Shown here: positions 1 to 64,000 of the stretch, one piece after another
How positions within the stretch are numbered: the first letter of the stretch is position 1
Layout: each line of letters opens with the position of its first letter
Origin: Myxococcus guangdongensis
GTDB lineage: Bacteria > Myxococcota > Myxococcia > Myxococcales > Myxococcaceae
Assembly (NCBI RefSeq): GCF_024198255.1
Contig: NZ_JAJVKW010000008.1
Location: forward strand, 1 to 64,000
Length of the DNA: 64,000 bases
Direction of reading: 5' to 3'
The notes under the pieces: model-generated
Seen by the model: only the letters and a program-made list of their open reading frames with translations
What the model was told of the DNA's origin: nothing
Database searches by the model: none
Position numbers and translations under genes: made by a program

Positions 1-127
1 AGGGCCCGCCAGGTTCGCCACGTCACTCCTCGACACGATGGCTCAGGCTTCACGTGTGCGCCCTTCGTCGACGAAGAGACCGCAAGGAGAGGAAGGGCCC
101 GCCAGGTTCGCCACGTCACTCCTCGAC
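1..127. repeat. 34-bp perfect direct repeat, two copies 93 bp apart
   Basis: A 34-base unit starting AGGGCCCGCCAGG and ending CTCCTCGAC occurs at 1-34 and again, without mismatch, at 94-127. A third, degenerate copy of only its last 14 bases (13 of 14 identical) is at 150-163. The first copy touches the window edge, so the array may extend to the left. I see no coding sequence here. Function is unknown. Confidence 0.8.
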
Positions 128-476
128 GTGTGAGAGCGCGTAGCGGTGGCGTCCCTCCTCGACGGGCGAGGGCTCCGGGGCAGCAGCGTATGCGGGTGCG
201 CGAGCCACGTCGACTGACGACCAAGGCACCTTCAATGGACGCCACCATGACGAGGAAGCAAGCCAGAGAGGTGCGACCCGTCAGGTGCAGCGTCACCGGT
301 TGAAGGACGATGCACGAGCCCAGCGCCGCCGACGGTGCACATAGATGGCCCGATGAGCACCGCGCAACGCACGAGGAAGCCACGCAGCGGGAGCCAGCGC
401 TCCAGTTCACCGTCCGCGGCTCGAAGCCCGTGGCCTCCTCCGAGCTGAGGAGGCCACCTGGGCCGAGACAGACGTG
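128..476. other. intergenic region without a recognisable gene
   Basis: About 350 bases between the direct repeat and the stop of the zinc-ribbon/GYF gene. Short open frames exist on both strands, but their translations are Arg/Pro/Ser-rich and resemble no family I know. Apart from the degenerate third repeat copy at 150-163 I see no regulatory or RNA element. Confidence 0.5.
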
Positions 477-2201
477 CTACCGACCGGAGAGGACCAGCGG
501 AATCTCCAGCTCGATGTCCTCGCCGGAGAAGCTGGAGAAGCTCATGCGCCGGGCACGCTCACGGATGCACGAACCCACCGCGTTCGCGTTGCCGTTGAGC
601 TCCTTGCGGTCGAACTTCGCCTCCTTCACCGCGCCGGACGTACCCACCGTGGCCGTGAGCGTCGCCTTGCCGCCCTTGTAGGCCGGGTTGCGCTTGAGCT
701 CCTGCTCCACGCAGTCGCGGAACGAGGTCTGCGCCTGCTCCACCACGCGCTCCACCTCTTCGTCCGAAGGCCCCCCGACATCCTCCGAGTCCGCCGCCGC
801 GACCTCCGCGCCCTCGCGAACCTCCGGCGCCACGTCCTTCTTCTCCGCGTCGTTGTAGACCGCCTTCACCTGCTCCTGCGTCGGAGCCGCCGCCCCTTCC
901 GCGCCCGGCGTGGGCTCGGCCTTCGGCTCCGCCGCCTTGGGCTCGGTGGGGACCGGCGCGCCCTGAGGCGGCGCCTTTGGAACCGGAGCGACCGGCGGCG
1001 GAGGCGTATTGCCCAACAACTTGTCGCGCAGCGCACCCACGCCCGCGCCGGTGAAGACGGACTGCTCCACCGCCTGTCCCTGCGCGTCCACCGTGGTGAC
1101 CCGCAGCGGCATCACCCCGAGCGCCTCCGACAACACGTAGGCGACGACCAGCGGCAGCAGGAGCACCAGCAGGACGACGGCGACGTACTTCATCGGCGAG
1201 TTGCGCCGCGTCACGCCCGCCTTCTTGGCCACCTGTCGCGTGTTCTCGCGAGGATCACGCTTCGCGGGCGCCTGGGTCTCCTCGCCCCCTTCCTCGCCCT
1301 GCGAGTCGTCGTACGGATTGCCGCCCGCATCGTCCTGCTCCCCACCCTTCTCGGGGAGGTCCAGGTCGGAGAACAGCTCGTTGAGCGGCGCGGCGGTCGC
1401 GGCCGGCGCGGCGCCCCGACGACCCGCGGGCTGCGGCTGGTTTCGAGGGTCCGGCTCACCGAAGTACGTCGTGTCCGGGTCCTCCTCCGGCACCCACTGA
1501 CGCGCCGACTGCGGCTCCTCGGGCTCGGGCTGCTGGAAGGCCTGCGGCTCCGGCTCCTGCGGGAACTGCGGCTCCGGCTCGGAGAACACCGGATGCTGGG
1601 GCTCCGGCTCACGACGAGCCGGCGCGGCCTTCGCCGTGGCGCGCACGGGCGGCTCCGCCACGGGGGGCGGCGCAGGGGGCGGCGGGGGCGGCTCCGGTGC
1701 GGGAGGGGGAACGAACAGGCCGGCGAGCTCCGGCACGTCCGCGCCGCGCTTCCAGTCCGCCATGCCCTGCTGCCAGAAGAAGCTCCGGCCGCTGATGGTG
1801 CCCGTGGCGATGAGCTCACGCAGGGCGCCCTCGTCCAACGGGCCCTCCTGCTTGTTCTTCACCATCACGAACCAGGGCGAGCCCGTGGCGCGCAGCGGCG
1901 CGGCCCTCGTGGGCTCATCGTCCCAGGGCGTCTGGAGCGCCGCGGGCGGCGCCTTGGCCACGGGCGGCGCGGAGGCCGCCGGCGCGGGGACGCTGACGGA
2001 TGGGTCGGCCAAGGAGCGCTCTTGCGCTCTGAGCCGCTCCACGTCCGCGAGCGACACCACGCGGGTGCTCTCTTCTTCGGCGGGTCCTTCGACGGTGATG
2101 ACGTTCTGGCAGTTCTTGCAACGGACCTTGACCGTCTTGCCGCGGACTTTTTCGTCCGCAATGGAGTACCGCTTCTGGCAATTGTCGCAGGTGAAGTTCA
2201 A
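477..2201 (-). CDS. MJ0042 zinc-ribbon / GYF / AgmX-PglI C-terminal domain protein
   Basis: A 574-residue multidomain protein of the kind common in myxobacteria. Residues 1-35 form an MJ0042-type zinc ribbon with C5-x2-C8 and C28-x2-C31. A GYF-like (DUF4339) domain spans about 109-163 (PWFVMV...GPLDEGALREL). A long Pro/Glu/Ala-rich linker follows, then one membrane segment at about 337-359. The last 95 residues resemble the TonB-like C-terminal domain of AgmX/PglI gliding-motility proteins. This suggests an inner-membrane protein with cytoplasmic zinc-ribbon and GYF domains and a periplasmic C-terminal domain. The start is a TTG, chosen because the zinc ribbon begins there (MNFTCDNCQ). Precise function is unknown; a link to motility is inferred only from the C-terminal domain. 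Confidence 0.85.
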   Translation of the reverse strand: MNFTCDNCQKRYSIADEKVRGKTVKVRCKNCQNVITVEGPAEEESTRVVSLADVERLRAQERSLADPSVSVPAPAASAPPVAKAPPAALQTPWDDEPTRAAPLRATGSPWFVMVKNKQEGPLDEGALRELIATGTISGRSFFWQQGMADWKRGADVPELAGLFVPPPAPEPPPPPPAPPPVAEPPVRATAKAAPARREPEPQHPVFSEPEPQFPQEPEPQAFQQPEPEEPQSARQWVPEEDPDTTYFGEPDPRNQPQPAGRRGAAPAATAAPLNELFSDLDLPEKGGEQDDAGGNPYDDSQGEEGGEETQAPAKRDPRENTRQVAKKAGVTRRNSPMKYVAVVLLVLLLPLVVAYVLSEALGVMPLRVTTVDAQGQAVEQSVFTGAGVGALRDKLLGNTPPPPVAPVPKAPPQGAPVPTEPKAAEPKAEPTPGAEGAAAPTQEQVKAVYNDAEKKDVAPEVREGAEVAAADSEDVGGPSDEEVERVVEQAQTSFRDCVEQELKRNPAYKGGKATLTATVGTSGAVKEAKFDRKELNGNANAVGSCIRERARRMSFSSFSGEDIELEIPLVLSGR

Positions 2202-2353
2202 GGGGAGCGTCCGGCTCGCGGGGGGAAAACGAGGTCCCGGATGCTACCGCTAGAAATCTCCCGCGCAAACCAATCGGTTGACTCCGCCGTGCGGCCCAAC
2301 TATGGAGCCCGCCTCTGCCCCTGTCTTCTCTCGCCTATTTCAGAAGGTGGCGA

Positions 2354-2644
2354 ATGCCGGCGAAGGACCTCGGTTCAAAGTTCATCTGCTTCAAGTGTCA
2401 GACGAAGTTCTACGACATGAAGAAGCCTGACCCGCTGTGCCCGAAGTGTGGCGCGGACCAACGGGAAAGCCCTGCACTCAAGCCTCAGCCCGAGGGACGC
2501 CGTGGCCGTCTGGCCGCAGCCCCCAAGGTCATCGAGCCCGAGCCCGAGGAGCCAGCCGCCGCGAGCGAGGAGGAGGAGGAAGACCTCGACTCGTTCGACG
2601 ACGACGAGAGCGCGACCGCCGAGTCTGAGGACGACGACGCCTGA
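2354..2644 (+). CDS. FYDLN-type acidic zinc-ribbon protein (TIGR02300 family)
   Basis: A 96-residue protein with an N-terminal zinc ribbon (C12-x2-C15, C29-x2-C32) containing FYDM, the local form of the family's FYDLN signature. The second half is strongly acidic (runs of Glu and Asp) and probably disordered. This matches the small FYDLN-acid family of proteobacteria, whose role is not established. The gene is divergent from the MJ0042 zinc-ribbon gene, and the 152 bases between them must hold both promoters. The ATG is preceded by a purine-rich AAGGTGG at a good distance. Confidence 0.85.
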   Translation: MPAKDLGSKFICFKCQTKFYDMKKPDPLCPKCGADQRESPALKPQPEGRRGRLAAAPKVIEPEPEEPAAASEEEEEDLDSFDDDESATAESEDDDA

Positions 2645-2658
2645 TTCAGGGGTGTGCG

Positions 2659-2684
2659 GGCTTCCTGGCGAGCGCCAGGAGGCC
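2659..2684. terminator. GC-rich hairpin between convergent genes
   Basis: A 26-base near-perfect inverted repeat (GGCTTCCTGGCG / CGCCAGGAGGCC, one T-G wobble) lies 15 bases after the stop of the FYDLN gene and 98 bases beyond the stop of the convergent small gene. There is no T tract, so it is at best a GC-type or bidirectional terminator. Confidence 0.5.
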
Positions 2685-2782
2685 TGCGAGCCTCGGATGT
2701 CCTCACGAGGCGGATTGCGTGTACCCGGTGCGCCCTTCGCGGGGCGCGTCCCGGGCCTGCTTCACGACCGACGTGCTTCCGT

Positions 2783-2947
2783 TCAGGTCCCCGATGCCAG
2801 CGCCAGCTCCGTGAGCGCGCGGCGGATCTGCTCGTAGAGGCCGGGTCCCATCTCCTGCATCCCTACCGGACGCGGCTCCTTGCGGGGCGCCTCCACGGTC
2901 TGCATCGGGCTCGTCAGTGTGGTCCGCTTCTTGGGCTGCATCGTCAT
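2783..2947 (-). CDS. small protein of 54 residues, unknown function
   Basis: A short open frame starting with ATG at 2947, directly preceded by the purine-rich GAGAGGGGGG that can serve as ribosome binding site, and ending in TGA. The product begins MTMQPKKRTTLTSPMQTVE and ends LTELALASGT. It is basic at the front and has a predicted amphipathic helix (GLYEQIRRALTELAL) at the back. No signal peptide or membrane segment. I recognise no family. A plausible extended -10 sequence lies about 30 bases upstream. Supported by the binding site, promoter candidate, sensible codon use and lack of a competing gene; not proven. Confidence 0.6.
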   Translation of the reverse strand: MTMQPKKRTTLTSPMQTVEAPRKEPRPVGMQEMGPGLYEQIRRALTELALASGT

Positions 2948-2976
2948 GCCCCCCTCTCGTGTTGAAACCCATCAGC

Positions 2977-2985
2977 AGTGTAGCA
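2977..2985 (-). promoter_or_regulatory. candidate extended -10 promoter of the 54-residue gene
   Basis: On the minus strand the sequence reads TTGCTACACT, an extended -10 element (TGC then TACACT), in a locally AT-rich patch within a GC-rich genome. A start of transcription near 2970 would give a leader of about 23 bases. No good -35 box is visible. Confidence 0.35.
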
Positions 2986-3100
2986 ATTTTCCCGTCGCAG
3001 CGGAACTGAAATCCGGACGCACACGCCGCACCTCCTAGTACGTGCAGGGGCGAAAACCTTCCGCCCTTTCGCCAAGAAAGCTGGAAACGGCCGGTGCGGG

Positions 3101-3886
3101 CTACTGCTGGAGGTCCGTGACGGCCCAGTCCTGCTCCACCTGGACGCTCTCGCCGGCGCGGACATTCACCGTCTTCTCTGCCTGGGGCAGCCGCTCGTGC
3201 CAGAAGACGAGGGTGTGGGAGCCCTCGGGGACTTCCAGCCGGAAGCGCCCGTCCTGGGAGGTGGTGGCGAAATACAGATGGTCGAACGTCCTCACCACGG
3301 CCCGCATCCACGGGTGGATGTCGCAGCGGATGGGGACGACGCCCGGCTCCTCGGGCAGCGGCTTGCGCGTGGTCATCCCCTCCAAGGGCATGGCCACGTT
3401 GAAGAAGGAGCGCTTGGTGCTGGAGGAGGCGCGCACGTTGTGGACCAGCGGGTCCGAGTTGCGCAGCGACAGTTGCGAGCCGGCGCGGGCGGCGAGGACC
3501 GGTGGATCATAGAGGCACTTCTTCTGGTCCAGCACGGGCTCCGCGGGCGGCTGGGCCGGTGCGGGCAACGCGCTCGCCGACTTCAGGGCCACCACCGTGT
3601 AGGCCAGCGCCCCCTCGCTCCCCACGACGAGGGAGCGGTCCTCCGTCTGCTCGCCACACACCGACACCACGGTGCCAATGGTGGGAGACGAGGTGGGGGG
3701 CGGCGGGGTACCGGTGAGCCGGACGCGTCCCTCGATGACGCCCCACTTCACGTCGGCGGCGGGACGGGCGGAGACGGGGGCCTGCGCCTGAGGGGCCGCG
3801 GGTGGAGACGGGGGCGCGGACGACTCGCGGCAGGCGAAGGCGAGCGCGAACAGGGGCAGCGAGCGAAGAAAGGTGGCGCGGAGCAC
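3101..3886 (-). CDS. lipoprotein with cupredoxin-like / regulatory-like beta domain
   Basis: From the GTG at 3886 the product has 261 residues and starts with a lipoprotein signal (FLRSLPLFALAFAC, lipobox Cys about 19). A Pro/Ala-rich spacer follows, then a beta-rich domain. Towards the end are DPLVHNVRA and the cluster CDIHPWM (Cys-x2-His-x2-Met). Together these resemble the His, Cys, His and Met ligands of a type-1 copper site. The last 50 residues (GRFRLEVPEGSHTLVFWHE) look like a carboxypeptidase-regulatory-like beta sandwich. Likely an envelope lipoprotein, perhaps copper-binding. An upstream TTG at 3922 is possible, but it would place extra residues before the signal peptide and has no binding site. 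Confidence 0.75.
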   Translation of the reverse strand: MLRATFLRSLPLFALAFACRESSAPPSPPAAPQAQAPVSARPAADVKWGVIEGRVRLTGTPPPPTSSPTIGTVVSVCGEQTEDRSLVVGSEGALAYTVVALKSASALPAPAQPPAEPVLDQKKCLYDPPVLAARAGSQLSLRNSDPLVHNVRASSSTKRSFFNVAMPLEGMTTRKPLPEEPGVVPIRCDIHPWMRAVVRTFDHLYFATTSQDGRFRLEVPEGSHTLVFWHERLPQAEKTVNVRAGESVQVEQDWAVTDLQQ

Positions 3887-4049
3887 GTGTTCCCGTCTAA
3901 CGGGTGCGTGAAGCTCTTTCAAATGGTGGATGGTGCCCCGAGCGCCCGGGGGATGACTCTGGGTCGATTTGGGCGTTGGACCCCCATCATCCTTGTTGGT
4001 ACAAGAGCGCGCGGCCGTACACGGTGCGGCCCTGTGGGAGGCAGCAACT

Positions 4050-4781
4050 TTGCGGGAGAAATTGAAGGCGCTGGCGGAGCTTCAGAATGTGGACCTGGAG
4101 GTCGCATCGCTCCGGAAGGCCGCGGACATCCACCCCCGTCAGATTGCCGAGTTGGAGCGGGAGCTGGGTGTGGCTCGCAGCGCCATCGAGGCCGAGCGCG
4201 CACGGGTCGCCGACATGGAGCGGCAGAAGACCCAGGTCGAGCAGAACATCACGGACGAGAAGGACAAGGTGAAGAAGTGGGAGGCGCGCCTGGCAGAACA
4301 GCGCTCCACCCGCGAGTACTCCGCCCTGGCCCGTGAAATCGACATCGCCAAGAAGGCCAATCTGACGATGGCCGAGGAGCAGGTGGAGCTGACGAAGCAG
4401 CTCGGCCAGGCTCGCGAGGCGCTCAAGGGCAAGGAGGCGGAGTTCGCCACGAAGCAGCAGGGCCTGTCCGCGAGGATGGGTGAGCTGCGCGGCAAGCTGG
4501 GCGAGTCCGAGGCGCAGGTGAAGGCGCTCGAGGGCCGTCGCGCGGGTGTCTCGGAGGGCGTGGACGCCACGCTGCTGCGGCGCTACGAGGTGGTGCGCAA
4601 GAAGAAGCTGCCCGCGCTGGTCGGCGTGGTGGCTGGCACCTGCCAGGGCTGCAACATGAACGTGCCCCCGCAGCTGTACAACAACCTGCGCACCTCGCTC
4701 GGCACGGACATCTGCCCGTCCTGCAACCGCATCATCTACGCGGTGGAAGCGCTCCAGGAAACGCCCGCGGCGGCGAAGTAG
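4050..4781 (+). CDS. coiled-coil C4-type zinc-ribbon protein (CdsZ/DUF164 family)
   Basis: A 243-residue protein. Residues 1-170 form a long coiled coil rich in Glu, Lys, Arg and Ala. The C-terminus carries two CxxC pairs (TCQGCNM and ICPSCNR) making a zinc ribbon. This is the architecture of the C4-type zinc-ribbon family that includes chlamydial CdsZ, typically about 240 residues and thought to bind nucleic acid. The TTG at 4050 was chosen because GGGAGG sits 8 bases upstream and because the family begins at LREKLKALAELQ; further-upstream starts add unrelated sequence. The RNase HI gene begins 9 bases after the stop, so the two are probably co-transcribed. Confidence 0.85.
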   Translation: MREKLKALAELQNVDLEVASLRKAADIHPRQIAELERELGVARSAIEAERARVADMERQKTQVEQNITDEKDKVKKWEARLAEQRSTREYSALAREIDIAKKANLTMAEEQVELTKQLGQAREALKGKEAEFATKQQGLSARMGELRGKLGESEAQVKALEGRRAGVSEGVDATLLRRYEVVRKKKLPALVGVVAGTCQGCNMNVPPQLYNNLRTSLGTDICPSCNRIIYAVEALQETPAAAK

Positions 4782-4790
4782 GCCGCACGG

Positions 4791-5411
4791 ATGCCCGCGC
4801 CGTCGTTGGTCGACATCCTCCGCCACATCGCGCGCGAGGAGCCGCTCTCGTCGACGGTGCGAGCCTTCCGCGGCCTCACGCGGGAGCACCTGGGTCAGCT
4901 CATCGACGAGGCCGCCACCCGCCTGGACCCGTCCCCGCCGCTCGGGGACGTGGTGGCGCGGGCGCCCGCCGCCGAGGCCGTGGCCCCTACCCCGCCCTCC
5001 GAGCCATTGCCCCACGTGCGCGTCTATTCAGACGGCGCCGCCAGGGGCAACCCCGGGCCCGCCGGCGCGGGCGCGGTGGTGACGGACGCCGAGGGACAGG
5101 TGGTCGCCCGGCTGGGCCGCTTCCTCGGAACGCAGACGAACAACCACGCCGAGTACATGGGCCTGTTGTTGGGCCTGAAGCACGCGAAGGTGCTGGGCGC
5201 GCGCGAGGTGGACGTCTTCGCGGACAGCGAGCTGCTCATCCGGCAGCTGGGCGGTCAGTACCAGGTGAAGAGCGCCACGCTGCGGCCGCTGTTCGACGAG
5301 GCGAAGAAGCTCCTGTCGGGCTTCGCCCGCGTGAAGCTGCACCACATCCCGCGCGCGAAGAACGCGGAAGCGGACGTCATGAGCAACCGGGCCATCGACG
5401 AGCGGATGTAG
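4791..5411 (+). CDS. ribonuclease HI family protein
   Basis: 206 residues. The C-terminal 130 are an RNase H fold that cleaves RNA in RNA/DNA hybrids. The four carboxylates are visible: Asp in VYSDGAARGNPG, Glu in NNHAEYMGL, Asp in VFADSELL, and Asp in KNAEADVMS. The N-terminal 75 residues are an extension with no recognisable hybrid-binding motif, ending in a Pro/Ala-rich linker. It follows the zinc-ribbon gene by 9 bases, an operon arrangement seen in other deltaproteobacteria. It is closer to the short archaeal/Bacillus-type RNase HI than to E. coli RnhA. Confidence 0.9.
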   Translation: MPAPSLVDILRHIAREEPLSSTVRAFRGLTREHLGQLIDEAATRLDPSPPLGDVVARAPAAEAVAPTPPSEPLPHVRVYSDGAARGNPGPAGAGAVVTDAEGQVVARLGRFLGTQTNNHAEYMGLLLGLKHAKVLGAREVDVFADSELLIRQLGGQYQVKSATLRPLFDEAKKLLSGFARVKLHHIPRAKNAEADVMSNRAIDERM

Positions 5412-5420
5412 ACTCTTGGG

Positions 5421-5900
5421 ATGGTGCTCGAGCTGCGGAGCTCCCACGGCCACTCGCTTCGACTGGACATCGTCGGGTACCAGTACCCGGCTGGAACCGT
5501 CGACAGCCTGAACTGGCTGCTCATCCGCTTCACGGTCCAGGTGCCAGGACAGGCCCCCTGGACCAAGGTCGACCCCAGCCTCGAGACAGGGGAACTGCTC
5601 TCACTCGCACGCTGGTTCGAGGCCATGGGCAGTGTCGACATGCGGGGCCCTCGGCCCGCCTATTTCTTCCTCGAGCCCAACCTCTCCTTCTCCCTCGTGC
5701 CGGAGAAAGAGGGGAAGCGGCGGCTTCGCGTCCACTTCGATGCCGAGTCACGGCCCCCATGGGCACACCCACGTGGCCAAGGCGCATTCAGCAACGCCTG
5801 GGTTGAGTTCCCTCTCGAGGAGGTGGACCCGAAGGCCATGGCACAGTGGGCGCGTGAGGAGCACGCCCGCTTCCCTCCCAGGGAGCCCCCATGGAGCTGA
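5421..5900 (+). CDS. WapI-type immunity-like protein
   Basis: A 159-residue soluble protein without signal or membrane segment. The first 75 residues (MVLELRSSHGHSLRLDIVGYQYP..., NWLLIRFTVQV, WTKVDPSLETGELLSLARWFE) resemble the WapI family of contact-dependent toxin immunity proteins. These share an opening GYQ[FY]P, a central W-x(n)-V strand and the D-x2-L-x-T-x-E-L motif. No toxin gene is visible beside it. It starts 9 bases after the RNase HI stop and ends 50 bases before rnpB. An alternative is a domesticated orphan member with a housekeeping role. Confidence 0.6.
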   Translation: MVLELRSSHGHSLRLDIVGYQYPAGTVDSLNWLLIRFTVQVPGQAPWTKVDPSLETGELLSLARWFEAMGSVDMRGPRPAYFFLEPNLSFSLVPEKEGKRRLRVHFDAESRPPWAHPRGQGAFSNAWVEFPLEEVDPKAMAQWAREEHARFPPREPPWS

Positions 5901-5950
5901 CCCTCGGCCCCTGGAGTGGACCGCCCTCCCGGGCCTGTTGTAAGGGGCAG

Positions 5951-6352
<402 letters not shown>

Positions 6353-6367
6353 TTTTTCCCCGCCGCC

Positions 6368-6925
6368 TCAGCGCGCCACGGGCACTTGCGCGACCAGCAG
6401 GCGGTTCTTCCCGTCGTTGCGCACCGCGTCCGGGTTGGTCAGCGTCAGGCGCGCGTCCGTGCGGGGGTCCCACAGCCCCAGCCAGATGTTGAGCGCCTTC
6501 GGGTTCGCGTCCGCGGGCAGGTAGATGGAGAACTCGTCCTTCACCGTCTCGCCCGGCTTCCACTGGGACGTGGGCAACAAGCCGTTGGCCGGCTTGTGGT
6601 CCAGGTTCATCCGCTCCATGCGGCCACCCGCGTCCTCGACGTGGACGAAGATGAGGTAGTCCTCGTCCATCGCCTCGAGCACCTTGAAGTAGAGGGTGAC
6701 CTGGGCGCGCTCGCCGGGCGTCAGCCGCCCGGGTTGCACGGTGGCCGCCACCAGCTCCACCTTGCCCCCGAGGTTGGCGCCGTTGCGCACGGAGAGCGCT
6801 GGAATCTGCGTCACGGTGGCGGCCTTGCGCTGCTCGGCGCTGGCGCCGCCGGGAGCCTCGACGATGCAGGCGCTGGCCAGCAGGAGAACCGACGGGAGCA
6901 CGACAGTGGGGAGATTGAGGCGCAT
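6368..6925 (-). CDS. predicted lipoprotein, unknown function
   Basis: 185 residues with a lipoprotein signal (VVLPSVLLLASAC, Cys 20). The mature part is a beta-rich single domain (LTPGERAQVTLYFKVLEAMDEDYLIFVHVED; NIWLGLWDPRTDARLTLTN). The GLWDPRTDAR-type segment resembles immunoglobulin-like domains attached to some bacterial glycosyltransferases and lipoproteins. It converges on rnpB, ending 15 bases after that gene, and is divergent from ftsY. Function is unknown. Confidence 0.75.
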   Translation of the reverse strand: MRLNLPTVVLPSVLLLASACIVEAPGGASAEQRKAATVTQIPALSVRNGANLGGKVELVAATVQPGRLTPGERAQVTLYFKVLEAMDEDYLIFVHVEDAGGRMERMNLDHKPANGLLPTSQWKPGETVKDEFSIYLPADANPKALNIWLGLWDPRTDARLTLTNPDAVRNDGKNRLLVAQVPVAR

Positions 6926-6994
6926 GGCCCGCTGTTTCTACTCGGCCGGGGGCGCTGCATCCACCGGCGTGTTGGTGTATGCGGAGCCGCGCCC

Positions 6995-8563
6995 ATGAAG
7001 ACCCCCAATGCCCTCGACGCCCTGACCGCGCAGGTGCCGCCCGCCCCCTCCCCCGCCCCCACCCCGGGCGGGGAAACCACCCAGCCCGGGACGGGCGTGC
7101 CCCCCTCGGACGGCCTCACCACGGGCGACGTGGTGGGCATCAGCGGAGCCGCCCTCTTCGCCCTGCTGATGGTGCTGGCGGCCCGCAAGCTCTTCTTCAA
7201 GAAGCGCGCGCCCGAGCCCGGCAAGAAGCCCGGCATCCCCATCCCGCAGGACAAGCCCGCGCTGCCCGCCGAGCGGCCGGAGCTGCGCGTCGAGCTGCCG
7301 CCCTCGGAGAAGGAGGCCGCCCGGCTGCGCGAGGTGGACGAGGCCCACGTCCGCGCCCAGGAGCTGGCCCGTCAGCGCGAAGAGCTCACCCGCGCCGCCC
7401 GGACCACCACGGACGCCGCCGAGCGCGCCCGGCTGGAGGAGCAGGCCCGCGCCCTCAAGGAGCGCGAGGAGGAGGAGAAGCGCGTCGAGTACCGCGCGAA
7501 GAAGGCCGCGGACGACGAGGCTCGCGAGCGGCGCAAGCGCGAGCAGGCCGAGGGCCAGCGCCTGTTGGAGGAGGAGCGCGCCCGCGAGGCCGCCGCCGTC
7601 GAGGAGGCCCGCCGCGCCGAGGAGGCCGCCGCGCGCGCCAAGGTGGACGCGGAGGCCGGCCGCACGCTGGCCCAGGGCCTGGACAAGACGAAGAGCCAGG
7701 GCTTCATGGCCCGCCTCAACGGGCTGTTCGGCTCGCAGCGCCAGGTGGACGAGTCCGTGCTGGCGGAGCTGGAGGAGATTCTCTTCACCGCGGACATCGG
7801 CGTGCGCACCGCCAGCACGCTGGTGGACGTGGCGCGCGAGAAGCTCAAGCGCAGCGAACTGAAGGACTCCGAGCGCATCAAGGACCTCATCCGCACGGAG
7901 GTGGCGCGCATCGTCGACCTGCCCGTGCCCCGCTCGCTGGAGGGCGGAGGTCCCCCTCACGTCGTCATGGTGGTGGGCGTCAACGGCGCGGGGAAGACGA
8001 CGACCATCGGCAAGCTGGCCGCGAAGCTCACGGGCGAGGGCAAGAAGGTGGTGCTGGCCGCGGGCGACACGTTCCGCGCGGCGGCCACCGAGCAGCTCGA
8101 CGTGTGGGCCGAGCGCGCCAAGGCGCAGCTCGTGAAGGGCACCGAGGGCGGAGACCCGGGCTCCGTCATCTTCGACGCCATCAAGAAGGCCCAGGCCGAG
8201 GGCGCCGACGTCGTCATCGCCGACACGGCGGGCCGGCTCCACACCAAGGCGCCGCTCATGGAGGAGCTCAAGAAGGTCAAGCGCGTCATGGACAAGGCCA
8301 TGCCCGGCACGCCGCACGAGGTGCTGCTGGTGCTCGACTCCACCAACGGTCAGAACGCCATCCAACAGGCCAAGCAGTTCCACGAGGCCGTGGGTGTCAC
8401 CGCCATCGCCCTGACGAAGCTCGACGGCACCGCCAAGGGCGGCGTCATCATCGGCATCTGCGACGAGCTCAAGCTGCCCGTCGTCTGGGTGGGCGTGGGT
8501 GAGAAGGTCGCCGACCTGCGCCGCTTCGAGCCGCGCGAGTTCGTGCAAGCGCTCTTCGACTGA
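6995..8563 (+). CDS. ftsY: signal recognition particle receptor FtsY
   Basis: The SRP receptor GTPase that docks ribosomes making membrane proteins onto SecYEG. From the ATG at 6995 it has 522 residues. An N-terminal membrane segment (about 45-64, VVGISGAALFALLMVLAARK) is followed by 160 residues of highly charged Glu/Arg/Lys/Ala coiled coil. The NG domain then carries GVNGAGKTTTIGKLA (P-loop), DTFRAAA, DTAGR and TKLDGTAKGG. The NG domain is canonical. The true N-terminal anchor differs from E. coli FtsY, which associates peripherally, but is typical of myxobacteria and actinobacteria. It is monocistronic, with the convergent peptidase gene ending 22 bases away. Confidence 0.95.
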   Translation: MKTPNALDALTAQVPPAPSPAPTPGGETTQPGTGVPPSDGLTTGDVVGISGAALFALLMVLAARKLFFKKRAPEPGKKPGIPIPQDKPALPAERPELRVELPPSEKEAARLREVDEAHVRAQELARQREELTRAARTTTDAAERARLEEQARALKEREEEEKRVEYRAKKAADDEARERRKREQAEGQRLLEEERAREAAAVEEARRAEEAAARAKVDAEAGRTLAQGLDKTKSQGFMARLNGLFGSQRQVDESVLAELEEILFTADIGVRTASTLVDVAREKLKRSELKDSERIKDLIRTEVARIVDLPVPRSLEGGGPPHVVMVVGVNGAGKTTTIGKLAAKLTGEGKKVVLAAGDTFRAAATEQLDVWAERAKAQLVKGTEGGDPGSVIFDAIKKAQAEGADVVIADTAGRLHTKAPLMEELKKVKRVMDKAMPGTPHEVLLVLDSTNGQNAIQQAKQFHEAVGVTAIALTKLDGTAKGGVIIGICDELKLPVVWVGVGEKVADLRRFEPREFVQALFD

Positions 8564-8584
8564 GCGACCCGGAGCGCCCTGCCC

Positions 8585-10375
8585 TCACTGTCCCAACAGC
8601 GAGGGCAACAGCTGCTCGAGCAGCTCCTTGGCCTGGGCGTCCAGCGCAGCCGCGTCCAGGCCACTTCCCGCCCCCAGCGTGTCCATCACCGAGTCCAGGT
8701 TGGGCAGGCCCAAATCATCGTCACCGCGCGCCTCCTGCCACCAACGCACGCGCAGCCGCTCGAGCGCCTTGGCGTTGCCGGGGCTCGCCTTGGCGAGCTC
8801 CTTGGTGAAGCACTCCTTGCACGTCCACTTGAAGCGGTACGTGTCCACGTAGGAGCGCAGGCCCTGGAAGAAGGCCGCGTCCCCCACCAGCTTGCGGGAC
8901 GCGTGATGCAGCAGCGGCGCCTTGCCGTACACCAGCGCGCCGTACTCCATCTCCCCGTCGAACGCGCCCGTGGGCCGGTCCGCCCGAGCGTCCTCGCCGC
9001 CCGACATCCGGTACATGTGGTACGGCGCCACCAGCGCTTCCTTGCGCATCGACTCGGCGGCCTTCTTGCCGTGCTTCCACTCGATGTAGAGCAGCGCCGC
9101 GTACTGCGCCAACGACTCGTCCACCACGGGCGCGTTGATGGGGTCCGAGCCCACCAGCCCCGCGAAGTACTGGTGCGCCACCTCGTGCGCGACGGTGAAC
9201 TCCAGCGTGCGCTCCAACGTCTCGCCCATCTGCGCCATCGGCGCGCCCGCGCCCAAGGGCCCCAGCGCCTCCATCACTTCCTTCAGCTGCTCCAGGTCCA
9301 CGTGGCCCGCCACCATCTCCATCGGGTCCACCACACCGCGGTACAGCGCCGTCGCCACGGTGATGAGGCCGGGGAACTCCATCCCGCCCGCCCCTCCGGA
9401 CAACGGCGCCTCCACCACGCGCAAGTGCGTGTACGGCAGGGGCCCCAGCCGCTTCTCGAACTCCGCCAGCGCGGACGTGGCGTACTTGAGCACGCGCTCA
9501 CCCACGTCCTGGTTGCGCGCGGCGTAGTGACTCTCCACCGTGACGCCGTTCACGGTGGCCGTGGACACCGCGTAGCCCTTGGATACGAGGATGGGGAAGT
9601 CGCGCACCGCGGCCGCGGCGAAGGCGTAGCGCACGCGGCCGTCACGCTCGGGCACCTCGCCCATGGCCGCGCCCGTGGCATGCACCGCCCACCCCGACGG
9701 CACGGTGATGGACGCGAGGACATGGGCCGGCGCGTACAGCGCCAGATCTCCAATGCCCTGCGGCCCCGCCCACGGCTGGCCCTTGTCGTCCAGCGGCGGC
9801 ACCTGGGGCACCACGCCCACCAGGCTCACGAAGTCCTCCGTGGCGGAGAAGGCGCCGTGGTCTCCAGGGCCCTTCTTCCCGCCACCCATGCCACCCAGGA
9901 TTCCCCCGCCCCCCTTCTCTCCCCGGGGCACCACCGCGCGCACGGCCACGTCCAGCACCACCGCCATGCCCACGGGCATGGGCTCCGCGAGGCGGTGGCG
10001 GTACAGCGTGGGCTCCGGCTGCTCCAGGACGATGGGCGCGGTGTTCATCCGCGCGTCGGACAGCACCACCCGCTTGCCACCCAGGGCGTTGGGCGTCAGC
10101 CGCAGGTAGATTTCCTTGAGGGGCTGCTCACGCGCGAGCACCTCCACCTGCACCCGCCCGGTGACTTCACGCGTCGAGGGGTTCACGTCGAGCTGCACCC
10201 GGTAGCGCGGCAGCTCCTCCAGGGGGCCCAGGGCCTTCGCGGCGCGCTCGCGCTCGGCGGGCTTGAGGTGCTGGAGGCTCAACGCCACCTCCGGAGGGAT
10301 TTCCGCCCGGGCCGGCTGTCCGAAGAGCAGGCACCACGAGAGCAGGCTGAGCAGGGCTGGGCGCATGACGCGCAT
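8585..10375 (-). CDS. M1-family (gluzincin) metallopeptidase, secreted
   Basis: 596 residues with a signal peptide (LLSLLSWCLLFGQPARA). An aminopeptidase-N-like N-terminal beta domain precedes the catalytic part. The zinc site is complete: HEVAHQ followed 18 residues later by E in VDESLAQY. It lacks a clear GxMEN exopeptidase motif, but GGMEFPGLI fills that place (GGMEF instead of GAMEN), as in many M1-like proteins. A Gly-rich loop (GGGGILGGMGGGKK) at about 155-170 is unusual. A CKEC pair lies near the C-terminus. The protein is shorter than classical M1 enzymes (about 850) because it lacks the large C-terminal helical domain. Probably periplasmic or exported. Confidence 0.85.
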   Translation of the reverse strand: MRVMRPALLSLLSWCLLFGQPARAEIPPEVALSLQHLKPAERERAAKALGPLEELPRYRVQLDVNPSTREVTGRVQVEVLAREQPLKEIYLRLTPNALGGKRVVLSDARMNTAPIVLEQPEPTLYRHRLAEPMPVGMAVVLDVAVRAVVPRGEKGGGGILGGMGGGKKGPGDHGAFSATEDFVSLVGVVPQVPPLDDKGQPWAGPQGIGDLALYAPAHVLASITVPSGWAVHATGAAMGEVPERDGRVRYAFAAAAVRDFPILVSKGYAVSTATVNGVTVESHYAARNQDVGERVLKYATSALAEFEKRLGPLPYTHLRVVEAPLSGGAGGMEFPGLITVATALYRGVVDPMEMVAGHVDLEQLKEVMEALGPLGAGAPMAQMGETLERTLEFTVAHEVAHQYFAGLVGSDPINAPVVDESLAQYAALLYIEWKHGKKAAESMRKEALVAPYHMYRMSGGEDARADRPTGAFDGEMEYGALVYGKAPLLHHASRKLVGDAAFFQGLRSYVDTYRFKWTCKECFTKELAKASPGNAKALERLRVRWWQEARGDDDLGLPNLDSVMDTLGAGSGLDAAALDAQAKELLEQLLPSLLGQ

Positions 10376-10419
10376 GCTAATTGACCCGGGCCACCACGGC
10401 TCGTCTAGCCTTGCGGGAC

Positions 10420-11010
10420 ATGCACTCTCGAACGCTCCTGCTGGCCGCCACCCTGGGGTGGATGGCGTGCGCGCGCAACGTCCCCGCGCCCACCGCCGCC
10501 CCGACGACTCCCCGCGCCGTCCGCCTGGTCGCGGACACGCCGCCCCAGGAGACGGAGACCCTGGACAAGGTGCGCGAGGACGTGGAGGTGGACACGGACG
10601 AGGGCGAGCGCACGCCCCGCGTCGTCACCTTCGGCGAGACACCGGTGCTCCAGCGCGACGGCATGCGCGCTCGGCTCTACGGCGACGCGAAGGGCACGCT
10701 CGGCATCAGCGTGGACAACTTCCTGCTGTTCGAGGTGACGGACGCCAAGGGCCACGTGAAGCGCCGCGCCGTGGTGGGCTTCACCGAGAGCGTCCACCTG
10801 GGCAACGAGCAGGTGGACAACGTGGGGCGTCGGGCCTTCACCTTCGAGCCCGGAGAGGTGGACCTCACGGAGTTCCTGCCGGAGTCCGAGCCCTTCAAGG
10901 TGCGCACCACCGTGCTGGACACCTGGGGCGTGGGACGCGTGTCGGACGTGTACCTGGTCCTCTCCGCGCCCGAGGCCCGCGCCGTCGAGGACGACCTGCG
11001 CGGGGAGTGA
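10420..11010 (+). CDS. predicted lipoprotein, unknown function
   Basis: 196 residues from the ATG at 10420, which starts a lipoprotein signal (MHSRTLLLAATLGWMAC, Cys 17). A TTG 39 bases upstream would add residues before the signal and is less likely. The mature protein is acidic, with a predicted beta sandwich (GISVDNFLLFEVTDAKGHVKRRAVVGFTE). Divergent from the metallopeptidase gene with only 44 bases between starts. No family recognised. Confidence 0.7.
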   Translation: MHSRTLLLAATLGWMACARNVPAPTAAPTTPRAVRLVADTPPQETETLDKVREDVEVDTDEGERTPRVVTFGETPVLQRDGMRARLYGDAKGTLGISVDNFLLFEVTDAKGHVKRRAVVGFTESVHLGNEQVDNVGRRAFTFEPGEVDLTEFLPESEPFKVRTTVLDTWGVGRVSDVYLVLSAPEARAVEDDLRGE

Positions 11011-11065
11011 CACGAAACCTCCGGGGCCGCGCCTCCCGCCCGAGCAAACGCGGCCTCCCGGGAGG

Positions 11066-12139
11066 CTAGAAGCTCAGCCCGCCGACCGGGGCCAGCTTCT
11101 GCGCGCCACCGTTGCCGCGCACCTGGCGGACACCGCCCAGCGTGACGTCGCAGGGGCCGCCGCAAGCCGTCAAGGGGTCCGCCTTGGTGATGCCGGGGTC
11201 CTTGGTCGCCATCACCGCGCCCACGGTGCCCGCGGCCACGACAGCGCCCACGCCGGCCCAGACGTACCAACGGCCGTACCAGGGCTTGCTGGAGCCCTCC
11301 AGCTCGGCGTCCGGCGACTTCTCGTTGAAGGCCAGGGCCGGGTTGTAGTCATCGCCCTGCGAGGTCGTGGACGGGTCCAGCACCGGGTTGGTGGGCACGT
11401 CCTCGCGCGGCGTGTTGCTCGCCACCGCGGTGTCCACCAGGGGGCGCATCTTGCCGACGAGCTCGTAGTTGGTGCCAGCCAGCACGTTGATGCGCTGGAT
11501 GTCGGGGCGGAAGCCCTCCGCGCGGAACTCGATTTCACGCGAGCCGGGCTTGAGCAGGATGTCGCTCAGGGGCACCGTGCCCAGCTCGACGTCGTCCACC
11601 AGGACCTTGGTGCCGGCCACGTCGGACATGGCGCGCGCGAAGCCCATGGTGGCCACCAGCGCGACCTTCACGTCCTGCGTCGAGCCCTCCTTCACCGTGA
11701 ACCGGCGCGTGTAGTCCTCGTAGCCGGCCTTGCGCACCACGAGCAGGTGGTCGCCGGGCGCCACGGGCACCGTCATCGGCGCGGCCGACAGCGCGCCCGC
11801 GTCGCGACCGTCCAGCGTCAGCCGCGCGCCGCGCACGCCGCCGGCGATGGCCACCGCGAGTTCCGTCTTCACCGGGGCCAGGGGCGCCAGCAGGCTGTCA
11901 TCCGGCGGCGGGATGTTCTTCTTCTTCGAGCCCTTGGCGGTGGCGGCCTTCGGTGGCTTCTTCGCCGCCGCGGCCTTCTCCGCCTTCTTCTTCTTCACCA
12001 CCTTCGGCTTGGCCGGCTTCTTCGTCGCCGACTTCGACGGCGTGAGTGGAGCGAGCAGGTCGTCGGCCTGAGCGAGCGCGGAGGACGGTGCCGCCAGGAC
12101 GGCCACCAGCGAAAAGAGGACGAGGCGTCGAATGCTCAT
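11066..12139 (-). CDS. PEGA-domain protein with Lys-rich linker
   Basis: 357 residues from the ATG at 12139. A signal peptide (RLVLFSLVAVLAAPSSALA) leads into a Lys/Ala/Pro-rich stretch. Two PEGA-type beta domains follow: the first around VRGARLTLDGRDAG...VPVAPGDHLLVVRKAGYEDYTRRF, the second around GTKVLVDDVELGTVPLSDILLKPGSREIEFRAEGF. A hydrophobic, probably transmembrane, segment (YVWAGVGAVVAAGTVGAVMA) lies near the C-terminus. PEGA domains are found in surface and envelope proteins; the ligand is unknown. A short GC palindrome overlaps the stop codon. Confidence 0.75.
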   Translation of the reverse strand: MSIRRLVLFSLVAVLAAPSSALAQADDLLAPLTPSKSATKKPAKPKVVKKKKAEKAAAAKKPPKAATAKGSKKKNIPPPDDSLLAPLAPVKTELAVAIAGGVRGARLTLDGRDAGALSAAPMTVPVAPGDHLLVVRKAGYEDYTRRFTVKEGSTQDVKVALVATMGFARAMSDVAGTKVLVDDVELGTVPLSDILLKPGSREIEFRAEGFRPDIQRINVLAGTNYELVGKMRPLVDTAVASNTPREDVPTNPVLDPSTTSQGDDYNPALAFNEKSPDAELEGSSKPWYGRWYVWAGVGAVVAAGTVGAVMATKDPGITKADPLTACGGPCDVTLGGVRQVRGNGGAQKLAPVGGLSF

Positions 12140-12222
12140 GACGGTCCGAAGGTTAGAGAGTCGTCCAAGGGGAATCAAACGAAGTCCCGCTCGCACGTCC
12201 ATTCAGCCAATATCCGCGCCCC

Positions 12223-12753
12223 ATGCACCGCGCCCTGCCATCGCTGGCCCTCGGCTTCAGTGTTCTCTGCCTCACGGCGTGCCCCGCCAAGGCGCCTCCC
12301 ACCCTGGAGACGCGCTCCCCACCTCCACCGCCCATCCGCGTGCCGCCCGGCTGTGAAGGCAGCCAGGCGGGCGAGTACCACCACGAGGAGAACCCCGCGT
12401 TCCGCTACCGGGGCGAGGAGGACGGAGGCACGCTGACGCTGGCCGTCGTGCGCGCGCTCACGGACACGGACGCGGGCACCCCGGCCAACGACTCGAGCGG
12501 GGCGAGCATCGTCCTGCAGCGCACACCGGGCGGCTTCGTCGGAGAGACGCGCGCCACGGGCTTCACGGGCTCGGGCGCCCCCTGCCCCGTCGCGTTCCCC
12601 ACGGAGCTGGTGGCGTGTGACGACGCGGGCCTCACGCTGCGGGCGGTGGCCAGCACGTCCATCGACGAGGGCTGCCAGCCCTCCCGCACCGGACCTCCGC
12701 CGGTGCGCCTCAAGCAGGTGCTGCTGCGGGAGACGCCAGACGCGGGCCCCTGA
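12223..12753 (+). CDS. predicted lipoprotein, unknown function
   Basis: 176 residues with a lipoprotein signal (LALGFSVLCLTAC, Cys 20) and a Pro-rich spacer. The globular part has four further cysteines (GCEGS, APCPV, LVACDD, EGCQPS) that could form disulfides. Divergent from the PEGA gene. No family recognised. Confidence 0.7.
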   Translation: MHRALPSLALGFSVLCLTACPAKAPPTLETRSPPPPPIRVPPGCEGSQAGEYHHEENPAFRYRGEEDGGTLTLAVVRALTDTDAGTPANDSSGASIVLQRTPGGFVGETRATGFTGSGAPCPVAFPTELVACDDAGLTLRAVASTSIDEGCQPSRTGPPPVRLKQVLLRETPDAGP

Positions 12754-12776
12754 AGGCCCAGCGGCGGGCTTCGATT

Positions 12777-12811
12777 CACGCCCCGGAGAGAAGGACTTCC
12801 CCCGGGGCGTG
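12777..12811. terminator. 10-bp stem hairpin between convergent genes
   Basis: CACGCCCCGG at 12777-12786 pairs perfectly with CCGGGGCGTG at 12802-12811 around a 15-base loop. It lies between the stop of the upstream lipoprotein gene and the stop of the convergent glycosyltransferase gene, so it could end transcription from both sides. No T tract. Confidence 0.55.
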
Positions 12812-12823
12812 GACCGCGTCACC

Positions 12824-14347
12824 TCAGGCGGCGCGGCGCGCCTGCTCCTCGGCGCCGTTGACGGCGGGAGCGGCGTCACTGAGCTTCACGCGGCCCGCGA
12901 ACCCCTGCATCAGGCTGGAGACGCCCACATACAGGAAGCCCGCCTGGAACAGGATGATGAAGGGCAGCGACGTGTAGATGCGCGCGTCGATGGCGAACCA
13001 CAGCGCCCCGGTGAAGTACGCCGCGAAGAGCAGCTCCACCACCGGCATCAGCGTCTTGCTGCCGCGGTACGCCTTCTTCACCGCGACGACCTTCTTGCCC
13101 TCGGCGCCGGTCTTCGGCGTGCGGGCGAAGCCCGACTGCTGGTTGAGCAGCGCCTCCGCCACGGCCTTCGCGTTGTTGATGGCCAGGCCGATGCCCAGGC
13201 TCATCAGGAACGGCAGGTACTTCACCCGCTCCCAACCCTTCACGCCCCGCTCGCGCTGCGCGGCCACGTAGAAGAAGCACACGCTCGCGGTGGCGGACAC
13301 GAAGAAGGGCAGGTCCAGGAACAGCGTGCCGTAGAGGCCGTGCTGGAAGCGCACCACCATGCTGATGGGCATCAGCACCGACAGCAGCACCATCAACAGA
13401 TAGGCCATGTTGTTGGTGAGGTGGAAGAACGCCTCGCGCTTCACCACCAGGGGCAAATCACTCTTGAGGATGGTGGGCAGCAGCTTCTTCGCCGTCTGGA
13501 TGGAGCCCTTGGCCCAGCGGTGCTGCTGGCTCTTGAAGGCGTTCATGTCCACCGGCACCTCCGCCGGGGAGATGACCTCCGGGAGGAACACGAACTGCCA
13601 GCCCTTGAGCTGGGCGCGGTAGCTCAGGTCCAGGTCCTCGGTCAGCGTGTCGTGCTGCCAGCCGCCCGCGTCCGCGATGGTGCCCCGGCGCCAGATGCCA
13701 GCGGTGCCATTGAAGTTGAAGAAGCAGCCGGAGCGGTTTCGCGCCGTGTGCTCGATGATGAAGTGGCCGTCGAGGAAGATGCTCTGGGCCTGCGTGAGGA
13801 TGGAGAACTCACGGTTGAGGTGGCCCCAGCGCACCTGCACCATGCCCACCTTCGCGTCGGAGAAGAACGGCACCGTGCGCAGGAGGAAGTCGGGGCTGGG
13901 CACGAAGTCCGCGTCGAACACCGCGACGAACTCGCCGCGGGCCGACTTCAGGCCGTTCTCCAGCGCGCCCGCCTTGAACCCCTCGCGGTTGACGCGGTGG
14001 ATGTAGACGATGTCATGGCCCTTCTGGCGGTGACGCTCCACGCACGCCCGGGCGATGCCACACGTCTCGTCCGTCGAATCGTCGAGGACCTGGATCTCCA
14101 GGTGGTCGCGCGGGTAGTCGATGCGGCACACCGACTCCACCAGGCGCTCCACGACGTACATCTCGTTGAAGATGGGCAGCTGGATGGTGACGCGAGGCAG
14201 CTCCTTCAGAGAGCCCTTGGGCGTCGGCAGCTTGAACTTGTGCCGGTAGTACAGGAACGCCATCCGGTACCTGTGCGAGCCGTAGACCGCCAGCACGCAC
14301 AGGACGCTGAAATAGACGCCCAGGAAGATGATCTCGACGGTGGTCAT
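12824..14347 (-). CDS. membrane glycosyltransferase family 2 (cellulose-synthase-like)
   Basis: 507 residues. A membrane segment (residues 5-22) precedes a GT-A catalytic domain with the processive-enzyme motifs DDSTDET, FDADF (DxD), TEDLDLSYR and QQHRWAKG (QxxRW). Four or more C-terminal membrane segments follow (MAYLLMVLLSVLMPISMVV, TLFLDLPFFVSATASVCFFYV, LMPVVELLFAAYFTGALWF, FIILFQAGFLYVGVSSLMQ). This is the layout of inner-membrane synthases that make and translocate a beta-linked polysaccharide or add a sugar to a lipid. Length is shorter than BcsA, with no PilZ domain. Product unknown. It has a convincing promoter of its own about 170 bases upstream. Confidence 0.9.
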   Translation of the reverse strand: MTTVEIIFLGVYFSVLCVLAVYGSHRYRMAFLYYRHKFKLPTPKGSLKELPRVTIQLPIFNEMYVVERLVESVCRIDYPRDHLEIQVLDDSTDETCGIARACVERHRQKGHDIVYIHRVNREGFKAGALENGLKSARGEFVAVFDADFVPSPDFLLRTVPFFSDAKVGMVQVRWGHLNREFSILTQAQSIFLDGHFIIEHTARNRSGCFFNFNGTAGIWRRGTIADAGGWQHDTLTEDLDLSYRAQLKGWQFVFLPEVISPAEVPVDMNAFKSQQHRWAKGSIQTAKKLLPTILKSDLPLVVKREAFFHLTNNMAYLLMVLLSVLMPISMVVRFQHGLYGTLFLDLPFFVSATASVCFFYVAAQRERGVKGWERVKYLPFLMSLGIGLAINNAKAVAEALLNQQSGFARTPKTGAEGKKVVAVKKAYRGSKTLMPVVELLFAAYFTGALWFAIDARIYTSLPFIILFQAGFLYVGVSSLMQGFAGRVKLSDAAPAVNGAEEQARRAA

Positions 14348-14676
14348 CGGTGACGCTCAGCCCCTCCCGCACGGCCCCCGTGGCCCGCGGTCCTTCCATA
14401 CGCGGCGGCTCCGGAATCCCGTCCTCACGCCGACCGCCGCCTCCTGGGTCCGCTGAGCCCCCGCCCCGTATGTGCCCGAAAAGACAAGGGTTTGACCTTC
14501 CGGGACTGATCGCGCCGGACAATAGGGAGGCGTCAAGGACGTGTCAAATTATTCCCCGAATTTGAACGTTCCGTTCAGGTCCATCGTGACCCACCGCGTC
14601 GGAGCGGGTCACGAGGGCCTGGAAGAACGCCCTGGGGAGCCGGGCGGGGGCCTGGGGGCTTCGAAGGCGTCGGGTC
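14348..14676. other. intergenic region upstream of the glycosyltransferase
   Basis: About 330 bases between the start of the glycosyltransferase gene and the stop of ddl. It holds an unusually AT-rich island (14541-14580) in this GC-rich genome and the promoter described separately. I see no gene in it. Confidence 0.5.
14519..14547 (-). promoter_or_regulatory. sigma-70-type promoter of the glycosyltransferase gene
   Basis: On the minus strand a perfect -35 box TTGACA (14542-14547) is separated by 17 bases from TATTGT (14519-14524), four of six matches to the -10 consensus. Transcription would start near 14512 and leave a leader of about 165 bases before the ATG. Such close matches are rare in myxobacterial sequence. 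Confidence 0.6.
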
Positions 14677-15657
14677 TCAGCTCACGGCGCGGCGGGGCTC
14701 GTCGACGACGGGGACAGGGGTGACTTCGGGCGCGTCGAGGATACCCGCCTCGTCGCGGGTCGCCAGCGCCAGGATGCGCTCGACGAGCTCCGGGAAGTCC
14801 AGGCCCGCGTGGCCGGCAATCTTGGACAGGAGGCTGGTGGGGGTGAAGCCGGGCAGCGTGTTGACCTCCAGCACCACGTCGTTGTCGGTGTCCGAGCACA
14901 GCAGGTCCACGCGCGCGTACCCCCGGCAGCCCAGGGCGCGGTACGCGGCGAGCGCCAGCGCCTCCACGTTGGCCACGCGCGTGGCGGACAGCCGGGGCGG
15001 CAGGAAGTAGCGGGCGCCCCCCTTGTACTTGGCCTCGAAGTCGAAGCCCTCGCGCGGCGTGGCCACCTCGCAGCTGCCCAGCACCGCGTCGCCGAGGATG
15101 CCCACCGTCACCTCGCGCCCGGACACGAAGCGCTCCACCAGCGCCTCGCCGCCGAAGCGGCACGCCTGGGCCACCGCGTGCACCAGCTCCTGGGGCTCAC
15201 GCACCACGCTCAAGCCCACCGAGGAGCCACCACAGGCGGGCTTCACCACGCACGGGAAGCCCAAGTCCCCGTGCAGCTCCGCGGCGCGCCCGGCGTCGTC
15301 GCGACCCACGCGGTACCCTTGGGGCGTGGGGAGGTTGTGCAGCCGGAAGAGCTTCTTGGCGAAGGGCTTGTTCATCGCCAGCGCGGACGCCAGCACCCCC
15401 GAGCCGGTGTAAGGCAGCTCCTGCAGCTCCAGCAGGCCCTGCACGCGGCCGTCCTCGCCCATGCGCCCGTGCAGCGCGATGAAGGCCACGTCCAGCTCGG
15501 CGGCCCGCAGCGCGCGGTCCAGCCCGGGTCCCGCGAATATCCGGGTGACATGGTGGCCGCGGGACTCGAGCGCCGCCACCACGGCCTCCCCGCTCTTGAG
15601 CGAAATCTCCCGCTCCTCACCCCACCCGCCCATCAGCACTCCGACGCGCTTGCCCAT
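14677..15657 (-). CDS. ddl: D-alanine--D-alanine ligase
   Basis: Joins two D-alanines with ATP for the peptidoglycan stem peptide; cytoplasmic. From the ATG at 15657 it has 326 residues, in the family's usual range. ATP-grasp motifs are intact: HGRMGEDGRVQGLLE with LPYTGSG, VKPACGGSSVGLSVV, VEALALAAYRALGCRGYARVD and LEVNTLPGFTPTSLL. An in-frame extension upstream of 15657 is Arg/Pro-rich and unlike the family. Together with glutamate racemase and FtsEX-EnvC in this window it belongs to cell-wall synthesis. Confidence 0.95.
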   Translation of the reverse strand: MGKRVGVLMGGWGEEREISLKSGEAVVAALESRGHHVTRIFAGPGLDRALRAAELDVAFIALHGRMGEDGRVQGLLELQELPYTGSGVLASALAMNKPFAKKLFRLHNLPTPQGYRVGRDDAGRAAELHGDLGFPCVVKPACGGSSVGLSVVREPQELVHAVAQACRFGGEALVERFVSGREVTVGILGDAVLGSCEVATPREGFDFEAKYKGGARYFLPPRLSATRVANVEALALAAYRALGCRGYARVDLLCSDTDNDVVLEVNTLPGFTPTSLLSKIAGHAGLDFPELVERILALATRDEAGILDAPEVTPVPVVDEPRRAVS

Positions 15658-15875
15658 GTCGATGAAACCCTCCGTGGGTTCTCGACAGAGCACGGCGGAT
15701 GCCAACCCCTGCCCGGAGGGTGGGACACCGACGTCCAGGCCACGCTTCCCGAGTGGAGACGCGGGGTTGGGAGGACGAGGGGGCGGCCGGGGGAGCGTGT
15801 CCGCGCGGACGCGGCGCGGCAACCCGGCCACGCGACGCAAGGGGCTGTAGGAACTACCGCCCCTCGCGCCCGCGA

Positions 15876-16169
15876 CTACAAGCCTCCGTCACCGGAGCCC
15901 GCGTCCACGGGGCCGGGGCCCGGGACAGGGCCGGCGTCGCCACCCGAGTCCGGGGTGCCGGCGTCCGTGCCCGCGTCGGTGCCACCGTCCGAGGGCCGGG
16001 GGGTGTCGTCCGCGGTGCAGCTGCCGTCCTTGCAGACGTAGTTCTCCAGGCACTGGTTGCGGTCATCGCAGGGCTGACCCTCCTCGTCGAAGTCGACCAG
16101 GAGGCTGCACGCGGACAGGCCCAGGCAGAGGGCCGCCATGGGGATGAGCAAACGAAGGGGACGTCGCAT
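15876..16169 (-). CDS. small Cys-rich lipoprotein
   Basis: 97 residues: lipoprotein signal (MAALCLGLSAC, Cys 21), then a short region with four cysteines (QPCDDRNQCLENYVCKDGSC), then a low-complexity tail of Gly, Asp, Pro, Ala and Thr. The Cys spacing is that of small disulfide-knot segments often found near the N-terminus of myxobacterial surface lipoproteins. It begins 2 bases after the stop of the large PEGA gene, so it is translated from the same transcript. Confidence 0.7.
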   Translation of the reverse strand: MRRPLRLLIPMAALCLGLSACSLLVDFDEEGQPCDDRNQCLENYVCKDGSCTADDTPRPSDGGTDAGTDAGTPDSGGDAGPVPGPGPVDAGSGDGGL

Positions 16170-16171
16170 GG

Positions 16172-18055
16172 CTAGTAATTCCGGAGATCGTCGTCGTCGA
16201 TGGACGGCCGCTTCTTCTTCTTCTCTTCTTCCTCGCGCTTGCGCTTGTCCTCTTCGTCGCGCTTGCGCTTGGCCTCCGCCTGACGCTCCGCCTCGGCCTC
16301 TTCCTGCTTGCGGCGCTCATCCAGCTCACGGCGCTGGCGCTCCACCTCTTCGCGGCGCTTCTTGAGCTCCTCCTCGCGCTGGGCGGCGTCCTCGTCGCGC
16401 GAGCGCTTCGAATCGCGCGCGGGGGGCGGCGGCGCCGGAGCCGGCTCGGGCGCGGGAGTCGTCTTGGCCGGCGGCGGGGTCGTCTTCGCCGGGGGCGGAG
16501 GCATGGGGAGCGGCTCGCTCACGGGCTTGGTGCCCTTGGGCGGAGGCGGCATGTCCAGCGACTCGCTCTTCGCGGGCGCGGCCTTGGACGGAGGGGGCGT
16601 GGCGCGCGAGCGGGCCGGCGGGGCCGACGCCTTGGGGGCGGGAGAGGAGCCGCCGCCGCCGCTGGCGAATGCGAAGTAGCTGCCCAGACCCGCGGAGACC
16701 AGGCCCGTCACCAGGCCGATGTCGGCCACCAGCGCGTACGTCTTGCCCGTGTCCTTGAAGTCCTTGGCGCGGGGGCTCGTCTGGGGCGCGCGGCGGAAGT
16801 CATCCTCCTTCGAGGAGGCCTCCATGCCGAAGTAGATGCCGCCCGCCAGCAGCGCGACGCCCGTGGCCATCAGCACGTAGCCCATCGTCTTGCGGTTGCT
16901 GCTGCCGCCGCTCGCGAAGTGCGTCACCGGCTTGTTGCCCGCCAGCCGCGCCGTGTCCGCGCCCACCAGCGAGGACAGGAACGTGTCGGAGCCCGTCGCC
17001 ATGGCCTCGCCCACGGGCACCGAGCCCACCGCGTAGCCCAGGTTGTGGCCGTCCGTGACGTCCAGCCGCAGCCCCGTCACCTGCACGGGCGCGCTGCCCG
17101 TGCCGCCCTGGACCAGCAGCGCCAGCACCTGGGACACGCCGGCCAGCGCGCCCAGCTCGCGCAGGGCCACGTCCCGCTCGGCGCCGTCGGGCTTGCGCAC
17201 GATGCGCTCGGAGATGGACTGCAGCGCGCGCTGCGAGGCCGAGGGCGTCAACGTGAGCGCCGTCTCCCCCTCGCGGGCGCGGCGCTGCTCGAGCTCGTAG
17301 CCCGGCGCCATCACCGTCACGAAGTGGTCCGCCGCCGTCAGGCCCGAGAGGGACACGGGGGACACACCGCGGAACTGGCCGTCCACGTACACCTGGGCGG
17401 GCACGGGCTCGGTGCGCACCGTCAGCGCGACGGTGGAGCCGGCGAGCGCCGCCTTGCGCTCCTTGTCCACGAAGGACATCTCGTCGGGCGGGAAGAAGTT
17501 GGACGAGAACTGCGCCCGCGGGTCCACCGCCAGCACCGCGCGAATCTCCAGCTGCGCGGCGGCGTTCTCACCGTTGGCCACCTGCGAGGCCGCCTTCATC
17601 ACTCGGGCGCGGACGAAGTCGCCGAAGCCGCGCGACAGGTCTCCCGCCTCGAACGCCTTGGCGGCCACGTCGAAGCGCTCGAGCGCCTTCTGCGTGTCCA
17701 GCTCGTCGTACGCCGCCTGGCCGTCCTTCATGGCCTGGGCGCCCTCGGCGGCCTTCGCCTCGCGCTCGGCCTTGCCCTGCACATCCAGCGCTTCCGACAG
17801 CCGCACCAGCTCCAGTCGGCCCGAGCGCGCCACGGACTGCTCGGCCCAGTACGCCAGCCGCGCCGCCTCCGTGCGCGCCGTGGCATCCAGCGGGATGGCC
17901 ACCACCGTCACGGAGGACGGAGAGGCGGAGGGGACTGCTCGGGGCGTCAGCCTGAGGGGGAGGCTCGACTGCGCGGCGGCGGGGCCCACGGCCAGCATGC
18001 CCACCAACCACCCGCTGAGGGCCGCGTGCATCGCGCGATTGCTCGAAGGTCGCAT
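16172..18055 (-). CDS. large PEGA-domain protein with proline-rich and charged tails
   Basis: 627 residues from ATG 18055; a GTG codon directly before it could also start, and AAAGGTG lies just upstream. Signal peptide (LVGMLAVGPAAA), then about 200 residues of helical, TPR-like sequence (AAYDELDTQKALERFDVAAKAFEAGD). A PEGA domain follows (PAQVYVDGQFRGVSPVSLSGL...MAPGYELEQR). Two membrane segments (MGYVLMATGVALLAGGIYFGM and LVADIGLVTGLVSAGLGSYFA) come next, then Pro-rich repeats (PPPPAKTTPPPAKTTP) and a Glu/Arg/Lys coiled coil. An envelope protein with a cytoplasm- or periplasm-spanning tail; function unknown. Confidence 0.75.
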   Translation of the reverse strand: MRPSSNRAMHAALSGWLVGMLAVGPAAAQSSLPLRLTPRAVPSASPSSVTVVAIPLDATARTEAARLAYWAEQSVARSGRLELVRLSEALDVQGKAEREAKAAEGAQAMKDGQAAYDELDTQKALERFDVAAKAFEAGDLSRGFGDFVRARVMKAASQVANGENAAAQLEIRAVLAVDPRAQFSSNFFPPDEMSFVDKERKAALAGSTVALTVRTEPVPAQVYVDGQFRGVSPVSLSGLTAADHFVTVMAPGYELEQRRAREGETALTLTPSASQRALQSISERIVRKPDGAERDVALRELGALAGVSQVLALLVQGGTGSAPVQVTGLRLDVTDGHNLGYAVGSVPVGEAMATGSDTFLSSLVGADTARLAGNKPVTHFASGGSSNRKTMGYVLMATGVALLAGGIYFGMEASSKEDDFRRAPQTSPRAKDFKDTGKTYALVADIGLVTGLVSAGLGSYFAFASGGGGSSPAPKASAPPARSRATPPPSKAAPAKSESLDMPPPPKGTKPVSEPLPMPPPPAKTTPPPAKTTPAPEPAPAPPPPARDSKRSRDEDAAQREEELKKRREEVERQRRELDERRKQEEAEAERQAEAKRKRDEEDKRKREEEEKKKKRPSIDDDDLRNY

Positions 18056-18125
18056 CACTCGTTCACCTTTGTCCGCCCGCCATCAAACGGAGGTCGCGGC
18101 GAAAAGCAAGGGGGAAGCAGTGTCT

Positions 18126-19502
18126 TCAGCGACCCTCGGCGCGCGCTGGAGGCCGTCCACCGGGGGTCGACAGCCCGTGGAGGTACTCGAGCGCGACCTT
18201 CAACGGAGGGTCCTTCAGCTGCGCGGCGACGTCCCAAGGCACCAGGTTCTCCGGAGGCCCCTTGAGCGTGGAGGACGGGGGCGAAGCCTCGTCCGAGCCC
18301 TCCGCGCGGAAGTGACGCTGCAGGTCCTTCTCGCGCGGCGCCTCGCGCCCGGGCTTCCCACCCTGCTCGTCCGGGACGACGTAGTCGGGGGTGATGCCGC
18401 GCTCCTGGATGCTGCGGCCCTTGGGTGTGTAATAGCGAGCAATCGTCAGCTTCAGGCCGGAGCCGTCCTCCAGCTCGATGACCGTCTGCACGCTGCCCTT
18501 GCCGAACGTCGGCGTGCCGATGAGCGTGGCGCGGCCGTGGTCCTGGAGCGCGCCGGCGACGATTTCCGACGCGGAGGCGCTGCCCGCGTTGACCAGCACG
18601 ACGACGGGGTAGTTCTTCTCCGTGTCGCGGTCCTTGCTGCGCTCCTCGGTGGAGTTGCGCCCGTCGCGCCCCCGCGTGGAGACGATGGGCAGGTTGCCCG
18701 GCAGGAAGCGGTCGCTCACCGCCACCGCCTGGTCCAACAGGCCCCCGGGGTTGTTGCGCAGGTCCAGCACCAGCCCACGCAGCTCCTTGCCGCCGTTGAG
18801 GCCGCGCAGCCGGTCCAGCTCCTTGCGCAGGTACTGGTCCGTGCGCTCCTGGAAGTTCTTCACCTTGACGTGGCCGATGCCGCCGTACAGCGCGCCCTCC
18901 ACGGAGATGATTCGGATGTGGTCCCGGATGATGGCGATTTCGCGCGGCGCGGTGAAACCCTGGCGCTGGATGGTGAGCAGGACGCGGCCACCGGCGGGCC
19001 CGCGCATCTTCTGCATCGCGCGGCCCACGTCCATGCCCCGCGTGCTCTCGCCGTCGATGCCCACCAGCTCATCGCCCGCCTTGAGCCCCGCGCGCGACGC
19101 CGGCGTGTCATCGATGGGCGCCACGACGATGATGCGGTCGTTCTTGCGCGCGATTTCGATGCCCAGCCCGCCCCACTCGCCCGAGGTGTCGATCTTCATC
19201 TCCCGGAACACGTCGGGCGGCATGAAGACGGTGTGCGGGTCCAGCGTGTCGAGCATCCCCTGGATGGCGCCGTAGACCAGCCGCTCCCGGTCCGGCGGCT
19301 CCACGTAGTTGTTCTCCACGTAGGAGAGCACGCGCGCGAAGGTCTCCAGCTGGCGATAGGTGGCGTCGTCCTTCTCCGCCCGCTCCGCCTTGCCCGGAGG
19401 TCTGCTCCCGCCCGCGTCCTTCTTCTCCTGTGCGGCCGAGGGCCCGGACACGAGGAGGAGCGCGGCCAGCGCCGCGCGCCATGGATGGGAGAGACGCGTC
19501 AC
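18126..19502 (-). CDS. ctpA: C-terminal processing protease CtpA (S41 family)
   Basis: 458 residues with signal peptide (AALAALLLVSGPSAA). A PDZ domain (WGGLGIEIARKNDRIIVVAPIDDTPASRAGLKAGDELVGIDG) is inserted before the S41 core. Catalytic Ser is in NAGSASASE and catalytic Lys in GTPTFGKGSVQ. The C-terminal 80 residues are a poorly conserved extension. Periplasmic endoprotease that trims exported proteins or peptidoglycan hydrolase regulators. Start is GTG with AAAGGACG 8 bases upstream. It lies downstream of envC and an alpha/beta hydrolase; envC-ctpA neighbours are common in proteobacteria. Confidence 0.93.
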   Translation of the reverse strand: MTRLSHPWRAALAALLLVSGPSAAQEKKDAGGSRPPGKAERAEKDDATYRQLETFARVLSYVENNYVEPPDRERLVYGAIQGMLDTLDPHTVFMPPDVFREMKIDTSGEWGGLGIEIARKNDRIIVVAPIDDTPASRAGLKAGDELVGIDGESTRGMDVGRAMQKMRGPAGGRVLLTIQRQGFTAPREIAIIRDHIRIISVEGALYGGIGHVKVKNFQERTDQYLRKELDRLRGLNGGKELRGLVLDLRNNPGGLLDQAVAVSDRFLPGNLPIVSTRGRDGRNSTEERSKDRDTEKNYPVVVLVNAGSASASEIVAGALQDHGRATLIGTPTFGKGSVQTVIELEDGSGLKLTIARYYTPKGRSIQERGITPDYVVPDEQGGKPGREAPREKDLQRHFRAEGSDEASPPSSTLKGPPENLVPWDVAAQLKDPPLKVALEYLHGLSTPGGRPPARAEGR

Positions 19503-19560
19503 GACGGTACGTCCTTTCGCGGAAGACAGCTCGAAGGGCGTCCCAGTCTATACCCGGCCC

Positions 19561-20421
19561 TCAGAGGCCCGACGCATCCGCGAAGCGCACCAGGTGCGAC
19601 ACCAGCTCGTCCGGACGCTCCATCTGAGGCACGTGGCCGAAGCCCTGCACCACCCTCACCTGTGCATGCGCCGGCAGGTGGGAGCGGAACCAGTCCAGCG
19701 AGCGGGAAGGCAACAGCCGCTCGCTGCCGCCCCACAGGAACAACACCGGCATGGCCAGCTTGCCCACCGCCTCCGGAGAGAGGCTCAGCCGAGACTCGAG
19801 CGCCTCGGCGGTGAGGGCCTTCACGGTGGGCGTGTCATAGAAGCGCCGCAGCTCGGTCGCCAAGAGCAGCGCCGGCAGCGGGGCTTGATGGAACAGGCGC
19901 CGGGTGAAGGCGCGGGCCTCCGCGGGCGTGCCCACCTTGAAGGCGTTGAGCAGCGCGGTGCTCTCCTCCACCGGCAGCTCCGCGCCCGCCGAAGCCACCA
20001 GCGCCAGCGCGCGCACCCACTGGGGAGACTCGGACGCCAGGTTCACCGACATGGCGCCGCCCAGCGAGTTGCCCACCACGTACGCGGGCTCCTTCACCTC
20101 CTGCTCGACGAAGTTGCGCAGCACCTCGAACTGGTTGCGCACGCACACCTGGCCGCCGCAGTACTGCACCGAGAAGCCATGGCCCGGCAGGTCCGGCGCC
20201 ACCACGCGCGAGAAGCGCTTCGACAGGCCGAAGAACGTGCGGCCGAAGCCGTTCGCCGAGCCGCCCAGCCCGTGCACCAGCACCACCGGCGGCCCCTTCC
20301 CCTGCCCCTTGAGCGAGTAGAAGTGCACCGACTGTCCGCCGACCTCGACTGTCGAGGACTGAACACCCCGGGCCACCAGCACCCGTCGCATCACCTTCTG
20401 CATTCCGCCCATGAGGTCCAT
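19561..20421 (-). CDS. alpha/beta hydrolase
   Basis: 286 residues with an alpha/beta-hydrolase fold: oxyanion HGLGGSANGF, nucleophile elbow GNSLGG (Ser about 120), and final His in GFGHVPQME. The acid is probably in the loop after FLWGGSERLLP, where the usual Asp is replaced by Glu or lies slightly later. No signal peptide. The substrate cannot be told from the sequence. It sits between envC and ctpA on the same strand, with 75 and 58 base gaps. Confidence 0.85.
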   Translation of the reverse strand: MDLMGGMQKVMRRVLVARGVQSSTVEVGGQSVHFYSLKGQGKGPPVVLVHGLGGSANGFGRTFFGLSKRFSRVVAPDLPGHGFSVQYCGGQVCVRNQFEVLRNFVEQEVKEPAYVVGNSLGGAMSVNLASESPQWVRALALVASAGAELPVEESTALLNAFKVGTPAEARAFTRRLFHQAPLPALLLATELRRFYDTPTVKALTAEALESRLSLSPEAVGKLAMPVLFLWGGSERLLPSRSLDWFRSHLPAHAQVRVVQGFGHVPQMERPDELVSHLVRFADASGL

Positions 20422-20496
20422 GCGCCTGCCCGCTCCTCTCGTGCTGAAATCCCTTCACCCAGGATAACAAGCCCGCCCGAAACGTGCCGCAACGCG

Positions 20497-21621
20497 TCAG
20501 GGCGTCGGAGCCAGCCAGGGTGCGGGGTCGACGGCCTGGCCTGCCTTGCGGACCTCGAAGTAGAGGTACGAGCCCTTGAGCGAGCCGGTGTCCCCCACCT
20601 CGCCCACCGGCTCTCCGGCGACGACGGGGGCGCCCACCTCCGGGGCGACGGCGGACAGGTGGGCCATGAGCGTGTGGTAGCCGTCCCCGTGGTCGAGGAT
20701 GAGCAGGTTGCCGTAGCCGCGAAGCGAGCCGGCGTAGACGACGGTGCCATCGGCCACGGCGATGACGGGCGTGCCGGAGGCGGCGCGGATGTCGAGCCCC
20801 TTCTGCACGGTGACGGTGTTGAAGCGCGGGTTGACGACCTTGCCGAAGCCCACCTCGACGATGCCGCGCGTGGGCGGGGGCAGCTTGCCCTTGAGCGCGC
20901 CGAAGCCGTGCGTGGCGGGCGCCTCCTTCAGCTCGCGCACCACCTGGGAGAGCTCCGCGTCCGCCTGCTCCAGCTCCTTCACCGCGCGGCGCGCCAGCTC
21001 CGCCTCGCCCGCGAGCGAGCCCACCACCTCCTCGAGCGCCTCGTGCTGCGCGCGAGCCAACCGCTCCTGCTCCTGGAGGAACGTCACGCGCGTGGCGAGC
21101 GAGGACTGCAGCCGCTTCAGCTCCAGCGTGGACTGGCGCTGCAGGTGGGCCACGCGCTGCACGCCGCGCAGCAGGTCCAGGTCTCCGGCCATGCTCGCCT
21201 CCAGCGCGCGGGCCCGCCACACCAGCGCGGAGAAGTCCTCCGCGGACAGCAGCACCTCCAGCGGGCGGCGGCGCATGACGCGGTAGAGGGTGCGCAGCCG
21301 GGGAGACAGGCGGCGCAGTTGGACGCGCAGGGCCTCGCGCAGCAGCACCTCCTCGCGCTCGGCCAGGATGACGCGCTTGCGGAACAGGGCCAGGTCCGCC
21401 TCCAGCGCGCGCACGCGGCGACGCGAGAAGGCGACCATCTCCTCCATCAGCTCCAGGCCCTCGAGCACGGTGAGCTTCTTGGACTCCACCAGCGCCAGCG
21501 TCGCGCGCTGCGCGGCCAGCTTCTCGCGCAGGGCGGACTGCTCCGCCTCCTCCAGCTTCTGCGCGTGCGCGGGGAGACCGAGGAGCACCAGTCCGAGAGC
21601 GAGGACGAGGACGCGGCTCAT
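20497..21621 (-). CDS. envC: EnvC-like murein hydrolase activator
   Basis: 374 residues from the ATG at 21621, whose ATGA overlaps the ftsX stop. Signal peptide (LVLALGLVLLGLPAHA), about 220 residues of coiled coil, then a C-terminal LytM/M23 domain. The zinc ligands are degenerate: the HxGxDI site reads QKGLDI, and the HxH site reads LYFEVR. This is as in EnvC, which activates amidases rather than cutting peptidoglycan itself. Gene order ftsE-ftsX-envC gives the likely complex: FtsEX signals through the FtsX periplasmic loop to the EnvC coiled coil. Confidence 0.9.
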   Translation of the reverse strand: MSRVLVLALGLVLLGLPAHAQKLEEAEQSALREKLAAQRATLALVESKKLTVLEGLELMEEMVAFSRRRVRALEADLALFRKRVILAEREEVLLREALRVQLRRLSPRLRTLYRVMRRRPLEVLLSAEDFSALVWRARALEASMAGDLDLLRGVQRVAHLQRQSTLELKRLQSSLATRVTFLQEQERLARAQHEALEEVVGSLAGEAELARRAVKELEQADAELSQVVRELKEAPATHGFGALKGKLPPPTRGIVEVGFGKVVNPRFNTVTVQKGLDIRAASGTPVIAVADGTVVYAGSLRGYGNLLILDHGDGYHTLMAHLSAVAPEVGAPVVAGEPVGEVGDTGSLKGSYLYFEVRKAGQAVDPAPWLAPTP

Positions 21622-22520
21622 ACGCGCAGGAAGCGCCCCACCGCGACGAAGCTGCCGCCCAGGCCCAGGCCACAGCCCGCGCCCACCAGCTCCAGCACCA
21701 ATCGCGGCTCCACCCACGGCGCCGCCACGCCCGGCCCCAGGAGGAACGCGAACAGCGAGCCCAGCGTGGGGCCCACCAGCTTGCCGAAGGCCCACAGTCC
21801 CAACAGCGCCACGCCCGCGCCGAGCAGCCCCTGCAGCAGGCCCTCCAGCAGGAAGGGCGCCTTGACGAAGCGGTCCGTGGCGCCCACCAGCTTCTGGATT
21901 TCAATCTCCTCGCGCCGCGAATAGATGGCGAGCTGGAGCGTGGCCGCGACGATGACGACGGTGGCGCCCAGCACCACCACGAAGGCCACCATGGCCCCGA
22001 AGCTCAGCGCGCGCGCAATCGCCGTCAGCCGCTCCACGGCCTGCTCGCCGTAGTCCACGCCGGACACGCCGGGCAGCCCACGCAGCTCTTTCGCCAGGGC
22101 CTGGAGCGCCTCGGGCGTGCGCTGCTCGGGCGGCACGCGCAGCTCCAGCGCCGCGGGCAGCGGGTTCTCGGGCAGCTCCGACAGGGCCTCGCCCAAATCG
22201 CCCAGCTCGGTGCGCAGCCGCGCCAGCGCCGCGTCCGGAGGCACCAGCGTCACCTGTCCCTGGCTGAGCGCCTCCACGCGGGCGCGCACGCCGTGCGCCT
22301 CGTCCTGGCCCAGTTCCGGCGCCAGGTACACCGTCACCTCCACCTCGCCGCCCAGGGAGGCCAGGAGGTTGTCGAGCACCCGGGCGCCGCCGCGCGCCAG
22401 CCCCGCGGAGAACAGGGCAATCGCGATGGTCGTCACCGCGATGAAGTGCACGAAGGGCGAGTGCTTGAGCCCCACCGCCGCCGAGCGCCAGAAGTACCGC
22501 GTCTTCGCCAGCGCGCTCAT
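21618..22520 (-). CDS. ftsX: cell division protein FtsX
   Basis: 300 residues. The first membrane segment (HFIAVTTIAIALFSAGLA) is followed by a periplasmic domain of about 120 residues (VTVYLAPELGQDEAHGVRARVE ... LPGVSGVDYGEQ). Three more membrane segments follow (FGAMVAFVVVLGATVVIVAATLQL, LLQGLLGAGVALLGLWAFG, and the last near the C-terminus). This is the FtsX topology. It partners the FtsE ATPase and regulates periplasmic peptidoglycan hydrolysis at division. It overlaps ftsE by four bases upstream and envC by four downstream. Confidence 0.93.
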   Translation of the reverse strand: MSALAKTRYFWRSAAVGLKHSPFVHFIAVTTIAIALFSAGLARGGARVLDNLLASLGGEVEVTVYLAPELGQDEAHGVRARVEALSQGQVTLVPPDAALARLRTELGDLGEALSELPENPLPAALELRVPPEQRTPEALQALAKELRGLPGVSGVDYGEQAVERLTAIARALSFGAMVAFVVVLGATVVIVAATLQLAIYSRREEIEIQKLVGATDRFVKAPFLLEGLLQGLLGAGVALLGLWAFGKLVGPTLGSLFAFLLGPGVAAPWVEPRLVLELVGAGCGLGLGGSFVAVGRFLRV

Positions 22521-23209
22521 ACCACCATCCGCCGCGCCGCCTTGACGCCGTCCTCGTCGGACACAATCTGCCCGCGCTCCAGGCGCACCGTGCGCTTCTG
22601 GTAGCGAGCCAGGAGCGTGGCGTCGTGCGTGGCCACCACCACCGTGGTGCCGCGGATGTTCACCTGCGTGAGCAGGTCCATGATTTCGACGGTGAGCGCC
22701 GGGTCCAGGTTGCCGGTGGGCTCGTCCGCCAGGAGGATGGTCGGGTCATTGACGAGCGCGCGCGCGATGACCACGCGCTGCTGCTCTCCACCCGACAGAC
22801 GCAGGGGGAACGAGTCCGCCTTGTGCTCCAGCCCCACCAGCTTGAGCATCCGGCGCACCTTGTCGCGCGCCTGCGCCCTGGGCACGCCCAGCACGTCCAG
22901 CGTGAAGGACACGTTGTCCTCCACGGTGCGGTGCGGCAGCAGCTTGAAGTCCTGGAACACCACGCCGATGTTGCGGCGCAGGTAGGGCACGGCGGACTCG
23001 CGGATGCGGGCGATGTTGCGGCCGCCCACCAGAATCTGCCCCTTGGTGGCCTTCTCCGCGCAGAAGATGAGCTTGAGCAGCGTCGTCTTGCCCGCGCCCG
23101 AGGGGCCCGTGAGGAAGACGAACTCGCCCTTCTCCACGCTGAGGTTGATGTCCGAGAGCACCGGCGGATCGCCGGGATACGCCTTGTAGACGTGGAAGAA
23201 TTGAATCAT
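22517..23209 (-). CDS. ftsE: cell division ATP-binding protein FtsE
   Basis: 230 residues, an ABC ATPase: Walker A GPSGAGKTTLLKL, signature LSGGEQQRV, Walker B ILLADEPTGNLD, switch His in VVVATHD. The opening MIQFFHVYKAYPG is typical of FtsE. First gene of ftsE-ftsX-envC. The 122 bases between it and the divergent transporter gene must hold its promoter. Confidence 0.95.
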   Translation of the reverse strand: MIQFFHVYKAYPGDPPVLSDINLSVEKGEFVFLTGPSGAGKTTLLKLIFCAEKATKGQILVGGRNIARIRESAVPYLRRNIGVVFQDFKLLPHRTVEDNVSFTLDVLGVPRAQARDKVRRMLKLVGLEHKADSFPLRLSGGEQQRVVIARALVNDPTILLADEPTGNLDPALTVEIMDLLTQVNIRGTTVVVATHDATLLARYQKRTVRLERGQIVSDEDGVKAARRMVV

Positions 23210-23331
23210 GGCGCGTCGCGGGAGGACGCCAACCTACCACGGCCGGGCGCCGGCGACCCACGCACCCCGGGCAGCAGGCCCGGCTTTCCCCTCCCACCCG
23301 CGGCGCCACCTGTGCGACGGTCCCGCGCCAT

Positions 23332-24807
23332 ATGAGCGAAGAGCCGGCCGCGCGGGGCGCGACGAGGGGACAGTGGGTGGGACGCTTCGCGGGGCCCCTG
23401 GCCGCCGCCCTCATCTACGGGGTTCCCTCCGGCCTGCACACCCTGCCTGGTCTGGACCACCGCCCCGCCGCCGCGGCGGCCGTGGCCGCGTGGATGGCCC
23501 TCTGGTGGTTCACCGAGGCCGTCCCCATGGCCTGGACGGCCGTGCTCCCGGTGGTGCTCTTCCCGCTGCTCGGCGTGTTCGACACGGACAGCGTCGCGGT
23601 GGCGGCGGGGCGCTCGGTGCTGCCGTTCCTGGACCCGTACATCTTCCTCTTCATGGGCGGAATGGCGCTGGGCGCGGGCATGGAGCAGTGGGGCCTGCAC
23701 CGCCGAATCGCCCTGCTCATCATGCGCGCGGTGGGCACCGGCCCCCAGCGGCTCTTGTTCGGCATGCTCGCGGCCACCGCCGCCGTGTCGCTCTGGATTT
23801 CCAACACCGCCACCGCGGTGATGATGGTGCCCATCGGCATGGCGCTGCTCACCCAGCTGCGCGCGTCGGAGGGCCGCCCGCTGGAGCACTTCGGCGCGGC
23901 GCTGATGCTCGCGGTGGCCTACGGCTCCAACATCGGCGGCATCGGCACCAAGATTGGCAGCCCCACCAACTCCGTCTTCGCCGGCGTGGTGTCGCGACGG
24001 CTGGGCACCGACGTGGGCTTCGTCGAGTACATGGTCGCCGCCCTCCCCTTCGTCCTCATCTTCCTGCCCGTGACGTGGGCCGTGCTGTGGCGGTGGGCCC
24101 GGAAGGACCAGATGGGCCCGGGCCAGGGCGGGGACGTCATCGCCCGGGAGCTCGAGCAGCTGGGCCCCATGTCGCCCGGGGAGCGCACCGTGGGCGTCGT
24201 CTTCCTCGTGGCCGCGGTGCTGTGGATTCTCGGAGACCCGCTGCGTGACGCGCTCGCGCCCCTGGTGGCCCGCGCCACGGGCGGCTTCAAGCTGGGCGGC
24301 AAACACTACGAGGCCACGGTGGCCATCGTGGGCGCCGTGACGCTGCTGGTGCTGGGCCGGCTGTCGGTGGCCGCGCTGCGGCGGGTGCCCTGGGACACGC
24401 TGCTCCTGCTCGGCGGAGGCTTCGCGCTGGCGGCGGGCATCGAGGCCAGCGGGCTCGCCTCCTGGATGACCTCGCGCCTGTCGGAGCTGGAGTCGCTGCC
24501 GGGGCTCGTCCAGTACGGCACGGTGGCCAGCGCCACCATCCTGCTGTCGGCCATCGCCTCCAACACGGCCACGACGAACGTCATGCTGAACGTGCTGCCC
24601 GCCTCGCGGCCCTTGTTGGCGGTGAGCACCTTCGCGGCCTCATGCGACTTCGCCCTGCCCGCGGGCACGCCACCCAACGCCATCGTCTTCGGCAGCGGCG
24701 TGGTGCGCCTGCCGGTGATGATGCGCACGGGCATCCTGCTGGACGTCCTCGCCGCGCTGCTGCTCACCGTCTACGGCGTCACCTGGGTGCGGTGGGTGCT
24801 GCCCTAG
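23332..24807 (+). CDS. DASS/SLC13 family divalent anion:Na+ symporter
   Basis: 491 residues, about eleven to twelve membrane segments. Both Ser-Asn-Thr motifs of the DASS family are present (SLWISNTATAVMM in the first half, AIASNTATTNVML in the second), and they bind sodium and carboxylate. The family imports dicarboxylates, citrate or sulfate; substrate cannot be decided here. NIGGIGTKIGSPTNSVF is the conserved hairpin region. Monocistronic. Confidence 0.9.
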   Translation: MSEEPAARGATRGQWVGRFAGPLAAALIYGVPSGLHTLPGLDHRPAAAAAVAAWMALWWFTEAVPMAWTAVLPVVLFPLLGVFDTDSVAVAAGRSVLPFLDPYIFLFMGGMALGAGMEQWGLHRRIALLIMRAVGTGPQRLLFGMLAATAAVSLWISNTATAVMMVPIGMALLTQLRASEGRPLEHFGAALMLAVAYGSNIGGIGTKIGSPTNSVFAGVVSRRLGTDVGFVEYMVAALPFVLIFLPVTWAVLWRWARKDQMGPGQGGDVIARELEQLGPMSPGERTVGVVFLVAAVLWILGDPLRDALAPLVARATGGFKLGGKHYEATVAIVGAVTLLVLGRLSVAALRRVPWDTLLLLGGGFALAAGIEASGLASWMTSRLSELESLPGLVQYGTVASATILLSAIASNTATTNVMLNVLPASRPLLAVSTFAASCDFALPAGTPPNAIVFGSGVVRLPVMMRTGILLDVLAALLLTVYGVTWVRWVLP

Positions 24808-24823
24808 CGACGCGGGAGGGAGT

Positions 24824-24844
24824 GTCGACTGGAGGACAGTCGAC
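24824..24844. terminator. 7-bp stem hairpin between convergent genes
   Basis: GTCGACT at 24824-24830 pairs with AGTCGAC at 24838-24844 over a 7-base loop, 17 bases after the transporter stop and 45 bases beyond the stop of the convergent gene. No T tract; tentative bidirectional terminator. Confidence 0.35.
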
Positions 24845-24888
24845 GCGCCCGGGGCAGCGAGGCCACCGGGGCGACGAACGGCGGGGGG

Positions 24889-25449
<561 letters not shown>

Positions 25450-25695
25450 TGCCGAGGTGGCGGACCGTACCAGCCGCTTCCCCACGTCGCAAGGTAAGCC
25501 TCGCCCCCGCATGTCCGTCCGGCGCGCCTGCCCGCCGGGCATGACGCAAAACTTGCGGCGGGAGCCCGCCTGCCTTGCGACCCGGCCTTCGAGTGCGCCC
25601 GAGACTCCGGTCCGTTGAAAAGCCAAAAGCGGCTGGGGTACGTACAGGCTATGGGTGTGGTGCTCCACGACACCCCCGGCCCAGGGACGCCACGG

Positions 25696-26565
25696 ATGAA
25701 GAAGACGAACGAGATCAAGAACAAGGTCCGCCTGCAGGACGCCCAGGTCCTGGCCGAGGGCTACTCCCCCGCCATCCGCGCCATGGAGATTGGCGCCATC
25801 GTCAGCTTCATGACGCTGGAGCTCCTCCTCGTCTATCGGCTCTACAACAACCCGCATGGCGGGCCGTGGCTGCTGCTCAGCGCGGTGCTGCTGGGCTACC
25901 TGGCCGCGGACTTCGTCTCCGGCTTCGTGCACTGGATGGGGGACACGTGGGGCTCCACGGAGATGCCCATCCTCGGCAAGGCGCTCATCCGCCCCTTCCG
26001 CGAGCACCACGTCGACGAGAAGGCCATCACCCGCCACGACTTCGTGGAGACCAACGGCAACAACTGCCTCATCTCGCTGCCGGTGGCCGTCGCCGCGGTG
26101 TGCATGCCGCTGTCCAGCTCCGGCTGGGTGTTCGTCTCCAGCTTCCTGGGCGCGATGATCTTCTGGGTGATGGCGACCAACCAGTTCCACAAGTGGTCGC
26201 ACATGGACGCGCCGCCGGCCCTCATCGGCTTCCTGCAGCGCATCCACCTCATCCTGCCGCCGGCCCACCACCAGATCCACCACACGGCGCCCTTCAACAA
26301 GTACTACTGCATCACCGTGGGCTGGCTGAACTGGCCGCTGAACCTGGTGTCCTTCTTCCCGCTGATGGAGCGCCTCATCACCCGCGTCACCGGGCTGGTG
26401 CCGCGCGAGGACGACATCGGTGACGAGGCCGCCCGCGCGCTCGTGGAGGCCGAGGGCGCCGCCGAGCCTCCCGTGGTCCAGGCCGCCAAGGAGCTGCTCA
26501 CCAAGGCCACCACCACGACGGAGGAGGCCGCGCCCGCCACCGTCACCACCCGCCCCTCCGCCTGA
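25696..26565 (+). CDS. carF: CarF / plasmanylethanolamine desaturase (TMEM189 family)
   Basis: 289 residues from ATG 25696, close to the length of Myxococcus CarF. CarF introduces the vinyl-ether double bond that makes plasmalogens and is needed for the singlet-oxygen/light signal that induces carotenoids. It is the homologue of animal TMEM189 (PEDS1). The His-rich signature is complete: SGFVHWMGDTWGS, FREHHVDEKAITRHDF, NQFHKWSHMD and AHHQIHHTAPF, with membrane segments at MEIGAIVSFMTLELLLVY, LLLSAVLLGYLAADFV, SLPVAVAAVCMPL and VFVSSFLGAMIFWVM. Upstream TTG 25615 and ATG 25651 are alternatives; 25696 has AGGGA upstream and matches the family start. The C-terminal 40 residues are Ala/Thr-rich. 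Confidence 0.9.
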   Translation: MKKTNEIKNKVRLQDAQVLAEGYSPAIRAMEIGAIVSFMTLELLLVYRLYNNPHGGPWLLLSAVLLGYLAADFVSGFVHWMGDTWGSTEMPILGKALIRPFREHHVDEKAITRHDFVETNGNNCLISLPVAVAAVCMPLSSSGWVFVSSFLGAMIFWVMATNQFHKWSHMDAPPALIGFLQRIHLILPPAHHQIHHTAPFNKYYCITVGWLNWPLNLVSFFPLMERLITRVTGLVPREDDIGDEAARALVEAEGAAEPPVVQAAKELLTKATTTTEEAAPATVTTRPSA

Positions 26566-26595
26566 GCGACCTGGGCCCGGGGCGGACCCGGGCCG

Positions 26596-27414
26596 TCAGA
26601 ACTTCAGGTCCACCTGCTCGGCGTGGGTGATGGGGCGCCCCAGGAAGCGCGCCCCCACCTCCATGAAGCGCTCGGGCACGTCGGTGACGAAGTAGTCGTG
26701 AGAAGGCGGCTTCTCCCCCATCGCGGGAGCCAGGAGCCCCTTCTGTTCCAGCAGCGCCGCGACGGCCTCCGCGGTGGCCTCCGCCGAGTCCACCAGCGCG
26801 ACGTCCGGGCCCACCACCTCCGCGATGACGCCCTTGAGCAGCGGGTAGTGGGTGCAGCCCAGCACGAGCGTGTCCACGCCGTCCCGGGCGAAGTCCCCCA
26901 GGTACTCGCGCGCCGTCAACAGCGGTACGTCCCCGGTGGTCCACCCCTCCTCCGCCAGCGGCACGAAGAGCGGACAGGCGCGGGCCTTCACCCGCACCCG
27001 CGGCCCACCAGCCTCCAGGGCCCGCTGATAGGCGCCGGAGCGGATGGTGCCCGGCGTGCCGATGACGCCCACCCCGCCGCCCCGCGTGCGCGCCAGGGCC
27101 GTGGAGGCGCCCGGCTGGATGACGCCCACCACCGGTACCGGCAGCGAGGCCTCCAGCGCGGGCAGCGCGGCGGCGGAGGCCGTGTTGCAGGCCACCACCA
27201 GCAGCTTGATGCCGCGCTCCAGCAGGAACTCCGCGTTCTTCAGCGAGTAGCGCGTCACCACCTCGCCGGACTTGGTGCCGTAGGGCACGCGCGCGGTGTC
27301 GCCCAGGTACACCGTGCTCTCGTGGGGGAGGTGGGCCATCAGGGCCTTGAGGACCGTGAGCCCGCCGATGCCGGAATCGAATACGCCGATGGGGTTGTGG
27401 CTGCCTTGCCGCAT
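26596..27414 (-). CDS. murI: glutamate racemase
   Basis: Makes D-glutamate for peptidoglycan. 272 residues from ATG 27414, directly before the conserved IGVFDSGIGGLTV. The catalytic cysteines are in VVACNTASA and LGCTHYPLL, and the active-site Asp in FDSG. YLGDTARVPYG is the family signature. Converges on carF, ending 30 bases after it. An in-frame upstream extension to 27507 is unlike the family. Confidence 0.95.
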   Translation of the reverse strand: MRQGSHNPIGVFDSGIGGLTVLKALMAHLPHESTVYLGDTARVPYGTKSGEVVTRYSLKNAEFLLERGIKLLVVACNTASAAALPALEASLPVPVVGVIQPGASTALARTRGGGVGVIGTPGTIRSGAYQRALEAGGPRVRVKARACPLFVPLAEEGWTTGDVPLLTAREYLGDFARDGVDTLVLGCTHYPLLKGVIAEVVGPDVALVDSAEATAEAVAALLEQKGLLAPAMGEKPPSHDYFVTDVPERFMEVGARFLGRPITHAEQVDLKF

Positions 27415-27528
27415 GTCCCGTGTCCCTATCACGTTTGATGCCAGCGACAGGGCCCACCCCCGCAAGCACGAAGGGCCGAGGCACCTGGCCCCAGCCCTTC
27501 TGTTCACCCCACGAACGGGTGGGTCCGA

Positions 27529-28809
27529 CTAGTTCGGGAACAGCGACACCAGCAGGGCATTGTTCGGGCCCGGGAACGAGTGGCCCACCACGTCCACGGT
27601 GACGCTGTTGGCGACCGAGCGGTACTCGGTGCCGTTGGTGGCCCGGGCGAACATCTCCACCTGGTAGCGGCCCGGACGCAGGAACTCGAAGACCACCGGC
27701 GCGTCGTTGCAGCCGTGCACGTCACCGACGATGCCGTACACGAGCTCCCCGGTGAAGACGTCGCGGAAGTTGATGGCCACGTCATTGATGCCCGCCTGCG
27801 AGCAGCTCAGCGCGGAGCCACCAGCGCGCAGCTCCCACTTGATGGACGCGCCGCCAATCACCCACAGCGAGGCCGTCACGTTCACCGCGCCACCCGACGG
27901 CACCGAGAACGAACCGGTGTAGTAGTACCAGGGGTTGTTCTGGGCATCGACCGCCACCAGCTGCAGGTCGTGGTTGCCCGCGCCCAGGTTGGTGTTGGTG
28001 ATGGTGGCCCCCGCGCTGCCCGCCGAGCAGGAGAAGCGCTCCCACGGCCCACCGTCGATGCGAATCTCCACGTGCGTCACGCCGGCCTGGCCGCAGTTGA
28101 AGCGGCTCGGCCCATCCTGGAACTCCCAGCCCAGCGTCACGCCGGTGGCGCTGGAGCGCATCGAGCCGATGTACGAAGTCGGGGCGCCGTAGTGGGTGGT
28201 CAGCCGGCCGGAGTGCTCGTAGACGACGCGCAGCCGGGAGTCGAGCGCGACCATCTGCAGGGAGTGCTCACCCGGGTCCACGTACAGCGACTTGATGGCG
28301 TTGCCGTTGCTGCCGGCCTCGCAGTCGAAGCGGCCCCACTCGCTGTTGTCGATGCGCACGTCCACGTAGCGCACGCCCGCCGAGTTGCAGCTCGCGTTCC
28401 CCGGGAACTGCCACTCGAGATACGCGTAGGACGGCGGGACCCCCGGCGGCAGCAAGTCGATTTCCACCGTCTGGTCGCCGTTGATGCGGAAGGTGCCGCT
28501 GCCCTCGTACAGCACCTCGTTGACGTAGCTGACCGCCTCCATCTGGAAGCTGTAGGTGCCCGGCTGGAAGCGGTGCAGGACGATGCCGTCGAAGCCATTG
28601 GCGCGGCACGGGTAGCGACCATCGTTCTCCAGGCGCTCGCCCGGGATGTAGATGTTCACGCCCCGGACATCCGGGTCCTCGTCGCAGCGCAGCCCCGCGA
28701 GGGTCCAACGGAATGTCACGTCACCTTCGTAGGCGGGCTCGTCGTGGATGATACAGCCGGAAGAGACCGCCGCCAGGCAGAGGAATGCAACCAGCAGTCG
28801 GGAGTTCAT
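27529..28809 (-). CDS. lipoprotein with four tandem Cys-rich beta repeats
   Basis: 426 residues from ATG 28809. Lipoprotein signal (LLVAFLCLAAVSSGC) followed by four diverged repeats of about 90-100 residues. Each repeat begins with a W strand (FRWTLAG, LEWQFPG, LGWEFQD, IKWELRA). A Cys follows about 7-10 residues later, then V-x-V-x-I (VNIYIPG, VDVRID, VEIRID, VAINFR), then a second Cys. It closes with G-x-[HY]-x-[LFV]-Q-[ML] or equivalent (GTYSFQMEAV, GEHSLQMVAL, GNHDLQLVAV, GRYQVEMFAR). The paired cysteines suggest one disulfide per repeat. A surface or outer-membrane lipoprotein; family not recognised. Divergent from the tol operon. Confidence 0.8.
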   Translation of the reverse strand: MNSRLLVAFLCLAAVSSGCIIHDEPAYEGDVTFRWTLAGLRCDEDPDVRGVNIYIPGERLENDGRYPCRANGFDGIVLHRFQPGTYSFQMEAVSYVNEVLYEGSGTFRINGDQTVEIDLLPPGVPPSYAYLEWQFPGNASCNSAGVRYVDVRIDNSEWGRFDCEAGSNGNAIKSLYVDPGEHSLQMVALDSRLRVVYEHSGRLTTHYGAPTSYIGSMRSSATGVTLGWEFQDGPSRFNCGQAGVTHVEIRIDGGPWERFSCSAGSAGATITNTNLGAGNHDLQLVAVDAQNNPWYYYTGSFSVPSGGAVNVTASLWVIGGASIKWELRAGGSALSCSQAGINDVAINFRDVFTGELVYGIVGDVHGCNDAPVVFEFLRPGRYQVEMFARATNGTEYRSVANSVTVDVVGHSFPGPNNALLVSLFPN

Positions 28810-28972
28810 GGGGGGCAACCTGTCTTGGGGTGATGAGGTGTTCGGCCCGTTTCAGTCACCTCGGACGACCCCTCCCGGGAATTATTCACCGGTACGGCCA
28901 ACCCACTTCAAGCAGCCGGGCTTGCCCCGATTGTTTGACCCAGTTGTAGCGGAGTGTTACGCGCTCCACCCC

Positions 28973-29683
28973 ATGACGCCCCACCTGCCCCTGGCGCTCG
29001 GCGCCATGAACTACGTGGAGATCATCCGCGACGCGTCCTTCATCGAGCTGGCGGTCCTGCTGCTCCTGATGGGCGTCTCCGTGGCTTCCTGGGCCCTCAT
29101 CGCGATGAAGGCCACCCAGCTCGCCAAGGCTCGCGCACAGTCTCTCACCTTCCTCGACACCTTCTGGAAGGCCTCCAGGCTGGAGGCCATCTACCAGACG
29201 GCCCAGAAGCTGGACGCCTCGCCGCTCTCCAAGGTCTTCTGTGCGGGTTACGAGGAGCTGACCAAGCTGGCGCAGGCCAAGGAAGGCGGCGCCGAGGGCG
29301 CCATGGCGGAGCGGCTGGGCGGCATCGAGAACGTGGAGCGCGCGCTGATGCGGGCCTCCACGTCGCAGATCACCGAGCTGGAGGCGCGCGTGTCGTTCCT
29401 GGGCACGGTGGGCGCGGCGTCGCCCTTCGTCGGCCTGTTCGGCACCGTCATCGGCATCCTCAGCGCGTTCAACCAGATCGCCGAGCAGGGCAACGCCACG
29501 CTGGCCACGGTGGCGGCGCCGGTGGGCAACGCGCTGTTCGCCACGGCGGCGGGCCTGTTCGCGGCGATTCCGGCCGTCGTCGCGTACAACTCGTTCGTCA
29601 GCCGCATCAAGGTGTTCGACACGGAGATGTCCAACTTCTCCGCGGACTTCCTCAACATCATCAAGCGTCACTTCTTCCGTTAG
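28973..29683 (+). CDS. tolQ: TolQ proton-channel subunit
   Basis: 236 residues, the usual TolQ/ExbB length. Three membrane segments: SFIELAVLLLLMGVSVASWALI near the N-terminus, then the pair TVGAASPFVGLFGTVIGILSAF and LATVAAPVGNALFATAAGLFAAIPAVVAYNSF. With TolR it uses the proton gradient to drive TolA and stabilise the outer membrane, especially during division. First gene of tolQ-R-A-B. Start is uncertain between ATG 28973 and ATG 29006; neither has a strong binding site. Confidence 0.92.
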   Translation: MTPHLPLALGAMNYVEIIRDASFIELAVLLLLMGVSVASWALIAMKATQLAKARAQSLTFLDTFWKASRLEAIYQTAQKLDASPLSKVFCAGYEELTKLAQAKEGGAEGAMAERLGGIENVERALMRASTSQITELEARVSFLGTVGAASPFVGLFGTVIGILSAFNQIAEQGNATLATVAAPVGNALFATAAGLFAAIPAVVAYNSFVSRIKVFDTEMSNFSADFLNIIKRHFFR

Positions 29684-29696
29684 GCGGACCTCGACC

Positions 29697-30170
29697 ATGG
29701 GCATGGGCGGAGGCAATCGCGGCGGTGGCCGCACCACGATGAGCGAGATCAACGTCACGCCCATGGTGGACGTGATGCTGGTGCTGCTCATCATCTTCAT
29801 GGTGACCGCGCCCCTCATCCAGCAGGGCGTGAAGGTGAACCTGCCGGAGACCAAGGCGGCCCCGGTGGAGGCGACGGAGAAGAAGGTCGTGCTCTCCATC
29901 GACGCGGGCAAGAAGGTCTACATCGGCGACGCCGAGGTGCCGCTCGAGGAGCTGGAGGCGAAGCTGGCCGCCAACGCCAAGGTGCAGGCCGACAAGGAGG
30001 TCTACCTCCACGCCGACCGGGACGTGCCCTACGGCACCGTCGTGGAGGTGATGGCGGCCGCCCAGCGCGCGGGCATCAACAACGTGGGGATGATCACGGA
30101 CCCTTCCACGGGGGCCAAGACGTCCAACACGCAGTCGACCTCGAAGAAGCCCAAGGAGGCGAAGCGCTAG
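29697..30170 (+). CDS. tolR: TolR biopolymer transport protein
   Basis: 157 residues. Short Gly-rich cytoplasmic start, then one membrane segment with the essential Asp (INVTPMVDVMLVLLIIFMVTAP). A periplasmic domain follows (GVKVNLPETKAAPVE ... LHADRDVPYGTVVEVMAAAQRAGINNVGMITDP), typical of ExbD/TolR. Thirteen bases after tolQ; three bases before tolA. Confidence 0.93.
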   Translation: MGMGGGNRGGGRTTMSEINVTPMVDVMLVLLIIFMVTAPLIQQGVKVNLPETKAAPVEATEKKVVLSIDAGKKVYIGDAEVPLEELEAKLAANAKVQADKEVYLHADRDVPYGTVVEVMAAAQRAGINNVGMITDPSTGAKTSNTQSTSKKPKEAKR

Positions 30171-30173
30171 CCC

Positions 30174-30956
30174 ATGCACTCCGCGGTGAGCCACAGCCTG
30201 CTCCTCGACAAGAGCTCACGGGTGTCGCCGTTCATCATCGCGTCGGTGGGGGGGCACGTGGCCCTGCTGCTGGCGGGGATGCTGTACGCCCACCTCAACG
30301 CCGGGCCCAAGGTGGACCTCACCGCGCAGCCCATCCGCGCCACGCTGGTGCGCCAGGGCAAGCCGCGCGACTCGAAGCTCTTGCCGCGCAAGGAAGCCCT
30401 GCCGCCGCCGCCCAAGCAGGTGGACGCGCCCAAGCCCGCGCCCGAGGCGCCGCCCGCGCCCTCCTCCGCCGCCGTCGCGGTGCCCATCCCCGGCGTCAAG
30501 CCGGAGCCCTCTTCCGCGCCCAAGCCCACGCCCGTGAAGGGTGAGAAGGAAGGCGAGGACCGACGCAAGCGGCTGTTCGGCGCGTTCGACAAGACGGCCA
30601 AGGCGTCCGAGGAGGAGCCCGAGGGCGCCGAGGACGGCGACCCGGATGGCGACTCCGCCACCGCCGAGGGCGAGCGCTACTTCGGCCTGCTGCAGGCGCA
30701 GGTGCGCCGCAACTACAGCGTCGCGGACACGATTCCGGAGTCCGAGCGACTGCACCTCAAGGCCCTCGTGGCGCTGCGGCTGGGGCGCGCGGGCGAGGTG
30801 CTGGACGTGAGCCTCACCAAGCCCAGTGGCAATGATTTGTTCGACGCGGCGGTCGTCACCGCCGTGCGCAAGGCCTCACCCTTCTCGCCTCCTCCCGACC
30901 ACCTCCGAGACGCGCTGCAGAAGAACGGCGTCAACCTGATGTTCAACGCCCTATGA
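30174..30956 (+). CDS. tolA: TolA-like / TonB C-terminal domain protein
   Basis: 260 residues. A membrane segment (FIIASVGGHVALLLAGMLY) near the start is followed by a Pro/Lys/Glu-rich periplasmic spacer. A C-terminal TonB/TolA domain comes last (YFGLLQAQVRRNYSVADTIPESERLHLKALV..., closing with NDLFDAAVVTAVRKASPF). Links TolQR in the inner membrane to the outer membrane. The spacer is much shorter than the helical rod of E. coli TolA and is proline-rich, closer to TonB. Identity as TolA rests on gene order. The stop overlaps the tolB start (ATGA). Confidence 0.85.
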   Translation: MHSAVSHSLLLDKSSRVSPFIIASVGGHVALLLAGMLYAHLNAGPKVDLTAQPIRATLVRQGKPRDSKLLPRKEALPPPPKQVDAPKPAPEAPPAPSSAAVAVPIPGVKPEPSSAPKPTPVKGEKEGEDRRKRLFGAFDKTAKASEEEPEGAEDGDPDGDSATAEGERYFGLLQAQVRRNYSVADTIPESERLHLKALVALRLGRAGEVLDVSLTKPSGNDLFDAAVVTAVRKASPFSPPPDHLRDALQKNGVNLMFNAL

Positions 30957-32248
30957 AAGCCCTGCTCCTCTCCCTCCTCCTCGTCCCGCTGGCGGCCTTC
31001 GCCCAGACGCCGACCATCGAAATCTCCGGCGCCAACTTCCGCCCGCTGCCGGTGGCGGTGGCCGCGCCCCTCACCCAGAACGAGGGCGCCAAGGGCACGG
31101 CGACCGCCTTCGACACCGCCTTCACCTTCGACCTCACCGCGTCCGGCATCCTCCAGGTGCTGGACCGCAAGAGCTTCACGGCCGACCCCAAGGAGGGCAT
31201 GGCCGCGGGCACCATCACCTTCAGCCGCTGGGCGGACGTGGGCGCCGAGGCGCTGGTGAAGGTGTCGCTGGCGGACGACGCCGGCACGCTGCGCGGCGAG
31301 CTGCGCCTGTACAACGTGGGCACCGGCCGCGAGGACCTCAAGGTGACCAAGGACGCGCCGGTGAAGAACCCGTCGCTCCTGGCCCACCGGCTGGCGGACG
31401 CGCTCTACCGGCACTTCACCCGCGAGCCCAGCCCCTTCCTGTCGCGCATCACCTACGTGAAGAAGGCGGGCAACAACCGCGACATCGCCGTGGCGGACTG
31501 GGACGGCGGCAACCCCGTGACGCTCACCAAGGGCGGCATCAACATCCTGCCCTCGCTGAGCCAGGACGGCTCGCAGGTGGCGTACACGTCGTACCGCAAG
31601 AACCGGCCGGACCTCTGGGTGCAGCGCCCCGGTGGCGAGGCGCGCATCGTGGTCTCCGACGGGCAGATGATCACCGGCGGCGCGTTCTCTCCGGACGGCA
31701 AGCGCCTGGCGTACTCGCAGGCCGAGGGTGAGAGCGCTCAAATCTACGTGGCCAACGCGGACGGCTCGGGCGCGAAGGCCATCACCGACACGCCCTACGG
31801 CCTGAACACCAGCCCCACCTGGTCTCCCGACGGCAAGCGGATCGCCTTCGTGTCCAACCGCGGCGGCAGCCCTCAAATCTACGTCATGGGCGCGGACGGC
31901 TCGGGCGTGCGGCGGCTCACCTTCCAGGGCAACTACAACCAGACGCCGGACTGGTCTCCGCGCGGCGACCTCATCGTCTTCACCGCGCGCGACGAGCGCA
32001 ACGCGTTCGACCTGTTCACCATCCACGTCGAGACGGGCAAGGTGACGCGCCTGACGCAGGACCAGGGCAACAACGAGGAGCCCGCGTTCTCGCCCAATGG
32101 CCGGCTGGTGCTGTTCTCCTCCACGCGCGCGGGCGGCACGCAGCTGTTCGTGATGACGGCGGACGGCAACAACCAGCTCCCCCTGCGGGCGGAGAAGGGC
32201 ACGCTGTTGACGCCCGACTGGGCGCCGCTCGCCGACAGCCAGCCGTAG
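30953..32248 (+). CDS. tolB: Tol-Pal system beta-propeller protein TolB
   Basis: 431 residues with signal peptide (LLLSLLLVPLAAFA). N-terminal alpha/beta domain starts TIEISGANFRPLPVAVA. A six-bladed beta propeller follows, with repeated S-x-DG-x-(K/Q/R)-[VLI]-[AV][YF] blades: LSQDGSQVAYTS, FSPDGKRLAYSQ, WSPDGKRIAFVSNR, WSPRGDLIVFTA, FSPNGRLVLFSS. Periplasmic partner of TolA and Pal. Overlaps tolA by four bases. No pal gene follows. Confidence 0.93.
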   Translation: MKALLLSLLLVPLAAFAQTPTIEISGANFRPLPVAVAAPLTQNEGAKGTATAFDTAFTFDLTASGILQVLDRKSFTADPKEGMAAGTITFSRWADVGAEALVKVSLADDAGTLRGELRLYNVGTGREDLKVTKDAPVKNPSLLAHRLADALYRHFTREPSPFLSRITYVKKAGNNRDIAVADWDGGNPVTLTKGGINILPSLSQDGSQVAYTSYRKNRPDLWVQRPGGEARIVVSDGQMITGGAFSPDGKRLAYSQAEGESAQIYVANADGSGAKAITDTPYGLNTSPTWSPDGKRIAFVSNRGGSPQIYVMGADGSGVRRLTFQGNYNQTPDWSPRGDLIVFTARDERNAFDLFTIHVETGKVTRLTQDQGNNEEPAFSPNGRLVLFSSTRAGGTQLFVMTADGNNQLPLRAEKGTLLTPDWAPLADSQP

Positions 32249-32298
32249 GACTCGCGGAGCGTTGACAGGGGGCGCGTGCTCGGGTCCAGTTCCCGCGC

Positions 32299-33483
32299 AT
32301 GAGCGCCCCCTTCCGTTCCCACTGGGGATTGGACCCCCAGGTCCGTTTCCTCAATCACGGCTCCTACGGTGCGTGCCCCACCGCCGTGCTCCAGAAACAA
32401 GCGGAGCTGCGCGCGCGGATGGAGGCGGAGCCCGTCCGCTTCCTGCACCGTGAAATCGAACCCCTGCTGGACGAGGCCCGCGGTGTGCTCGCGGACTTCC
32501 TCGACGCGGACACCGAGGACGTGTCCTTCGTCACCAACGCCACCAGCGGTGTCACCACGGTGCTGCGCTCGCTGCGCTTCCAGCCGGGGGACGAGCTGCT
32601 CACCACGGACCACGAATACAACGCCAGCCGCAACGCGCTGGACTTCGTCGCCGAGCACACGGGCGCCAAGGCGGTGGTGGCGAAGCTGCCGTGGCCGGTG
32701 ACGTCCGCGCAGTCCATCGTGGACACGGTGCTCGCGCACGTGACGCCGCGCACGCGGCTGTTCCTCGTGGACCATGTCTCCAGCCAGACGGCGCTGGTGA
32801 TGCCGCTGGCGAAGCTCGTCTCGGCGCTACGCGCGCGTGGCGTGGAGACGCTGGTGGACGGCGCGCATGGGCCGGGGCAGGTGCCGCTGTCGCTGCGCTC
32901 GCTGGGCGCCGGCTACTACACGGGCAACTGTCACAAGTGGCTGTGCGCCCCCAAGGGCGCCGCCTTCCTCCACGTGCGCCGGGATTTGCAGCCAGGCCTG
33001 ACGCCGCTGGCGGTGAGCCATGGGCGCAACTCGCCCCGCACGGACCGCTCGCGCTACCGGTTGTTGTTCGACTGGACGGGGACGCATGACCCGTCCGCGG
33101 TGCTCTGCGTGCCCGAGGCGCTGCGCGTGGTGGGTGGCCTGCTACCCGGCGGCTGGCCGGAGGTGATGGCGGCCAACCGGAGCAAGGCCCTGGCCGCGCG
33201 CGCCCTGCTGTGCGAGCGGCTGAGAGTCGCCCCCGCCTGCCCCGAGGACATGGTGGGCAGCATGGCGGTGGTGACGCTGCCACCGGGCTATCCGTTGGAG
33301 CCCGAACCTCCGCTCTACCTGGACCCGCTCCACCTGCGCCTGTTCGACGCGCACCGCATCGAGGTGCCCATCGTCGCGTGGCCCAAGCCACCCGAGCGGC
33401 ACGTGAGACTGTCCGCGCAGCTCTACAACACCCCGGACGAGTACACCGCGCTGGCGGACGCTTTGGAAGCGCTGCTGCGTTGA
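32299..33483 (+). CDS. class V PLP-dependent aminotransferase-fold enzyme
   Basis: 394 residues. Opens with FLNHGSYGACP and continues with the class V motifs: SFVTNATSGVTTVLRSL, TTDHEYNASRNAL, VDHVSSQTALVMP, LVDGAHGPGQ and the PLP lysine in TGNCHKWLCAPKG. This subgroup contains isopenicillin N epimerase and the EgtE-type C-S lyase of ergothioneine synthesis; no egtB/egtD neighbours are visible, so substrate is open. It starts 50 bases after tolB, so it may be read through from the tol operon. Confidence 0.88.
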   Translation: MSAPFRSHWGLDPQVRFLNHGSYGACPTAVLQKQAELRARMEAEPVRFLHREIEPLLDEARGVLADFLDADTEDVSFVTNATSGVTTVLRSLRFQPGDELLTTDHEYNASRNALDFVAEHTGAKAVVAKLPWPVTSAQSIVDTVLAHVTPRTRLFLVDHVSSQTALVMPLAKLVSALRARGVETLVDGAHGPGQVPLSLRSLGAGYYTGNCHKWLCAPKGAAFLHVRRDLQPGLTPLAVSHGRNSPRTDRSRYRLLFDWTGTHDPSAVLCVPEALRVVGGLLPGGWPEVMAANRSKALAARALLCERLRVAPACPEDMVGSMAVVTLPPGYPLEPEPPLYLDPLHLRLFDAHRIEVPIVAWPKPPERHVRLSAQLYNTPDEYTALADALEALLR

Positions 33484-33500
33484 GTAGGCTGGCTACACAT

Positions 33501-34436
33501 ATGCCGCGATTCGCCACCATCGACATCGGTACCAACTCCGTGCTGTTGCTGGTCGCGGAGCGCACCGAGGAAGGCCGCTTCGAAGCCGTCCTCGAGCGCG
33601 CTGAAATCACCCGCCTGGGACGTGGCGTGGACGCCACCCGCCGCCTGTCCCCCGAGGGCATGGAGGCCACGCTGTCGGTGCTCGAGGCCTTCGCGCGAGA
33701 GGCCCGTGAGCAGGGCGCGCAGGACATCGCCGTGTCCGCCACCAGCGCGGCGCGAGACGCGGTGAACGGCGCGGAGTTCCTCGAGGCCGCGAAGACGCGC
33801 GCGGGCGTCACGGTGGAGATCATCTCCGGGCAGTTGGAGGCGGAGCTGTCGTTCGCCGCGGTGAGCTCGGACTTCGCGGGAGAGGCGGCCGGGCCCCTGC
33901 TGGTACTGGACATCGGCGGCGGCTCCACCGAGTTCATCTACGGCAACCCCGCGGGCCACGTGGACTTCCGTCACAGCTTCGACGTGGGCGCGGTGCGGCT
34001 CACCGAGCGCTTCGTGAGTTCGGACCCGATGTCCTCCGAGGACCGCGCGCGCATCCAGGCGCATCTGCGCGACACGTTCAAGGCCTTGCCGCCTCCGCCT
34101 CCCGCCTCGGTGCTCGTGGGCGTGGCGGGTACGGTGACCACGGTGTACGCGGTGAAGCACGCCATCGACCCGTACGACGCGGCCCGGGTGCACGGCGGCA
34201 CGCTGTCGGTGGGTGAGCTGGGCGCGCTGGTGGACCAGCTGTGTCAGCAGCCCCTGGAGGCGCGGCGCGCACTGCCGGGCATGCAGCCCAAGCGCGCGGA
34301 CGTCATCCCCGCGGGTGCGCTCATCCTGCTGGAGGCGGTGAAGGCGCTGGGGCTGGATGGCTGCCGGGTGAGTGACCGGGGTTTGAGATGGGGACTGCTC
34401 GCGCACCGCTTCGGCGCGGGAGCTTCCCGTTCATGA
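33501..34436 (+). CDS. exopolyphosphatase / guanosine pentaphosphatase (Ppx/GppA)
   Basis: 311 residues from ATG 33501. ASKHA fold: FATIDIGTNSVLLLVAE (phosphate 1), LVLDIGGGSTEFIYG (phosphate 2), and VGVAGTVTTVYAV (adenosine motif). It is the short form that lacks the C-terminal HD-like domain of E. coli Ppx (about 510 residues), like mycobacterial and other Ppx-like proteins. Hydrolyses polyphosphate or pppGpp. Its stop overlaps the start of the next transporter gene (ATGA), so translation is coupled. Confidence 0.9.
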   Translation: MPRFATIDIGTNSVLLLVAERTEEGRFEAVLERAEITRLGRGVDATRRLSPEGMEATLSVLEAFAREAREQGAQDIAVSATSAARDAVNGAEFLEAAKTRAGVTVEIISGQLEAELSFAAVSSDFAGEAAGPLLVLDIGGGSTEFIYGNPAGHVDFRHSFDVGAVRLTERFVSSDPMSSEDRARIQAHLRDTFKALPPPPPASVLVGVAGTVTTVYAVKHAIDPYDAARVHGGTLSVGELGALVDQLCQQPLEARRALPGMQPKRADVIPAGALILLEAVKALGLDGCRVSDRGLRWGLLAHRFGAGASRS

Positions 34437-35734
34437 GCGCGCCCTCCGTGAGCGTCTCTCCGACTCCGTCTCCGTCCCCCTCGCCCACCACCACGCCCGC
34501 GGCTCCGGCGGCGAACGCCGGCTACGCGCTGCTCATCCTCACGCTCATCAACCTGGTCAACTACCTCGACCGATACATCGTCGCGGTGGCGCTGCCGGGC
34601 ATCCAGAAGGAGTTTGGCATCAACGACACCCAGTCGGGCCTGCTCGGCACCATGTTCATCGTGGTGTTCATGCTGGCCTCGCCGCTGGGTGGCTTTCTCG
34701 GTGACAGATATCCGCGCAGGCTGCTGGTCGCGGGCGGCGTGCTGTTGTGGAGTCTCGCCACGGGAGCCAGCGGGCTCGCCACGTCCTTCGTCGCGCTGCT
34801 CGTCGCTCGCGCGGTGATTGGCATCGGCGAGGCGGGCTATGGCGCGGTGGCGCCGAGCATCATCTCGGACCTCTACCCTCGTGAGCGGCGCACGCGGATG
34901 CTGGCGCTCTTCTACATCGCCATCCCGGTGGGAGCGGCCGCGGGTTATGGCCTGGGCGGGTGGCTGACGCAGAAGTATTCGTGGCACGTGGCCTTCTTCG
35001 CCGGAGGCGTGCCGGGCCTGATTCTGGGCGCGATGGCGTTCTTCATGCCGGAGCCCCAGCGCGGCGCCATGGACGGCCCGGACGCGCAGGTGAAGATGCC
35101 CTTCATGGTCGGCCTGAGAGGCCTGGGGCGCAACGCGGCCTTCTGGGCGGTGACGGCGGGCTACACGCTGATGACGTTCTCCATCGGCGGCCTGGGCTTC
35201 TGGATGCCGACGTACCTGGTGCGCGAGCGCGCCATGTCGGCGGACAGCTCCGGGTTCCTCTTCGGCGCGATTACCGCGGTGGCGGGCTTGTTGGGCACCG
35301 TGGCCGGTGGCTGGCTGGGCGACAAGTTGGACCGCAAGCGCGAGGGTGGCGGCCTGTGGATGTCGGGCATCGGCCTGCTGCTCGCGGCGCCGTGCATGTA
35401 CCTGGCGGTGCATCTGAAGGACGTGGGGCCCACGTTCGCGGCCATCGGCGCCGCGCAGTTCCTCATCTTCCTCAACAGCGGCCCCATCAACGCGGCCATC
35501 GTCAACTGCGTACCGCCCGCGTTCCGCGCCTTCGCGATGGGGCTCAACGTGCTGTGCATCCACCTGCTCGGGGATGCGATTTCGCCCACGCTCATCGGCA
35601 ACATCGCCGACGCGTCGAACCTGCGTACCGCCATCGCGGTGAACGCCCTGCCCGTACTGCTCGGCGGACTGGCGTTGCTGGTTGGCGCGCGGTTGTTCCG
35701 GGACGCGGTGCCTCGGGAGCGCGCTACCGCCTGA
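34433..35734 (+). CDS. Spinster-like MFS transporter
   Basis: 433 residues from ATG 34433. A 30-residue Ser/Pro/Thr-rich leader precedes twelve membrane segments. Typical Spns features: NLVNYLDRYIVAVALPGIQKEF, the MFS motif A GGFLGDRYPRR, and IGIGEAGYGAVAPSIISDLYP. Bacterial Spns proteins are related to animal sphingosine-1-phosphate and lysophospholipid transporters; substrate here is inferred only from family. The final codons (RERATA, stop) lie inside a duplicated segment shared with the next gene, read antisense. Confidence 0.9.
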   Translation: MSAPSVSVSPTPSPSPSPTTTPAAPAANAGYALLILTLINLVNYLDRYIVAVALPGIQKEFGINDTQSGLLGTMFIVVFMLASPLGGFLGDRYPRRLLVAGGVLLWSLATGASGLATSFVALLVARAVIGIGEAGYGAVAPSIISDLYPRERRTRMLALFYIAIPVGAAAGYGLGGWLTQKYSWHVAFFAGGVPGLILGAMAFFMPEPQRGAMDGPDAQVKMPFMVGLRGLGRNAAFWAVTAGYTLMTFSIGGLGFWMPTYLVRERAMSADSSGFLFGAITAVAGLLGTVAGGWLGDKLDRKREGGGLWMSGIGLLLAAPCMYLAVHLKDVGPTFAAIGAAQFLIFLNSGPINAAIVNCVPPAFRAFAMGLNVLCIHLLGDAISPTLIGNIADASNLRTAIAVNALPVLLGGLALLVGARLFRDAVPRERATA

Positions 35735-35930
35735 CCCGCCAGCCGCTCCACCTCCATGGCCAGCCGCTCGCCACCCGCGAGCAGCAGCGCCTTGAGGCGC
35801 GCGGTTGCCTGGCGCGCTACCGCCTGACGGCGTCCACCTTCGGCCGGTACTCGTCCGCCAGTCGCTCCACCTCCGTGGCCAGCCGCTCGCCATCCGCGAG
35901 CAGCAGCGCCTTGAGGCGCGCGCGGTTGCC
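35719..35930. repeat. tandem duplication of the acyltransferase 3' end
   Basis: Two adjacent copies. Copy A is 35719-35809 and copy B is 35812-35930. They share a perfect 17-base block (35719-35735 and 35812-35828). They also share a block of 74-76 bases (35736-35809 and 35855-35930) that differs by three substitutions and a two-base gap. Copy A lacks 26 bases present in B. Copy B is the true 3' end of the acyltransferase gene. Copy A still encodes the near-identical peptide ARLKALLLAGGERLAMEVERLAG on the minus strand, and carries the last codons and stop of the MFS gene on the plus strand. Confidence 0.85.
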
Positions 35931-37133
35931 CAGCATGAAGAACACGTCCACGTCCCGCCGCAGCACATCCGAGCGTTCGGAGAAGTAGAGCGTGAAGAGC
36001 GCCAGCGGCGGCACCGCGACGAAGGTAAACAACGCGAGGAACGCCCCCCCCAGCACGCCCGCCGTCACGGTGAGCGCCGCCCACCAGACGAGCATCACGA
36101 CGAAGCCCGTGAGGAACTTCACCGTGGCCTGCACATCGAGCTCCGCCTTGCGGCTGGCGGCCCGAGGCACCTGGTACGGCAGCCAGAAGAGCACGAGCCC
36201 CAATACGAACAGCGGCAGTCCGAACACGAGCGCGAGCAGGTTCTTCACGATGAACGACGTGACATTGCCCGGACGGTAGACGAGCGCCAGGTCCGACGGC
36301 CCTGTCGCGTGCACCAGGTCCAGCCGCCGCTTGAAGGACGTGAGCTGTGCACGCAAATCCTCGAAGCGCTCCGGCTCCTGCGTGCGGAACAACTGCACCC
36401 CACGCGCCCACAGGCGCAGTCGCTCCGCGTCCAGCGCCCCGCCCTGCTTGAACGCGAAGAGCTGCTCGGCGAGCTGAATCAACGGCAGGTCCGCCCACTG
36501 CTCCAGGTTGAGCGTCACCGCGCGCAGTCCCTCGGCGATGCGCTCGGTCAGAGCGCGCACCGACTCCTGCTCCGAAGCGGCATCCGCGGGCTGGAACGCA
36601 GTCGCATCAATGGCCGGCCCCACGTCGATGAGGACCTCGCTGCGGAAGACGTGCTTCTCCGCGTACGTGAGGCCCACGGGGACGATGCGCACCGGCGCGC
36701 CCTCGCGGACGGCACTCAGCGCGATGCGCGACGCCCCCGTCTTCAGCTCCGCGAGACCTGGCTCCGAGTGACTCTTGCCCTCGGGGAAGATGGTGATGGC
36801 GCGGCCCTGCACGAGCGCGCCCTTGGCGGCGTCGAGCGTGCCCTCGTTCCCCCCCATCTTCGTCGGGTCATCCTGCTTGCGATACACGGGCAGCGCGTCG
36901 AGCCCCTTCAGCAGCCAGCCGATGACGGGCATCCGGAACAGCGGCGCCTTCGCGAGGAAGGTCACCTTGCGGCGCGTGAGGATGAAGACGAGCCCCGGGT
37001 CGATGAGCCCATTGGGATGGTTGCCCACGAACAGCACGGGCCCCTCGGGCTCGGCGCCGGAGGCATTCACCTTCACCCGGTAGAACAGGCGCAGACACAC
37101 CGCCACCACGGCACGGACACAGGCGTAGAACAC
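35817..37133 (-). CDS. 1-acyl-sn-glycerol-3-phosphate acyltransferase-like protein
   Basis: 438 residues. The N-terminal 210 are a PlsC-type acyltransferase: GNHPNGLIDPG (His-x5-Asp rather than the common His-x4-Asp, as in eukaryotic Gpt-like members), FPEGKSHSEP, and PVRIVPVGLTY. The C-terminal half has two or three membrane segments (LLALVFGLPLFVLGLVLFWLPY, FLTGFVVMLVWWAALTVTAGVLGGAFLALF) and a helical tail. Probably acylates a glycerophosphate or ether-lipid precursor. GTG start with weak binding site. The 3' end has a partial duplicate directly downstream. Last gene of the long minus-strand block. Confidence 0.85.
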   Translation of the reverse strand: MFYACVRAVVAVCLRLFYRVKVNASGAEPEGPVLFVGNHPNGLIDPGLVFILTRRKVTFLAKAPLFRMPVIGWLLKGLDALPVYRKQDDPTKMGGNEGTLDAAKGALVQGRAITIFPEGKSHSEPGLAELKTGASRIALSAVREGAPVRIVPVGLTYAEKHVFRSEVLIDVGPAIDATAFQPADAASEQESVRALTERIAEGLRAVTLNLEQWADLPLIQLAEQLFAFKQGGALDAERLRLWARGVQLFRTQEPERFEDLRAQLTSFKRRLDLVHATGPSDLALVYRPGNVTSFIVKNLLALVFGLPLFVLGLVLFWLPYQVPRAASRKAELDVQATVKFLTGFVVMLVWWAALTVTAGVLGGAFLALFTFVAVPPLALFTLYFSERSDVLRRDVDVFFMLGNRARLKALLLADGERLATEVERLADEYRPKVDAVRR

Positions 37134-37168
37134 ACCAGGGACTGTACCTCACGCCGTGAGGCCAGCGC

Positions 37169-37690
37169 TCACGGGTACTTGTCCACCACCAGGATGACGC
37201 CCGTGTTGTCCTGCACCACGGAGAAACCCTTCATCGGGCTCGGGTAGGCAATCAACCCCTCGCCATCGCGGTCCCACCGCGCGTCGAGCAGGATTCCGCA
37301 GAACGGCACCGACATCGCGCCACTCTCCGGCAGGAACACGCGGTCATAGCGGCCGAACACGCGGTGCTTCGTCACGTAGAGCCGCCCGCCGATGCGCGCG
37401 CCGGGCAGCACCTTCTCCCCCTCGTCCCGGGGCAGCGCGATGACGAAGCTGTAGTTGTACCGAGCCGGGCCCGGGTGGTCCTGGATGGCGTCCACGATGA
37501 CCGGGAGCTTGTCGCCGGGCTTCAGCCCCAACCGCTCCATCTGCACCAGCGCGCCCTTCGGACACGTCCCCTCCGGCGGCATCCACTTGGGACGCTCCGG
37601 CGCATCGGTGACGTCCTGCGTGTGGCGACACCCCACGCCCCAGAGGCTCGTCAGCAAGAGCGCCATCCACCCCGTGGACCTGAGCCTCAT
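37169..37690 (-). CDS. predicted lipoprotein downstream of tamA
   Basis: 173 residues with lipoprotein signal (MALLLTSLWGVGC, Cys 21). The mature domain is beta-rich (RYNYSFVIALPRDEGEKVLPGARIGGRLYVTKHRVFG; GAMSVPFCGILLDARW) and unlike any family I know. Its ATG overlaps the tamA stop by one base (TGATG), so it is translationally coupled and may be an accessory of the TamA/TamB system or simply co-expressed. Confidence 0.75.
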   Translation of the reverse strand: MRLRSTGWMALLLTSLWGVGCRHTQDVTDAPERPKWMPPEGTCPKGALVQMERLGLKPGDKLPVIVDAIQDHPGPARYNYSFVIALPRDEGEKVLPGARIGGRLYVTKHRVFGRYDRVFLPESGAMSVPFCGILLDARWDRDGEGLIAYPSPMKGFSVVQDNTGVILVVDKYP

Positions 37691-40600
37691 CAGAACGTCC
37701 CGATGCTGAAGTGGAACTGCGTGCGCGCCTCGTTCACTTCCTCATCCGGGTCCAGGTTGAAGCCCACGTCGAACGCGAGCGGCCCCACCGGCGTCATGTA
37801 CCGCAGCCCCACGCCCGCCGCGTAGCGCAGCCGCTCCAGGTCCAACCGCGTCCTGTCCAGCCACAGGTTGCCCGCCTCGAAGAACAGGCCCAGATCCAGC
37901 GACGTCAGCGCCGGCAACCGCAGTTCCGCCTTGCCCAGCGTGAAGAGCTCACCGCCCTGACTCGCCGGCACCTGCCCCGCGAGCACCGCCTTCAGCTCGC
38001 CCGAGCACCCCGTCGGGCTGATGAGCGAACGACAGTCGCGCAGCCGCTGATGCAGCGCCTCGCGCACGTCCTCCGGCAGCACACCATCCTCACGGAAGCC
38101 GCGCAGGCTCGACGAGCCACCCAGGTAGAACAGCTTCGAGCCGATGGGCTGAGCCCCCGTCTCCATCGGGACGATGGTGCCCGCGCGCGCCGACAGCGCC
38201 AGGCTCGCCCTGCGCCCCAACGGGATGTAGCCACTGAGGCTGCTCGCCAGCTTCAGGCCGTTGATGGGGAACGCGGGCACGGCGTTGCCCGCCACGTCCG
38301 TGGGGCTCACGCTGATGCCGCGCGTGAGCTCCGCGCTGCTGATGAGCACCAGGCCGCGCCGGGGGTTCGTCGCGTCGTCACGGAAGTCGAGCGTGATTGC
38401 GGGCCGGAGCGAGTGCAGCACGAAGTCGCCGAACGGATAGCGCAGCCGCTCCTGGTCCGCGCGGTTGAGCAACTCCAGCACGCCAGCGCGAGAGCGCAGC
38501 CGGTTGTTCTCCACTTCGTACGACAGCGAGACGTTGAACCAGGACGCCACCGCCCAGTCCAGCGCCGCCGCCGCCGCGAGCCGCGAGGACACATACGAGG
38601 GCCGGTGCACGCGCTCGGCAATCAGGTCCAGTCGCGCGCCCACCTCGAAAGGCAACAGGAAGTACAGACGCGGCTGCGACAGCGCCAGGTTGCCACGGCC
38701 ACCCAGTCCGCTCAGGCCCTGGAGCTCCACATCACAGCCCGCCGAGGCGGCGCCGCCCGACTGCTCACAGGCGATTCGCCGGTCCCTCGACAACGCCTCC
38801 GCGCTCCAGCCCGCGTAGTTCACCTTGCCGCGCGCCAGCAGGCTCAGGCCCAGTCCATCCAGGTTGCGGTACGCCGTATCCAGCGTGATTCGAGGACCGT
38901 CGACGAGGAAGTAGCCGCCGGACACCTGGCCATCCAGACGGGGCCGCTCGTGCACCGTCACCACCACGTCCTTGGACTCCTCGCGCCGCGTGGGGTCCGC
39001 GAGCGCCACGTCCACCTGACGGAACAAACCCAACCGCGCGAGCCTGCGCTGTCCCTCGGTGAGCGAGTCCATGGCCAGCGGCTCACCCTCCTTCAGGTTC
39101 AGGTTGGCCATGATGAGGTCAGGGTCCGTGCGCGTCAGGCCCTGCACCAGCACCTTGCCCACCTTCACCTGGGGCCCCGTGTCCGCATGGAACACCACCG
39201 TCGCGACGGTGTCCCCCTCCTCCAACGAGGACTTCGTGGTGACGCGGGCGAAGAGATAGCCCTGCGCGCCCAGTCCGCGCTCCAGCGCGACGCGCGACGC
39301 CTCCACCGCCTCGAAGCTCAGCGGCAGCCCCTTGTGCACGCCCAGGCCCGAGGCCGTGGCGCGCGCGGCCTGGTCATCCGGGAACCCCTGGGGGTCGACC
39401 TGCTTCACGCGCGTCTGCGGCCCCTCCACCACATCGAAGTCCGCCGCCGCCGTGCGCGTGCGCGCATCCACCGTCAGCCCCCGGAGCGTCACCACCACGG
39501 AGAGGAAGCCCCGCTCGCGGTACTGCTCCATCATCGACTCCGTGGCCTCCAGCCACGCGTCCTCGACGTACACCGTGGCCGGGTCCGGCACCGGCTCCGT
39601 GGCGTCAGGCCGACGGCCGTGACGGCCCTCGACGTCCAGCGGGTCGTCCTGGAGTCGCATGTCCAGCTCGGGCTGGAGCTCCCCGGCGCGGATGCGCTCC
39701 GCCAGCACCTCCCTCAACGTGCCCGAGCCCAACGACGCGTTGCCGTGGAAGCGGACGTCGCTGACACGCAGCGGCTGTCCCTCGTCCACGTCGAAGGCCA
39801 GCACCGCCACCTCACCATCCGCCCGCAGCACCTCGCGGGCACGCACGCGCGCGTCGTGGAACCCTCGGTGCCGGTAGAACGACTCCACCCGCCGCGCCAG
39901 CCGTCCGGCCACCACCTCGTCGAGCGGCTCGGCCACGTCGTACGCCAGCACCCGCTCCAGCACCTCGGCCGGGAAGCGGTGGTTGCCGTGGAAGCGCACG
40001 CTGTAGCGAGGCCCCGCCGACAGCGGCACCGACACCGACGCGGCGCTGCCCTCCACCAGCACCGCGGGCGTGCCCACCTGCGCGCGCCAGTGCCCCGCCT
40101 CGCGCAGCACCGTGCGCAGTTGGTCCAGCCCCGCGTCCAGCCGCACGCGGTCGAACACCTCGCCGGGTCGCATCGCGAGCGCCGCCAGCAAGCGAGGCAG
40201 CGGCAGGCCCGGACTGCCGGAGAAGTTCACCTGTCGCACCAGCGTCGGCTGGCCCTCGGTGACGTGCAGCGACACCTGGATGCCCAGGGGCAGCGGCTCC
40301 TGCGTGGCCGTCACGCGCACGGAGTCGTAGCCCTTGCGCTGGTACGCCTGCAGCACGCCGGACACGGCGCCCTCGAGCTCCTCCTGGTCCAGCGGGCCGC
40401 CCTCGAGCAGGCCGCTGGCGTCGAGCAACTCCCCGTCCGTCAGCACCTGGTTCCCGTCGAAGCGCAGGCGCGCCAGCCGCGACACGGGCGTGAGCTGGAA
40501 CACCAGCCGCACCCCGCCACGCACTTCCTCCGCGCGCGCCACCACGTCCGAGAATCGCCCCGTGGCCCACAGCCGCTCCACCGAGCGGCGCACCAACGAG

Positions 40601-40776
40601 GGCATCAGCGACTGCCCCTTGCGCACCGCCACCAGCCCACTGAGCCCCTCGGCGTCCTCGCCGCCGGGCAGGTGCAGCTCCACGGCCACCACGTTCTGCC
40701 CCGCGGCGCGAGCCTCGGGCGTTTGGGCGTGCGCGGAGGCCGAGGCCAGGACGCACAGCCAGAGCCCCAGCGCCAC
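37690..40776 (-). CDS. tamA: TamA-like outer-membrane protein assembly factor (POTRA + Omp85 barrel)
   Basis: About 1028 residues from GTG 40776. Signal peptide (LGLWLCVLASASAHA), then a long N-terminal periplasmic part with about seven POTRA-like units. Their closing strands are visible, e.g. RLARLRFDGNQVLTDGELL, RYSVRFHGNHRFPAEVLERV, PLRVSDVRFHGNASLGSGTLREVL and VKVGKVLVQGLTRTDPDLIMANLNLKEG. The C-terminal 380 residues are a 16-strand Omp85 barrel with FDVGFNLDPDEEVN and a final Phe. POTRA number is more than the three of E. coli TamA. It lies directly downstream of tamB, 12 bases from its stop. The start is uncertain: GTG 40863 overlapping tamB is also open. Confidence 0.88.
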   Translation of the reverse strand: MALGLWLCVLASASAHAQTPEARAAGQNVVAVELHLPGGEDAEGLSGLVAVRKGQSLMPSLVRRSVERLWATGRFSDVVARAEEVRGGVRLVFQLTPVSRLARLRFDGNQVLTDGELLDASGLLEGGPLDQEELEGAVSGVLQAYQRKGYDSVRVTATQEPLPLGIQVSLHVTEGQPTLVRQVNFSGSPGLPLPRLLAALAMRPGEVFDRVRLDAGLDQLRTVLREAGHWRAQVGTPAVLVEGSAASVSVPLSAGPRYSVRFHGNHRFPAEVLERVLAYDVAEPLDEVVAGRLARRVESFYRHRGFHDARVRAREVLRADGEVAVLAFDVDEGQPLRVSDVRFHGNASLGSGTLREVLAERIRAGELQPELDMRLQDDPLDVEGRHGRRPDATEPVPDPATVYVEDAWLEATESMMEQYRERGFLSVVVTLRGLTVDARTRTAAADFDVVEGPQTRVKQVDPQGFPDDQAARATASGLGVHKGLPLSFEAVEASRVALERGLGAQGYLFARVTTKSSLEEGDTVATVVFHADTGPQVKVGKVLVQGLTRTDPDLIMANLNLKEGEPLAMDSLTEGQRRLARLGLFRQVDVALADPTRREESKDVVVTVHERPRLDGQVSGGYFLVDGPRITLDTAYRNLDGLGLSLLARGKVNYAGWSAEALSRDRRIACEQSGGAASAGCDVELQGLSGLGGRGNLALSQPRLYFLLPFEVGARLDLIAERVHRPSYVSSRLAAAAALDWAVASWFNVSLSYEVENNRLRSRAGVLELLNRADQERLRYPFGDFVLHSLRPAITLDFRDDATNPRRGLVLISSAELTRGISVSPTDVAGNAVPAFPINGLKLASSLSGYIPLGRRASLALSARAGTIVPMETGAQPIGSKLFYLGGSSSLRGFREDGVLPEDVREALHQRLRDCRSLISPTGCSGELKAVLAGQVPASQGGELFTLGKAELRLPALTSLDLGLFFEAGNLWLDRTRLDLERLRYAAGVGLRYMTPVGPLAFDVGFNLDPDEEVNEARTQFHFSIGTF

Positions 40777-40787
40777 CGCGGCGCGGG

Positions 40788-43700
40788 TTACTCGACCTCC
40801 CAGCTGAGCTTCAGCTCGAGCCCGAGGTTGCCAAACGAGGCTTCGCTGTTCTCGTTGTCCCACTGGGCCTGCGCGGAAAGTCTGTCGTCGAAGCGGTACT
40901 CGGCACGCGCCCGCGTTCCGCGCCCACTCACCGGTTGAGTCATCCCGATTTTAAGCTGCTCGCTGAGGAACTTCGACTCCAGTTGCGCGGTGGGCTCCGC
41001 TTGTCGGGTGGCGTCATTGTAGGTGGTGGATATCTGGAGGGACAAATCCCTCAGCACCGGATTGCTGGGAAGAAACCGCTGGACCTGCCGGTCCAGACCT
41101 GACGCGTTGAAGAGGGCCTCGGCCGCCAGCCCGGCCCCGGCCGACGCCGCGGTGTCCCGGTCCGACGAGGTGAACCCCAGGGTGAGCAGGGAGACGATGT
41201 CCCCTTCCACCAGCGCGGGCTCCGACGAGAGCAGAATCTGCGGGTCCGTGGGCTTGCCGAAGGCGTGCAGCTTCACCACGAACTCGCGCACCTGCGTCTG
41301 GGCCTGGACCTCGAAGACGGGCTCCAGGCTGGTGGCGTCCTGGAACTCCAGCTGCCCCTGGCTGATGGTGAAGGGGTTGTTGCGGAAGAACGCCTGGCTG
41401 CCCTCGGCCAGCTCCACCCGCCCCAACAGGCCCGGCCGCAGGTCCGTCCCCGTCAGCCGCACGTCCCCGAGCATCCGCGCCTTGGCCAGGTTGTTGTCCA
41501 CGCGCACGTCCCCGAAGTGGACGTTCACATCCCAGATGACCCAGGGCTTCAACGCCTCGCCCAGGGCCGCCGACGGCGAGGGCGCCTGCACCGGAGCGCG
41601 CTTCTGCATGGACTTCAGCAGCGCCTCCACGTCCAGCGCCTTCTGGTAGCGCATCTTGACGATGTCGATGCCACCCGTGACGGTGAAGCCCTTGGGCGGC
41701 CCCACCACCTGGAGCAGGCCGGAGAACGTCGCCGGCAGGTCCTCGGTGAGTCGGTACGGCACCTCGTCCAACTGCACCGTGAGGCCCAGTCGCTGGGGCA
41801 AGAAGCGCGACAGTCGCACGTCGCCGCGCGCGGACACCTTGCCCTCGTTGACCACGCCTCGCAGGTGCTCCAGCAGCACGCGCTGGCCCGTCAGCTCCAC
41901 GCGCCCGGACATGTTGCGGACGTTGATGGGCAGGTCCCTCATCGCCACACGCAGGTCCAACAGCTCCGCGCTCCCCACCACCGAGGGCGCATCCAGCGTC
42001 CCCGTCGCCTCCGCGTCCACGGTGAGCCGCCCCGTGGAGCGCTCCACCATCGACGGCAGCAGGGACTCCAGGAGGCGCAAATCCCCGCCTCCGCGCAGCG
42101 TCACGCCGATGCCGCCGCGCGTGGTCATCCAGCCGCCCATGTTCAGGTCCACGTACGGCCCGAGGAAGCGGAACGGCTGCACCTCCAGTCGCCCCTTCCC
42201 GAAGGCGAGCGAGATGGGCGCCGTGTTCTCCGCGCGCACGTCGTCACGCGACAGCGCCAGGCGGTCCACCGTCGCGCGCACCTGCGCGGCCTGGGGGTCC
42301 ATCAACGGCCCCTTCGCCGTGAGCGAGCCGGACACCTGGCCGGACACGCCCGCCCACAGCGGCTCCGCCGGCAGCAGCGTGCGAATCTCCGGCAGCGCCA
42401 GCGTGAGCGACGCGTCGTAGGGCCACGTGTCCTGCACCTTCATCTTCACGCGGCCGTTGGCGTCCTGGAAGGGCCGGCCCCAGACCTCGAAGTCCTTGCC
42501 CACCAGTCGCCCCGTGAGGTCCATGGCGCCCAGGTTGCGACCGTCCAGGGCGATGCGCGGCGACTTCAGCGTGACGTCCACCACGGGGATGTCGGACGTG
42601 CCGGAGACGACGCCGTCCATCACCATCGTCCCCGTGAGCCCCACGCGCTCGGCCAGCTCCGGCCCCACGGTCTCCCCGAGCGCAAGCCCATCCCCACCGA
42701 AGCGGTAGTCCAGCCCGCCGGCGAACAGCAGCGTGCCCTCGGCCCAGGTGCGGCCCAACGGGCCCTTCAACTCCGTGCGCTCGAGCACCATGGCCTTGCC
42801 GTCCACGAAGCGCAGCCGCGCCGCGCCGTCACCCATGCGCCGCCCGTAGTACGTGGTGTCCTTCACGTCGAAGGCCACCAGCCCCTCCAGCTTCTCGATG
42901 GGGCTGTCCACCTCCACGCGTCCGGACGCCGTGCCGCCCAGCGTGCCCTGCATCACCGCCAGCGACGGCGTGAGCCCCGCGACCACGTCGACCAGGTCCT
43001 CGGTGCGCCCCTGCGGGACGTTCACCTCCAGCTTCAGGTTGAGCAGCCGGCCGAAGCCCACCGCCGCCTTGCCGTAGTACTGCGTGCGCCCCTTCTGGCC
43101 GGTGAACGAGGGGAAGGCCAGCACCCCGTCCGAGTAGCCCAACTTCCCCTGCAGCACGCCCAGGTTGAAGCCCCAGAAGACGAAGTCGCGGAAGGACAGG
43201 CCCGACTCCACCTTCACCTCGGAGACGGGGCCCGTAATCGAGTACGTGGCGTTGCCGCGCCCCGCCCACTTCAGCCCGGCGATGTGGCCGAAGTCCGACA
43301 GGTCCACGTCGCCCTGGCCATGGATGTCCAACCCCAGGCCATTGCCGATGAGCAGCCCCACGTCGGCCTGCACGCGCGAGCGGCCCACCTCCGCCTGGAC
43401 GTGGTTGAAGGACACGCGGTCCGTCTGCAGCCGCACCTGCGCCTGCGCCCGCCCCTTGTCGAACTCCAGGATGTTGATGCCCTCGCTCGCGGGAGCGTCA
43501 TAGGCACGCGTGGCCAACCGGAAGCGTCCGGTGCGCAAATCCAATGGCCCCGACAGCGAGAAGCGCGGCAGCAGGTTGCCGGAGAGCTGCGCGTCGAGCG
43601 ACGCGGGGAAGTCCACCCACGAGCCCTTCACGCCCGCCTTGTCGAGGACGCGCGCGAGGGACGCATCCTCCGTCTTCAGGCGCACCTCCAGCGGGAGCAG

Positions 43701-44720
43701 CGGCGTCAGCAGCAGCTTGCCCGTGGCGCGCACCCGCCCCATGCCCACCGGCACCACCACTTCCTCCAACCGCACCTCGTCGCCCGCGTAGGACAGCCGC
43801 GCGGAGATGTTGGCGGGTCCGAAGCGCTCGTAGCCCAACCCGTTGCCGGACAGCTCCAGCGACACCGCGGGGGACTCCGGCTTGCCGGCGATGGACACGC
43901 GGCTCCACAGGTGCCCCGTGGCCGGCTTCGGCAACAGCTTCGCCTGGGACAGCGTGCGCAGCGGCAGGAAGATTTGCGCGTCCAGCGCCAGGTGCGGCTG
44001 GCAGAGCGAGTCCACCCGTCCCGACACCGTGGTGCTGATGTCATCCAGTGACACCTCGGCGCGCTCCAACTCCAGCAGCGCCTCGTCCGGGTCCACCGCG
44101 CCGGCGATGGCCAGCCGCTGCAGCGCCAGCTCCTGGCCTCCGGCCCCCAGGCGCACGAGTCCCCGGCGCGCCTCCACGTCCAACTCGATGACGCCCCAGC
44201 GCTCCGCCCAGCGGACATCCAGGTCCGCCACCTCCACGCGGCGTCCTTCCGGCAGCGCCACCCTCACCTCGGCGCCGACGATGTCCAGCCGCGCCACCCG
44301 CACCCGCTCCAGCGGGTCCAGGAAGCAGCCCTCCGACTTCGTCTCGGGACGCTCGCGAGGCTGGGACAGGTCCAGCGCCAGCCGCGGACGCACCGCGCGC
44401 ACCGAGGCGAACGTCAGCCTTCCAGAGAGGGGCCGCAGGAAGCCGAACTGCACCTCCGCCAGGTCCGCCGCCAGCAGCGGCGTGTCCGCGCCCGGCTGAA
44501 AGAGCGAGAAGCCGTGCACCAGCACGCGCGAGCCGAGCGGATCCAACTCACACCGGCCGATGCCCACGTCCAAGCCGAGCACATCCGGCAGGTGCCGCCG
44601 CGCCACGGTGCAGGCCACGTCCCACGTGGCGGGCATGCGCAACGCGAACACACTCCCCGAGATGACGAGGAGCACGAGCAGCAGCGCTCGAAGCGCACCC
44701 TTGCGGCTCTGTGTGGCCAA
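40788..44720 (-). CDS. tamB: TamB-like translocation and assembly module / AsmA-like lipid-bridge protein
   Basis: 1310 residues. One N-terminal membrane anchor (LRALLLVLLVISGSVFAL), a very long repetitive beta-rich body of the AsmA-like/TamB type, and a C-terminal DUF490 domain (VRDLSLQISTTYNDATRQAEPTAQLESKFLSEQLKIGM ... LELKLSWEV). Spans the periplasm and partners the Omp85 protein TamA; recent work also implicates it in phospholipid transport. TTG start five bases after the ATPase stop. Seen in a typical tamB-tamA pair. Confidence 0.92.
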   Translation of the reverse strand: MATQSRKGALRALLLVLLVISGSVFALRMPATWDVACTVARRHLPDVLGLDVGIGRCELDPLGSRVLVHGFSLFQPGADTPLLAADLAEVQFGFLRPLSGRLTFASVRAVRPRLALDLSQPRERPETKSEGCFLDPLERVRVARLDIVGAEVRVALPEGRRVEVADLDVRWAERWGVIELDVEARRGLVRLGAGGQELALQRLAIAGAVDPDEALLELERAEVSLDDISTTVSGRVDSLCQPHLALDAQIFLPLRTLSQAKLLPKPATGHLWSRVSIAGKPESPAVSLELSGNGLGYERFGPANISARLSYAGDEVRLEEVVVPVGMGRVRATGKLLLTPLLPLEVRLKTEDASLARVLDKAGVKGSWVDFPASLDAQLSGNLLPRFSLSGPLDLRTGRFRLATRAYDAPASEGINILEFDKGRAQAQVRLQTDRVSFNHVQAEVGRSRVQADVGLLIGNGLGLDIHGQGDVDLSDFGHIAGLKWAGRGNATYSITGPVSEVKVESGLSFRDFVFWGFNLGVLQGKLGYSDGVLAFPSFTGQKGRTQYYGKAAVGFGRLLNLKLEVNVPQGRTEDLVDVVAGLTPSLAVMQGTLGGTASGRVEVDSPIEKLEGLVAFDVKDTTYYGRRMGDGAARLRFVDGKAMVLERTELKGPLGRTWAEGTLLFAGGLDYRFGGDGLALGETVGPELAERVGLTGTMVMDGVVSGTSDIPVVDVTLKSPRIALDGRNLGAMDLTGRLVGKDFEVWGRPFQDANGRVKMKVQDTWPYDASLTLALPEIRTLLPAEPLWAGVSGQVSGSLTAKGPLMDPQAAQVRATVDRLALSRDDVRAENTAPISLAFGKGRLEVQPFRFLGPYVDLNMGGWMTTRGGIGVTLRGGGDLRLLESLLPSMVERSTGRLTVDAEATGTLDAPSVVGSAELLDLRVAMRDLPINVRNMSGRVELTGQRVLLEHLRGVVNEGKVSARGDVRLSRFLPQRLGLTVQLDEVPYRLTEDLPATFSGLLQVVGPPKGFTVTGGIDIVKMRYQKALDVEALLKSMQKRAPVQAPSPSAALGEALKPWVIWDVNVHFGDVRVDNNLAKARMLGDVRLTGTDLRPGLLGRVELAEGSQAFFRNNPFTISQGQLEFQDATSLEPVFEVQAQTQVREFVVKLHAFGKPTDPQILLSSEPALVEGDIVSLLTLGFTSSDRDTAASAGAGLAAEALFNASGLDRQVQRFLPSNPVLRDLSLQISTTYNDATRQAEPTAQLESKFLSEQLKIGMTQPVSGRGTRARAEYRFDDRLSAQAQWDNENSEASFGNLGLELKLSWEVE

Positions 44721-44725
44721 AGCCC

Positions 44726-45670
44726 CTAGAGCTTACCCAGCCCTTCGAGGTAGCGGTCTATCTCCGCGAGGTCGAGCTTGTTGTTGGCCGCTCGGGGCAG
44801 GTTCGTGGCTGGCACGCTCGCCCTCTCGGCTGCTCCGGGAGCGGCCGAGTTGATGCCCTGCAGGCCCAGGTTCTTGCCGATGGTGTTCACCATGGCCGCG
44901 GACACGGTGTCCGCCCGGGCCAGGAAGGCCTCGAAGAGCGCGTTGTCGCACAGCGTGTTGATGACACGCGGCGAACCGGACGAGTGCTCGTGCACGGCCA
45001 GCAGCGCCTCGGGCGAGAACGGCATGCGCGGGCAGCCGGCGAGCCGCAGGCGGTGCTTGATGTACGCCTCGGTGGACTCGGCCGTGAAGGGCTCGAGCTT
45101 GTAGCGCATGGCCACGCGCTGCGCGAGCGGCGGGTCCAGCTTCAGGTTCTTCTCGATCTCCGGCAGGCCGAAGAACACGAAGGAGATGAGCTTGCGCTCC
45201 GGCACTTCCAGGTTGAGCAGCCCCCGGAACTCCTCCATCAGCTCCCGCGTCTCCAGCATCTGCGCCTCGTCGATGAGGACGACGGCCTTCTTGCCGGACT
45301 CATAGATTTGGAGGAGCCGCTGGTAGAGCTGCGACAGGAGCGCGAGCTTCTCCTGCGCGGGGTTCTCCACGCCCAGTTGCAGCGCGATGCGGCGCAAGAG
45401 CCAGTTGGCGGTGATGCCCGAGTGGATGATGACGAGCAGCGCGGCCTCGTACTCGGACTCGGGCAGCGAATCGAGCATGCGGCGCGCCAGCGTCGTCTTC
45501 CCCGCGCCGATGTCGCCGACGAGGATGGACAGGCCCTTCATGTAGCTGACGGCGTGCATCAGCCGGGTGAGCGCCTGCGAGTGCTGAGCCGAGTTGTAAT
45601 AGAAGCGGCTCACCGGAGCGTTGGAGAAGGGCTCCTGGGTGAGGTCGAAGAAATCGAGGTAGGTCGTCAT
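44726..45670 (-). CDS. ExeA-like AAA ATPase
   Basis: 314 residues from ATG 45670. Opens TYLDFFDLTQEPFSNAP, a signature of ExeA-like ATPases of the general secretion pathway. Walker A GDIGAGKTTLARR, Walker B KKAVVLIDEAQ, sensor FVFFGLPEIE, then a winged-helix-like C-domain (GSPRVINTLCDNALFEAF). No membrane segment and no peptidoglycan-binding domain, unlike ExeA itself. A short disordered tail ends LDLAEIDRYLEGLGKL. It lies between sgmX (24 bases upstream) and tamB (5 bases downstream). Its position in a pilus/envelope block suggests a role in assembly or positioning; exact function unknown. Confidence 0.88.
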   Translation of the reverse strand: MTTYLDFFDLTQEPFSNAPVSRFYYNSAQHSQALTRLMHAVSYMKGLSILVGDIGAGKTTLARRMLDSLPESEYEAALLVIIHSGITANWLLRRIALQLGVENPAQEKLALLSQLYQRLLQIYESGKKAVVLIDEAQMLETRELMEEFRGLLNLEVPERKLISFVFFGLPEIEKNLKLDPPLAQRVAMRYKLEPFTAESTEAYIKHRLRLAGCPRMPFSPEALLAVHEHSSGSPRVINTLCDNALFEAFLARADTVSAAMVNTIGKNLGLQGINSAAPGAAERASVPATNLPRAANNKLDLAEIDRYLEGLGKL

Positions 45671-45694
45671 GGGCTCGCCGGACCTCGGGGGCAA

Positions 45695-48600
45695 CTAAAC
45701 GTAGCCGACCTTGCGCGCCTTGGGCGCGCCGGCGGCTGGCACAGGGGGATTGGCCACGGCCGCGGCTGCGGCGCCGCCAGGGCTCTTCGTGCCGTTGGCG
45801 GTGGCGACCGGCGCGGGCATGGGGAGAGGGTCGTCTTCCGGTGAGGTGCTGGCGGACAGCCGGGACACCTGCGAGCTCACGTCGCGGTACTTCGCGTCCA
45901 TCGCCGCCACGCGCTGGTAGTGGTGCAGCGCCTTGCCCGGCTCGCCGTGCGCCTCCCAGGCCGTGGCCAGCTCGAAGCCCAGCGCCTTGGCGGCCTCGCC
46001 CGTGGCGTGGGGACTGGCGAGCCCCTCGCGGAAGGTGGCCACCGCGGACGCGCCGTCACCGCGCAGCAGGTGCAGCATGCCCATCATCGTGAGGCAGTCG
46101 AGCTCGCGCTTGGAGCCCATGGAGCCCTGACGCGCCACCTCGAACTCGTGCAGCGCGTCGTCCAAGAGGCCCATCTCCTTGTAGGCGATGCCCAGGTCGT
46201 AGTGCGTGTCCACGTCCTCGGGCTTCACCACCTTGGCCAGGCCCTTCTTGAACTCGGAGAACACCTCCTCCACCGAGTACTGGAAGTCCTCTTCCGCCGC
46301 GGGCGCCGCCGCCGTGTCGTCGCCCAGGTTGTCGATTTCGCCGGCCAGCTCCGCCGCCAGGTCGAACGCATCGCGCTCTCCCGCCGCCTCCGTCATCGGC
46401 AGCACGGTGGGCACCGACACGGGCTCCGGCGGCTCCTCCTCCGGCGGCACTCCGCCACTGGCCTCGAGCGCCTCCAGGCGCTCCATCAGCTCCGTGCCGC
46501 GCGCGTGGCCCGGGAAGGCGATGGTGACCGTCTCGAGGATTTCGCGGGCCTCTTCCAGCAGGCCCTGGTCCAGGAAGAACGCGGCCTCGTCGCACTCCTC
46601 GGCGGCGGGCTCCTCTTCCTCGGGCTCGCTGACGCTGTCGTCGGCGAACTCGGCGGCGGCCTCCTCCTGGGGGGGCTCCTCCACCGAACCGAAGTCCTGA
46701 GGCTCCTCCTCCACCGAGCCGAAGTCGGTCTCCGGCAGGGACTCGGGCTCGTCGAAGGGCGCGTCGTCCATCGCGACGATGGCGTGCGAGGCGGTGGGCT
46801 CCTCCTCCTCGAAGTCGCCCAGCGACGGCATGTCGGAGCCCGCGGGCTCCTCGAGGTCGTCGAGCATCGACGCATCCAGCGGCGCGATGCCCACGCGCGT
46901 GGGCATCTCGTCCACGTCGAGCGAGGCTTCCTCGACGAGCGTCGCCTGCTTGCGCGTATCGGGCGCGGCGTCCTGGAGGAGCTGACGCGTGGGCGCGCGC
47001 ACCATCGTCGGCGGCGGCGCGTCGTCATCGTCGCCCAGCGACATGGCCGCCATCGTGGACGTGGCCTCGTCGTCCGGATCGCCCAGCGAGTAGCTCTCGT
47101 CATCGGAGAGCGGCGCGTCCAGGTCGGCCGACTCGACGAGCGGCTCGTCGTCCGTGGACGCGAGGCCGGGCTCGTCCGTCAGCACCATCCCGTCGTCGCC
47201 CGACACCAGCAGCTCGTCCTCGGCCGCCGCCGCCAGGTCCTCCGGCGCGGGGGAGTCGTAGACGTCGTGCTCGCCCGAGGTGATGGCCTCGCCGACGAGC
47301 GCCTCCTCGCTGACGACGGCGGCATCGTGCTCGTCGTCGATGACCTCGTCGGAATCGCTCGAGGGCAGCGTGGCCAGCGCCAGCTCGTCCCCCGGCGGAT
47401 GCAGCAGTGCGTCCTCGGGCGGCGGCGCGACGAGCACCTCGTCGTCGCTGGAGTCCACCAGGATGGCGTCCTCGCCCACCGACTCCACCACCGTCGCGGA
47501 CGGAGAGGCCGTCACCGGACCCTCCACGCGCAGCACCGACAGGAACGCCGGCACCTCCGGATGCGCGGGGTTCTCCTGGAGGATGGTCGCCAGGTACGGC
47601 TGCGCGCGCGTCGAGTCCGCGGCGCGCGTGCACAGGCGCAGCACGTTCAGCAGCTGCTCGCCCGCCTGCGCCGTGTTCCCCGACGCGACGTAGATTTGGT
47701 ACGCCTTCTCGTGCGCGTCCAGGTTCTCCGGGTCGACGGAGAACACCTTGCGCAGGTGCTCCAGCGCTTTGTCGTGGAGCCCGTACTTCACGTAGACGTC
47801 CGTCTCCGTGAGCAGCTTCGCCAGCTGCTCGCGCGCCATCCCCGCCTGCGAGGGAGGCGGCGCCGCGACGGGCGCGGGCTGCGGCTGCGGAGCGGGCTGG
47901 GGCGCGGCGGCGCGGGCGGCCGGCTGGGGCGCGGCGGGCTGCTGCGGCTGAGCCACGGGCTGGGGCGCCGCGGGAGCCGGCGCGGGCGCGCGGCGCGCGA
48001 GCAGCTCCGGGTCCTGCGGATCCAACACTTCGATCTGCGTCCAGACGGCCTCGGCCTCGGTGAGACGGCCGCGCTCCTGGTGGATCTTCGCCAGCTCCTT
48101 GTAGACGGACACCGTCTTGGAGGTCTGCCCCAGCCCCTGGAACGCCTGGGCCAGGAGCGACAGCGTCTCCACGTCGCGGCCATCCGCCTTGAAGCACACC
48201 TGCAGCTTCGCGAGCGCGCGCTTCTGGTCACCGCGTTGCAGGTACGAGGACGCCAGCTCCTTGGCGAGCGGCAGGTTGTCCGGCTCGAGCGTGGACAGGC
48301 GCTCGGCCACGCGGGCCCAGTCGTCACCGCGGCCGTTGCGCTTGAGGTACTCGGCGGCGCGCTTGAACTCCTGCACCGCCTCGCGCGACATGTTCTCGCG
48401 CGCGTAGAGCTCCGCGAGCTTGATCTTCGACGCCACGTTCTCCGGGTCGAGGTCCACCATCTTCTTCAAGGTATCGAGCGACGACTTGGTGTCGCCCGCC
48501 TTGTCGTAGTGGTTCGCCACGATCTGGAAGTAGGCCATCGCCTCCGACATCAGCCCGAGCTGCTGGTGCAGCTCCGCCAGCTTGAGGTTCACCTCGAGCA

Positions 48601-48868
48601 GGTTCGGGTTGAGCTTGAGGACCTGCTTGTAGAGGGCGACGGCCTTGAGGAAGAAGCCGTCCGAGGAGTAGCTCTCCGCGACCTTGGTGAAGAAGTGCGC
48701 CGCCTGGGCGTTGTCGTTCTTCTTCTGGTACAGCTCCCCCATCTTCTGGAGCACCCGGATGTCCTTCGGGTCGACCTCCAGGACCTTCTGATACTCCTTG
48801 ATGGCCTTGTCGTACGCGCCCTTCGCGACCAGCTTCGCGGCGGCTTCGATGATCTTGTTCTTGTCCAT
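45695..48868 (-). CDS. sgmX: TPR protein SgmX, activator of type IV pili
   Basis: 1057 residues from ATG 48868. About nine to eleven N-terminal TPRs (KGAYDKAIKEYQKVLEVDPKDIRVL, AVALYKQVLKLNPNLLEVN, and so on to about residue 300) are followed by a Pro/Ala/Gln linker. A further TPR pair (YVKYGLHDKALEHLRKVFSVDPENLDAH) comes next, then about 350 acidic, disordered residues. The C-terminal TPR block starts at VDTHYDLGIAYKEMGLLDDALHEF. This layout and the place beside accC-accB-efp and pilQ match Myxococcus SgmX. SgmX recruits pilus extension motors at the leading pole with the GTPase MglA and FrzS. No signal peptide. Confidence 0.8.
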   Translation of the reverse strand: MDKNKIIEAAAKLVAKGAYDKAIKEYQKVLEVDPKDIRVLQKMGELYQKKNDNAQAAHFFTKVAESYSSDGFFLKAVALYKQVLKLNPNLLEVNLKLAELHQQLGLMSEAMAYFQIVANHYDKAGDTKSSLDTLKKMVDLDPENVASKIKLAELYARENMSREAVQEFKRAAEYLKRNGRGDDWARVAERLSTLEPDNLPLAKELASSYLQRGDQKRALAKLQVCFKADGRDVETLSLLAQAFQGLGQTSKTVSVYKELAKIHQERGRLTEAEAVWTQIEVLDPQDPELLARRAPAPAPAAPQPVAQPQQPAAPQPAARAAAPQPAPQPQPAPVAAPPPSQAGMAREQLAKLLTETDVYVKYGLHDKALEHLRKVFSVDPENLDAHEKAYQIYVASGNTAQAGEQLLNVLRLCTRAADSTRAQPYLATILQENPAHPEVPAFLSVLRVEGPVTASPSATVVESVGEDAILVDSSDDEVLVAPPPEDALLHPPGDELALATLPSSDSDEVIDDEHDAAVVSEEALVGEAITSGEHDVYDSPAPEDLAAAAEDELLVSGDDGMVLTDEPGLASTDDEPLVESADLDAPLSDDESYSLGDPDDEATSTMAAMSLGDDDDAPPPTMVRAPTRQLLQDAAPDTRKQATLVEEASLDVDEMPTRVGIAPLDASMLDDLEEPAGSDMPSLGDFEEEEPTASHAIVAMDDAPFDEPESLPETDFGSVEEEPQDFGSVEEPPQEEAAAEFADDSVSEPEEEEPAAEECDEAAFFLDQGLLEEAREILETVTIAFPGHARGTELMERLEALEASGGVPPEEEPPEPVSVPTVLPMTEAAGERDAFDLAAELAGEIDNLGDDTAAAPAAEEDFQYSVEEVFSEFKKGLAKVVKPEDVDTHYDLGIAYKEMGLLDDALHEFEVARQGSMGSKRELDCLTMMGMLHLLRGDGASAVATFREGLASPHATGEAAKALGFELATAWEAHGEPGKALHHYQRVAAMDAKYRDVSSQVSRLSASTSPEDDPLPMPAPVATANGTKSPGGAAAAAVANPPVPAAGAPKARKVGYV

Positions 48869-49056
48869 CGAGCGTGGGCTTCCGGCGAGCCGAAACCCCT
48901 TGGAACTTCGCGGGTTTCTATCTTCAAAAGGGGGAGAGTCGGAGGCTAACGGAATCCTCCGACGCGGGTCAAGAAACAGCCCGGCTCCCCCCAGGGCCAG
49001 CTCACCTGCTTGCACACCCGCCCATTAGACGGACGCGCCACGTAGGCGGACGTGCG

Positions 49057-50442
49057 CTACGGCGTCTCTTCCACGGCTTTCTTGAGTCGACGGGAACCCG
49101 TCTCGCTCGCGAGCAGCCGCTCCACGAAGCGCGTGTCGTAGTTGCCCTCCTGGAAGGACTCCTCGCCGAGCGCCGCGCGGTGGAACGGGATGTTGGTGCG
49201 GATGCCTTCCACCACGTACTCGCCGAGCGCGCGCTGCATCCGGCGGATGGCCGTCTCGCGGTCCTCCGCGTGCACGATGAGCTTGGCCAGCAGGCTGTCG
49301 TAGTACGGCAGCACCGTGTAGTTCTCGTAGGCCCCCGAGTCCACGCGCACCCCGTAGCCTCCCGGGACGCTGTAGCCGGTAATCTTGCCGGGCCACGGCG
49401 CGAAGGTGATGGGGTCCTCGGCGTTGACGCGGCACTCGATGGCGTGCCCGCGGATCTGGATGTCCTCCTGCTTGAAGCGCAGGGGGTGGCCGTAGGCCAT
49501 GCGGATCTGCTCACGGACCAGGTCCACGCCCGTGACGAGCTCCGTCACCGGGTGCTCCACCTGGATGCGCGTGTTCATCTCCATGAAGTAGAACTCGCCG
49601 CGCTCGTCGAGCAGGTACTCGATGGTGCCGACGTTGTTGTAGCGCAGCTGCCGCATCGCCTCGACGGACACCCGGCCCATCCGCTCGCGCAGCTCCGGCG
49701 TGAGCGCCGGGGACGGAGCCTCCTCGATGAGCTTCTGGTGCCGACGCTGCACCGAGCACTCGCGCTCGTTGAGGTGGATGATGTTGCCGTGCTCGTCCGC
49801 GACAATCTGGATTTCGATGTGGCGCGGCTTCTCCACGTACCGCTCGATGTAGAGGTCGCCGTTGTTGAAGGACGCCACCGCCTCCGCCTGCGCGGTGGAG
49901 AACGCCTGCGCCAGCGCGCTCGGCTCGCGGACGATCTTCATCCCCTTGCCGCCGCCACCCGCGGCCGCCTTGAGGATGACGGGGAAGCCGATTTCGCGGG
50001 CGAACGCCTCCGCCTCGCGAGGGTCCTTCACGGTGCCGGGGCTGCCGGGGAGCAGGGGCATGCCCGCCTCCCGCGCCGCCTGCCGCGCCCGCACCTTGTT
50101 GCCCATCATCCGCAGCATCTCCGGGCGCGGACCGATGAAGCGAATCTTGCAGTTCTCGCAGACCTCGGCGAACTCGGCGTTCTCCGACAGGAAGCCGTAG
50201 CCAGGGTGGATGGCGTCCGCGCGGGTGATTTCGGCGGCGGACAAGAGCTGCGGGACGTTGAGGTAGCTCTCCTTGGACGACGGAGGGCCGATGCAGACGG
50301 CCTCGTCCGCGAAGCGCACATGGAGGGCGTTGGCGTCCGCCGTGGAGTGCACCGCCACGGTGGCGATGCCCAGCTCCCGACAGGCGCGGATGACCCGCAG
50401 GGCAATCTCCCCGCGGTTGGCGATCAGCACCTTCTTGAACAC
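49057..50442 (-). CDS. accC: acetyl-CoA carboxylase, biotin carboxylase subunit
   Basis: 461 residues, standard AccC length. Opens [27 protein letters not shown]-grasp motifs: [41 protein letters not shown] in the form [27 protein letters not shown]. Carboxylates biotin on AccB with bicarbonate and ATP, the first step of fatty-acid synthesis. GTG start with GGAG 8 bases upstream. Directly downstream of accB (70 bases). Confidence 0.96.
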
Positions 50443-50512
50443 GGGGGTGTCTCCTGGAACGGTCGGCGTGGGGAGCGCGCCCGTCGTGGGGCGAAGGGCG
50501 CGCCCGCCCGCG

Positions 50513-51109
<597 letters not shown>

Positions 51110-51138
51110 GCTCGCGTCCCCTCCTCGGGCGTCCTGGA

Positions 51139-51720
51139 CTAGCCCGCGGTGGCGACGCGGGTCAGGTACTTGCCACCGTCGCGCGTGTCGATCTTGAGGA
51201 CATCACCCTCGTTGATGAAGAGGGGGACGTTGACCTCGAAGCCGGTCTCCAGCGTGGCGGGCTTCAGCGCGCCGGACACCGTGTCGCCGCGAACGCCCGG
51301 GTCGCACTTGATGACCTTCAGGTCCACCGAGTTCGGCAGCGTCACGCTGATGGCCTTCCCGTTCCAGAACAGGATGGTCGCGTCGGTGTTCTCCTTCAGG
51401 AAGTTCTTCGCTTCGCCGAGTGCCTTCTCGCTGATGAAGGTCTGCTCGAAGTCGCGCTTGTCCATGAAGTAATAGTCGTCGCCCTGGACATACAGGTACT
51501 GCATGTCCTTCTCTTCGATGTCCGGGCGGTCCACCTTGTCACCGGACTTCAGCGTCGGCTGCAGGACGCGGCCCGTGGTGAGGCTGCGGATCTTGGTGCG
51601 GACGAAGGCGGAACCCTTGCCGGGCTTCACGTGCTGGAACTCGACGATGACGAACGGCTCACCGTCGATTTCGATCTTCATACCGTTGTGAAACTCGGAC
51701 GTATCGATGACACCGGCCAT
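51139..51720 (-). CDS. efp: translation elongation factor P
   Basis: 193 residues, family length 185-190. Relieves ribosome stalling at proline runs. N-terminal KOW-like domain with the modifiable tip KPGKGSAF (Lys 35), central S1-like domain ([23 protein letters not shown]), C-terminal OB fold (LIETG-equivalent [17 protein letters not shown]). Proline-rich neighbours, such as the PEGA and GYF proteins here, illustrate why it matters. Ordered efp-accB-accC, a common bacterial arrangement. Confidence 0.95.
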
Positions 51721-51855
51721 GGGGACCGACTCCTTCAGACTCGAAAATACGGAAGCTTGAAAAGTCGGGGGTGTCTAGCCCATGCCCCCTCCCATGGGAA
51801 GGGGAAACCTGCGGAGCGCCGCGTCGTCCGGACGACTGCTTTACAGAGGGCGCGG

Positions 51856-52218
51856 CTACAGCTCCGCGCTCACCTTGGGGGCCGTCACGCGCAGCACATA
51901 GCGGCCCTTGCCGTAGTTGCCATCCGCGCGCAACGCGAGCACGAGGAAGTACTCCGGCGACACCAGCCGCATCAGCGTGAGGACCTTGTCGCTGTTGACG
52001 CTGACCTCGCTCACCGCGCCCGTCTTGAGCGTCTCCGCGGCGTGGCGCAGCTGCGTGAGGAGGTTGGCGTACTCCACCCAGGCCCCGCCCAGGTCCAGCT
52101 CGCTCGCCTCATCGCGCTGGTAGGTGTCCACGGAGATGCCGTCGAAGCCCATCACGCTGCAGGCGAGGGCTCCATCCACCTGGTTGACGACTGACTCGAG
52201 GTGCGTGCGAAAGGACAT
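51856..52218 (-). CDS. Roadblock/LC7-domain protein (MglB-like)
   Basis: 120 residues from ATG 52218. A single Roadblock/LC7 fold: SFRTHLESVVNQVDGALACSVMGFDGISVDTYQ, then acidic EASELDLGGAWVEYANLL, then the closing strands KVLTLMRLVSPEYFLVLALRADG and GKGRYVLRVTAP. Such dimers act on small Ras-like GTPases, as MglB does on MglA in myxobacterial polarity. The gene lies in the same block as sgmX and the pilus genes, so a role in polarity or pilus control is possible. This is inference from fold and position. Confidence 0.8.
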   Translation of the reverse strand: MSFRTHLESVVNQVDGALACSVMGFDGISVDTYQRDEASELDLGGAWVEYANLLTQLRHAAETLKTGAVSEVSVNSDKVLTLMRLVSPEYFLVLALRADGNYGKGRYVLRVTAPKVSAEL

Positions 52219-52250
52219 GGGCTCAGGGGTTCCTGGGTGGCAGACGAAGC

Positions 52251-52889
52251 TCAGGGAGCCTCGCACTCCGGGACGACGCCATTCAGACCCCGCAGGTCGC
52301 AGGCCTCGGAGCGTGGCGACGGGACTTCACCCGGCTTGGGGCAGACAAACCCCACGTTGGTGACCACGAGCGGGAAGGTGAACTCGTTCACTTCCACCTT
52401 GCTTCCGGTAGCGGTCTCGCCCCGGAAGCGCATGGTGACGAGCGTGTCGACGATGCCGCCTCCCGTTGTCGCCGCGAGGAGCGCGGCCTGGGCGTCCCGC
52501 GTGAGCAACCCCAGCAGCAGGCTGCTGTCCTGATTCGGGCGGAACCCTCCGAAGAGAGGGACGTTCGCATCCTCGATGCCCAGGTCCGGCTCGGTCCGAT
52601 ACGACACATCCACGGACCTGATGTAGATGGCTTGGGAATCCGGGTCGGACACCTGGCCCCCTTCTCCTACGAGGATGGGGGTATCGGTGAGGTTGGAGGT
52701 GATGATCAGCCCCAGGAGGAAGTCTCCAGCCAGCCCCAGGTTCAGAGATCCCCTCAGAATCGCCTCGTCCTCCGGAATCGTGCAATCCGGATCCGGAAGG
52801 GCAGCATGAAGGACCTGCAACTTCGGGGTGTTGTCGACGCAAGACACCGAGCCGAACGCCATCAGCGCGGCGAGATAGATGGGCTTCAT
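52251..52889 (-). CDS. predicted lipoprotein next to pilQ
   Basis: 212 residues with a lipoprotein signal (AALMAFGSVSC, Cys 17). The mature part is beta-rich (AILRGSLNLGLAGDFLLGLIITSNLTDTPILVG), with an AIYIRSVDVSYRTEPD strand pair and three cysteines towards the end (FVCPKPG, EACDLRG, PECEAP). Same strand as pilQ, 36 bases downstream. In Myxococcus a lipoprotein sits at this place too, to my recollection. Possibly a secretin accessory, but it does not look like the Tgl pilotin, which has TPRs. Confidence 0.7.
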   Translation of the reverse strand: MKPIYLAALMAFGSVSCVDNTPKLQVLHAALPDPDCTIPEDEAILRGSLNLGLAGDFLLGLIITSNLTDTPILVGEGGQVSDPDSQAIYIRSVDVSYRTEPDLGIEDANVPLFGGFRPNQDSSLLLGLLTRDAQAALLAATTGGGIVDTLVTMRFRGETATGSKVEVNEFTFPLVVTNVGFVCPKPGEVPSPRSEACDLRGLNGVVPECEAP

Positions 52890-52925
52890 GAGCGTACTCT
52901 CTCCTCGGAGAAGAGGCGCGATGCC

Positions 52926-55646
52926 TTAAAGGCTCTGCGCAATGGTCTGCCGGTTGAGGATGCGGGGCGTGATGAAGATGAGCAGCTCCTGCCGATCATC
53001 CGTATCGTTCGTCTGCCGGAAGAAGAACCCGAGCACCGGAATCTTCGACAGGAAGGGCACCGAGTTCGTCCGCGTGGAGCCACGGCGCACGTAGATGCCG
53101 CCGATGACCGTGGTGTCTCCGTCCTTCACCAGCACCTGGGTGACGGCCTCCTTGCGCTGGATGGAGGGCTGACCGTTGGCACCGGTGTTACCCGGGTCCG
53201 GCTGGTTGTTGGAGGCGTTGATGGCCATCAGGATGCTGCCGTCCTGGGTGATGTGCGGCGTCACCTCGAGCGACAGACGGGCCTCGATGAAGGTCGTGTT
53301 CACGCCGGCCGCGGACGTCTGGCTGAACGGGATGGACACACCCTGGCTGATGCGCGCGGTGTTGTTGTCCAGCGTCGTCACGCGGGGCGCGGAGATGGTC
53401 TTGATGGTGCCCTCGGTCTCCGCCGCGGACAGGCGCAGGTTGAGCTGCAGCGCGCCACCGGCCGAGCCGAAGACGAAGCCGAGCGCACCACCGGCGTTCT
53501 CACCGACCGGCGCCGGCAGGTTCACCGCGAAGTTCGGCACCGCCGGCAGACCCGCGGCGCCGATGCTCGGCGAACCACCCGTCACGGCGACGTTGTTCGG
53601 GAAGATGAGGCCCGTCGAGTTGCCCGTGGCGGCGGCGGCGCGAGCCTGACCACCCCACTGCACGCCGAGGTTGCGGCTGAAGGTCGTGCTCGCCTCGACG
53701 ATGCGGCTCTCGATGAGGACCTGCGGCGTCTGCGTGTCCAGGCTGCGCACCAGCGAGCGGGCCTTCTCCGTGTTGGAGCGCACGTCCTTGACGATGAGCA
53801 CGTTGGTGCGCGTGTCCACCGTCACCGTGCCGCGCTCGCTCAGGACATCCTTCACGCGGGCGGACATGTCCGCGGCCACCGCGTAGTTCACCGGGATGAG
53901 GTTGACCAGCAGGTCCTCCTGCTGCTGGAGCGACTTCTTGCGCTCCTGGCGCAGCCGGGCCTCCTCCTCCAGCGTCTTGAGCGGGGCGATGCGGATGATG
54001 TTGCCGAACTCCTCCTTGCCCAGCTGCTTGGTGCGCAGGATGAGGTCCAGCGCCTGGTCCCAGGGCACGTTGCGCAGGCGGATGGTGACCCGGCCGCTCA
54101 CGTCGTCCGCGACGACCACGTTCTTCTTGGAGATCTCCGCGATGACGCGCAGGAGGTTCTGGATGTCGATGTCCTTGAACTCGAAGGACACGCGCTTGCC
54201 ACGGTAGCGGGCCTGCTGCGGCGCGCCCTCGGCGGCGTACGCGGGGGCCTCGGCGGTGAAGCCGGCGGTGCGCTGCGCGACCGACACCTCGTCCGTCTTC
54301 ACGCCCTTGACGTCCAGGCGCCACGACAGGGTGTTGCCGCTCTGGCTGACCTTCTCCTCGATGGCGCCGTCGGCGGCGACCACCACGCGCACCTTGCGGC
54401 CCTCACCCGGGACGCTGAAGGCGCTGATCATCTTCACCGGCGTCTCCAGCGCGCTGGTGTCCAGGCTGCGCTCGAGCTTCTTGGGCAGCCGGGCGTTGTC
54501 CAGCGTCAGCACCGCGCTGCGCGGGTCGGGACGGTCCACCTTCCAGCCCGCCGTGCCGGACAGCTTCAGCACCACGCGGCCACCCGCCCCACCCTCCTGG
54601 AACGACAGGTCCTTCACCTCGACCACGGAGGTGGAGGCCGGAGCCTCCACGACCACCGGGGCCGGACGCAGGGGCTCCACCTCGGCGACCGAGGCGATGA
54701 CCTCTTGCGGCGCGGGCGACGGCGCGGCCTTGCGGGCCACCGCGCCACCGAGCACCACCTCGAGGCCCTTGTCCGCGCGGTCCACGCGGTAGGCCGGCAT
54801 CTTGCCGCGCACGTCGAGCACCAGCCGGACCTTGTCCGAGTGGGCGCCCACGCGCACTTCCTTCAGGGTCGCGCCGTTGATGCGGGGCGCGCGGGCCGCC
54901 AGGCCCACCCCGTAGAGGTCCACCGCGAGCCTGGGCGGGTCCGCCAGCTCCAGCACCTCGTAGCGCGCGATGTCGCCGTCCGCGCGGATGCGCAGGGTGT
55001 CATCGGCGTACGCCAGCTGGGTGATGCGCTGGGCGGGCTGCGCCACCTCGCGCTCGTCGGCCTCGGCGGCGACGACGTTCTCCGGCAGCGCGGGCTTCGC
55101 GGGCGCCTCCTGCTTCACGGGAGCCTCCGCGACGACGGCGGCCAGCTTCACCTCTGCGGAGGGCGCGGGCGTCGTCGGGGCGGCGGGGGCCGTCGCGACG
55201 GTCGCGGGCGCGGCGGGCTTCGCCTCGGGGGCGGAGACCACGCCATCCACGGAGATGACCACGCGGTTTCCATCCGCGCGCACGTCGTACTGGGACGCCT
55301 TGTCGAGCGCCAGCAGCACCCGGCCGACGCTCGCGCGCTCGTCCGAGAACTGCGACGCCACGACGCCGGACACCGGTCCGGAGCCGTCATGGTGGCCCTT
55401 GATACCCGTCGCATCCGCCGACGAAAGGTCCACCACCAACCGCTCCGGCCCACTGAGCCGGAAGACGGTGAAGGTGGGGGGCCGGGTTCCGGTCACCACC
55501 ACCTGGGCGCCCGAGCCGGTACGGGACACATCCAGGTCCCGAAGCGTATTCAGTTCGGCGCCGCTACTGCTGGCGCCCGCAAGGACGACCGCGAATGCAG
55601 TCGCCAACATCCACTTGCCCCTCGTCACAGCGCTCCTCTCGAGCAT
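52926..55646 (-). CDS. pilQ: type IV pilus secretin PilQ
   Basis: 906 residues from ATG 55646 (AGGGG upstream). Signal peptide (MLATAFAVVLAGASSSGA), then three AMIN domains that bind peptidoglycan, at about 30-140, 210-310 and 345-460. An Ala/Pro linker lies between the first two. Next come STN and NolW-type domains (KRVSFEFKDIDIQNLLRVIAE; VNLIPVNYAVAADMSARVKDVLSERGTVTVDTRTNVLIVKD) and the C-terminal secretin ring (VEVTPHITQDGSILMAI type: LEVTPHITQDGS; TVIGGIYVRRGS; LLIFITPRIL). Forms the outer-membrane gate for the pilus. Last of pilM-N-O-P-Q. Confidence 0.96.
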   Translation of the reverse strand: MLERSAVTRGKWMLATAFAVVLAGASSSGAELNTLRDLDVSRTGSGAQVVVTGTRPPTFTVFRLSGPERLVVDLSSADATGIKGHHDGSGPVSGVVASQFSDERASVGRVLLALDKASQYDVRADGNRVVISVDGVVSAPEAKPAAPATVATAPAAPTTPAPSAEVKLAAVVAEAPVKQEAPAKPALPENVVAAEADEREVAQPAQRITQLAYADDTLRIRADGDIARYEVLELADPPRLAVDLYGVGLAARAPRINGATLKEVRVGAHSDKVRLVLDVRGKMPAYRVDRADKGLEVVLGGAVARKAAPSPAPQEVIASVAEVEPLRPAPVVVEAPASTSVVEVKDLSFQEGGAGGRVVLKLSGTAGWKVDRPDPRSAVLTLDNARLPKKLERSLDTSALETPVKMISAFSVPGEGRKVRVVVAADGAIEEKVSQSGNTLSWRLDVKGVKTDEVSVAQRTAGFTAEAPAYAAEGAPQQARYRGKRVSFEFKDIDIQNLLRVIAEISKKNVVVADDVSGRVTIRLRNVPWDQALDLILRTKQLGKEEFGNIIRIAPLKTLEEEARLRQERKKSLQQQEDLLVNLIPVNYAVAADMSARVKDVLSERGTVTVDTRTNVLIVKDVRSNTEKARSLVRSLDTQTPQVLIESRIVEASTTFSRNLGVQWGGQARAAAATGNSTGLIFPNNVAVTGGSPSIGAAGLPAVPNFAVNLPAPVGENAGGALGFVFGSAGGALQLNLRLSAAETEGTIKTISAPRVTTLDNNTARISQGVSIPFSQTSAAGVNTTFIEARLSLEVTPHITQDGSILMAINASNNQPDPGNTGANGQPSIQRKEAVTQVLVKDGDTTVIGGIYVRRGSTRTNSVPFLSKIPVLGFFFRQTNDTDDRQELLIFITPRILNRQTIAQSL

Positions 55647-55702
55647 GCGTCCCCTCACCAAGTTGGAAGCGGGCTGCCGCCCGCGGGCGCGCCACGGGGG
55701 CG

Positions 55703-56275
55703 CTACTCCCCGTAGTTTTTGCCCGTCATTAAATTGTAGCTCGGGTCCTGCCGATCATCGGGCTTGAGCTGCAGGGTCACCGGATTCTTGATGATCTCTC
55801 CGTTGCCCGAGAACACCTCGGTCACCGTCAGCGAATCACGGAGGATCTGCGTGACCTTGCCGCCCTGGCGCCCCACGCGGGTGTTGCGGCGCACGATGTG
55901 GCCTCGACCCAGCGGGTCTTCGACCATGGCAAGTGGATTGGCGTCGCCCGTGACGACCGCGACCAGCTTGAGCTGGTCCAGGTCGAACGCGCACAGCGGC
56001 TCCAGACAGGTGGACGCCACGATGTTGGGGTTCACCGGCCCCAGCTCCTCCAGCGGGCTGCGGAACGGGTCGCGCTTGCCCACCGGGTTGTACGAGTAGA
56101 CGTACGGCGCCGCCGCCGCGGCGTCGACCGCGGCCGGAGCCGTCTCCGCCGGCGCGGCGGGAGCGGGCTTCGCGGGAGCCGCCGCCACCGGCGGAGGAGG
56201 CGGGGGCGCGTCCTCGCAGGCGGCGAGCGTCAGCGCGAGCGCGGCAGTCGTCATGGTGGCCTTGAACATCTTCAT
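55703..56275 (-). CDS. pilP: type IV pilus lipoprotein PilP
   Basis: 190 residues from ATG 56275. Lipoprotein signal (TTAALALTLAAC), a Pro/Ala-rich spacer, and the conserved PilP features: YNPVGKRDPFRSPLEE then LKLVAVVTGDANPLAMVEDPLGRGHIVRRNTRVG, followed by VTEVFSGNG. Links the PilNO inner-membrane complex to the PilQ secretin. In operon order pilM-N-O-P-Q. Confidence 0.93.
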   Translation of the reverse strand: MKMFKATMTTAALALTLAACEDAPPPPPPVAAAPAKPAPAAPAETAPAAVDAAAAAPYVYSYNPVGKRDPFRSPLEELGPVNPNIVASTCLEPLCAFDLDQLKLVAVVTGDANPLAMVEDPLGRGHIVRRNTRVGRQGGKVTQILRDSLTVTEVFSGNGEIIKNPVTLQLKPDDRQDPSYNLMTGKNYGE

Positions 56276-56318
56276 CCTCAATCCCCTTGTCGCCCTACTT
56301 CCCGGACGGATCAAGTTT

Positions 56319-56903
56319 CTAGTTCTTCTGGGTCTCGACGAACCGGAAGGTCGTCGCCAGGAAGCTGCTCTGCAGAACGACCTTCTCGTTCTTCAGCGTC
56401 GGCTGCCCCAGGTTGATGTTGTTGACGTTCACGATGCGGCGCATGTTCGCCATCTCCTGAAGGAACATGGCGATCTCGTGGTAGTTGCCGCTCACCGTCA
56501 TGCGGATGGGGATGCGCGCGAAGAACTCACCGCCGCCCACGTATTCACGGTCCGGCTGCACCAGGGCGATCTCCAGGCCGCTCTTCTTGCCGATGTCGTT
56601 GATCTGCGCGAGCAGCTCCTCGACGTCCTTCTTCTCCGGCAGCTCCGTGAGGGCCTCGGCGAGCTTCTGCTCCAGCACGTCCATCTCGCGCCGGCGCTCG
56701 TTGAGGTTCTGGGCGATCTCGCTCTTCTCGGCCAGCTCCAGGTCCAGCGTGCGCCGCTCGGACATCTGCCGGTCGATGCGCTCGTCGGTCGGCTGGATGA
56801 GCATGAAGTAGTTGGCGGCGGTCATCAGGATGATGACCGCGGCGAGCCCACCGAACTTCACGCCCGGGGACGCCTTGATGAATTGGTCCAGGTACTTGTC
56901 CAT
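56319..56903 (-). CDS. pilO: type IV pilus inner-membrane protein PilO
   Basis: 194 residues. Short cytoplasmic start, one membrane segment (FGGLAAVIILMTAANYFMLI), a coiled coil (DRQMSERRTLDLELAEKSEIAQNLNERRREMDVLEQKL) and a ferredoxin-like periplasmic domain (GLEIALVQPDREYVGGGEF, IRMTVSGNYHEIAMFLQEMANMRRIVNVNNI). Pairs with PilN. Confidence 0.95.
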   Translation of the reverse strand: MDKYLDQFIKASPGVKFGGLAAVIILMTAANYFMLIQPTDERIDRQMSERRTLDLELAEKSEIAQNLNERRREMDVLEQKLAEALTELPEKKDVEELLAQINDIGKKSGLEIALVQPDREYVGGGEFFARIPIRMTVSGNYHEIAMFLQEMANMRRIVNVNNINLGQPTLKNEKVVLQSSFLATTFRFVETQKN

Positions 56904-56915
56904 GGCGGGCCTCGG

Positions 56916-57599
56916 TCAGATGGCGTAGTTCGCGGTGAGGGTGATCTTGAAGTCGACCAGGGCCGGCATGCCCGCGGCTCCCGCGGACGCCTTGGTCTGC
57001 ACCGCGCTGGTCAGATCGATGTTGGTGAAGAACGGGGTGATCTGCCCGGCCGGGAACTCCTCGATGGTGGCCTCCGCGGTGAGCAGCTCCACGCGGGACG
57101 TCTTCGCGTCGCGGCGCTGGTCCACCAGGCGCCCCATGCCCTTGGGCGTCCACACCACGCCGTTCAGACCGCGCATGAACTCGGCCACCTCGTCGTGGCT
57201 GACGGCGGAGCCGTCGATGGCCACGGCGCTGGCGGACTCGACGAAGCCCTTCACCCAGACCTTCTTGGGCGTGGCGGACGCGAGCGCGTCCATCATCCGG
57301 ACCGGGCCGTTGCGGCCCCTGCGCAGCGAGTCGAGCACCGCGAGCTTCTTCTCGACCTCCGTCTTGCGGGCGTTGATGTTCTTCACCTCGCCGATGACCT
57401 TCTCCAACTCGGCGATCTTCGCTTGTGTCTGCGCGATGCCCTGGGCATTGCGCTGGAACTCGGAATCACGGTCGTCGTACCAGAAGTAGTTGCCCACGGC
57501 GGCGCCGATGAGCGCCAGCGCGAAGAGGACCAGGACTTGCCGGCCCTTCTGCTGGGTCTGGACCTTCCGGACGGGAAGCAGGTTGATGCGAATCATCAT
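56916..57599 (-). CDS. pilN: type IV pilus inner-membrane protein PilN
   Basis: 227 residues. Cytoplasmic tail with the PilM-binding INLLPVR motif right at the start, one membrane segment (VLVLFALALIGAAVGNYFWY), coiled coil, and the PilN fold (VWVKGFVESASAVAIDGSAVSHDEVAEFMRGL). Begins 27 bases after pilM; two ATG codons in a row make the start ambiguous by one residue. Confidence 0.95.
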   Translation of the reverse strand: MMIRINLLPVRKVQTQQKGRQVLVLFALALIGAAVGNYFWYDDRDSEFQRNAQGIAQTQAKIAELEKVIGEVKNINARKTEVEKKLAVLDSLRRGRNGPVRMMDALASATPKKVWVKGFVESASAVAIDGSAVSHDEVAEFMRGLNGVVWTPKGMGRLVDQRRDAKTSRVELLTAEATIEEFPAGQITPFFTNIDLTSAVQTKASAGAAGMPALVDFKITLTANYAI

Positions 57600-57626
57600 G
57601 TGCGTCGTCTCCAGGAGGTGGACAGG

Positions 57627-58709
57627 TCAGGCCAGCTTGTCGCCAGGACGCCGGAGCGCCAGTCCCACGGCCACCGCGGCCATGGGCGCCACGTCCATGA
57701 TGAACGCGGGGTCGAACTTGCGGTTGTCCACTTCAATCTTGCGGAACGGGTTGAGGATCTCCACCGGCACGCCGGTGCGCGCTTCAATCGTCTTGAACAG
57801 GGCCGGAATCTTCGCCGTGCCACCCGACAGGTAGACCTTGGTGAAGTTCGAGTCCGCCGCCGTGCCCGCGTAGAAGTCCAGCGACCGCTGGATTTCACCG
57901 GCCACCTGCTCGGCCACGCTGGAGAGCACGCGCTCGACGTCCTGGGGCACCACGGCGTCCGCGTCCGCGCGGTTGCCGCCGATCTTCAGCGCCTCGGCCT
58001 CCTCGTAGGAGACGTTGAGCTGCTTCTGGATTTCTTCGGTGAACTGGTTGCCACCGATGGTGACGTCGCGGGTGAAGACCGTCACGCCGTTGGCGATGAT
58101 GTTGATGTTCACCACCGAGGCGCCCGCGTTGATGAGGACCACGGTCTCCTTCTCGGGGAGGTCGTAGTTGACGGAGAACATGTTCTGGACGGCGAAGGCG
58201 TCCACGTCCACCACCACCGGCGCGAGGCCCGCCTCGGAGACCACGGTGGTGTAGTCGTTGATCATGTCCTTCTTGGCGGCCACCAGCAGCACGTCCATCT
58301 GCCCGGTGGCGTCGTTGCCGCCGCCGTCGAGGATCTGCGTGTCGATGTTCACGTCCTTCACATCGAACGGGATGTACTGCTCGGCCTCCCACTGGATGCT
58401 CTCCTCGAGCTCCTCCTGGGACATGCGCGGCATCTGAATCTTCTTGATGATGACCGAGTGGCCGGACACGCCGATGGCGACGTCCTTGCCCTTCACCTTC
58501 AGCTCGGACATCAGCTCCTGCACCGCCTGCACGATGGCGGTGGAGTTCATCAGCGCTCCATCGACGATGGCCTCCGGAGGCAGCGGCTTCATGCCGAAGC
58601 TCTGCAACGCGAAGCCGACCTCGCCGCGCTTGCGCTGCTCCTTGAGCAGGATCATCTTGATGGAGGTCGATCCGATGTCCAGACCGAGTGCCAGTTTGCC
58701 CTTCGCCAT
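57627..58709 (-). CDS. pilM: type IV pilus assembly ATPase-fold protein PilM
   Basis: 360 residues from ATG 58709. Actin/FtsA-like fold: GLDIGSTSIKMILLKEQ (phosphate 1), VLINAGASVVNINII (phosphate 2), VYLSGGTAKIPALFKTIE (adenosine). Cytoplasmic platform that binds the PilN tail. Start of pilM-N-O-P-Q, with 195 bases after the response-regulator stop, space for a promoter. The long in-frame upstream extension is unlike the family. Confidence 0.95.
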   Translation of the reverse strand: MAKGKLALGLDIGSTSIKMILLKEQRKRGEVGFALQSFGMKPLPPEAIVDGALMNSTAIVQAVQELMSELKVKGKDVAIGVSGHSVIIKKIQMPRMSQEELEESIQWEAEQYIPFDVKDVNIDTQILDGGGNDATGQMDVLLVAAKKDMINDYTTVVSEAGLAPVVVDVDAFAVQNMFSVNYDLPEKETVVLINAGASVVNINIIANGVTVFTRDVTIGGNQFTEEIQKQLNVSYEEAEALKIGGNRADADAVVPQDVERVLSSVAEQVAGEIQRSLDFYAGTAADSNFTKVYLSGGTAKIPALFKTIEARTGVPVEILNPFRKIEVDNRKFDPAFIMDVAPMAAVAVGLALRRPGDKLA

Positions 58710-58904
58710 TCTTGACTCCGTCGAGAGGCGGCCAGCGTAGCACTGGCCGTCAACCCCACCTAAAAAGTGCCCGGAGGCCGCCTGCTCTCCGTTCGGCCGG
58801 GACCCCTGCGTTCTTGCTGCGCCAGGCCCCCACCACGGTCGCGGAGGCCCGATTTTCCGGCCTCGGACGCGTTTGGTCAAATGGGGACGACACACCCCAC
58901 CCGG

Positions 58905-60323
<1,419 letters not shown>

Positions 60324-60380
60324 GGCGGCCTTGCCTCCATCATCCCCCAGAGTCGCGGGAGGAGATAGCTTCTGACCCGC

Positions 60381-61502
60381 TCACACGGCGGGCAGGGCCA
60401 CGGTGAAGCACGCGCCACCCTCGGGGAGGTTCTCCGCGCCCAGTCGCCCGCCCATCACCTGCGCGAGTCGCAGCGACACGGCCAGTCCCAGGCCCGTGCC
60501 CTGGCGCCCCTTGGTCGTGAAGAAGGGCTCGAACAGGCGGGGCATCACCTCGGGAGGGATTCCAGGCCCGTGATCGCGCACCACCACCCGCGCCTCGCCC
60601 GCCTCCAGTCGCGTGGTGACGCTGACGCTCCCCTGCCCTCCCATGGCCTGCGCGGCGTTGAGCAGCAGGTTGATGAGGATCTGCGACAACGGGCCCGGCT
60701 CCGCGCGGGCCAGCACCCCGGGCTCGAGCGACAGCTCCACCGAGACGCTCGCCAGCTCCGGAGCGGCCCGCACCAGCCGCACGCACGTCTCCACCACCGA
60801 GCCGACGTCCACGGGCCCCGGTGAGGCCGTCTCCGGACGCCCCAGGTCGAGCAGGCCTCGGACGATGCGGTCGATGCGCTGCACCTCGTGGTCGATGCGC
60901 TCCAGGTAGTCCTTCAGCTCCGCGGAGGGCGCCTTCATCCGCGCCAGGGACAGGTAGCCCAGGATGCCCGCGAGAGGATTTCCCACCTCGTGCGCCACGC
61001 CCGCCGCCAGCCGCCCCACGGTGGCGAGCCGCTCGGAGGTCACGAGCTCCGTCTGCGCGCGGGTCAACCGCGTGTTCGCCTCGCGCAGCGACTCCATCTG
61101 GGAGCGCGTGAGGGACTGCTCCTGGCGCAGCGCGTCCGCCAGTCGCTGCAGCGCGCGCTGCATGCGAGACAGCAGCGGGCCACCCTGCGTGGGCGACAGG
61201 TGCGGGTCCGGCTCCAGGCGACCGAGCTGCTCCACCATCTCCTCGGCCGAGCGCAACGGGCGCCCCACCGTCAGGTACAGAATCCCGTAGGCCAGCAGCG
61301 TGAGCGCCACCAGGTCCAACCCGAGCGCCAGCGGCAGGAAGCCCCGCACCTGCGACAGCACCTCCGCGTCCGGCGTGCCCGGCCGGGCCAGCCTCCGCCC
61401 CAGTTCCAGGAGCCGGATGAGGACCGGCTGGAGCGACAGCCAGGACAGGCCCGTGCAGAGCGAGGCCAGCAGGAACGCGACGCTGGCGATGCGCCACTTC
61501 AT
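60381..61502 (-). CDS. sensor histidine kinase (PilS2-like)
   Basis: 373 residues. Two membrane segments (SVAFLLASLCTGLSWLSL and FLPLALGLDLVALTLLAYGILYLTVG) bound a periplasmic stretch of only about 45 residues, then a HAMP-like linker. The H box is VAHEVGNPLAGILGYLSLA, the N box ILINLLLNAAQAMGG, and the G boxes DHGPGIPPEV, FTTKGRQGTGLGLAVS. Partner of the NtrC-type regulator encoded 57 bases downstream. The tiny sensor domain suggests it senses within the membrane, perhaps pilin level as PilS does. Confidence 0.9.
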   Translation of the reverse strand: MKWRIASVAFLLASLCTGLSWLSLQPVLIRLLELGRRLARPGTPDAEVLSQVRGFLPLALGLDLVALTLLAYGILYLTVGRPLRSAEEMVEQLGRLEPDPHLSPTQGGPLLSRMQRALQRLADALRQEQSLTRSQMESLREANTRLTRAQTELVTSERLATVGRLAAGVAHEVGNPLAGILGYLSLARMKAPSAELKDYLERIDHEVQRIDRIVRGLLDLGRPETASPGPVDVGSVVETCVRLVRAAPELASVSVELSLEPGVLARAEPGPLSQILINLLLNAAQAMGGQGSVSVTTRLEAGEARVVVRDHGPGIPPEVMPRLFEPFFTTKGRQGTGLGLAVSLRLAQVMGGRLGAENLPEGGACFTVALPAV

Positions 61503-61518
61503 CGCGTGCCCGCGCGGC

Positions 61519-62700
61519 TCACGGCGCGCCTCCCAGGAGCAGCGCGATGTCCATGGGCAGCACCCTCGCCAACCACGGACCGAGCAACATCACCTCGAGG
61601 CCCGCGAGCGCCAACCACGGCCCGAAGGGGATGTTGGTGGGACCGGGCACCCACTCCTCCTCCTCGCCCGTCTCCTCGTCCACGGGCGCGTCGGGAATCG
61701 GCTGGACGAGCAGACACCAGGGGACCAGGAGCAGCCGCTTCCACAGCGGAATCCCGGGCCGGGTGAACTCCCACGTCAGGGTGGGCTCGGGCGCGTCGGC
61801 CTCCTCTTTCGGCGTCGCATCCGACACAGGCGCCGTGCCCACCGGGTGTGGAGCCATCCCGGGCGGCGGCACATCATCTGACGAGGGCGGGATGACGCCG
61901 CCCGAAGGCGAGGACGCGTCTTGAGCCGGCGTGGGTCCTGGCCCCGGCGGAGACGGGGGCGAGCCCGGAGCGGGAGGCTGCGCCGCGGGCCCCGCGCGTC
62001 CGGTGAAGGCGAGCAGCGCGATTCCCACCACCGCGCCCTGGAGCGAGGACAGGAAGAGGATGCCGAGCAGCGCTCGCCAGGAGAGGAACGCACCGAGCAG
62101 CGCGACGAGGAACTTGTCGCCGCCGCCCAGCGCCTCCTTCTTGAAGACCTTCCAACCGATGTACTCCATCAGGCGGAACACCAGGAAGCCGAGCACCGCG
62201 CCCACCGTCGCGTCCACCACCGCGTCCGCGCCTCGCGGCACCGCCAGCACCAACCCCGCGGCGATGCCCGGCACCGTCAGCGAGAACGGCAGTATCCAGT
62301 GCGCCAGGTCGATGAAGGTGAGCGGTATCAACAGCGACACCAGCACCAGCGCGGGGAACAGCGCGTACGTCCAGCCGAAGCGGTTCAGGCACGCGAGGAA
62401 CAACAGCCCCGTGAGCAGTTCCACGAGCACGTAACGCGGTGAGATGGGCGCGTGACACGAACGACACCGTCCCCGCAGCGCGAGCCACGAGAGCACGGGG
62501 ATGTTCTCGTACCAGGCAAGCACGTGCCCGCACCGGGGACAGCGTGAGCCGGGGCGGACGATGCTCAGTCCTTCAGGGACACGCGCGATGACGACATTGA
62601 GGAAGCTGCCGATACACAGGCCGAGGACCAGGAGGAAGGCGGTGAAGAGAGGCCCGGCCCAGCCCAGCACGAGGGAGAAGTCCGTCACGGAGCCCGGCAT
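61519..62700 (-). CDS. pilD: prepilin peptidase / N-methyltransferase PilD
   Basis: 393 residues. Cleaves and N-methylates prepilins. N-terminal membrane segment, cytoplasmic loop with two zinc CxxC pairs (RCPRCGH, GRCRSCH), and aspartyl protease residues in LTFIDLAHWILP and the GxGD-type LGGGDKFL. After the core, residues about 232-320 form a Pro/Ala/Ser-rich insertion. The remaining 70 residues add two hydrophobic segments. This is 100 residues longer than usual PilD (260-290). Divergent from pilA. Confidence 0.92.
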   Translation of the reverse strand: MPGSVTDFSLVLGWAGPLFTAFLLVLGLCIGSFLNVVIARVPEGLSIVRPGSRCPRCGHVLAWYENIPVLSWLALRGRCRSCHAPISPRYVLVELLTGLLFLACLNRFGWTYALFPALVLVSLLIPLTFIDLAHWILPFSLTVPGIAAGLVLAVPRGADAVVDATVGAVLGFLVFRLMEYIGWKVFKKEALGGGDKFLVALLGAFLSWRALLGILFLSSLQGAVVGIALLAFTGRAGPAAQPPAPGSPPSPPGPGPTPAQDASSPSGGVIPPSSDDVPPPGMAPHPVGTAPVSDATPKEEADAPEPTLTWEFTRPGIPLWKRLLLVPWCLLVQPIPDAPVDEETGEEEEWVPGPTNIPFGPWLALAGLEVMLLGPWLARVLPMDIALLLGGAP

Positions 62701-62847
62701 CCTAGCGTCGCGCCCGGAGAGGTCAGCCCCCTGGATCGACGATTTCCGTCAGAAGCAGTGACAATTTTTGGCAACCGGGCGCCCTGCCGGACGAGGTGCG
62801 CGGCCGGACCTCGTGGGAATTCCTCAGGTTGGGGTGACTGTTGGCCA

Positions 62848-62863
62848 TGGCACCCTTCGTGCT
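62848..62863 (+). promoter_or_regulatory. sigma-54 promoter of pilA
   Basis: TGGCACCCTTCGTGCT: the -24 element TGGCAC and the -12 element TGCT with the exact GG-N10-GC spacing. It lies 54 bases before the pilA start, and transcription would begin near 62874. In Myxococcus pilA is known to depend on sigma-54 and the activator PilR. The 150 bases up to pilD offer room for activator sites, which I cannot identify. Confidence 0.8.
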
Positions 62864-62916
62864 AAGAATCCGGGCAGTCGTTCAACCCCCCTCTGCACCT
62901 GCGGAGCACTCCCGAC

Positions 62917-63504
62917 ATGCTGAATCGCCTCATGAAGAAGAAGGGTGGCTTCACCCTCATCGAGCTGATGATCGTCGTCGCCATCATCGGCATCCTGGCC
63001 GCCATCGCCATCCCGAACTTCATCCGCTTCCAGGCCAAGTCCAAGCAGTCCGAGGCGAAGACCAACCTGAAGGCCATCTTCACGGCCCAGAAGGCGTACT
63101 TCGGCGAGAAGGACAAGTACGTTTCGGACTTCAAGGTCGTCGGCTTCGACCCGGAGCCGGGCAACCGCTTCAGCTACGGCATCAACGGTACGTGCAACGA
63201 GTCCGTCGAGACGACCGGTCGTAACTACTCCGGCGGCTGCATCGGCCAGGACAAGGCCCGCTTCACGGAGGTTCCCGCGCTGGGTGCTGCGCCGCTGACC
63301 GCTGGCGTGGCCGGCTCGTGCCCCAACTGCGACTTCTCCGCCATCGCGGTGGGCAACGTCGACAACGACACGCAGGCCGACACGTGGGGCATCACGTCGT
63401 TCGCCTCCTCGGCGACCACCCTGCAGGGCACCTGCGGCATCGACAGCAACAAGATCGGTGGCGGCGAGCCCGGCAACGCCTACAACGACGTGAGCTGCCC
63501 GTAG
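62917..63504 (+). CDS. pilA: type IV pilin PilA
   Basis: Major pilin subunit, 195 residues. Prepilin leader of 11 residues (MLNRLMKKKGG) is cut before Phe in GGFTLIELMIVVAIIGILAA; the mature protein has Phe 1 and Glu 5. Helix KQSEAKTNLKAIFTAQKAYFGEKDKY is close to Myxococcus PilA. The C-terminal half has the myxobacterial pattern (CPNCDFSAIAVGNVDNDTQADTWGI) and several cysteines. ATG with GCGGAGC upstream. Own sigma-54 promoter and terminator, so it is expressed alone at high level. Confidence 0.95.
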   Translation: MLNRLMKKKGGFTLIELMIVVAIIGILAAIAIPNFIRFQAKSKQSEAKTNLKAIFTAQKAYFGEKDKYVSDFKVVGFDPEPGNRFSYGINGTCNESVETTGRNYSGGCIGQDKARFTEVPALGAAPLTAGVAGSCPNCDFSAIAVGNVDNDTQADTWGITSFASSATTLQGTCGIDSNKIGGGEPGNAYNDVSCP

Positions 63505-63550
63505 TCGTCAATGGTCCACCCTGGATTGACCAGGGTATTACGCGGTACGA

Positions 63551-63590
63551 ACGGGGTGCCCGAGTTGTTCGGGTGCCCCGTGTCACTTTT
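63551..63590 (+). terminator. rho-independent terminator after pilA
   Basis: A 13-base-pair stem (63551-63563 with 63569-63581, two G-U wobbles, loop GTTGT) followed by CACTTTTC. A smaller 7-base-pair hairpin sits before it at 63518-63536. It ends right before the next gene, so it may also attenuate transcription into that gene. Confidence 0.7.
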
Positions 63591-63596
63591 CAGAGA

Positions 63597-64000
63597 ATGA
63601 TGCGCAAGCTGCCTCCCGTGCTCCTGGCCGCCGGTCTGGTCCTGGTGGTCACCCTCTCCAGCGCCCCTCGCGCCCCGCTCTACTTCGGCGACCGCCCGGT
63701 CCTGCCGCGCGCCGGCTTCCTCAAGGCGTTGTTCAAGGCGCAAATCGGATTGGTGGCCGACTACTTCTGGCTGCTGACCATCAACCGCGTCGGCTCCGCT
63801 CGGAAAATCTCCGAGTACCGCGACATCTATTACTACGCGGACCTGACCACGGACCTCGACCCCCGGTTCGCCAAGGTCTACACCTTCGCGGGCATCACCA
63901 TCCCCATCCATTTTGGCCGCGAGGAGTATGCGAACGTCGAGGAGTCCTCGCGCATCCTCCGCAAGGGCATGGTCAACGCGCCCGAGGACAAGCGCATCCA
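63597..64000 (+). CDS. membrane-anchored TPR-like protein, N-terminal part (cut by window end)
   Basis: Open from ATG 63597 (a second ATG follows at 63600) to the window edge, 134 residues seen. N-terminal membrane anchor or signal (RKLPPVLLAAGLVLVVTLSS), then helical sequence rich in aromatic residues (FKAQIGLVADYFWLLTINRVG, YYYADLTTDLDPRFAKVYTFAG). DLDPRFAK with the following helix resembles the start of a TPR unit. Its place after pilA suggests pilG, which in Myxococcus is next to pilA, but I cannot confirm this from the sequence. Confidence 0.7.
   Translation, partial: MMRKLPPVLLAAGLVLVVTLSSAPRAPLYFGDRPVLPRAGFLKALFKAQIGLVADYFWLLTINRVGSARKISEYRDIYYYADLTTDLDPRFAKVYTFAGITIPIHFGREEYANVEESSRILRKGMVNAPEDKRI

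Follow-up and report, generated by a model that had tools for sequence, protein, structure and literature searches.

A recent tandem duplication at a convergent gene junction of Myxococcus guangdongensis and the loss of an ancestral gene overlap

Our analysis of a 64,000-nucleotide stretch of the Myxococcus guangdongensis genome (the window) shows a short tandem duplication where an MFS transporter gene and a PlsC-like acyltransferase gene meet tail to tail. The event is real, recent and ordinary, and the two gene ends were inherited, not rewritten. We put a probability of roughly 0.9 on the reading that a neutral duplication, private to this lineage and younger than its split from a near relative (genome G005), removed an overlap between the two genes and left behind a copy that is decaying. 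According to this history, the ancestral genes would have overlapped by 11 nt, with both stop codons lying within CTACCGCCTGA. After the split from G005, about 119 to 122 nt spanning the overlap and the acyltransferase 3′ end would have been duplicated in tandem. The left copy would have retained the transporter end and the right copy that of the acyltransferase, so that the overlap disappeared while neither stop codon was created or moved; each gene would have kept a copy of its end because the duplication spanned the end that they shared. The left copy, released from coding for the acyltransferase, would then have decayed through two deletions and three substitutions.

Layout of the junction

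The features of the junction are as follows (window coordinates).

34388..35734, plus strand: MFS transporter gene (open reading frame; Pfam MFS_1, E = 2.5e-56), with an in-frame ATG at 34433 as an alternative start
35719..35809: left (outer) copy, 91 nt, with deletions of 26 nt and 2 nt and three substitutions when aligned with the right copy
35735..35816: new 82-nt spacer separating the two stop codons, almost all of it left copy
35810..35811: TG between the copies, interpreted as filler where they were joined; inspection by eye showed no match to either breakpoint flank in G005
35812..35930: right (inner) copy, 119 nt, carrying the working acyltransferase 3′ end
35817..37133, minus strand: acyltransferase (PlsC-like) gene, convergent with the MFS gene (open reading frame; Pfam Acyltransferase, E = 1.9e-18)

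The first-pass annotation was correct that the segment is present twice, at 35719-35809 and 35812-35930, and that the MFS gene terminates within the outer copy, where its last codons and TGA stop (35732-35734) are located. The acyltransferase stop (CTA on the plus strand, 35817-35819) is in the right copy. The trimming of the left copy by 26 bases and its three substitutions were also described accurately, although an additional 2-nt deletion, in the GC-rich run preceding GGTTGCC, was overlooked. The repeat is far above chance, since aligning the 3′ end of the acyltransferase gene locally with the spacer gave a score of 127, compared with at most 39 in 500 dinucleotide shuffles. The two copies are thus adjacent, head to tail and similar well beyond chance, as in a tandem segmental duplication. 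The right copy is 95.1% identical to its single-copy, 122-nt counterpart in G005 (across 122 columns, gaps counted). A mobile element or dispersed repeat was rejected, as window positions 35700-35960 matched one place only in the genome at E <= 0.001 (40 of 478 first-look candidates scored).

It had also been proposed that the remnant still encodes the acyltransferase peptide in frame. This holds for the internal stretch RLKALLLAGGERLAMEVERLAG only, and the phase of that stretch differs from that of the acyltransferase gene. On the minus strand, the left copy contains the open stretch QATARLKALLLAGGERLAMEVERLAGQAVAR, again in a phase unlike that of the gene. Because of the two deletions, the left-copy matches to the first (GNRA) and last (VRR-stop) parts of the duplicated tail fall in the other two frames, so the closing VRR-stop does not share a frame with RLKALLLAGGERLAMEVERLAG and the peptide is incomplete. 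The acyltransferase gene itself ends short of the left copy, whose peptide remnant lacks the acyltransferase C-terminus.

Other features of the window were recorded as well. The acyltransferase C-terminus has a 21-nt internal repeat of its own (1.9 copies at 35857-35896; Tandem Repeats Finder), a bacterial RNase P RNA of class A lies at 5956-6351 (302 bits), and no tRNA genes were found in the window.

Age of the duplication and fate of the left copy

A DNA search of the genus gave a match in 27 of 27 genomes, including the window's own, and the junction was taken from the 26 others. The collection has one genome per species, and the species of the window is represented by one genome. Within the stretches fetched, each junction was compared with itself, the queries being its own acyltransferase (151 nt) and MFS (80 nt) 3′ ends, at E up to 0.001. 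By this measure a second copy was present in the window only and in none of the 26 congeners. When the unit from the window was used as the query, it returned the expected single match. Additional short matches were one of 19 to 23 nt in G011, where the MFS gene ends, and weak ones of 21 and 43 nt farther inside the acyltransferase gene (G011, G022, G023 and G012). In a tree built from 27 rows and 724 columns outside the junction, 7 of 24 inner branches were weak, and the window genome (G000) and G005 formed a sister pair with support of 100/100. The proposal of a recent tandem duplication at this convergent junction is therefore supported, with two copies here and no second copy in any congener, the sister genome included.

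Every change that separates the two copies took place in the left one. The right copy agrees with G005 at all three substitution sites, which identifies the left copy as the changed one. The left copy also carries both deletions, and the bases it has lost are present in G005. Compared with G005, the right copy shows three substitutions and a 3-nt loss. Two of these substitutions are common to the left copy and thus have no bearing on its decay, and the third is located where the left copy is deleted. The 3-nt loss, the sole change observed at either gene end, removed one acyltransferase codon (VDAVRR in the window versus VDAAVRR in G005), and it cannot be placed before or after the duplication since the left copy has lost that stretch. 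Divergence of the left copy is 3/91, or 0.033 per site, and with so few substitutions the 95% limits extend from 0.007 to 0.096. Corrected divergence between the window and G005 at fourfold sites, per pair, is 0.13 for the MFS gene (27/225 sites) and 0.20 for the acyltransferase gene (26/149). Set against these values, the left copy appears compatible, within wide limits, with unconstrained, neutral change over part of the time since the G005 split.

The breakpoints in G005 can be written as GGGA/GCGCGCTACC and GGTTGCC/CAGCATG, and the joint in the window reads GGTTGCC-TG-GCGCGCTACC. Given the two filler bases, and with little sign of microhomology when inspected by eye, the segments were probably joined by end joining or replication slippage, and the TG filler fits end joining. 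The joint slightly resembles the MFS tail (score 26, with 3 of 500 shuffles as high), which would allow for a longer initial duplication that was trimmed afterwards. This weak resemblance could also go back to GCGCGGTTG, a short repeat shared by the MFS tail and the 3′ end of the acyltransferase gene: if already present, its copies could have paired and produced a unit of about 140 nt with a joint trimmed later. Such pairing is possible, given the sites of GGCGCGCGGTTG (35684 and 35796) and of CGCGCGCGGTTG (35917). However, the left copy continues as GGTTGCC, like the acyltransferase gene, and not as GGTTGTT, like the MFS gene. Further, with GCGCGACTG at the MFS site in G005, the repeat was perhaps not yet there when the duplication took place. 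Repeat pairing fits the joint less well, and we regard it as unlikely.

A different question is whether the left copy has been kept because it is useful, either by separating the convergent genes and reducing overlap of their antisense transcripts or by providing a folded RNA end or terminator. The minus strand at 35730-35820 does score better in folding than most shuffled versions (z -2.78; 2 of 200 did as well), and the same overlap was also lost in a second lineage (G003 and G011, described below). Nevertheless, four overlapping stretches were folded and the other three gave z values of -0.65, -1.23 and -1.31, and the core of the hairpin at 35730-35820 also occurs in the right, coding copy. 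The confinement of all between-copy differences to the left copy likewise speaks against usefulness. A scan of 35500-36100 found three terminator-like sites on the minus strand, one at 35948-35963 and two overlapping at 36035-36052. All three are inside the acyltransferase gene and none is in the spacer (35735-35816). With no such site in the spacer and a single fold of four standing out, a terminator made by the duplication was rejected. We consider retention for a useful role quite improbable and favor a neutral duplication whose redundant copy is decaying.

The ancestral overlap and a second loss

Both genes were found at the junction in 26 of 26 congeners. The distance from stop to stop is -11 nt in eight of them (G005, G019, G007, G008, G016, G018, G017 and G002), -10 in six, -4 in two, 0 in one and +4 to +9 in five; it is +72 in G020, +168 in G003, +226 in G011 and +4442 in G004. 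The pair therefore overlaps in relatives (-11, -10 or -4) versus a separation of +82 in the window, which is a loss of a convergent overlap. In G005, the 11-nt overlap combines the TGA of the transporter with the TAG of the acyltransferase on the other strand. RERATA-stop is the transporter terminus in the window, G005 and G008 alike, and an alteration of this C-terminus by the duplication was not found in comparison with these two genomes. The first-pass annotation had anticipated a single copy and a different MFS C-terminus in close relatives; the former is what the nearest relative, G005, has, and the MFS C-terminus there is unchanged. Although the transporter stop does lie within the left copy, the idea that the duplication rewrote both gene ends, with the antisense of an acyltransferase copy replacing the original transporter 3′ end and supplying its last codons and stop, is hardly credible (and in the form first proposed is refuted), given the same terminus in single-copy G005 and G008 and the 11-nt overlap with both stops inside it, which eight of the 26 congeners and two genomes of a different genus share.

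Outside the genus, the acyltransferase gave a match in 55 of 63 genomes at E <= 1e-60, and 17 fetched loci were examined with up to 1.5 kb on each side. The MFS gene adjoins the acyltransferase gene in 3 of these 17 genomes, at distances of -11, -11 and 0 nt (the last in G040). The two 11-nt cases, both from one other genus, make it probable that the overlap is old, and its depth rests on these two genomes. Within Myxococcus, no member of a seven-species clade (G026, G020, G001, G015, G004, G014 and G010) has the overlap. Two side observations were made on the fetched loci. In G004 (L049), the approximately 4.4 kb between the two genes contain several open reading frames, one of them LysM-like and peptidoglycan-binding-like by eye. 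Locus L066, titled Comamonas sp. KCTC 72670, is probably mislabeled, since it carries this Myxococcus locus at 85% protein identity.

A second lineage lost the same overlap separately from the window. M. eversor (G003) and M. qinghaiensis (G011) are sisters (99/97), and their next relative, G008, keeps the 11-nt overlap (99/97). Their spacers (L036:560-727, 168 nt in M. eversor; L034:586-811, 226 nt in M. qinghaiensis) are related to each other and not to that of the window. The shared 11 nt are present at both edges, 10 of 11 being identical in each, so each gene kept a copy of its end there too. In G020, G014, G026 and G004, the shared end was not seen at both edges (2 to 4 of 11 identical). 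The G003 and G011 spacers contain internal repeats and the palindrome-like GCCGAGAGGCGCCTCTCAGC. A further piece resembling the MFS tail was found in the G011 spacer (with a score of 33 that 1 of 500 shuffles reached, against 14 of 500 in the G003 comparison), where eight comparisons were made and the two spacers, being homologous, are not independent. The junction self-comparison (E up to 0.001) did not report the spacer of either species. These spacers could stem from a local duplication that has since degraded, or from an insertion with duplication of its target site. A dispersed element found no support: a 215-nt spacer query of seven genomes returned its own site in G011, the G003 counterpart and one 33-nt match elsewhere in G011. 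A 20-nt motif from the spacer was likewise set aside, being not clearly commoner than its reversed control in six genomes (up to two mismatches); its exact matches in those genomes were at this junction only. It is a tentative and rather doubtful idea that convergent overlaps in Myxococcus are repeatedly separated by local events that copy the shared end and leave the stops unmoved, as would have happened here and independently in the ancestor of G003 and G011.

Comparison with known systems

Short tandem duplications with a few filler bases are a known kind of event. The duplication described here resembles them in being about 120 nt long and head to tail, with two filler bases and a redundant copy that decays, and no difference is apparent except for its position at a gene junction. 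As a single event it is of little consequence. It does provide a clean, polarized example of the loss of a convergent overlap, in which the shared end is duplicated and each gene keeps one copy, and if such events were common, they would give overlapping genes a simple, neutral way to become separate.

Among the titles listed by our literature search, none describes the loss of a convergent overlap by tandem duplication, and we do not claim that the process is absent from print. Words beginning with "duplication" are absent from the main texts of PMC4161906, PMC3843671 and PMC2174442. PMC4161906 reports a high turnover of overlaps, discusses moving start and stop codons and states that published studies treat the creation of overlaps, not their loss. 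In PMC3843671, overlapping pairs in Salmonella are followed as kept, separated or lost, and the separated and lost pairs are counted. Table 2 of PMC2174442 counts 1890 convergent overlaps. The ancestral 11-nt state inferred here is of the short convergent kind covered in PMC2174442, and the window has lost it. As in the cases of overlap loss in PMC4161906 and PMC3843671, neighboring genes here overlap in some of the relatives but lie apart in others. The difference lies in the route: where PMC4161906 has start and stop codons moving, the stops at this junction stayed in place, and a tandem duplication would have carried the two gene ends apart.
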